Positions 1 to 34,450 of a stretch of DNA of 34,450 bases are shown piece by piece; position 1 is the first letter of the stretch; each line of letters begins with the position of its first letter. The translations under genes and the position numbers were made by a program. The DNA is from Myxococcota bacterium. Its GTDB lineage: Bacteria > Myxococcota_A > UBA9160 > UBA4427. The stretch is taken from contig JANQSB010000443.1 in NCBI GenBank assembly GCA_028284295.1, positions 1-34,450 on the forward strand, in the 5' to 3' direction. The notes beneath the pieces were generated by a model. The model was given only the letters and a program-made list of their open reading frames with translations. It searched no databases and was not told the DNA's origin.

Positions 1-1
1 C

Positions 2-937
2 CATCACGGCCTTGGGAAGCGTCCCGGGTCGGCCGCGGCGGCCTCCGTGGTACTGCTCTACGGCCTCCGGGCCTGGCAGCTCGCCAGCGGCAAGGAGGCG
101 CTGCGATCCGGCTGGATCCAGGGAACCGGGTTCAACTACGGGGACGCGCTGGCGGTGGATGCGCCCGGGCCGCCACTCTCCGAGCTGCCCGCCCTGATGA
201 TCTCGAACGCCGGCCGCAACGCGGCCTGGCTGGGATCGGCGCTCGCGGAAGGGCCCGTCGGCTTCGAGTCCGCCTCCCTGCTCTTCGTCCTCGCCCTGCT
301 GCTGGCCGCCGCGGTCGTCGCGGCCTTCGCGTGGGCGGCCGGTCCTCGCGACCTGCTGCCCGCGGCGGCCGTCGCGATGGCGCTCGCCACCCTGGTTCTC
401 GGTCTCGCGATCTCGGACCTGCGCGGCTACAAGCTGGTGCGAAACAGCATGTTCTTCGTACCGCTGCTGTGCGTCGCGGTCGGGAGCGGGATGGCGCGCG
501 TCGACTGGTCGCCTCGTCGGGCCCTGCCCGGGGTGCTCTTGCTGGCGGCACTCTTGTGGGTCTCGTGGACCCTGCCCCTGGCAGAGCGCGCGAGCCGCGC
601 GATGGTGGCGGGCGACCGTCGCGCCGACGCGCAGCTGGCGGTGATGGAGCGGGTCGGGCACGACGACCGGACCCTGCTGGCCGCTCCCTGGGCCCTGGGG
701 CTCGAGTACGCGCTCCGGGCCTATCCCGTTCGCTACGCCTTCCCACCGGCCAACGATGCCTCGCTTCGGCTCCTCGACGAGCTGCACCCGGTCGGAACCC
801 TGATCCTGCCCTGGCGGGACCGGGGCCGGATCTCGAAGGATGCGCTGGAGCGCCTCGGGCTGTTCCCGAGCATGCAGATTCCCTCCCGGGGTGGGGGCGG
901 CTTCGACGTCTACCAGCGGGTGGAGCGACCGGAGTAG
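2..937 (+). CDS. C-terminal part of a GT39-like (dolichyl-phosphate mannosyltransferase-type) multi-pass membrane protein, truncated at the window edge
   Basis: Frame open from base 2 to TAG at 935-937; several hydrophobic helices followed by a soluble C-terminal region. Confidence 0.6.
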   Translation, partial: HHGLGKRPGSAAAASVVLLYGLRAWQLASGKEALRSGWIQGTGFNYGDALAVDAPGPPLSELPALMISNAGRNAAWLGSALAEGPVGFESASLLFVLALLLAAAVVAAFAWAAGPRDLLPAAAVAMALATLVLGLAISDLRGYKLVRNSMFFVPLLCVAVGSGMARVDWSPRRALPGVLLLAALLWVSWTLPLAERASRAMVAGDRRADAQLAVMERVGHDDRTLLAAPWALGLEYALRAYPVRYAFPPANDASLRLLDELHPVGTLILPWRDRGRISKDALERLGLFPSMQIPSRGGGGFDVYQRVERPE

Positions 938-1104
938 CGGGGCGTTCGCTGCTGCCTCCCCCGGCAGCGCTCTTGCCCGGGAGCTGCCGGTCGGGCGCAT
1001 GTCGCGGAAGGCGTCTTCGCTCGACCGGGCCTCCCCGCGAGCCGTCTTGGCGACGCAGATCGGTGACGGGCAGAGCTGCGTCAAGCGCGGTCGCGGATCG
1101 GCCG

Positions 1105-2817
1105 ATGCGACCTTGCGTGAGCGACGCCGCCGACTCGACCTTCCGCAACGTCTCGCTCCCCAGCCGGGGGCCCGGGCGCATGGCCATCTTCCTGGTCGTC
1201 CTGACCGGGCTCGCGACCACGCTCGCACTCGGCCTCGTTGCCGCGCACGCCTGGTACGGCGAGATCCAACGCCGCGTCGAGACCGTGCACCCGGCCGTAC
1301 TCGAGTGGAGTGCGGAGTCGGTGAACCGGCACTTCGCAGAAGCCCGGAGCGAGATCGCGAACGTCGCAGCCGCGGCGAGCCCCGCGCTCCGCTCCGGAAG
1401 CCTCGACTCCCGCCTCCCCGCCATCGCGGGTGAAGCCCGGGCCTTCTCGGGGGTCTTCGTCGTCGACGGTCACGGACAGCTTCTGGCTGCGGCCGGTGAG
1501 GGGCGACGCCTCGAGAGCCTGCTGCGCGTGCTCCAGACCGAACGTGCGCTCGACGTGGGAATCGCCGAAGCGATGGCGGCTGCCGAGCTGCGCCGTCAGG
1601 TGGCCGCCTTCGAGGAGGCGGGCGTGCGCGTCCTGCAGGTCGAGGGCGAGAACCTGCTCCTCGCCTCGAGTCGTCTTTCGGGGCGAGCGAGCTCGGCCCA
1701 CGGTCTGATCCGCCCGGACGATCTGGCGGCAGCGCTCAAGAGCGAGCTCCTCGGGGTCGGATCGATCCGCCTGGCGGACGCGTCCGGAACGGTGTTCGCC
1801 CAGACCGGCGAGACGAGCCGCACGACCCTCTCCGCCGAGGCGCTGCACGCATCGCCCCGCCCCCGCCTGAACGCCTCCTTCGAGGCGGGCGAGACCTGGA
1901 CCGTCCGCAGCGCGAGCCCGGTCGGATCCCTCGGCCTCACCCTCGTGGTGGAGCAGCCGGTGCTGCTGGCCTTCCAGCCGATGCTGGTCGCCGCCGTCCA
2001 GATGGCGGCGGCGGCGGGGATCGTGCTGGCGGCCCTGGTGCTGGCGGCATCGCTGTTCGCGACCCGACTCACACGGCAGCTCCGCGCCCTGGTGGACGGG
2101 CTGCGGGGCCTCGCGAAGGCCGACTACTCGACCCGGCTCTCGACCGACGGTGTCCACGGCCAGATCGAGTTCGTGTATCGCGGCTTCAACGCCATGGCGA
2201 CGCGAGTCGAGGCAGGCCGCCGCAAGACCGACGCGCGCCTCGACGCGATGTCGAAGCAGAACGTGGGCTTCCAGAAGCAGCACGAGATGCTCGCGAAGCT
2301 CTCGATCACCGACGGCCTCACGCAGCTCCACAACCACCGGCACTTCCAGGACCAACTCGGCCGGGAGATCAAGCGACTGGCCCGCACCAACGAGGGGTTG
2401 TCGATCCTCATCATCGACATCGACGACTTCAAGCGCCTCAACGACACCTACGGGCACGCGGCGGGCGACGAGTTCCTGAAGCAGCTGGCCGGCATCCTGA
2501 AGGAGTCGGTGCGCGAGACCGATCTGCTCGCCCGCTACGGTGGCGAGGAGTTCGTGGTCGTCGCCATCGGGACCCCTCTCGACGGCGCCCACCTGCTTGC
2601 CGAGAAGCTCCGCACGCGAATCGCGGAGACCTCCTTCATCGTCGACGAGTCGAAGCGTCCCCGGGGAGTCACGGTCTCGATCGGTGTCGCGGACTTCCTC
2701 CACAGTCGAACCGAGCTCTTCGCGGCGGCCGACGCCGCCCTCTACCGCGCCAAGGCGGCCGGGAAGAACTGCGTGGTCGTCGCGGATCGTGCGGAGCGCG
2801 AAAGCAGCGCCGGATGA
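1105..2817 (+). CDS. Membrane-anchored sensor diguanylate cyclase (periplasmic sensor, HAMP-like segment, GGDEF domain)
   Basis: N-terminal TM helix (MAIFLVVLTGLATTLALGLVAAHAW), second TM near aa 300, D-GLTQLHNHR motif and intact GGEEF (ARYGGEEFVVVAIG); ATG at 1105 chosen over the longer ORF. Confidence 0.9.
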   Translation: MRPCVSDAADSTFRNVSLPSRGPGRMAIFLVVLTGLATTLALGLVAAHAWYGEIQRRVETVHPAVLEWSAESVNRHFAEARSEIANVAAAASPALRSGSLDSRLPAIAGEARAFSGVFVVDGHGQLLAAAGEGRRLESLLRVLQTERALDVGIAEAMAAAELRRQVAAFEEAGVRVLQVEGENLLLASSRLSGRASSAHGLIRPDDLAAALKSELLGVGSIRLADASGTVFAQTGETSRTTLSAEALHASPRPRLNASFEAGETWTVRSASPVGSLGLTLVVEQPVLLAFQPMLVAAVQMAAAAGIVLAALVLAASLFATRLTRQLRALVDGLRGLAKADYSTRLSTDGVHGQIEFVYRGFNAMATRVEAGRRKTDARLDAMSKQNVGFQKQHEMLAKLSITDGLTQLHNHRHFQDQLGREIKRLARTNEGLSILIIDIDDFKRLNDTYGHAAGDEFLKQLAGILKESVRETDLLARYGGEEFVVVAIGTPLDGAHLLAEKLRTRIAETSFIVDESKRPRGVTVSIGVADFLHSRTELFAAADAALYRAKAAGKNCVVVADRAERESSAG

Positions 2818-4595
2818 GCGCGATTCCCCAGGTGCCGGAAGCGGCTCCCGATGCGCTCCCCCTGGTGTTGCTCGAAGCGCACGACGGGGGGCTCGACCCG
2901 CTCCGGCGGACCCTCGAGTCGTTTGCCGATCTCCACCTGGAAATCTCGCAACACGCCCTTCACGGCTGGGCGCCCGGCTTCGACGACCGCGGCCTGCGCG
3001 GAATCCTCGTGCAGGGCGACTCGCTCGCGGAGCGCGAGCTCGGCGCTCGCATCGCGGCGCTCCGGCAGGCTTCGGCTGCGGCCATCGTCCTGGTCGACGA
3101 GTGCCAGGACCTCTCCCGCCTGCGGACCGTGCTCGACGCGGGCGGCGACGGTCTGATCGCGCTCCAGGATTCCCCGTCGACGGTGGTCGGCGGAATCGTG
3201 GGTGCCATCCACGCGCGTCATCGGGCCCGCAAGCTCGAGCTCGAGCTCGAGTGTGCGGTCCACATGACCAATCACGATCGGATCACGAACCTCGAGAATC
3301 GCTACTCGCTCGAGCGGCGGCTGACGCCCCTGCTCGCGACGGCCGCCCGCAAGCAGCGGAAGCTCGGTGTGCTGCTGGTCTCGACCCGGGGTCTCGATTC
3401 GGTGAACGACAGCTTCGGGCAGCAGGCGGGCAACCAGATGCTGCGCGATCTCGCGGACCGTCTGATCGCCTCGGTCCGGAGGAGCGACGAAGTCAGCCTG
3501 TCGACCGACGAAGCGGCGGAGACCGCGGTCTCGCATCTCGGGGGGAGCGACTTCACGGTGCTCCTGAGCGAGATCGCGGATGCCCAGGACGCAGCGCGGG
3601 TCGCCCAGCGCATCCTCGACTCGCTCTCCGAAGCCTTCTGGATCGAGGACCAGGAGGTCTTCGTCCGGACCAACGTCGGAATCGCGGTCTTCCCCTTCGA
3701 CGGGGCGAACGCAGACGCATTGCTGCGCAACGCCCGGTCGGCCCGACGCCGCGCCGAGAGCAGCGGTGGGAACGCCTTCCGCTTCTACGCGAAGAGCATG
3801 AACAACGAGGCGGCCCGGCGTCTCAAGCTCTCGAGCCTGCTCCACCGCGCGCTCGAGAGGAACGAGTTCTCGATCCACTACCAACCCCTGCGTGAGGCCA
3901 ACAGCGGCCGGCTGATCGGCATGGAGGCGCTGCTGCGCTGGTCGACCCAGGACATGGGCGAGATCTCGCCCTCCGAGTTCGTGCCGATCGCGGAAGACAA
4001 CAACCTGATCGTCCCGATCGGGGAGTGGGTGTTGCGGACCGCTTCGCAACAGTACCGGCGCTGGCTCGACGAGGGCTACCGGGCGACCCGCCTGGCCGTG
4101 AACCTCTCGGGTCGCCAGCTGCAGGGCGGCGAGCTCGTCGAGGCCGTCTCCCGGATCCTCAGCGAGACGGGCATGAGCTCGAGCGACCTCGAGCTGGAGA
4201 TCACGGAGACCACCATCGCGCGGGAAGACCGCGATGCCCGGGCGACGCTCGAGGAGCTTCGCGACATGGGTATCGGACTCGCGCTCGACGACTTCGGCAC
4301 CGGCTTCTCCACCTTGACCCATCTCAGCAACTTCCCGGTCGACCGCTTGAAGATCGACCGCTCCTTCATCTCGGAGATCGGCCGCGAGTCGGCGGGCTCG
4401 AACCTGGCCTCGGCGTTGATCGCCATGGCCCACAGTCTCGACCTGGGCGTGGTCGCCGAAGGGGTCGAGACCGAGGAGCAGGCGCGATTCCTCCGGGCCC
4501 ACGGCTGCGACGAGCTGCAGGGCTTTCTGCTCGGCCGCCCGGTTCCCGCACCCGAGTTCGAGGCCTTCCTCGACCGGAACAAGCGCACGAACTGA
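2814..4595 (+). CDS. Degenerate GGDEF plus intact EAL c-di-GMP phosphodiesterase
   Basis: GGSDF in place of GGDEF; EALLRW, NLSGRQ, EITET, DDFGTGFS, KIDR and EGVET motifs; ATGA overlap with the upstream gene. Confidence 0.93.
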   Translation: MSAIPQVPEAAPDALPLVLLEAHDGGLDPLRRTLESFADLHLEISQHALHGWAPGFDDRGLRGILVQGDSLAERELGARIAALRQASAAAIVLVDECQDLSRLRTVLDAGGDGLIALQDSPSTVVGGIVGAIHARHRARKLELELECAVHMTNHDRITNLENRYSLERRLTPLLATAARKQRKLGVLLVSTRGLDSVNDSFGQQAGNQMLRDLADRLIASVRRSDEVSLSTDEAAETAVSHLGGSDFTVLLSEIADAQDAARVAQRILDSLSEAFWIEDQEVFVRTNVGIAVFPFDGANADALLRNARSARRRAESSGGNAFRFYAKSMNNEAARRLKLSSLLHRALERNEFSIHYQPLREANSGRLIGMEALLRWSTQDMGEISPSEFVPIAEDNNLIVPIGEWVLRTASQQYRRWLDEGYRATRLAVNLSGRQLQGGELVEAVSRILSETGMSSSDLELEITETTIAREDRDARATLEELRDMGIGLALDDFGTGFSTLTHLSNFPVDRLKIDRSFISEIGRESAGSNLASALIAMAHSLDLGVVAEGVETEEQARFLRAHGCDELQGFLLGRPVPAPEFEAFLDRNKRTN

Positions 4596-4690
4596 AGCGC
4601 TCCGCTGCTGGCAGCGGTCCGGGCGATGCCCCATAGTCGCTTGCCCGGGTCGATCTCCCTTCGACCCGACGGCATTCGGGGAGAGCGGCC

Positions 4691-5446
4691 ATGGACCTGG
4701 GCCTCAAGGATCGAGGCGTCGTGATCACCGGCGCGAGCAAGGGGATCGGTCGCGCGACGGCCCTGGCCTTCGCGGACGAGGGCGCCAATCTCGCGATCTG
4801 TGCGCGAAACGCCGAAGCCCTGGAGTCCACCGCGAAGGAGATCGAGAGCCGGGGAGTCTCCGTCCACGCGGCGACCTGCGACGTTTCCGATGCGGCCGCC
4901 CTCGATGCCTTCCTCGAAGGGGCGCACGCCGCGCTCGGCAGCATCGGCGTGCTCGTCAACAACGCGTCCGGCTTCGGGATCAGCGACGACGAGGCGAGCT
5001 GGAAGAAGGGCTTCGACGTCGACCTGATGGCTTCGGTGCGGGCGAGCTGGAAGGTGGTGCCCTGGCTCGAGGAGGCGGGTGGCGGTGTGATCATCCACAT
5101 CTCGTCGACATCGGGCCTGGAGGCGGGCTCGCCTCCGGCCTATGCGGCCTTCAAGGCCGCACTGATGAGCCACTCGAAGACCCTGGCGATCGACCTGGCG
5201 CCCAAGGGCATCCGCGTGAACAGCGTCGCGCCCGGCTCGATCGAGTTTCCCGGCGGGATGTGGGAGACGATCAAGAAGGTCAACGAGCCGATGTACGAGG
5301 CCATCCGATCGTCGATTCCCTTCGCAAGGCTCGGCACGGCCGAGGAGGTCGCGGCGGCCGTGGTGTTCCTGTCCTCCGCGCCCGCCAGCTGGATCACGGG
5401 CGTGTCGCTCGCCGTCGACGGGGGCCAGCACAAGGCCAACCTCTAG
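4691..5446 (+). CDS. SDR-family oxidoreductase
   Basis: TGASKGIG Rossmann motif, NNASG, C-terminal ITGVSLAVDGGQ; SD-like ggggaga upstream. Confidence 0.93.
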   Translation: MDLGLKDRGVVITGASKGIGRATALAFADEGANLAICARNAEALESTAKEIESRGVSVHAATCDVSDAAALDAFLEGAHAALGSIGVLVNNASGFGISDDEASWKKGFDVDLMASVRASWKVVPWLEEAGGGVIIHISSTSGLEAGSPPAYAAFKAALMSHSKTLAIDLAPKGIRVNSVAPGSIEFPGGMWETIKKVNEPMYEAIRSSIPFARLGTAEEVAAAVVFLSSAPASWITGVSLAVDGGQHKANL

Positions 5447-5479
5447 GGCGCCCCGCCGCGCGCCCCGGGGACCACCCCC

Positions 5480-6394
5480 TTGCAGGCCGATCCCCGTCGC
5501 GGGCTTCTCTTCGCCCTCGCTTCGACCGGGGGTATCGCGGGCTTCGTGGTGCCCTGGAAGGTGGCGAGCGAGTACGGCGCGAGCCACGTCAACGCGCTGA
5601 TCCTGCTGGTCGCGGCGGCGCTCTTCAACACCGCGCTCGGCGCGGCGCAGCAGCAGGCGCTGCCCCGCTTCGGCGGCTTCGACCTGCGCTTCGCCGCGTT
5701 GCTGGCCCTGCTGACGCTGGCGGGCAATCTGGCCAGCGCCGCGGCCATCGCGGTGCTCTCCCCCGCCGTGCTCACGGTGGTGCAGCGCAGCGAGGTGATC
5801 CTGGTCGCCCTCCTGGCCTGGCCGCTGATCGGAGAGCGTGTCGACGGACGCTTCTGGATCGGTGCCGCGATCGCCGGTGCGGGTCTGGTGGTCCTGCAGG
5901 ACCCCCTCGCGGCACCCGTCGGCGAAGGCCGGTGGGGTGCGGCGGGCATGGGCTGGGCCGCGTTCTCGGCGTTCTGCTTCAGCAGCATGGCTGTCTTCAC
6001 CCGCAAGTACGTCCAGCGCATCGACGTCGTCTCCGTGAACGCCCTGCGCCTCTGGATGTCGGTGGCCCTGTGGTTCGTCGTCAACGGGGTGCCCGACGAG
6101 CTGCTGAACGCGGCGCCCGAGCAGGTCTTGTATGCGAGTCTCGCCGGCTTCTTCGGGCCCTTTCTGGGTCGTCTCGCGATGATGAACGCGGCACGTCATC
6201 TCGAGGCGCGCTTCATCGCGCTCGCCACCCTGGCCGCTCCGCCGGTCACCTTGCTGCTCGCCTTCGTGCTGCTGGGGGACCTGCCCTCTGCCCGCGAGAT
6301 CACGGGCGGCGCCATCATGCTCGTGGGAATCGCCCTGCCCCTCGGATTGCGCGCGCTCTCCGGAGGCGCCGCCGGACGCGATCGCGAGGACTGA
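5480..6394 (+). CDS. EamA/DMT-family transporter (TTG start)
   Basis: About ten hydrophobic helices in two halves, typical drug/metabolite transporter pattern. Confidence 0.82.
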   Translation: MQADPRRGLLFALASTGGIAGFVVPWKVASEYGASHVNALILLVAAALFNTALGAAQQQALPRFGGFDLRFAALLALLTLAGNLASAAAIAVLSPAVLTVVQRSEVILVALLAWPLIGERVDGRFWIGAAIAGAGLVVLQDPLAAPVGEGRWGAAGMGWAAFSAFCFSSMAVFTRKYVQRIDVVSVNALRLWMSVALWFVVNGVPDELLNAAPEQVLYASLAGFFGPFLGRLAMMNAARHLEARFIALATLAAPPVTLLLAFVLLGDLPSAREITGGAIMLVGIALPLGLRALSGGAAGRDRED

Positions 6395-6464
6395 GAGCAG
6401 CGCAGACGCGAGACGGAGCGCTGCGCGCGTTGCCCGGGTCCGGTGCCCAGGATACTCTCGCTCC

Positions 6465-8192
6465 GTGAAGCGCACCGAAGTCGTTCGTCTGCCGGCGAGC
6501 CCCGTGCCGAGCGACTTCCTGGACGACGCCGACGGAATCGTCGAAGCCGTCGAGACACTGGTGCGGCGCCATCCGGACTTCGAGTGCCTGACCCTCCTCG
6601 ACCGCCAGCGCAACGAGACACGGCTCTCGCTCTCTGCATTCTGGAAGCGCGCCAAGCAGGTGCAGGCGTGCCTGGAAGCGAACGGGGTGACGCCGGGCGA
6701 CGCGGTGGTTCTCGTCCTTCCGACGGGCTTCGAGCTGCTGGCGGCCTACTTCGGTGCGATGTCCGCCGGGGCCGTCCCGGCACTCGCTGCGGTGCCCTCG
6801 AACCGGATCTCCGATCCGTCGGTCTACCGACGCACCCTGGGCGCCATCCTCGAGAACGCGGAAGCGCGAGTCCTGTACTGCGACGAGGCCGTGGCCGCGC
6901 TGCTTGGCGGTTCGGGGCGGGAGCTCGCGCCGAACGCGCTCGTCCTGCGCCCCGAGGACGTGGCCGGGGGCGACGCGAGCCCCGTCCGCGTCGCGACGCG
7001 ACCCGATGATCTCGCCAGCATCCAGTACTCGTCGGGGACGACGGGGACGCCCAAGGGGGTCCAGCTCAGCCACCGCGCCATCCTCGTCTACCTGCGAGCG
7101 CTCCGCGACGGCCTGGAACTGCGGCCGGACGACGTCCATGTGAACTGGGCGCCCCTGTACCACGACATGGGCTTGTTCGGCGCCTTCCTGCTCCCGCTCC
7201 TGTGCGGCTGCCCCTCGGTGCTGATCCCGACCATGGACTTCCTGCGCGACCCCGGGCTGTGGCTGTGGGCGCTGCACCGATACCGGGGCACGGTGTCCTG
7301 GGCCCCGAACTTCGCCTACTCGCTGTGCGCCAAGCGGATCCGGGACGACGCCCTGGAGGGTCTCGACCTGTCGAGCTGGCGCCACGCCATCAGTGCGTCG
7401 GAGCCGCTGCTCGCACACACCGTCGAGGCCTTCCGGGATCGCTTCGCTCGCTACGGGCTGAGGCGTGAGGCGTTGGGGGGGGCCTGGGGACTCGCCGAGG
7501 TCGTCATGGTCGGGACGGTGCAGCCTGCCAGCTGCGGACCGACCCTCGAGACGGTCGACCGGGACCGGCTCGTCCGGGAGGGGATCGCCGCGCCGGTCTC
7601 GGACGCCGGGATGCGGATGGTCTCGACCGGTCGCTGCCTGCCCGGCTTCGCGGTCGAGGTGCGGAACGACCAGGGGGAAGCCCTGCCGGACCGTCACGTC
7701 GGCCAGCTGTGGCTGCGCAGCGAGACCCTCTTTTCGGGCTACCGCGGCGATCCCGAACGATCGGCCGGAATCGTGCGCGACGGCTGGATCGACACGGGCG
7801 ACCGGGGCTATCTCGTGGGCGAGGACGTCTTCTTCGTGTCCCGCGACAAGGACCTGGTGATCATCGGAGGCGAGAACTACGCACCCCACGACATCGAGGT
7901 GGTGATCGACCGGGTTCCGGGCGTGCGCGAGGGTTGCGGAGTGGCCTTCGGCGTCGTGAACGAGGAGCGCGGCACGGAGGATCTGGCCTGCGTCGTGGAG
8001 ACGCGGCTCGAAGGCGCCGACGAGCTGGCCGCGCTGGAAGAGGCGATCCGCCGGGAAGTCACGGCCACGTTGGGTCTGGGCATCCGTCATCTGAAGCTGG
8101 TGCCGCCTGGCGGGATCGAGAAGACCACCAGCGGCAAGCTCTCCCGCAGCGGGACCCACGCGCGCTACGCGGACGAGCTGGCGGAAGGCTGA
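6465..8192 (+). CDS. Fatty acyl-AMP ligase (FAAL-type AMP-binding enzyme)
   Basis: IQYSSGTTGTPKGVQLSH, NWAPLYHDMGLFG, APNFAYSLC, GWIDTGDRGYL, KDLVIIGGENYAPHDIE; GTG start. Confidence 0.92.
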   Translation: MKRTEVVRLPASPVPSDFLDDADGIVEAVETLVRRHPDFECLTLLDRQRNETRLSLSAFWKRAKQVQACLEANGVTPGDAVVLVLPTGFELLAAYFGAMSAGAVPALAAVPSNRISDPSVYRRTLGAILENAEARVLYCDEAVAALLGGSGRELAPNALVLRPEDVAGGDASPVRVATRPDDLASIQYSSGTTGTPKGVQLSHRAILVYLRALRDGLELRPDDVHVNWAPLYHDMGLFGAFLLPLLCGCPSVLIPTMDFLRDPGLWLWALHRYRGTVSWAPNFAYSLCAKRIRDDALEGLDLSSWRHAISASEPLLAHTVEAFRDRFARYGLRREALGGAWGLAEVVMVGTVQPASCGPTLETVDRDRLVREGIAAPVSDAGMRMVSTGRCLPGFAVEVRNDQGEALPDRHVGQLWLRSETLFSGYRGDPERSAGIVRDGWIDTGDRGYLVGEDVFFVSRDKDLVIIGGENYAPHDIEVVIDRVPGVREGCGVAFGVVNEERGTEDLACVVETRLEGADELAALEEAIRREVTATLGLGIRHLKLVPPGGIEKTTSGKLSRSGTHARYADELAEG

Positions 8193-10645
8193 CGCCGGCC
8201 GAAGGCCAGGGAGAGCAGCGCGGGGGACACGACGAGGTCCGCGAGCAGGGCCGCGGCGGCGCCGAACGAAGCGAGGAGCCCGAAGCGGACGATGCCCGCC
8301 ATCTGTCCGAAGACGTAGACCCCGAAGCAGCAGACGAGGGTCAGGGTGGTCACGAGCAGGGCACGGCCGGTGGTGGCGACGGTGCGTGAGAGCGCCACCC
8401 GAAACTCCGCGTCCGGGTCGTCGCGCAGGTATCGATCGAACTTGTGCATCAGGTGGATGGTGTCGTCGACCGCGAGGCCGATCACCACGCTGCCCACGAG
8501 CAGGGTCGAGATGTTGAGGGAGATGTCGAGCCAGCCCATCAGGGCGAGGGTGAAGAGGACGGGAAGCAGGTTCGGGATCATGCTGAGCAGTCCGATGCGC
8601 ACGCTTCCGAGCATCAGCACCATGAGTGGCGTGATGATCAGCAGGGCCAGCGCATAGGACCTCGCCATGCTGGTGAGCACGACCTCGAAGGCGCGGCTCC
8701 CCAGCACGGTCGCTCCCGTGATGTCGAAGTCGAGCTCCGTCCCGAGGATGTCGGTCAGGTCCTCGCGCAGGCGTTCCAGGTAGGGGCCGTAGTAGAAGCC
8801 GTCCGTCAGTGGGACCCGCAGGGTCAGGCGAGCGATTCGAAGCTGGCTGTCGCTCACCTGGAGGAGATCGTCGGAACCGCTGTTCTCGAAGAGCAGCAGC
8901 TCCTGCGCGATCAGAGCCCGCTCGTCGGGTAGTGGCTCGCGGGAGGCCGCGTCGGCGTGCAGTGCGGCGTGGATCTCGCGGACGATGTCCACCAGGGAGA
9001 TCGCGCTGCCCGCCCGGATCGGTCCCACCTCGAGCTGGAGGGCGTGCCGGGCCGCCCTGTCGATCCGGTGCAGGAGCTCCGGTTCGTAGAGCCCGTTCTC
9101 GCGTCCGGTGTCGATGACGATCTCGACGCTCGAGACGCCATCCAGGGCCTCGTCCATCCGCAGGACGGCGAGGCGCACGGGATCCTCCGGGAGCAGCCAG
9201 TCGAAGGGGTCGTTGGCGAAGCGGAGCTTCGAGGCACCCGTGGCGGCGACGACGACAAGAAGCCCGGTCGCCAGGAGGACCCGGGCCGGGTGTCGGGCCA
9301 CGGCGTCGACGAAACCCAGCATCGACCGGTCGAGTGCGCTGCCGGGCCCGGAGGGCGAGGCGCCCCCGGCGTCCGGCCCCCGCGCTGACCGCACGCGGAT
9401 CGGAACCACGGCGAGCAAGGCGGGAAGGAGCGTGAGGGTATAGAAGAGGGTCACGGCGACCCCGATGGGCGCGATCATGCCGAGTCGGGCCACGGGCGCG
9501 ATCTCCGCGGCCAGGAAGGAGAGCAGCCCCCCCGCCGTCGTGAGGCTGGTGAGGACGATGGCGAGACCCGAGTGGCCGAGGGCGAACGCGATCGCATCCT
9601 CGCGGGTCCCACCCCGATCGTGGGCCTGGAAGAAGACGGCCAGGACGTGGACGGAGTCGCAGACCGCGACGACGATGATGAAGGTCGGGAGGATCTGGGT
9701 CGGAATGCTGAACGGGATGCCGAGCCCGCCCATCGCGCCGAAGGTCGAGGCCATGGAGAGGACGATCACCAGGGCAGGCAGCAGCGCTGCGGACAGGCGT
9801 CGGAAGAGCAGCCATAGCACCACCATGCTGATCAGCTGGGCGAGGGCGCCGAAGACGACGGTGTCGACCCGGGAGATCTCGGTGGCGCGGTACCCGAGCA
9901 CCGACTCCCCGGCCAGTCGGATCCGGAGATCTTCCGTCTCGTAGCGGGCCACCCGCTCGAGCAGGGCGGCCACCAGCTCGTCGGACTCCGCGCCCGTCAG
10001 GTACTCGTGCTTCTCTGCCGTCGCGGCTCTCGGCTCGTCGTCGAAGCCGGAGAGGTCCTCGTCGTCCTGGCCCCGGGTCGAGTAGGTCTGCGCGCGGATC
10101 AGCAGAGCGGTGTAGCGGCCGTCCTCGGAGACGAAGTTGTTGCGATAGACGGGGTTCGCGAGCACCTCCGCGCGCAGGGCCGGAAGTCCGTCCGGGCTCT
10201 CGGGCCAGCGCTCGAGGAGGTCCTCGACGATCAGCTCGTCGCCCTCGCCCCGGGTGCTGCGAGCGTTCACCAGGCTCTGCACCTCGGCCACGTAGGGAAG
10301 CTCGTTCTCGATCTCCCGGTGGAGGCGCTCGAGGGTATGCAGGAAGTCGAGGTCGAAGACCTCGGGCGGCTCGAGGCCGACGACGATCCGGTCGTCCAGT
10401 CCGAAGCGGTCGCGGAAGGCGTCGTAGCGCTCGCGGGTGTCGTCGCCGGGAAGGAGATAGCTGTCGTTCGAGAAGTCGGCTTCGATGGCGGGGATGCCGG
10501 CGAGCAGCACGGCGCTCACCACGCAGCATCCCAGGATCACCCACCCGGGCCGGCGCGAGACGCCGCGGCCGAGCCGCTCGAAGGCGGACTCGGCGCGGCC
10601 GTGGAGAGAAGCGACGAGCCTGCCGCGACCCCCCCGACCCGCCAT
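8165..10645 (-). CDS. MMPL/RND-superfamily transporter
   Basis: Two repeated five-TM blocks and two large periplasmic loops; SD-like gaggaggg before ATG at 10645. Confidence 0.9.
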   Translation of the reverse strand: MAGRGGRGRLVASLHGRAESAFERLGRGVSRRPGWVILGCCVVSAVLLAGIPAIEADFSNDSYLLPGDDTRERYDAFRDRFGLDDRIVVGLEPPEVFDLDFLHTLERLHREIENELPYVAEVQSLVNARSTRGEGDELIVEDLLERWPESPDGLPALRAEVLANPVYRNNFVSEDGRYTALLIRAQTYSTRGQDDEDLSGFDDEPRAATAEKHEYLTGAESDELVAALLERVARYETEDLRIRLAGESVLGYRATEISRVDTVVFGALAQLISMVVLWLLFRRLSAALLPALVIVLSMASTFGAMGGLGIPFSIPTQILPTFIIVVAVCDSVHVLAVFFQAHDRGGTREDAIAFALGHSGLAIVLTSLTTAGGLLSFLAAEIAPVARLGMIAPIGVAVTLFYTLTLLPALLAVVPIRVRSARGPDAGGASPSGPGSALDRSMLGFVDAVARHPARVLLATGLLVVVAATGASKLRFANDPFDWLLPEDPVRLAVLRMDEALDGVSSVEIVIDTGRENGLYEPELLHRIDRAARHALQLEVGPIRAGSAISLVDIVREIHAALHADAASREPLPDERALIAQELLLFENSGSDDLLQVSDSQLRIARLTLRVPLTDGFYYGPYLERLREDLTDILGTELDFDITGATVLGSRAFEVVLTSMARSYALALLIITPLMVLMLGSVRIGLLSMIPNLLPVLFTLALMGWLDISLNISTLLVGSVVIGLAVDDTIHLMHKFDRYLRDDPDAEFRVALSRTVATTGRALLVTTLTLVCCFGVYVFGQMAGIVRFGLLASFGAAAALLADLVVSPALLSLAFGRRQPSASSSA

Positions 10646-10704
10646 GTGCCCTCCTCGTCTCTCGAGCGCGTGCGCGGAAGCGAGCCCGTACCGGGCCGGA
10701 TCCC

Positions 10705-11352
10705 CTAGTCGGGGCGTACCCCGGACATCACCATGCACTTCCACAGGAAGGGCATCCCGCCCGCCCCGCGCCAGTCGATCTCGGCGAAGCCGGCGCGGGT
10801 GAGCAGCTGAGACAGGGTGTCGACCGAGAAGAACTTGATGTGGCCGAGCTGCCGGAGGGTGTGATGGTGATGGTCCCAGCGATTGCTCGCCGCGATGGCG
10901 ACGTTCTTCAGCCACCCGTGGTAGGGCGTGGAGCAGATCAGCGTTCCGCCCGGCCTCAGACCCGCGTAGCAGGTCGCCGCCCAGTCGGCGGGCTGGAAGA
11001 GGTGCTCGACCACCTCGGTGCTCACCACCAGGTCGAAGGGCTCTTCGCCGAGTGTCTCGAGAAGCTTCGTGTCGACCTCGAGGTTCTCGAAGCGTCCGTC
11101 CGGATGGTCGCTACGCGCCTGCTCGATGCGCTTCGCCGACGCGTCGACTCCGACCGTGCTGTGCCCGCGCTCGAGCATGCGCCCGAGCCAGTAGCCGTTG
11201 CCGCAGCCGATATCGAGGATGCGGAGCGGTCCGTCGGCCTGTGGCATGAGTGCGTCGATGGCCGCTTCCAGATAGGCGAACACCCCGGGTCGGCCCGAGA
11301 AGACGCGGCCGTATTCGGGGACGCGGATACTCTGACTGGCTTCCTCGCTCAC
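10705..11352 (-). CDS. Class I SAM-dependent methyltransferase
   Basis: RILDIGCGNGYWLGRML motif I; FDLVVSTEVVEHLFQP; GTG start. Confidence 0.88.
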   Translation of the reverse strand: MSEEASQSIRVPEYGRVFSGRPGVFAYLEAAIDALMPQADGPLRILDIGCGNGYWLGRMLERGHSTVGVDASAKRIEQARSDHPDGRFENLEVDTKLLETLGEEPFDLVVSTEVVEHLFQPADWAATCYAGLRPGGTLICSTPYHGWLKNVAIAASNRWDHHHHTLRQLGHIKFFSVDTLSQLLTRAGFAEIDWRGAGGMPFLWKCMVMSGVRPD

Positions 11353-11368
11353 GGCCCTCTCTTCTTTC

Positions 11369-11398
11369 TTCCCACGCGCTTCCTTCCCACGCGCTTCC
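11369..11398. repeat. Two exact tandem copies of a 15-bp unit (TTCCCACGCGCTTCC)
   Basis: 11369-11383 and 11384-11398 identical, followed by a partial third copy (tcacgcgct). Confidence 0.9.
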
Positions 11399-11464
11399 TC
11401 ACGCGCTCGTCTCGCGCGCCCCGGGCTCGGCAGGATAGCCGAGTCCGGGAAGGGGCGGCCGGGG

Positions 11465-11470
11465 TATAAT
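11465..11470 (+). promoter_or_regulatory. Consensus -10 element TATAAT just upstream of the ATG at 11482
   Basis: Perfect TATAAT in a very GC-rich region; no good -35 hexamer seen. Confidence 0.5.
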
Positions 11471-11481
11471 GCGCGCTCGCG

Positions 11482-12894
11482 ATGAGCCAGCCCGCACCGG
11501 ATCGAAGCCCGCTCGCCCAGCTGCTCGTGGGGATCTTCGATGCACTCGAAGGAGACGGCATCCGGTACTGCGTCCTCCGCGGATACGCAGATCTCCCGCA
11601 GGCGACGCGCAACGACGTCGATCTCGCGATCGATCCCGCGGCACTCGATCGGGTCCACGAGCACGTCGCGAGAGTGGCGCGTGATGCCGGCTGGCTGTGG
11701 GCGGGTCGCGATGATCAGAGCGGCGTGTCCCGGGTGAAGCTCTTCCACCCGGAGCATCCCGGTGGCATGCTGCCACTCGACCTCTGCGTGGAGCACAGCG
11801 TCTGGGGGATGCGCTATGCGGACCCCGAGTTCGTCCTGGACACGGAGCTTCGCCACGAGGGCATCCGGGTCGCACGGCCCGGCTGCGAGGCAGCCGTCAG
11901 TCTCCTGAAGGGGCTGCTGCGACACGGCACGGTGAAGGCGAGAGCCAGCCACCGCGACAGGCTCCAGACCTGCACGCGCGAGGATCCGCAGTCGTTCGCC
12001 GCCTGCGCGGCGCCGCTCGTGGGCGAGGCGTTGTGCGGAGAGCTCCTGGATGCCTGCCAGCGGGCCGATTGGGAGGCCGCGATCGCCCGTGCTCCCGCCC
12101 TGAGACGCGCCCTCGCGCGCCGCTCCGGACCCTTGCGGGTCTTGTCGAAGGCTCTCCGAGCCGCCCTGCGCACCCGGATGGCGCGCTTCTCGCGTCGCGG
12201 GGGGCAGGAGTTCCGAGGCGGCCTCTTCATCTGCCTGCTCGGCCCGGATGGCTCGGGCAAGACCACCCTCTCCCGTGCGCTCGAAGCCCGGATCGGCGGG
12301 CTCTTCGCCGAGACCGAGCAGTTCCACTCCGTGTCCGGGGTCTTCCCGCGGCTGCGCGGGCTCAAGAGGATCTTCTACGGGCTGCAGGGGCGAGAGGTTC
12401 CCGAGTCTCCCCTCAAGGGTGTCGCCATGCCGGGGGTGGTGGCGAAGCCGAGCCCGGCCTGGCGCGCGACGATCTACATCCTCTACTACGGCGTGGAGTA
12501 CATGCTCTACCGCTTCACCGTGGGAAGCAAGGTCCGGCGCAATCACCTGGTGATCTTCGATCGCTACTTCTACGACTACTACCTGATGCGCGTCCACATG
12601 AATGCGCCGCGCTGGCTGCTCGACCTCTTCTCCCGCTGGATCGCACAGCCCGACGTCCTCTTCGTGATGCTCGCGGACCCGGAAGCGATCTATCGGCGCA
12701 AGCCCGAGCTGACGCCGGAGGAGATCGAACGACAGCAGACCATCCTGAAGGGCCTGCAGCTCCCGCGGTCGGCGCAGATCGATACCTCGATCTCCGTGGA
12801 GCGGACCGTCGACGAGGCGCTGGATGTGATCGTCCCGCTCCTGGGGGGTCCAGTGGTGCGCTCGGAGCCGGGAACGGGCTCGTCCGCGTCGTGA
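11482..12894 (+). CDS. Fusion of an N-terminal nucleotidyltransferase-like domain and a C-terminal thymidylate-kinase-like P-loop domain
   Basis: NDVDLAIDP nucleotidyltransferase-like segment; Walker A GPDGSGKTT; FDRYFYDYY thymidylate-kinase-like motif. Confidence 0.8.
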   Translation: MSQPAPDRSPLAQLLVGIFDALEGDGIRYCVLRGYADLPQATRNDVDLAIDPAALDRVHEHVARVARDAGWLWAGRDDQSGVSRVKLFHPEHPGGMLPLDLCVEHSVWGMRYADPEFVLDTELRHEGIRVARPGCEAAVSLLKGLLRHGTVKARASHRDRLQTCTREDPQSFAACAAPLVGEALCGELLDACQRADWEAAIARAPALRRALARRSGPLRVLSKALRAALRTRMARFSRRGGQEFRGGLFICLLGPDGSGKTTLSRALEARIGGLFAETEQFHSVSGVFPRLRGLKRIFYGLQGREVPESPLKGVAMPGVVAKPSPAWRATIYILYYGVEYMLYRFTVGSKVRRNHLVIFDRYFYDYYLMRVHMNAPRWLLDLFSRWIAQPDVLFVMLADPEAIYRRKPELTPEEIERQQTILKGLQLPRSAQIDTSISVERTVDEALDVIVPLLGGPVVRSEPGTGSSAS

Positions 12895-13769
12895 ATCCGA
12901 GCGGCCTGCGGGAGTTCCTCGGCTCCGACTACGAGGTCAAGCCCCTCAAGTCGCGGGGCCTGCTCCTGCGCAACGCCCTCAAGCCCTGGCTGATCCGGCA
13001 GCCGCCGCGGGGCATGGCCTACCTCATCGAGGCGGGCGACGGGCGCCGCTTCAAGCTGGTGCGGTTTCCGCGGCCGGCCCGGGAGCGCTGCGCGGCGATC
13101 GCGGAGCGACTTCGCGTCCTGGCGGATCATCCGGCCGTGCCCGCGCTGGTGTGGAGCGACCGCGCCCACCTGCTCTGCGAGTGGATCGAGGGCTACGAGC
13201 CGAGCGTCGACGACGAGGGCTTCGCTCGGCGCCTGGGCGCGGCCTTCGCTGCGCTCTACCGATTCGGATACGAGGAGCAGAGCCGGGAGACGGTGCTCGA
13301 GCCCTTCCTGGGCTTCGCGCGCGAGCTCGCTGCAGCCGGAGGCCTCGAAGCGGCTCTCGCGAGCCGCTTCGAGTCACGACTGCTCGAGAGCCTGCCGTCG
13401 CGGATTCCGACCTCGATCCTGTGCAGCGACCAGAACGTGGCCAACTTCCGTGTTCGCGACGACGGCCACATGTACATGATCGACCCGGGCGCGTTCCAGT
13501 CCCGACAGCCGGTCGACCTCTTCCTGGTGGGCGACGGACTCTACGACGAGATCCGCAAGGACGCCTTCCACGAGGAGTACGGCCGCGCGGGGGGCATCGA
13601 GTTTCCCTTCGCCCACCTCGACGCCCTGGGTCTCATGCACGGCGTGCGCTACGCGGCCCTGCAGGTTCGTCTGCTCCAGCGGACCTCCTTCCTCGAAAGG
13701 CGCCGCCGACGAAGCCTCACGCGGCGGATCGAAGGCATCCTGGAGAGCCTGCGGCACCGGCTCGCCTGA
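12891..13769 (+). CDS. Atypical protein/sugar-kinase-like protein (LPS-kinase-like fold suspected)
   Basis: ILCSDQNVANF and MYMIDPGAFQ resemble a HxDxxxxN...DFG kinase arrangement; GTGA overlap with the upstream stop. Confidence 0.6.
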   Translation: MNPSGLREFLGSDYEVKPLKSRGLLLRNALKPWLIRQPPRGMAYLIEAGDGRRFKLVRFPRPARERCAAIAERLRVLADHPAVPALVWSDRAHLLCEWIEGYEPSVDDEGFARRLGAAFAALYRFGYEEQSRETVLEPFLGFARELAAAGGLEAALASRFESRLLESLPSRIPTSILCSDQNVANFRVRDDGHMYMIDPGAFQSRQPVDLFLVGDGLYDEIRKDAFHEEYGRAGGIEFPFAHLDALGLMHGVRYAALQVRLLQRTSFLERRRRRSLTRRIEGILESLRHRLA

Positions 13770-13786
13770 GCGGGCCTCCGGGCGGG

Positions 13787-15289
13787 CTACCAGCGACAGG
13801 CACCGTGGTGCTTCAACGCGATGGGTCTCGTGAGCAGGTAGTTGCGCTCGAGAAAGCCCGCCGCCAGGGCGGGATCCCGCTCCGCATTCGGCACCCGGTG
13901 CTGCACCCCCTGGCGCGAGAAGACCAGGTGCAGCCCTTCCTCGCCGGCTTCGGCCCGGCGTGTGACCTCTCTCCGCAGGGCGATCCAGGGTTGGGCGAGT
14001 ACGGGGGGACGAGCGGCGCGCATCACGTCCCGGCCCTGCCGGGGAGGATTCGCGAAGCCGCGCAGCCGCGGGTCGTTGCCTTCGAGGAAGTGGATGGGGT
14101 CGTTCAGGTTGTCGGAGATCTGGAGCCAGGCGGGCAGCAGGTAGTGGTTCGACTGTCCGTTCCCGGTGTCGAGGTTGGAGAACATCGCGAAGGACTGGAC
14201 GGCCTTGATGCCCAGGTGCGGCTGTGCGCCCTGGGCGAGGACGAAGGCCGGCAGCAGCCACAGGGGCCAGGCCGGGCGGGCGCGTCCGGGCCGCCAGGCG
14301 GGGAGAAGAGGCCTGCTCCGTGAGGGCCATCCCACTGCGCTTGCATAGGCGATTGCGATCACGACGAGCAGGCCGAAGAGCGCCGCGTGGTAGGTGTTCT
14401 GGCCCAGGATGCGGCGGAGATCCGGGCTGCCTGTCGACTCGTGGAAGACCTCGAGCGCGAGTGCGGTGACGACGCCCAGTGCGGCGCGAACCCACCGCGG
14501 CTCCACCACCCGGGCGATCGTTGCGACGCGCGCCGGAAGGTCGCGCCCGAGACGGGTCGCGACGCGCCTGGCACGTGCGACGCCGCACTCGAGCTCCTCT
14601 TCCGGCGTGAAGAGGAAGAGGAATCCGTACACGAGGAACTGGAAGGAGGGAAAGCCGATCCCCAGCGCCGCGTGGAACGCGAAGGCCAGGAGGACGCCCG
14701 CCTTTCTCGTGCGAGAGAAGAGCAGCAGGAACGGGATCGAGGCCTCGGCCAGCAGGGTCCCCGGGGCCACCCACGAGTCGAGTGCGGGCGGCAGCGGAAG
14801 GATCGGGAGGATCCTGCGAGTCGTCTCCAGCAGGTGGACTCCACAGCTCGAGGCGGGATCGAGGAAGTGCGGGTTCAGCTTGTGGAAGAAGACCCAGAAG
14901 TAGAAGACCAGGAAGGCGGCCCGCAGCAGGGTCGCCAGCTCCCGGTGCAGCGCACCGATCTCGACGCGGAGCCGCCGCTCCGCGATCGCCCGGGCGGCGT
15001 AGACCGCGAGGAAGCCGATCCAGAGGGAGGCGTACAAGCTCTCGTGGTTGCTGAGGTGCCGGTCGAGCACCAGCATGAGCGGTCCTGCGACGCCCATGAC
15101 GAGAAGCGCGGAGCGCCCCCCGCTCGCGAAGAGGAAGGCGCCGAAGGCGAAGGGGGCGAGGTAGCGAGCCCAGGCGGCCGGGTCTCCGTCGCCGGGCGAG
15201 AAGCTCCTGTTGTTGGTCACGACGGAGAGCGCGAACAGGGAGACGAAGGCGACCATCTGCTCCCGGGGCCCGGTCGGTGCGCTTCCCAT
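13787..15289 (-). CDS. HTTM-domain (vitamin K-dependent gamma-carboxylase-like) membrane protein
   Basis: Multi-TM protein with FFHKLNPHFLDP and a GIGFPSFQFLVYGFLFLF segment. Confidence 0.7.
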   Translation of the reverse strand: MGSAPTGPREQMVAFVSLFALSVVTNNRSFSPGDGDPAAWARYLAPFAFGAFLFASGGRSALLVMGVAGPLMLVLDRHLSNHESLYASLWIGFLAVYAARAIAERRLRVEIGALHRELATLLRAAFLVFYFWVFFHKLNPHFLDPASSCGVHLLETTRRILPILPLPPALDSWVAPGTLLAEASIPFLLLFSRTRKAGVLLAFAFHAALGIGFPSFQFLVYGFLFLFTPEEELECGVARARRVATRLGRDLPARVATIARVVEPRWVRAALGVVTALALEVFHESTGSPDLRRILGQNTYHAALFGLLVVIAIAYASAVGWPSRSRPLLPAWRPGRARPAWPLWLLPAFVLAQGAQPHLGIKAVQSFAMFSNLDTGNGQSNHYLLPAWLQISDNLNDPIHFLEGNDPRLRGFANPPRQGRDVMRAARPPVLAQPWIALRREVTRRAEAGEEGLHLVFSRQGVQHRVPNAERDPALAAGFLERNYLLTRPIALKHHGACRW

Positions 15290-15390
15290 GTCGGGGATCC
15301 TAACGCCGCGAGTCGTCGGCGGGGGCCGCCGAAGCGGGCCGCGAAGAACCCGCTCGATCCGGGCTGCTGGCACCCTGCTAGCCTACGAAG

Positions 15391-15651
15391 GTGCCGGCCC
15401 GCCTGGAAGCTCTCGAGTCCGTCGTCCGGGGCTTCCTGTCGAGCGAGCTCGAGATCCCCGAAGGCGAGCTCACCGTGGACGCACCGCTGGTCTCGAGCGG
15501 GCGCGTGGACTCCGCGGGGCTCGTCCAGCTGGCCGCTCTGCTCGAGGACGAGGCGGACGTCGTCATCCCGGACGCCGACGTGAACGCCGACCACTTCGAC
15601 AGCATCGCCTTGATCCTCGACTACGTGGCCGGCCGGATCGGGTCGCGTTGA
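15391..15651 (+). CDS. Acyl carrier protein
   Basis: 86-aa acidic protein with GRVDSAGLVQLAALLEDE (phosphopantetheine Ser in DSAG) and C-terminal NADHFDSIALILDYV. Confidence 0.85.
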   Translation: MPARLEALESVVRGFLSSELEIPEGELTVDAPLVSSGRVDSAGLVQLAALLEDEADVVIPDADVNADHFDSIALILDYVAGRIGSR

Positions 15652-15654
15652 GCT

Positions 15655-17097
15655 TCAGCGACTTCCGCCTGCCAGCATCCGCAGGTAGCCCGGGAACTGG
15701 TCGATGGCCGGCCCCTGGTAGTTGAGCAGCGTGACCGTGAAGGAGGCCAGGACCAGGGTGAGTGCCGTTGCGACCAGGCGGCGGGGTCCCCAGCCCGTCG
15801 CGGGAGGCCGGCCCCGCCAGCGCTGGTAGTGCACGTGACCCACGACGGCCGCGGCGTTCAGTGCCGCCCACAGGGTGACCGGCGCTGCGTTGCGGAGGCT
15901 CCAGTCCGAGGTGAGGAAGGGCGTGCCGAGCGCGTGCCACACGGCGCTCACCGCGAATGCGGCCAGGATGTTCAGCGATTGGTGGCGCCGATTCGCACCC
16001 AGCGGTGCGTAGACGTGCACGATCAGCCAGTTGGTGAGCGACCCGCGCCAGGAGCGCCAGAGCTCCGAGGGATTGCGAAGCGAGAGCAGGCGCAGGAAGT
16101 TGGTCCGCAGCCGGATGCCGTAGGCGAGTGCACAGGCCTCGATCAAGGCCCAGTAGCCCATCACCATCAGCGCGACGCGGACGTATAGGAGAAGCGAGTT
16201 GCCCCAGAGGGCCAGCGACCCCGCGCTCGCGAGCTGCGCCTCGACGGAGATCGGGATGCGTTCGGCGAGCCAGAGCTGCGCGGTGCCTCTCACCATCATG
16301 CGGCCGGCGCGCGGAAGGTCGAAGTGGGTCCGGGCGCGGAGATTCCTCCTCGAGAACTCCTGGTAGACCTCGGGGCCCCCGACCGGCCCGTTGGCACCGG
16401 GATAGAAGCTCAGGAAGCACAGGTAGTCGGGCGGCGAGCCGATCTCCTGCTTGCAGGCCGTCACCACGAAGCTGATGTGCCGCAGGAAGACGAGGAAGAT
16501 CAGCCCGTGCGTCTCCAGCGCGTCGGTGGGCGAGCCCGCGCGAAGGGTCAACGCGTAGGCGTAGGCGGCGCTCATCACCGCGCCCTGCAGGAGCAAGGCG
16601 TTGCGTGGGCGGCGTCCGCCGGGCAGGTGGAGGAGCGCATAGCCGCCCGCACAGGCGCCGAAGACCGCGACCACCGCGGGGGTCCCCGCGTATCCCGTGA
16701 GGATCAGGAGGCTGAGGGTCGCGAGTGCGAGCTTGCGCCACGAAGGCCCGAGCTGCGCGAAGCCGAGGCCCGCGAAGAGACAGAACGCAGCGTGGTCGAA
16801 GCGCCGGAAGAGCAGCCAGATCGCGTCGCTCGGGACCGACAGCAGCCACCCCAGCAGTGCTGCGGCGATCACGAGCGAGCCGAGGCCGATCCCGAGTCGG
16901 GCGCCCGCCCCTGCCCGACGGTGAAGCGCGGCGACGCCCGAAGCCAGGGGCAGCACGAGGGCGGCGAAGAGGCCGACCTCGAAGACTCCCTCCATGGCGG
17001 CCTCGGCGAAGCGCGGCTCGACCGAGGCCGGTAGCAGGGATGTCAGGCCCTCGCGCGCCGGTGCCGACAGGCGCGCGAGGAGATCGCCCTCGTTCAT
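15655..17097 (-). CDS. MBOAT-family O-acyltransferase (DltB/AlgI-like)
   Basis: Multi-TM; ELWRSWRGSLTNWLIVHVYAPLGANRRHQ...FAVSAVWHALG matches the MBOAT core. Confidence 0.85.
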   Translation of the reverse strand: MNEGDLLARLSAPAREGLTSLLPASVEPRFAEAAMEGVFEVGLFAALVLPLASGVAALHRRAGAGARLGIGLGSLVIAAALLGWLLSVPSDAIWLLFRRFDHAAFCLFAGLGFAQLGPSWRKLALATLSLLILTGYAGTPAVVAVFGACAGGYALLHLPGGRRPRNALLLQGAVMSAAYAYALTLRAGSPTDALETHGLIFLVFLRHISFVVTACKQEIGSPPDYLCFLSFYPGANGPVGGPEVYQEFSRRNLRARTHFDLPRAGRMMVRGTAQLWLAERIPISVEAQLASAGSLALWGNSLLLYVRVALMVMGYWALIEACALAYGIRLRTNFLRLLSLRNPSELWRSWRGSLTNWLIVHVYAPLGANRRHQSLNILAAFAVSAVWHALGTPFLTSDWSLRNAAPVTLWAALNAAAVVGHVHYQRWRGRPPATGWGPRRLVATALTLVLASFTVTLLNYQGPAIDQFPGYLRMLAGGSR

Positions 17098-17149
17098 CGC
17101 ACGAGCATAGGCCGGAATGGCCTGTGGAGAGGGTCCGGGCGGGCTTGGC

Positions 17150-17728
17150 TCAGCTCCAGGAGAAGTGGCCGATCGCGCGTCGACCCTCCCGATCGATCTC
17201 GAAGCTCAACTCGGGGTCCTTGGGCTTCTCGAGGTCGAAGACGCCGAGACAGATCCCGTGCCAGCAGTGCAGGTAGCCGGGGGACTCGAAGGCCTGGGGA
17301 GCGATGTCGTCGAGGTGCAGCTCGCAGTGGTTGTCGTCGAGGGGGACGAAGCGCGGCGCGCAGAAGTCGCGGTAGGCGAGGGTCCAGCCCTTGGGGACCA
17401 TCTTGATCAGCTTGCCGGGTCGGGCGCCGAAGATCCGCAGGGCTCCGGACACGAAGTTCTTGAGCAGCGGCTTCTCGATGAGCTGCGAGATGCTCTGGCG
17501 CCAGCACTGGATCGCGTCGTCGCGGCCGAGGACCTCGAGGGTGGCATCCATCAGCCAGTGGTCGTGCTCGAACTCGAGCCACGAGATCCCCGGGGTCTCG
17601 TCGATGGCCGTGAGCGAGGCCTCGGGGATGCGCTCGCGGATGCGACGCAGGGAGCCCGGTCGATAGACATCCGTGAAGGCGACGTTGTCGCGCGCGGCGC
17701 TGGCGCGTGCGGCGGGGCTGCGACTCAT
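17150..17728 (-). CDS. Uncharacterised soluble protein
   Basis: 192-aa ORF with a normal protein composition and no recognisable motif. Confidence 0.65.
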   Translation of the reverse strand: MSRSPAARASAARDNVAFTDVYRPGSLRRIRERIPEASLTAIDETPGISWLEFEHDHWLMDATLEVLGRDDAIQCWRQSISQLIEKPLLKNFVSGALRIFGARPGKLIKMVPKGWTLAYRDFCAPRFVPLDDNHCELHLDDIAPQAFESPGYLHCWHGICLGVFDLEKPKDPELSFEIDREGRRAIGHFSWS

Positions 17729-17849
17729 GACGACCTCCGTCGGGCGAGTCCGACTCATCGGCCGAAAGGGCGGACGCCCTGAGCGAGCGCCCTTCCGGAA
17801 GCCCTATGCTGCGGGCTCGATTGGAGCGGGAACGGGGGAGGCGGGGCGA

Positions 17850-19337
17850 GTGGTAGCGCGAGTCTCGATCGGTGGCTGCCAGCGGCCGTCCCGGCCCGGA
17901 CAGCCGCTCCCGGTCCTCCTGGGCGCCCTCCTCCTGTTAGGCTGCACGGGAGCCGATCCCAGCCCGCCCAACGTGCTGCTCGTCGTGGTGGACACCCTGA
18001 GGGCGGACCACGTCGGCGCCTACGGCTACCCGCGGCCCACGAGCCCGCGACTCGATGCGCTGGCCGACGAGGGCGTCCTGTTCCGCCGCTGCGCGGCGGT
18101 GGCCAACTGGACCCTGCCCAGCCACGCCTCGATGTTGACCGGGCTGCTCCCGCCCGCTCATGGCGCCCACCGTGTCGCTCCCGGTGCGGCGAGCGTGGAG
18201 CACGAGGAGCCCGCGGGCGCGATCGCCCGGGATGCGCCGAGCCTGGCGGAGGCGCTCCAGGGAGCGGGCTACCGGACCGCAGGCATCGTGGCGAACTGGT
18301 GGTGGCTGGGAGCCGCCTATGGCTTCGACCGCGGCTTCGACCACTACGATCATCGCGGTGGCCGGCCGCCCTGGGTCTACCGGAGAGCGCGGCCGATCAG
18401 CGACGCGGCCATCGCATGGCTCGAAGAGGGACTCGGAGGCGAGGGTCGTCGGCCCTTCTTCCTGCTGCTCAACTACATGGACCCGCACATCCCCTATCTG
18501 CCACCGAAGCGCTTCCTCGAGCGCTTCGGTGCCGGAGCGACGGGTGACGAGCTCGAGAAGTCCTGGATCTTCTTTCACGAGACCCAGTCGGCGGTGACCC
18601 GCGAGGGCCGGCCCCCCGCGCCCGCGCTCCTGGAGCGCCTCGTCGATCGCTACGACGCGGAGATCGCGTTCGTGGATGCCGAGCTCGGTCGCGTCTTCGA
18701 CTGGCTTCGCGAGACCGGGCAGTGGCAGGACACGCTCGTCATCGTCACCTCCGACCACGGCGAGGCCTTCGGCGAGAACGGCGTCGCGGGCCACGGCGTC
18801 CTGCTCCACGAAGCGGAGCTCGCCGTGCCCCTGATCGTGAAGCTGCCTTCCGCAGCGTCTGGGTCGATCGATGCGGCTGGCAGGGTGGTGGAGCAGCGCG
18901 TGCAGCACGTCGACCTGCTGCCCACGGTGTTGGAGGTCGCTCGTGTTCCGGACTCGGGTGGTCACCACGGTCGCTCGCTGCTGCGGGAACTGGCTGGCGA
19001 GGTCGCGGGCGAGCGCGACGCCCTGGCCGTCGCGTACGAACGCGAGCGCATCGCTCGCCTGCGGCCCTCGCTCGCGGGGGAACGCTGGGCGCTCTACCGC
19101 GACGACCTCAAGCTCGTCGCGCACGCCGACGGCCGTCGCGAGCTGTTCGACCTGGCCGCCGATCCGGGGGAGACGCGCGACCTGTCGGCCGAGAGGCCGC
19201 ACGAGCTGCGCTCCCTCTCGGACTCGCTCGCCGAGAAGCAGCGGACACTGGAGCCGCTCGACCGTGGGGAGCCGGTGACGAGGGCTCCGGATGCCGACAC
19301 GCGCGAGAAGCTGCGCGCGCTGGGGTACTCGGACTGA
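17850..19337 (+). CDS. Sulfatase-superfamily lipoprotein (alkaline-phosphatase fold)
   Basis: Lipobox LLLGCTGA; NVLLVVVDTLRADHVG; WTLPSHASMLTG; TSDHGEAFGENG; GTG start with SD-like gggagg. Confidence 0.88.
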   Translation: MVARVSIGGCQRPSRPGQPLPVLLGALLLLGCTGADPSPPNVLLVVVDTLRADHVGAYGYPRPTSPRLDALADEGVLFRRCAAVANWTLPSHASMLTGLLPPAHGAHRVAPGAASVEHEEPAGAIARDAPSLAEALQGAGYRTAGIVANWWWLGAAYGFDRGFDHYDHRGGRPPWVYRRARPISDAAIAWLEEGLGGEGRRPFFLLLNYMDPHIPYLPPKRFLERFGAGATGDELEKSWIFFHETQSAVTREGRPPAPALLERLVDRYDAEIAFVDAELGRVFDWLRETGQWQDTLVIVTSDHGEAFGENGVAGHGVLLHEAELAVPLIVKLPSAASGSIDAAGRVVEQRVQHVDLLPTVLEVARVPDSGGHHGRSLLRELAGEVAGERDALAVAYERERIARLRPSLAGERWALYRDDLKLVAHADGRRELFDLAADPGETRDLSAERPHELRSLSDSLAEKQRTLEPLDRGEPVTRAPDADTREKLRALGYSD

Positions 19338-19417
19338 GGCGAGCCCCTCGGGCTCGCTCCGCGCGTCGGCTCGGTCCCCTCCTTCAGGTCGGCCGCGCGT
19401 TCGGTCGATCCGGAGCC

Positions 19418-20527
19418 ATGGCGAGCTTGCCCGAAGCAGAGGAGCGGCCGGAGTTCCGCTTCGGCGAAGGGCGGATCAGTGGCGTCCTGTCGGTGTTCCT
19501 GGGCGCCCTCTGCGTGCTGGCGGTGCTCTGCTTCCGCTACCCCGAGCTGCTCACGACCCCGGAGCTGCGAGCCGTGCTGCCGCTCGACCTCGTGCGGGTG
19601 GTCCTGTTCTGTGCGAACGCGCTGGCACTCCTCTTCGGGGCGCTCTGCTTCGCGCTCGGAGGGCAGCGGCGGCTCGCCTTCACGGGAATCGCGCTCGCCG
19701 CCCTGGCCGTCGGGCTGGGAGGGTCGTGGGTCGAGACGCCCGAGTCGGTGGAGTCGGCGCGCTACGTCGGCGTCGACTGGTTCGTCCTCGACCTGCTCGT
19801 CCTCGCCCTCGTCTTCCTGCCGCTGGAGCGCTTTCTCGCCCTCCACCCCCGGCAGTACGTCTTCCGGCGGGGCTGGCGCACCGATCTCGCGCACTTCTTC
19901 GTCAGCCATCTGCTGGTGCAGCTGACGGTTCTGCTCACCCTCTCGCCCGCGAAGCTCCTCCTCTCCGGAGTGGTCGACCCGGACTTCCAGGCGCGGGTGG
20001 CCGCCCTGCCCCTGGCGGTCCAGTTCGTGCTGGCGCTGGTCCTCGCCGATCTCTTCCAGTACGCGGCCCATCGCGCGATGCACACCGTGCCGGCGCTGTG
20101 GCGATTCCACGCGATCCACCACTCCTCGACCTGCATGGACTGGCTGGCGGGCTCGCGGCTCCACCTGGTGGACATCGTGATCACGCGCGCGATGAGCTTC
20201 CTGCCGCTCTTCGCGCTCGGAGTCGACGACACCGCGCTCACCGCCTACCTCGTGTTCGTGTCCTTTCAGGCGGTGTGGATCCACGCCAACCTGCGAACCC
20301 GCATCGGTCCGCTGCGTTGGCTCCTGGCCTCCCCCGAGTTCCACCACTGGCACCACAGTGCCGAGAAGGAGGCGGTCGATCGCAACTTCGCGGTCCACCT
20401 GCCGTGGCTCGATCGGCTCTTCGGCACCGCCTACCTTCCGGATCGCTGGCCCGAGCGCTACGGCATCGAGGGAGACCCGGTGCCCGAGAGCTGGCCCGCC
20501 CAGCTCGTCTGGCCCTTCCGTGGCTGA
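19418..20527 (+). CDS. Sterol desaturase / fatty acid hydroxylase family membrane protein
   Basis: Histidine clusters HRAMH, HAIHHSS and HHWHHS among TM helices. Confidence 0.9.
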   Translation: MASLPEAEERPEFRFGEGRISGVLSVFLGALCVLAVLCFRYPELLTTPELRAVLPLDLVRVVLFCANALALLFGALCFALGGQRRLAFTGIALAALAVGLGGSWVETPESVESARYVGVDWFVLDLLVLALVFLPLERFLALHPRQYVFRRGWRTDLAHFFVSHLLVQLTVLLTLSPAKLLLSGVVDPDFQARVAALPLAVQFVLALVLADLFQYAAHRAMHTVPALWRFHAIHHSSTCMDWLAGSRLHLVDIVITRAMSFLPLFALGVDDTALTAYLVFVSFQAVWIHANLRTRIGPLRWLLASPEFHHWHHSAEKEAVDRNFAVHLPWLDRLFGTAYLPDRWPERYGIEGDPVPESWPAQLVWPFRG

Positions 20528-20558
20528 GAGCCCGTCCCCGGCTCCCTTCGTTCCGGGT

Positions 20559-21512
20559 CTAGTCGCGCAGGACGAAGACGTTGACCCGGTGCTCGCAGCT
20601 CTGGCGCTCCTCGGCGCCTTCGGGGGTGTCGGGAGCGTCGAAGGCGGAGTGGAAGCACGCGCGGACGCGCCGGGGGTCCCCGTCCTTGGCGCAATCGAAG
20701 TTGTTGAAGGCGAGCACCTCGTCGACGTGCATCTCCGGGTAGTAGTACCACTCCTGCGCTTCCCGATAGCGCAGGCCGAGCTGGGTGGTGGGCTTGCCGG
20801 TCGGCGTGATGCCATGGAGCGCCAGCGGCACCCGGTCGTCGGGCCGCACCGTGTCCGGTCGGCAGAGCCCGAGCGGCATGTGCCGGACCGGTCCCTGCAT
20901 GCCCACGGGCCGCCACAGGTCGATCACCACGAACGCTTCGACGTCGTCCTGCTCGTAGCGGCTTCGCCAGGCCGCCGCGATCTCGGGACCCGTGAAGGCG
21001 GCGAGGCCCTGCTGGAAGTCGTCCGGGCCGATACCGAAGTCCTGGTGCACACCGTTCGCATAGCCTGCGGGTTGGCCCGGCCCGCGCCGCGTGGGCGGCC
21101 CCTGCCAGAGCTCGAGCTTGCGACCGGGAAGCAGCTGTGACCGGATCAGCGCCTCGGACTCCGGTCCGTACACGCGCAGCACCGCGTTGTCGGGCGGCTG
21201 CACGCCGGGGTCGGCGTCCCAGTCCTCCACCGCCGACTCGTGATCGAGCAGCACGAAGCCGTGGGCGCCGAAGAAGTCGGCGGGTGTCCGGGCTTCGCGG
21301 GCTGCCCGCTGGAGCGCGCGCGCGTCGCGAATCCGCAGGCGGGGCAGCTCTTCGGCGGGGATCATCCCCTCGGCGGGCGAGTCGATCGTCATCTCGACGG
21401 GTGCGTCGCACCGGAAGTCCGACGGGAAGAAGCCGTAGAGGATCGCTTCGACGCTGCGGTCCCGGGTGTCGGCCTCGTCCGACGAGGTCGTGGCGCTTGC
21501 GGTCTCGGTCAT
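20559..21512 (-). CDS. CmcJ/NvfI-like non-heme oxidoreductase
   Basis: VHQDFG...FVVIDLWRP...CFHSAFDAPDTPEGAEERQSCEHRVNVFVL arrangement typical of the family. Confidence 0.7.
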   Translation of the reverse strand: MTETASATTSSDEADTRDRSVEAILYGFFPSDFRCDAPVEMTIDSPAEGMIPAEELPRLRIRDARALQRAAREARTPADFFGAHGFVLLDHESAVEDWDADPGVQPPDNAVLRVYGPESEALIRSQLLPGRKLELWQGPPTRRGPGQPAGYANGVHQDFGIGPDDFQQGLAAFTGPEIAAAWRSRYEQDDVEAFVVIDLWRPVGMQGPVRHMPLGLCRPDTVRPDDRVPLALHGITPTGKPTTQLGLRYREAQEWYYYPEMHVDEVLAFNNFDCAKDGDPRRVRACFHSAFDAPDTPEGAEERQSCEHRVNVFVLRD

Positions 21513-21666
21513 CGGGGGGCTCCGATTCGTCCGCGATGTTGGGGCGCGATGGAGCGACGGTCCAGCACGGGAAGGATGCCAGGCCGCACGCGGTCATCAA
21601 CCCCGACTCCCGTGCTATCTCCTGGGCTCTGCGTCGACTCGCTGCCGACCCCCAGGAGACCCCCCC

Positions 21667-22854
21667 GTGCGAACCGAGCTCTGCGACCTCTTCGGCATCG
21701 ACGTGCCGATCTTCGCCTTCAGCCACTGCCGCGACGTGGTCGCCGCGGTGAGCAACGCGGGAGGGCTCGGTGTGCTCGGCGCTCTGGCCTTCTCGCCCGA
21801 ACAGCTCGAGCTCGAGCTCCGCTGGATCGACGACAACGTCGACGGCAAGCCCTACGGCGTCGATACGGTCATGCCCATGAGCTACGCGGGCAAGGACGAG
21901 GGGCTCGGGAAGAAGAACGAGAGTACCGGGGAGGTGGACGCCAGCGTCTTCCAGAAGCTGATTCCCGACGAGACCCGCGAGTGGATCGAGAGCGTGCTCG
22001 AAGAGTACGAGGTGCCGCCCCTGCCCGACGACTACGACTCCGGCGACGGCGGCGTGGGCGGGGGGTCGACGGGTCTGCTGGGCTGGACGGATGGCGGGGC
22101 GCGCAATCACGTCGACGTCGCTCTCCGGCACGAAGGCGTCAAGCTGCTCGTCAATGCTCTCGGTCCGCCGCCCAAGGACATCATCGACCTGGCCCACGAG
22201 CACGGCGTCAAGGTGGCGGCACTCACCGGTGCGGTCGAGCACGCCCAGCGTCAGAAGCAGGCCGGCGTCGACATCATCGTGGCCCAGGGAACCGAAGCCG
22301 GGGGACATACGGGGGAGATCGGCTCGATGGTGCTCATTCCGGACATCGTGGATGCCGTCGCGCCCACGCCGGTGCTTGGCGCGGGAGGCATCGCGAACGG
22401 GCGCCAGGCGGCTGCTGCCATGGCGCTCGGCGCGGCCGGGGTCTGGACCGGATCGGTGTGGCTCACGGTGCGCGAGGCCGACGTGTCGCCGTTGGTGAAG
22501 GGCAAGCTCTTCGCGGCGCGCCCGAAGGACGCGGTTCGATCCCGTTCGCTCTCCGGCAAGCCCGCGCGGCTGCTCCGCACCGGCTGGACCGAAGCCTGGG
22601 AGCGGGACGACTGTCCGGGGACGCTGCCGATGCCCCTGCAGTACATGGCCTGCTCCGAGGCCCAGACCCGGATCGGGCTGGCCGCCCGCAAGGAGGGCGC
22701 ACGAGCCCGCGATCTGGTGGGGATGCCCGTCGGCCAGGTCGTCGGACGCCTCGAAGAGGAGCTGGGCACGGCCGACGTCGTCTACCGCTTCATCGACGAG
22801 TTCGTCGACGCGGTCGAACGGCTGCAGAAGAGCCTCGACGCGGCGAAGGAATAG
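21667..22854 (+). CDS. Nitronate monooxygenase-family flavoprotein
   Basis: DVPIFAFSHCRDVVAAVSNAGGLGVLGA; IIVAQGTEAGGHTGEIGSMVLIPDIVDA; GAGGIANGRQAAAAMALGAAGVWTGS; AGGAG-type SD. Confidence 0.92.
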   Translation: MRTELCDLFGIDVPIFAFSHCRDVVAAVSNAGGLGVLGALAFSPEQLELELRWIDDNVDGKPYGVDTVMPMSYAGKDEGLGKKNESTGEVDASVFQKLIPDETREWIESVLEEYEVPPLPDDYDSGDGGVGGGSTGLLGWTDGGARNHVDVALRHEGVKLLVNALGPPPKDIIDLAHEHGVKVAALTGAVEHAQRQKQAGVDIIVAQGTEAGGHTGEIGSMVLIPDIVDAVAPTPVLGAGGIANGRQAAAAMALGAAGVWTGSVWLTVREADVSPLVKGKLFAARPKDAVRSRSLSGKPARLLRTGWTEAWERDDCPGTLPMPLQYMACSEAQTRIGLAARKEGARARDLVGMPVGQVVGRLEEELGTADVVYRFIDEFVDAVERLQKSLDAAKE

Positions 22855-22861
22855 TCGAGTC

Positions 22862-23806
22862 GTGCTCAAGGCCGTCGCGGCCGTCGTCGGGGTGCTCGTC
22901 GTGCTGATGACGTGGCAGCACCTCCGCTATCTCGGCGCCCGCCGGGATCAGGTGCAGGACCGACAACCGCTCCTCCATGCGTCCGACGCCTTCCACGTCA
23001 TGAGCTTCCTGCGGCTGCGCGACGACGACGAGCCGGTCGGCAGTGTCGACCCCACCGACGCTCTGCGCGTACTGCGGCGCGCGATCGAGACGCAGAGCGG
23101 CCGGGTCGTGTACGCCGGGCAGGCTGCCTTCACCCGGCCTTCGGATCAGCTGAGCGAGCTCTTCGGCGACTCTCCCGCCGACGCGCGCACGTCCGGGCAG
23201 TGGGATGCGGTGCTGCTGTCGCAGTATCCCTCGCGGGAGCACTACGACGCGGCAGCGGCGAGCGGGCCGCTGCGGGAGGCCCGCGCCGCGTTCTCGCGAA
23301 GCTACGACCACGGCATGAAGCGCCCGGTCGTGCTGAACCTGCTCATTCCCCAGGGCCTGCTGGCACTGCGGGCGACGGATCTGCTGCGCGGGCGCTTTGC
23401 GCCGGAAGCGCTCGAAGCGATGCCGCCGGCCGAGCGGGGTTCCGGCCCGGCGGAGTTCGCGCCGGCGATCGACCGGCTCCACGCGCTCGCCGAGCTCAAC
23501 GACGATGCGGTGCTCGTCTTCAATCTGATCCAGCCCGGGAGCACGGATCAGCAGGAAGCGAACCGCTCCTACGGGCTGGAGATGTTGCGGCGCATGGCGG
23601 CTCTCGCTCACGGGCCGATGCACGCGGGACGGCCAGTCACCGTCGAGGGCAATGCCCGCTTCGAGCAGGCGATGCTCGTCTACTACCCCGGCGCGAGCTA
23701 CTTCGCGGAGCTGATCGGCAGCCGCTTCTTCCAGGGCATCATCGGCGACAAGCAGCTGGGGGACACCCAGGCGGTCGCGACCGTTCCGGTCCTCTCTCGG
23801 CTGTGA
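22862..23806 (+). CDS. Membrane-anchored protein with two DUF1330-like (dimeric alpha-beta barrel) halves
   Basis: N-terminal TM; repeated pattern of beta-strand / YxxEMLRR / YYPxxxxFAELIxSxxFQ. Confidence 0.55.
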   Translation: MLKAVAAVVGVLVVLMTWQHLRYLGARRDQVQDRQPLLHASDAFHVMSFLRLRDDDEPVGSVDPTDALRVLRRAIETQSGRVVYAGQAAFTRPSDQLSELFGDSPADARTSGQWDAVLLSQYPSREHYDAAAASGPLREARAAFSRSYDHGMKRPVVLNLLIPQGLLALRATDLLRGRFAPEALEAMPPAERGSGPAEFAPAIDRLHALAELNDDAVLVFNLIQPGSTDQQEANRSYGLEMLRRMAALAHGPMHAGRPVTVEGNARFEQAMLVYYPGASYFAELIGSRFFQGIIGDKQLGDTQAVATVPVLSRL

Positions 23807-24876
23807 GGCCCCGGGCGGATCGCGAGACGGTCGCCACGGCCTTCAAGCTGCAGGCGGGCTACTCGAAGTTCCTGGGCTCCGCCCTCTATGCCGGACTGGC
23901 GGATCGCGCTCGCGCGGACGTCGAGGCCGAAGGCCCGGTGTGGCAGCTGGTGCGGGACTTCGAAGGCGATCCGCTCACGGGCTTCCTGCCCCTGCGCGTC
24001 TTCGGTGCGGTGCACGCCGAGGCGCTGTCGGGTGACGCGCCCGAGCTCGCGCGCTTCTATCCCACCGCGGGCGGTCGTGCGGACCCGGTGGCCGCCTGGC
24101 CGCACTTCCGGGCTCTGGTCGACGGCGCCCGCGAGCGCCTGCGTCCCCGGCTGGAGCGCTTCCCGCAGACCAACGAGGTGCGCCGCACCGCGGGCCTGCT
24201 GGGTGGCTTCCTGACCGTGGCCCGGCAGGCGCGGCTGCCGATCCGCTTGCTCGAGCTCGGGTGCAGCGCCGGGCTCAATCTGCAGTGGAGTCGCTTCCGC
24301 TTCGAGCTCGGCTGCTGGTCGTGGGGGAGTCCCGAATCGCCCGTCCGCATCCAGGCGGACTGGCAGGGAAGTCCGCCCGACGGGGCGGAGGTGTCCGTTC
24401 GGGTCGTCGAACGTCGAGGCTGCGACATCGCTCCGCGCTCGATCGACGACGAGCGGGCGGTGCGCGACCTCGAGTGCTTCGTGTGGGCCGACCAGCCGGA
24501 GCGCCTGGTGGAGCTGCGAGCCGCGGTCGGAATCGCCCGCCAGGATCCTCCGCGGATCGATCGGGCGTCCGCGGGTGACTGGCTTCCCGAGCAGCTGGAG
24601 TCGCTCACGGACGGGGTGTGCACGGTCGTCTATCACTCCTCGGTCTGGAGCTATCTCTCCGCGGACGAGCAGACGCGGGTGCGCGATCAGATCGCTGCTG
24701 CGGGGTCCTGCGCGAACGCGGACCGTCCGCTGGCGTGGCTGCGGGCCGAGGACTCGCCGGATCGTTCCCGGATCGAGCTGCGTCTCCGCAGCTGGCCCGG
24801 CGGCGAAGAGATCCGGCTCGGAGAGGGACACGCGCACGGGCGCCGGGTGATCTGGAGCCCCGGCTCCGCGCCTTGA
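23803..24876 (+). CDS. DUF2332-family protein
   Basis: FLTVARQARLPIRLLELGCSAGLNLQWSRFRFE; VYHSSVWSYLS; GTGA overlap with upstream gene. Confidence 0.8.
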   Translation: MRPRADRETVATAFKLQAGYSKFLGSALYAGLADRARADVEAEGPVWQLVRDFEGDPLTGFLPLRVFGAVHAEALSGDAPELARFYPTAGGRADPVAAWPHFRALVDGARERLRPRLERFPQTNEVRRTAGLLGGFLTVARQARLPIRLLELGCSAGLNLQWSRFRFELGCWSWGSPESPVRIQADWQGSPPDGAEVSVRVVERRGCDIAPRSIDDERAVRDLECFVWADQPERLVELRAAVGIARQDPPRIDRASAGDWLPEQLESLTDGVCTVVYHSSVWSYLSADEQTRVRDQIAAAGSCANADRPLAWLRAEDSPDRSRIELRLRSWPGGEEIRLGEGHAHGRRVIWSPGSAP

Positions 24877-25070
24877 AGCGGTTGCCCGGAGCCGGTCCCG
24901 GTCAGGCCTGGCTCGACGACTGGACGGAGGTCGCTGTCCGCCAGCAGGCGAACGCTTCGCGTTCGCTTGCTGCGGGATCTGCACTCCGTGCAGACCTTCC
25001 CTAGGTTCTCGGGATCGGGTGGAGTCCCCCGATCCCCCGACCCCCCGAGCGTCAGCGAACGAGGGACCCC

Positions 25071-26258
25071 GTGTCTTGGATCGATCTGAAGTCGGGGCTT
25101 CGCGATCGCAGCTTCCACCTCGTCGAGCTCGAATGTCTGCGGGGTCTGGCGATCTGGCTCGTGGTGCTGTTCCACACCTGCAGCATGGCCTTCTGGCGGG
25201 ACGACGGCTGGGAGGGACACGAGGTTCCCTGGCCGCTCGCCTTCGTGACGGCCGGTCGCACCGGCGTGACGCTCTTCTTCGTGCTGAGCGGCTTCCTGCT
25301 CTCGCTGCCCTTCCTGCGCGGCGCAGCGCTCGATCGACGAAGCGTGGGGCGCTTCTACGGGGCCCGGGTCCTGCGGATCGTGCCCGCCTACTACCTGGCG
25401 GTGGCTGTCGCGATCGCGTACACGGGCGAGATCGCGCTGGGCGCCGAGGCGCTCCTCTTCCGGGTCGTCGGCCTCGAGCTCTTCCCCTTCAACGCCGTGT
25501 GGTGGAGCCTGTCGACCGAGGTGCAGTTCTACCTGTTGCTGCCGCTCTTCATGTTCCTGCTGCGCCACCCGGCCGGGCGCGTGGTGCTGGTGATGGCAGG
25601 TCTGGTCTGGGCGGGGGCCTTCGCGGCCTCGCTCGCGGTGGACCGGGGTGCGCTGGGTGACTGGGCCGAGCCGGCGCGCAATTCCCTCTTCGGTCGTCTC
25701 CCCGCGTTCGGCTTCGGAATGGCGGTGGCGCTCTGGTACGCCCGCGGCAGACCCGGAGCCGAGAGGTGGTTGGCGAGCCGGTGGGCGGCCACGGCCGTCT
25801 GGGTCGTCCTCGTGCTGATCCTGGGCCAGCTCCTCGACCTCGCCACCCGGGTCGGGGAGGGGATGGTGTTCCGCGAGCTCCACTGGCTCCACGGGCTCGA
25901 GGCGCTGTGCTGGGCGCTCTTCCTCGCCGTCCTGGTCTCGGCGCGCCCCGTCGGCGCCGGGCTGCTCGTGAACTCCTTCTTCGCCTTCACGGGCAAGATC
26001 TCCTACTCGCTCTTCCTCGTACACCAGCCGATCCTCTTCTTCATGCTCTACCCGCTGGTGAGCTCGCTCGAGGCCGACGAGCTGCTGGTCTCGCCCTCGG
26101 TCTGGGGGCTCTCCGCGTTGGCGATCGCGGTGAGCTGCGCGGTCGCGCTCGTCACCTACCGCTGGGTGGAGCTGCCCTTCCTGCGGCTGAAGGAGCGGCT
26201 GCCGGCAGCGCCCCGGGCGGGCGACGAGGAGGTCGCGGTCGCGAGCGGTCGCGTCTAG
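25071..26258 (+). CDS. Acyltransferase 3 (OafA/YrhL-type) membrane protein
   Basis: ELECLRGLAIWLVVLFHT; FFVLSGFLLSLPF; GARVLRIVPAYY; KISYSLFLVHQP; GTG start with SD-like gaggga. Confidence 0.93.
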   Translation: MSWIDLKSGLRDRSFHLVELECLRGLAIWLVVLFHTCSMAFWRDDGWEGHEVPWPLAFVTAGRTGVTLFFVLSGFLLSLPFLRGAALDRRSVGRFYGARVLRIVPAYYLAVAVAIAYTGEIALGAEALLFRVVGLELFPFNAVWWSLSTEVQFYLLLPLFMFLLRHPAGRVVLVMAGLVWAGAFAASLAVDRGALGDWAEPARNSLFGRLPAFGFGMAVALWYARGRPGAERWLASRWAATAVWVVLVLILGQLLDLATRVGEGMVFRELHWLHGLEALCWALFLAVLVSARPVGAGLLVNSFFAFTGKISYSLFLVHQPILFFMLYPLVSSLEADELLVSPSVWGLSALAIAVSCAVALVTYRWVELPFLRLKERLPAAPRAGDEEVAVASGRV

Positions 26259-26298
26259 ACGAGCCCGGAGCCGCCCGTCTCCATCGACCGCCTCTCCC

Positions 26299-27657
26299 TC
26301 AACCCCCTTGCGCCAGCTCGGGCTCGAGGCGCCACTCGACGTGGGTGCGGACCCACTTGGGATCCCACCACTCGAGCGGGTCGACGTATTGGCCCCCCAC
26401 CAGGATCGCGAAGTGCAGGTGGTCTCCGCCCGCCAGGCCGGTGGCCCCGGAGCTTCCGAGCTTCTGCCCTCTTGCGACTTCTTCGCCCACCTTCACGTCC
26501 ATGCTGGACAGGTGTGCGTAGAGGGAGTGCAGGCCGAGTCCGTGATCGACGATCACGCACTGTCCGTAGATCCCGAGCTCGTCCGCGAAGGCGACGACGC
26601 CGGCGTTCCCCGCGGTGACCGGTGCGCCGCCGGTGCTGGCCAGGTCGAAACCGTAGTGGGTCGCGCGGGAGATCTTGCGATCGCGCCAGAGATAGCTGCG
26701 CTGCTCCGCGAAGCGACTGGTGACCTTCGAGTTCCGCATCTGCTCGAAGGCGCCCTGCCAGTGGCGCTTCGAGCTCGCCCCTTCGACGATCGCCCGGATG
26801 CGTTCCTCGTTGCGTCCGCGCAGCACCTCGTTGACCCGGGCGAAGGACTCTCCGGCGTCGCGCCCCGCCAGCCCGTTCGCCTCGGCGAGGGGTCGCACCT
26901 TCGACTCGAGGAAGCCCTCGGAGAGGCGGATCTGACTGCTGTCGAAGTCGCGCTCGATGATCCGGACCGCGAAGCCCGCCTCGGCCTCGTTGCCGGCGGC
27001 ATCGCGAGCGACCACCCGCACCGCCGGATCGCGCGGTGCCTCGACGGGGATCGCGAAGAGCGCGATCCGGTCCAGCTCGTCCCCTCCAGGCGAGACAGGA
27101 TGACCCGGGAAGAAGGCCTCGGCGACCCGGACACCGTCCTCGGCGGTCGCCTCGCCGACGCGATAGACCACGGCCGCCGATCCGCCCCGGTGCACGTAGG
27201 TGAGGCCGCTCCTCACGTCGAGCGCGGGCGGGGCCGTATCGACCACGACCTTGCTGCTCTGCTCGGAGAAGTTGCCGGCCAGGCCGTCCCGCAGCGACCA
27301 ATCGCGCGCAACGACCTCCAGGGTGGTCGTTCCGTCGGAGAGGCCGAGGGCTTCGGCGTCCAGCGAGACCTCCAGCTCTTCTTCGCGGGCGCTTCCTCCG
27401 GTCATGAAGTCGCCCGGGTGGTGGCGTTCGACCAGGGTGCGCGGCTCGCCGCCGACCTGGATGCGAACCTCGACGGCGCGAAGGCCCGAGCCCGCGTCGG
27501 CGACCCGCACGGTCAGGGTCTGCAGCTCCTTCCCCAGCACCACGGATGGCAGGACTTCGATCTCGGGCGCGTCGCCTTCGAGGCGCGGAACGAGAGCGAC
27601 GAGGACCGCGACGCTCGCGGCGAGAACGACGAGAAGAATCCAGAATCGGGCCGTCAA
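26299..27657 (-). CDS. Membrane-anchored M23-family peptidase
   Basis: C-terminal HYGFDLAST...GVVAFADELGIYGQCVIVDHGLGLHSLYAHLS...GDHLHFAI; N-terminal TM; TTG start assumed. Confidence 0.9.
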   Translation of the reverse strand: MTARFWILLVVLAASVAVLVALVPRLEGDAPEIEVLPSVVLGKELQTLTVRVADAGSGLRAVEVRIQVGGEPRTLVERHHPGDFMTGGSAREEELEVSLDAEALGLSDGTTTLEVVARDWSLRDGLAGNFSEQSSKVVVDTAPPALDVRSGLTYVHRGGSAAVVYRVGEATAEDGVRVAEAFFPGHPVSPGGDELDRIALFAIPVEAPRDPAVRVVARDAAGNEAEAGFAVRIIERDFDSSQIRLSEGFLESKVRPLAEANGLAGRDAGESFARVNEVLRGRNEERIRAIVEGASSKRHWQGAFEQMRNSKVTSRFAEQRSYLWRDRKISRATHYGFDLASTGGAPVTAGNAGVVAFADELGIYGQCVIVDHGLGLHSLYAHLSSMDVKVGEEVARGQKLGSSGATGLAGGDHLHFAILVGGQYVDPLEWWDPKWVRTHVEWRLEPELAQGG

Positions 27658-27769
27658 CGGGTGTCCACCATGAGTTCGGAGGGGGGTCCGCTGAGGAGGG
27701 CACCGGGCAGCATAGCAGCGGTGCCCCCGCCATTGACGCCTCGGGGGCGCTTTCCGATGCTCGGGCCCG

Positions 27770-28369
27770 ATGTCGCTCCTGAACCGCATCGTTCTCGTCC
27801 GACACGGCGAGACGGTCGGCGAGTCGAGCATCCGCTACTACGGGGCCACGGACGTGGCGCTCTCGGATCTGGGGCGCGAGCAGGTGCGGCGGGCGAGACT
27901 GGCCCTCCCCGGAGACGGCTTCGACCTGGTGCTGACGAGCCCCCTCTCGCGCGCCTGGGAGTCGGCCCGGATCGTCCATCCCGAAGGCGGCATCCGCCTG
28001 GTGGCCGAGCTGCGCGAGATCGACTTCGGCGACTGGGAGGGTCTGACTGCCGAGGAGATTCGCGCGCGCGACCCGGTGCGCTACGAGGACTGGCAGCGGA
28101 AGCGGTCGGGCTTCGAGTTCCCCGGTGGCGAACGCCGCGCCGACTTCCAGCGGCGCATCGACACGGCCGTCGACGGCATGCTGTCGAGTGGCTTCTCGTC
28201 GCTCCTGGTGGTGGTCCACAAGGGCGTGATCCGCGCTATCGCGCGCCGCCTGCTGGCCGCCGAGCTTCCGGAGGGCGAACCCCAGCTGGGAGGCCTGGTC
28301 CAGCTGACCCGTCGCGCGAACGGAGAGTGGTTCGCGGGGCGCACGAGCAGCGATCCCACCCGCGCGTAG
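27770..28369 (+). CDS. Histidine phosphatase (phosphoglycerate mutase-like)
   Basis: IVLVRHGETVGE; TSPLSRAWESA; REIDFGDWEG; VVVHKGVIRAI. Confidence 0.92.
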   Translation: MSLLNRIVLVRHGETVGESSIRYYGATDVALSDLGREQVRRARLALPGDGFDLVLTSPLSRAWESARIVHPEGGIRLVAELREIDFGDWEGLTAEEIRARDPVRYEDWQRKRSGFEFPGGERRADFQRRIDTAVDGMLSSGFSSLLVVVHKGVIRAIARRLLAAELPEGEPQLGGLVQLTRRANGEWFAGRTSSDPTRA

Positions 28370-28384
28370 AGGGAGTCTCGAGCT

Positions 28385-29740
28385 CTACTCGGTGGCGCCG
28401 GGGCTCCGATAGGCGTCGCACTCGTTCGGAATCGGGCTTCCGTCGCCCAGGGAGCGCGCCAGCACGAAGAGGTCGGCGACCGTGCAGTCCGTGGCTCCCC
28501 CATCCGAGGGGCCGATGACGTTGCAGCGACGCTCTTCGAAGCTCGTCTGCGGACTCGCGCCGACCACGAAGCGACGGGCCTCTTCCAGGTCGGCGGCCGT
28601 CACGCCACCGATCTCGTCGACGTTTCCGCACTGGCAGACGTCGCCGCCGGGGAAGACGTCGCTCTCTTCCTGGCCCGGGTTGAAGATGAAGATGCAGTTG
28701 TCGACGCCGTCGAGGTCGGCGTCCGAGTCCGTGTCGGGGTCGTTGGGGTTCGAGCCGATCCCGACCTCCTCGCTGTCGCTGAGGGTGTCCGAGTCCGTGT
28801 CGGCCGAACGGGGATCGGTGCCGGTGTCGTTCTCGTCGATGAAGACACCGCTGTCGGTCTCGACGTCGTTCGCGAGACCGTCCCCGTCGATGTCGGGGTC
28901 GCAGAGGTCTCCGAGGCCGTCCCCGTCCACGTTGCCCTGCCGGCCGTTCCCGACACCCGGGCACAGGTCCGAGCCCGGCTCCACGGCGTGGAGGGCGTTG
29001 CGACCGATGGCTCCCGCCCAGGCCAGGTCCATCGCGCTGCCGTCGATGGCGAGCTCGAAGCTCGGGCCCGTCGATTCGTACTCGAAGGCATCGGCCGGCT
29101 CGCCCAGGCTGCCGCCGAGCGATTCGGGCTGGTCGAGGGAGAGCAGCAGGTGCCCGCTCGAGAGCCGGTGCAGGGCGTCGACGTCCGACCCGGAAGACAG
29201 ACCCTCGCCGTCGCCGTCGAAGACGACCACGGCGGAGGGCGAGCTGGACCACTGGACGACGTCCTCGGGCCACACCGTCGTGCCCTCCAGCACCACGACC
29301 GTGTCGAAGGAGAGCAGCAGGTCCGACCCGCTCCGGCCGACGGCGTCGACGTTCACCCCGGCACCGAGGCCCCGCGCGGAGGCGTCGAAGACCACCACGT
29401 AGCTCTCCGCATCCAGGTCGTAGCTCACCACGTCGCCGGGCTCGACGAAGGTCCCGCCCAGGTCGGCGGGCTGATCGAGGGAGAAGAAGGCCAGGCCGTT
29501 CAGGTCGAGATGGAGGGCGTCCACGTCCACGCTCGCTGGCAGGGCTCCCAGCTCGACGGTGTTGGAGGCTCCGGGCGGGTCCTCGCTGACGGCCTGCTCG
29601 GGACCCACCAGCAGCGCTCCGCCACCGAGGGAGAGCAGCTGGTCGGCCGAGCTCGTCACGTCGGCCAGGGGGGTGGCCGCACCGGCCAGAGGCGCCGCGA
29701 AGAGCAGGCAGAGCCCGAGAGAAAGGGCCGCGGCGCGCAC
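28385..29740 (-). CDS. Secreted protein with three ~57-aa repeats and a thrombospondin type-3-like Ca-binding segment
   Basis: Signal peptide; repeated VDAL...LLLSLDQP..LGG..; DGDGLGDLCDPDIDGDGLANDVE...DTDSDTLSDSEE. Confidence 0.82.
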   Translation of the reverse strand: MRAAALSLGLCLLFAAPLAGAATPLADVTSSADQLLSLGGGALLVGPEQAVSEDPPGASNTVELGALPASVDVDALHLDLNGLAFFSLDQPADLGGTFVEPGDVVSYDLDAESYVVVFDASARGLGAGVNVDAVGRSGSDLLLSFDTVVVLEGTTVWPEDVVQWSSSPSAVVVFDGDGEGLSSGSDVDALHRLSSGHLLLSLDQPESLGGSLGEPADAFEYESTGPSFELAIDGSAMDLAWAGAIGRNALHAVEPGSDLCPGVGNGRQGNVDGDGLGDLCDPDIDGDGLANDVETDSGVFIDENDTGTDPRSADTDSDTLSDSEEVGIGSNPNDPDTDSDADLDGVDNCIFIFNPGQEESDVFPGGDVCQCGNVDEIGGVTAADLEEARRFVVGASPQTSFEERRCNVIGPSDGGATDCTVADLFVLARSLGDGSPIPNECDAYRSPGATE

Positions 29741-29741
29741 C

Positions 29742-30788
29742 CTACTCGACGACCTCGCAGGTCCCCGGCTCGCAGAAGTTGTCGAGCAGGTTCGTGAAGA
29801 AGTAGCCGGAGAGCGATCCGCGGAGGATGTCGCCGTCCCCGTCCTGGTCGTTGTAGCTGAAGCTGTTGAGGCCCACGCCCTGGTTGGTGCGAAGGGTCAG
29901 GATGCCGTCGTTGTCGTTGCTGAGGAGCAGATTTCCGTAGATGAGCGCGTGGTGGCTGCCCACCGAGATGCCGTTGAGCGTGTTGTCGAGAGAGACGTTG
30001 TAGCGGAAGATCATGCTCTCGCCGCCGCCCAGCCCCGTGCCTCCGTTGTCGCCGGAGAGGTTGGAGACGATGGTGCTGTTGCCGCTGAGGGTGATCCCCC
30101 AGCCGCCGTTGCTCTTCGCGATGTTGTGCTGGGAGCTGGTCGCGTCCTTGCCGAAGATGCCGTGGCCGGTGTTCCGCCAGCTGATGTTGCCCGTATGGAC
30201 ATCGCCCTTCTGTCCGGAGGACAGTCCATTGCCGCCGTTGTGGTGGACGAGGTTGTCGAACATGGTGCCGAACTGGTTGACGATGACTCCCGCGCCGCCG
30301 TTGCGGGCGGCCCGGCAGCGGATCACCGTGGCCCGGTTGTCGAGCCGGATGCCGACACCTCCGTTGTCGACCGCGGTGACAGCCTCGACGTGCACGAGGT
30401 CGGCGGTGGGGGAGTCGATCCCGTCCCCTCCCATGCCCCGGATGATCCCGTTCCGGATCGAGTGGCCCAGCCCCGCGAGGATCTCGATGCCGTTGCCGTT
30501 TCCCGCGCTACCGGGCCCGACGATCGAGAAGCCGTTCAGGTCGATGAAGACGGCGTCGCTGCTGTTGACCGTGATGGCCGTGGTGTTCGGCGGGTCGGCC
30601 GCGCCCGTCACGTCGAGGTTGCTCGTGAGCCGGTAGGTGCCGGCCTGGGTGATGTCGAAGGGGAAGCCGCCCGACCCTTCGACCCGGGCCTGATTGACGA
30701 GCACCACGCCTTCCGCGCCGAGCGCGGGAGTGGCGAAGATCAGGAGCAGGCCGGACAGCAGGGCGAGTCGTGTGTGTCGCGTGTCCAT
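29742..30788 (-). CDS. Secreted right-handed beta-helix repeat protein
   Basis: Signal peptide; repeated short N/G-rich coils (GVGIRLDNRATVIRCRAARNGGAGVIV). Confidence 0.85.
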   Translation of the reverse strand: MDTRHTRLALLSGLLLIFATPALGAEGVVLVNQARVEGSGGFPFDITQAGTYRLTSNLDVTGAADPPNTTAITVNSSDAVFIDLNGFSIVGPGSAGNGNGIEILAGLGHSIRNGIIRGMGGDGIDSPTADLVHVEAVTAVDNGGVGIRLDNRATVIRCRAARNGGAGVIVNQFGTMFDNLVHHNGGNGLSSGQKGDVHTGNISWRNTGHGIFGKDATSSQHNIAKSNGGWGITLSGNSTIVSNLSGDNGGTGLGGGESMIFRYNVSLDNTLNGISVGSHHALIYGNLLLSNDNDGILTLRTNQGVGLNSFSYNDQDGDGDILRGSLSGYFFTNLLDNFCEPGTCEVVE

Positions 30789-30798
30789 CTCCTCTCCT

Positions 30799-31875
30799 TC
30801 AGCAGCTCGTGTTGCTGCCGCACACGTTGGATTCGAGGGTGTAGCCGTTCAGCGGATTGCTGCTGAACACGTTGAGGCCGTAAGGCTGCTGCACGGTCAG
30901 GTAGAGCGGGTAGCCGCTGTTGCCCCGGGCGACGTTCTCGAGGATCAGGACTCCGCGACTCGAGCCGTTCATGTGGTAGCCGTCCCCGTCGTTGTTGAGG
31001 GCGCTGTTGCCGTGGAGCAGGGTCCCGTTCTCGAACTCGAAGCCCATCGTGTTGCTCTCGTAGGCGGTGCTCGAGTCGACGAGCATTCCCTTCGAGGTGG
31101 ACACGAAGCCGCGGCCGTTCACCCAGGCGTTGGTGTTGTGGACCAGCATGTAGCCGCTGCCCTGGACGGCGGCGTCGCTCGCGTAGCGGACACTGCTCGC
31201 GTCCACGAGCAGTGCCGCATCGGAGCCCGAGAACGCGCCGTAGATGCCGTCGCCGCCAGTCGTCACGATGCGCGCGTTCGAGACCCGGCACGGGCCCCAG
31301 CAGGTGACTCCGTTCGCGGCCAGGTCCTGCATGGCCACGTCGTGAACCCGGGAGCCGTCACCCACGTAGATCCCGGTGCCGCCTCCGTGGCGCACCGTGA
31401 CCGACTCGACGGTAGCCCCGTCGCCGAGGATCACGCCGTGGCGCCCCATACCGGAGATGGACCCGTTTCGGACGCTGACGCCTTCCTGGTTCAGTCCGTA
31501 GATGGCGTCCCCGTTGGCCGTGTAGGTGCAGTTCACGCTACCCGCCTCGCTGGACGTGCTGGTCGTGGTGCAGTTGTTGGTCCCCTTGATGGTGTGGCCG
31601 CCCATGTCGAGGGTGACCCAGTCCGCGGTGATCTCGATCGCGGTCGTGAACTGGGGGTTCAGCTCGCCCGTCAGGTCGAGATCGCTGACGAGCACGTAGC
31701 TTCCCGAGCTCGCGATGGTGATCGGGAAGCCGGGCGCGTCGCCGGCGAGGCGCCCGGTCGTCGCCGCGGTCTGACTGATCTGGATGCGACCGTCCGTCGC
31801 CCGGGCGGGCTCGGGAGTGACGAGGCCCGCCGTGAGTGTCGCCACCAGGAAGAGGACGCTGTGGGAGAGCTTCAT
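30799..31875 (-). CDS. Secreted right-handed beta-helix repeat protein, paralogous to its downstream neighbour
   Basis: Signal peptide; SGSYVLVSDLDLTGELNPQFTTAIEI resembles the neighbour's AGTYRLTSNLDVTGAADPPNTTAITV. Confidence 0.85.
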   Translation of the reverse strand: MKLSHSVLFLVATLTAGLVTPEPARATDGRIQISQTAATTGRLAGDAPGFPITIASSGSYVLVSDLDLTGELNPQFTTAIEITADWVTLDMGGHTIKGTNNCTTTSTSSEAGSVNCTYTANGDAIYGLNQEGVSVRNGSISGMGRHGVILGDGATVESVTVRHGGGTGIYVGDGSRVHDVAMQDLAANGVTCWGPCRVSNARIVTTGGDGIYGAFSGSDAALLVDASSVRYASDAAVQGSGYMLVHNTNAWVNGRGFVSTSKGMLVDSSTAYESNTMGFEFENGTLLHGNSALNNDGDGYHMNGSSRGVLILENVARGNSGYPLYLTVQQPYGLNVFSSNPLNGYTLESNVCGSNTSC

Positions 31876-32282
31876 CGGGGCTCCGGTGCAGGGATCGGGT
31901 TTCGAGGGACCTTGGCCTAACAGATTGTGGGCGCGGATGACGCCGGGCGCCATGAACCACTTAACAACAGGCGACCCTCGACTTCCCGCTCGCCGGGTGG
32001 CCGATTCCGGCCATCCCGACGCCCCGGCGCCGTCGGGCGGGGCGGAGTGCCCCAAGACCGCACCGACCCGGGGTCCCGAAGCGGGACGGCCGACCGAACA
32101 GCCTTCTCGTCCGGACGCTTGCGTTCCCCGAAAAGCCTGCAAATGCAGGGCCTTGGCGGCCCGCTTGCGGGTTCCGACGCGAGGTATGGAATCGGTAAGG
32201 GCGCGGTAACGCGCGCCACCCGCCTTCTGGCGATGTTCCCGTCGTCCTTCGGCACACCTCAAACCTTCAGGGAGCAATCGCA

Positions 32283-33050
32283 ATGAAGCGCGCGGCCGTC
32301 CTCGTCTACGGATTCGCCTGTTACGGCATCTTCTTCGCCACCTTCCTCTACTCCATCGGGTTCATCGGAAACCTCGCCGTCCCCAAGTCGGTCGACTCGG
32401 GCCCGGCGGTCGACTGGAGCCTCGCCGTCGCCGTGAACCTGGCGCTGCTCGGAGTCTTCGCCCTCCAGCACAGCGTCATGGCGCGTCCCTTCTTCAAGCG
32501 CTGGATCACACGCAGCATCCCGCAGCCCGCCGAGCGGCCGACCTACGTGCTGGCGAGCAGCGCGGCGCTGGCGCTGCTGTACTGGGGCTGGGAGCCGCTG
32601 CCCGAGCTGGTCTTCTCCGTCCAGAGCGAGATGCTCCGGAGCGCGTTGACCGCGCTCTTCTTCGGCGGCGTGGGCCTGGTCCTCTACTCGACCTTCCTGA
32701 TCGACCACTTCGACCTGTTCGGCCTGCGCCAGGTGATCCTCTACTTCCAGGACCGGCCCTACACGGAGAAGAACTTCGTCACGCCCTCGCTCTACCGCTA
32801 CATCCGCCACCCGCTCTACGTCGGCTGGTTCGTCACCTTCTGGGCCACCCCGGACATGAGCGTCGGGCATCTGCTGCTCGCTCTCGGCACGACCGCGTAC
32901 ATCCTGGTGGCCATCGTCTTCGAGGAGCGGGATCTGGGCGAGCTGCTCGGAAGCGACTACCGCGAGTATCGCGAGCGCACGCCGAAGTTCGTACCCCGCG
33001 TCCGCAATCGCAGCAGCGAGCAGCCGGTGACTCTGGAGAGCGCCGTCTGA
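32283..33050 (+). CDS. NnrU/isoprenylcysteine-methyltransferase-like membrane protein, possible methanethiol S-methyltransferase (MddA-like)
   Basis: FFATFLYSIGFIGNLAVPKSVDSGP N-terminus; YRYIRHPLYVGW and EERDLGELLGSDYREYRERTPKFVP. Confidence 0.7.
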   Translation: MKRAAVLVYGFACYGIFFATFLYSIGFIGNLAVPKSVDSGPAVDWSLAVAVNLALLGVFALQHSVMARPFFKRWITRSIPQPAERPTYVLASSAALALLYWGWEPLPELVFSVQSEMLRSALTALFFGGVGLVLYSTFLIDHFDLFGLRQVILYFQDRPYTEKNFVTPSLYRYIRHPLYVGWFVTFWATPDMSVGHLLLALGTTAYILVAIVFEERDLGELLGSDYREYRERTPKFVPRVRNRSSEQPVTLESAV

Positions 33051-33057
33051 GACCACT

Positions 33058-33091
33058 CGGACGGGAGGCGCGGTGCCGCGCCTCCCGTCCG
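33058..33091. terminator. Very strong hairpin between two methyltransferase genes
   Basis: CGGACGGGAGGCGCGG-tg-CCGCGCCTCCCGTCCG: perfect 16-nt arms; no long T tract. Confidence 0.6.
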
Positions 33092-33131
33092 GGCTTCCGA
33101 AACCTCCCACCCGCAACTCTGGAGTCCAGAG

Positions 33132-34199
33132 ATGACCCGAGAAATCGACAACGCCCGAGCCGAAGCCTTCGGAGAGAAGATGGTCGGCATCCTCAACGGG
33201 GCCGCCACCGCGCTGATGGTCTCGGTGGGCCACCGGACCGGCCTCTTCGACGTGATGAGCGGCCTCGACCCTCGCGAGAGTCAGGGGATCGCCGACGAGG
33301 CCGGCCTGCAGGAGCGCTACGTGCGCGAGTGGCTCGGTGCCATGGTGACCGGTGGCATCGTCGAGTACGACGAGAGCAGTGGCTGTTATCACCTGCCGCC
33401 CGAGCACGCCGCGAGCCTCACGCGCGAGGCCCGTCCCAACAACCTGGCCGCGACATGCCAGTGGATCCCGGTCCTCGGCGACGTGGAGGACCAGATCGTC
33501 TCGTGCTTCGAGCACGGCGGTGGCGTTCCCTACTCGAGCTATGAGCGCTTCCACGCGGTCATGGCCGAGGAGAGCGATCAGACCGTGGTCGCCGGGCTGC
33601 TCGAGCAGATCCTGCCCGGCGTGCCGGGACTGGTGGAGTCGCTCGAGCGCGGCATCGACCTCCTCGACGTGGGCTGCGGCAGCGCCAGGGCCATCAACGC
33701 CATGGCGGAGGCCTTCCCGAACAGCCGCTTCACGGGCTACGACCTCTCTTCGGAGGGGATCGCTGCCGGCAAGGCCGAGGCGGCGGCGCGCGGTCTCGAC
33801 AACGTGCATCTCGAGATCCGGGACGTCGCGGATCTCGGGATCGACGACGCCTTCGACGTGGTGACGGCCTTCGACGCGATCCACGACCAGGCCCGGCCAG
33901 ACGCCGTTCTCGCCGGAATCGCCGGAGCGTTGCGCGGCGATGGTCTCTTCCTGATGCAGGACATCGGCGGGTCGAGCCACGTCCACGAGGATCGCGCCAA
34001 TCCGATGGCACCCTTCCTCTACACGATCTCCTGCATGCACTGCATGACGGTCTCGCTCGCATCGGGTGGCGCCGGCCTCGGCGCCATGTGGGGCAAGGAG
34101 ACGGCCTGCAACATGCTGGCGAACGCCGGCTTCGGCAGCGTCGTCGTCAAGGAGCTGCCGCACGACGCGATGAACTACTACTACGTCGCCCGCAAGTAG
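33132..34199 (+). CDS. Class I SAM-dependent methyltransferase with N-terminal winged-helix-like domain
   Basis: GIDLLDVGCGSARAINAMAEAFP motif I; N-terminal HRTGLFDVMSGL...ERYVREWLGAMVTGGIVEYD. Confidence 0.88.
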   Translation: MTREIDNARAEAFGEKMVGILNGAATALMVSVGHRTGLFDVMSGLDPRESQGIADEAGLQERYVREWLGAMVTGGIVEYDESSGCYHLPPEHAASLTREARPNNLAATCQWIPVLGDVEDQIVSCFEHGGGVPYSSYERFHAVMAEESDQTVVAGLLEQILPGVPGLVESLERGIDLLDVGCGSARAINAMAEAFPNSRFTGYDLSSEGIAAGKAEAAARGLDNVHLEIRDVADLGIDDAFDVVTAFDAIHDQARPDAVLAGIAGALRGDGLFLMQDIGGSSHVHEDRANPMAPFLYTISCMHCMTVSLASGGAGLGAMWGKETACNMLANAGFGSVVVKELPHDAMNYYYVARK

Positions 34200-34216
34200 A
34201 ACGACGCGGCTCGTGG

Positions 34217-34247
34217 AAGGGGACGGTGCTCGAAGCGCCGTCCCCTT
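34217..34247 (+). terminator. Rho-independent-like terminator after the methyltransferase
   Basis: AAGGGGACGG-tgctcgaagcg-CCGTCCCCTT followed by cttct; inner GCT/AGC extends the stem. Confidence 0.65.
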
Positions 34248-34311
34248 CTTGCGTTCGGCCCGTGTCCGGGCTGCGTTCCCGGACGGAGTCGCCTGTTATC
34301 TTCCCGGGTCG

Positions 34312-34450
34312 ATGATCTACCGATTCGGCCCCTTCGAGCTCGACGAGCAGGCCGGCGAGCTGCGGCGGGGCGGCCAGGCCGTCGCCATCCAGCCGAAGCC
34401 GCTGGCCCTGCTCTCCTTCCTGCTCCGGGAGCGGGGGCGGGTCGTTCCCC
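34312..34450 (+). CDS. OmpR/PhoB-type winged-helix regulator, N-terminal fragment cut by the window end
   Basis: Translation MIYRFGPFELDEQAGELRRGGQAVAIQPKPLALLSFLLRERGRVVP. Confidence 0.75.
   Translation, partial: MIYRFGPFELDEQAGELRRGGQAVAIQPKPLALLSFLLRERGRVVP

Follow-up and report, generated by a model that had tools for sequence, protein, structure and literature searches.

We report that a FAAL-type acyl-AMP ligase and a stand-alone acyl carrier protein (ACP), encoded on a contig of a Myxococcota draft genome, are probably two members of a conserved fatty-acyl relay made up of FAAL, ACP, an MBOAT acyltransferase, a microprotein here called X and an SGNH protein. In the stretch of DNA analysed (34,450 nucleotides, one whole contig, hereafter the window; the draft genome comprises 718 contigs and 5.85 Mb and is ~90% complete) the set is scattered, its MBOAT has diverged, and neither X nor the SGNH protein was found. 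The window FAAL and ACP are nevertheless, by homology, sound members of a set that is known from deltaproteobacterial relatives and from Chloroflexota. Across the family, FAAL (A), ACP (C), MBOAT (B), X and SGNH (D) look built to work as a dlt-like relay in which the activating enzyme handles fatty acyl groups.

The window FAAL (575 aa, the enzyme in DltA position; 6465–8192, forward strand; PF00501 AMP-binding, E 3.6e-59), ACP (86 aa; 15391–15651, forward strand; PF00550 PP-binding, E 5e-8) and strongly diverged MBOAT (480 aa; 15655–17097, reverse strand; PF03062, E 5e-12, above the cut-off) are spread over 10 kb on both strands, and searches of Pfam and NCBIfam confirmed the coordinates and families that a first-pass annotation of this DNA had assigned to them. 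ACP and MBOAT are convergent, with stop codons 3 bp apart. Their neighbours are an MMPL/HAE3-type RND transporter (8165–10645, reverse strand; PF03176, TIGR00921), a nucleotidyltransferase-like and thymidylate-kinase-like protein between FAAL and ACP (11482–12894, forward strand; sub-threshold PF02223/TIGR00041), an APH-type kinase whose gene overlaps the stop of the preceding one (12894–13769, forward strand; PF01636, E 7e-10), an HTTM-like membrane protein encoded divergently from the ACP (13787–15289, reverse strand) and a sulfatase (17673–19337). Codon-position GC (GC3) was coding-like for the FAAL, MMPL, HTTM-like, ACP and MBOAT genes. The alternating strands, the unrelated neighbours and the unsupported grouping of the window MBOAT with the module clade could all be read as chance co-location of three unrelated genes. 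We consider this improbable: the genome holds two MBOAT genes in 5.85 Mb, and for one of them to sit 3 bp from the ACP is unlikely to be a matter of placement by chance, while the nearest homologues of both FAAL and ACP come from linked loci elsewhere, which disfavours chance for these two genes.

The ligase is, on its profile matches, a FAAL rather than a CoA ligase. FAAL models were its top matches in NCBIfam (378 bits, versus 171 bits for the general CoA-ligase subfamily PRK06187), and a family profile searched against the PDB returned FAALs as all of its top matches (3pbk, 7r7e-g, 3kxw, FadD23/32/28 and the FAAL domains of synthases), with 3pbk at 350 bits, FAAL structures at 209–350 bits and the best CoA ligase at 154 bits. 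Over profile positions 331–388, the region where a FAAL insertion would lie, alignments to FAALs were continuous, whereas the best CoA-ligase alignments stopped or started there. DltA was absent from the 60 best PDB matches of this profile, and also from the PDB matches listed for a Chloroflexota module FAAL, which ranked structures in the same way. In a tree of 51 FAALs, the nearest to that of the window were those of genomes G060 (64% identity) and G007, of the same genus (60%, from an operon), both of which adjoin an MBOAT. The carrier protein has the invariant D40-S41 of the phosphopantetheine site (Ser41 codon at ~15511–15513), and is 47–48% identical to the ACPs of the G007 and G006 modules. 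The window genome has no other ACP of this type (121 bits, with the runner-up at 30.5 bits). The family profiles for FAAL and ACP were built from four sequences, the window's included. A true D-alanylation (dlt) system would have the same gene content, A-B-C-D-X, and the family MBOAT profile (window row included) finds DltB as its best solved structure (8.5e-46). We nonetheless regard such a system as very improbable, given a ligase that matches FAALs best and finds no DltA among those 60 structures, and given that none of seven X microproteins had a significant match to a Pfam family, DltX included.

In relatives, the three genes lie together. The first-pass annotation had staked its proposal on a conserved neighbourhood of FAAL, ACP and MBOAT in related genomes, and such a neighbourhood was found there, often as a tight operon; its caution that the link might be coincidental does not hold for FAAL and ACP, whose homologues in relatives adjoin an MBOAT. 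In the same-genus genome G007 (locus L064), FAAL (60% identity to that of the window), ACP (47%) and MBOAT (27%) form an uninterrupted run on one strand; genes for a YfhO-like membrane protein and for a GT2 glycosyltransferase precede it, and a methyltransferase gene follows. In G014 (L067) the order is ACP-FAAL-MBOAT-X-SGNH, with genes that overlap or nearly do so. G006 carries an ACP-MBOAT pair divergent from an SGNH gene, with the FAAL on another contig; as both FAAL and ACP-MBOAT are near contig ends, their true distance may differ from the apparent separation. Further loci came from searches with the FAAL profile across 80 genomes of the order and 379 sampled genomes of the phylum, and FAAL-MBOAT adjacency was also observed in G060 (two loci), G067, G333, G134, G266 and G215; in G067, ACP and MBOAT are convergent as they are in the window. 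Within the order, only 6 of the 80 genomes encode a FAAL of the module clade, counting that of the window. A scan of named genomes gave six Chloroflexota loci with X, MBOAT, SGNH, ACP and FAAL on one strand, and five others from Chloroflexota with ACP-FAAL and no MBOAT in the available DNA, which is partly short.

The FAAL tree follows this division. A supported branch separated all 16 MBOAT-adjacent rows, among them the window's, and seven others from the 28 remaining FAALs, which included fusions of ACP, FAAL and PlsC (a short search with SH-aLRT support only). Adjacency to an MBOAT required 7 label changes on the tree, compared with 14.0 in shuffles, and 0 of 500 shuffles were as low; because the rows were taken from loci already collected, this demonstrates clustering and not an unbiased frequency.

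The remaining neighbours in the window do not belong to the set. The first-pass annotation had included the MMPL transporter and the HTTM protein and had drawn an analogy with mycobacterial FAAL-MmpL pairs. However, no MMPL gene occupies the corresponding places in module loci, and the window protein is an HAE3-type transporter (TIGR00921) and not one of the mycobacterial MmpL kind. For HTTM, the gene itself is real, but the family match is weak (PF05090, 20.6 bits against a cut-off of 27.7), and there was no conservation near the module: 21 of the 379 phylum genomes, including that of the window, have an HTTM match, none of which outside the window lies near an ACP, MBOAT or FAAL within the stretches read. 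In the module loci searched, neither the nucleotidyltransferase-kinase nor the APH kinase turned up at equivalent positions. The sulfatase was rejected as a shared part, since both G007 and G067 encode many paralogues, and in neither genome was the match at the module locus the highest-scoring one.

Two further parts recur in the module loci. An SGNH/GDSL-like protein is encoded beside the MBOAT in most of them, often at weak Pfam scores; G-x-S and His are invariant in an alignment of ten sequences, and the resulting profile matches GDSL/SGNH hydrolases in the PDB at E values of 5e-6 to 1e-3. The other part concerns the FxYxxF acyl-shuttle motif, which has been defined for DltX and for the C-termini of MBOATs (PMC12148441). 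Short, DltB-type module MBOATs have no shuttle motif at their own C-terminus, and in 11 of the 12 loci that encode them we identified X, a predicted single-helix ORF of ~34–47 codons (start codons are provisional) with a C-terminal [FW]xYxxF. Its endings are FDYGRF, FDYARF, FLYGRF, FIYEAF, FVYQGF and, in six of six Chloroflexota loci, WIYQGF; in all six of the latter X lies directly upstream of the MBOAT. At the twelfth locus, that of G007, an SGNH gene followed by X (FIYQEF) is on the same contig ~22 kb away. In each of the four long, AlgI-like module MBOATs the motif forms part of the protein's own C-terminus (FIYFQF or FVYQQF). Outside the window, 15 of 16 module loci with an MBOAT therefore have the motif, and for the sixteenth (G007) it is encoded elsewhere on the contig; among 18,825 ORFs (1.16 Mb) from background loci, none combines [FW]xYxxF with a hydrophobic stretch. 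The search was post hoc, in that loci were seen first, a strict form of the motif was followed by a looser one that yielded the WIYQGF set, and the background control came afterwards, which makes the count descriptive.

By analogy with the mechanisms described for Dlt and PatAB (PMC12148441) and with the geometry of DltB with DltC (PMC11035591), we infer the steps of a relay from the protein families. FAAL, in DltA's place, would convert a fatty acid to acyl-AMP and load the acyl group onto the dedicated holo-ACP, which takes the place of DltC. A DltB/AlgI-type MBOAT would accept the acyl group from the cytoplasmic side of the membrane and hand it to the Tyr of FxYxxF, placed either on a separate DltX-like microprotein or on the MBOAT's own C-terminus, from where the SGNH protein would deliver it to an extracytoplasmic acceptor, which is most probably a glycan or glycolipid. 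That the surface acceptor is a glycan is suggested by genes of glycosyltransferase type (GT2, YfhO, GT4 and PMT-like) that neighbour the module in G007 and G067. Alternatively, FAAL and ACP could feed a lipid or natural-product pathway, with the MBOAT directly acylating a membrane lipid or a small molecule and no surface relay involved. Most of what is known about FAALs comes from natural-product pathways (PMC11837247), some MBOATs acylate lipids, and ACP-ligase pairs are reported to serve sphingolipid synthesis in other bacteria (PMC9386255). We find this unlikely, as a recurrent SGNH partner and an FxYxxF shuttle are features of extracytoplasmic transfer, to which the glycosyltransferase-type neighbours also point.

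It is in its MBOAT that the window departs from the module. The family assigned by the first-pass annotation stood, and so did the fold: an AlphaFold model had a mean pLDDT of 70, and its 22 best PDB matches were all MBOATs, including PORCN, HHAT and DltB. The protein has nevertheless diverged strongly, and its grouping with the DltB-type module clade found no support: its branch is 5.4 changes per column long, with unsure placement, and it scores 17–57 bits against every subgroup profile, where five compared members cross-score at ~124 bits or more. It keeps the catalytic His388 within a VWHALG motif, but at the second active-site position has Arg351 where DltB has His289 (W-x-x-W-H); among the 48 MBOATs compared it alone reads W-x-x-W-R, and all others keep His. 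Of 28 near-invariant positions, 12 are changed, compared with 0–2 in each of the other 17 sequences. No close relative was found among the 379 phylum genomes, and a scan of genome contigs with the window MBOAT as query gave no matches. It has no C-terminal FxYxxF, nor is there a shuttle motif anywhere in the window, and neither SGNH nor X was found in the window or the draft genome with profiles or same-genus queries, an absence that is weak evidence when ~10% of the genome is missing.

Taken on these features of its sequence, the MBOAT adjoining the window ACP may be a replaced, rewired or decaying partner. It is quite conceivable, if somewhat short of an even bet, that the window copy as a whole has decayed or been rewired, in that a once complete relay lost SGNH and X, its MBOAT is drifting or has taken on a new acceptor, and FAAL and ACP now serve elsewhere. 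The unique Arg in place of the W-x-x-W-H His, the dozen altered near-invariant sites, the lack of SGNH and X in the draft genome and the scattering of the genes over both strands are all in keeping with this. Conversely, the MBOAT frame is intact over 480 codons with coding-like GC3, the predicted fold and His388 are retained, and SGNH and X may lie in the missing tenth of the genome, all of which would be compatible with a window copy that continues to function. Decay or rewiring is also compatible with a relay at the level of the family, and competes with it for the window copy only.

The first-pass annotation had likened the window genes to the dlt pathway. For relatives, the analogy extends beyond what was proposed, since SGNH and a DltX-like X belong to their set; for the window, where neither was found, it is less complete. 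Like the Dlt pathway of teichoic acid D-alanylation (DltA-B-C-D-X), the module has an adenylating ligase, a carrier protein, a DltB-like MBOAT, an SGNH protein and an FxYxxF-type microprotein. Unlike it, the module has a FAAL in place of DltA, an X that the Pfam DltX model does not recognise and an SGNH protein that resembles GDSL hydrolases only distantly, and it occurs in deltaproteobacteria and Chloroflexota. With the MBOAT-SGNH O-acetyltransferases (PatA/PatB, AlgI/AlgX-J and WssH/I) it shares an MBOAT, an SGNH protein and a Tyr shuttle motif, and the long module MBOATs resemble AlgI, down to their FIYFQF-type ends. Those systems use acetyl-CoA, however, and a 2025 study states that MBOAT/SGNH pathways other than Dlt have neither a carrier protein nor a DltX-like microprotein (PMC12148441), whereas the module has both. 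Stand-alone FAAL-ACP pairs of natural-product pathways, such as JamA-JamB, are similar in that FAAL and cognate ACP are encoded adjacently (PMC11837247), but the partners in the module are MBOAT, SGNH and X, and no PKS or NRPS was recognised among the module neighbours scanned. The ACP-FAAL-PlsC fusions (~950 aa) combine a related FAAL domain with an ACP domain of their own, but have a fused PlsC-type acyltransferase and no MBOAT, and lie on the other side of the FAAL tree.

Known MBOAT/SGNH systems attach small groups (acetyl, D-alanyl) to surface polymers. We would give roughly even odds that the module constitutes a second carrier-fed MBOAT/SGNH relay, present in deltaproteobacteria and Chloroflexota, in which a FAAL-loaded ACP supplies an acyl-Tyr on a DltX-like X and thence a surface glycan, and in which the MBOAT of the window lineage has changed its active-site chemistry. 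A search for FAAL and MBOAT terms together returned no paper in the collection of open-access articles searched; most subscription papers and all preprints fall outside that search, and a published description may exist. If true, a second carrier-fed relay would run counter to the view that a carrier protein and a DltX-like microprotein are used by Dlt only. It would mean that acyl-Tyr relays also handle fatty acyl groups and occur in additional phyla, and would hint at as yet undescribed acylated glycans on the cell surface. The occurrence of the shuttle Tyr on a separate microprotein at some module loci and at the MBOAT C-terminus at others would also offer a natural comparison of split and fused shuttles supplied by the same kind of acyl donor.

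ACP-FAAL-PlsC fusion proteins of ~950 aa were observed in locus L066 (9188-13328), where an MFS/ATG22-like transporter directly follows the fusion, and also in L072-L078 and many other loci, the architecture having been checked in L066 and the remaining loci assigned from length and position in the FAAL tree. These fusions seem widespread, spanning Proteobacteria, Acidobacteria, Nitrospirota and Actinomycetota, and possibly constitute a phospholipid acylation system.

Between the FAAL and ACP genes of the window, the stretch at 11482-13769 encodes a thymidylate-kinase-like P-loop domain fused behind a nucleotidyltransferase-like N-terminus (the latter judged by eye), followed by an overlapping gene for an APH-type kinase; the two proteins may form a small glycan phosphorylation pair. 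Upstream of the MBOAT gene and on the same strand, a gene at 17150-17758 encodes a 202-residue protein that matched no family in Pfam or NCBIfam. Further along, three secreted-looking proteins are encoded in a row on the minus strand (28385-32283); one carries calcium-binding (TSP3-like) repeats and two, judged by eye, resemble right-handed beta-helix proteins.

Among loci of the conserved dlt-like module, some from Chloroflexota encode a second, weakly scoring GDSL-like protein between SGNH and ACP (L129, 4305-5240; L150, 7777-8721). Locus L169 (1573-8934; G060:C728, in a relative with two module loci) combines an AlgI-like MBOAT bearing its own FIYFQF end with a separate microprotein, which ends in FVYDGFD and precedes an SGNH-like gene; its FAAL reading contains an in-frame TGA, seen in one search.
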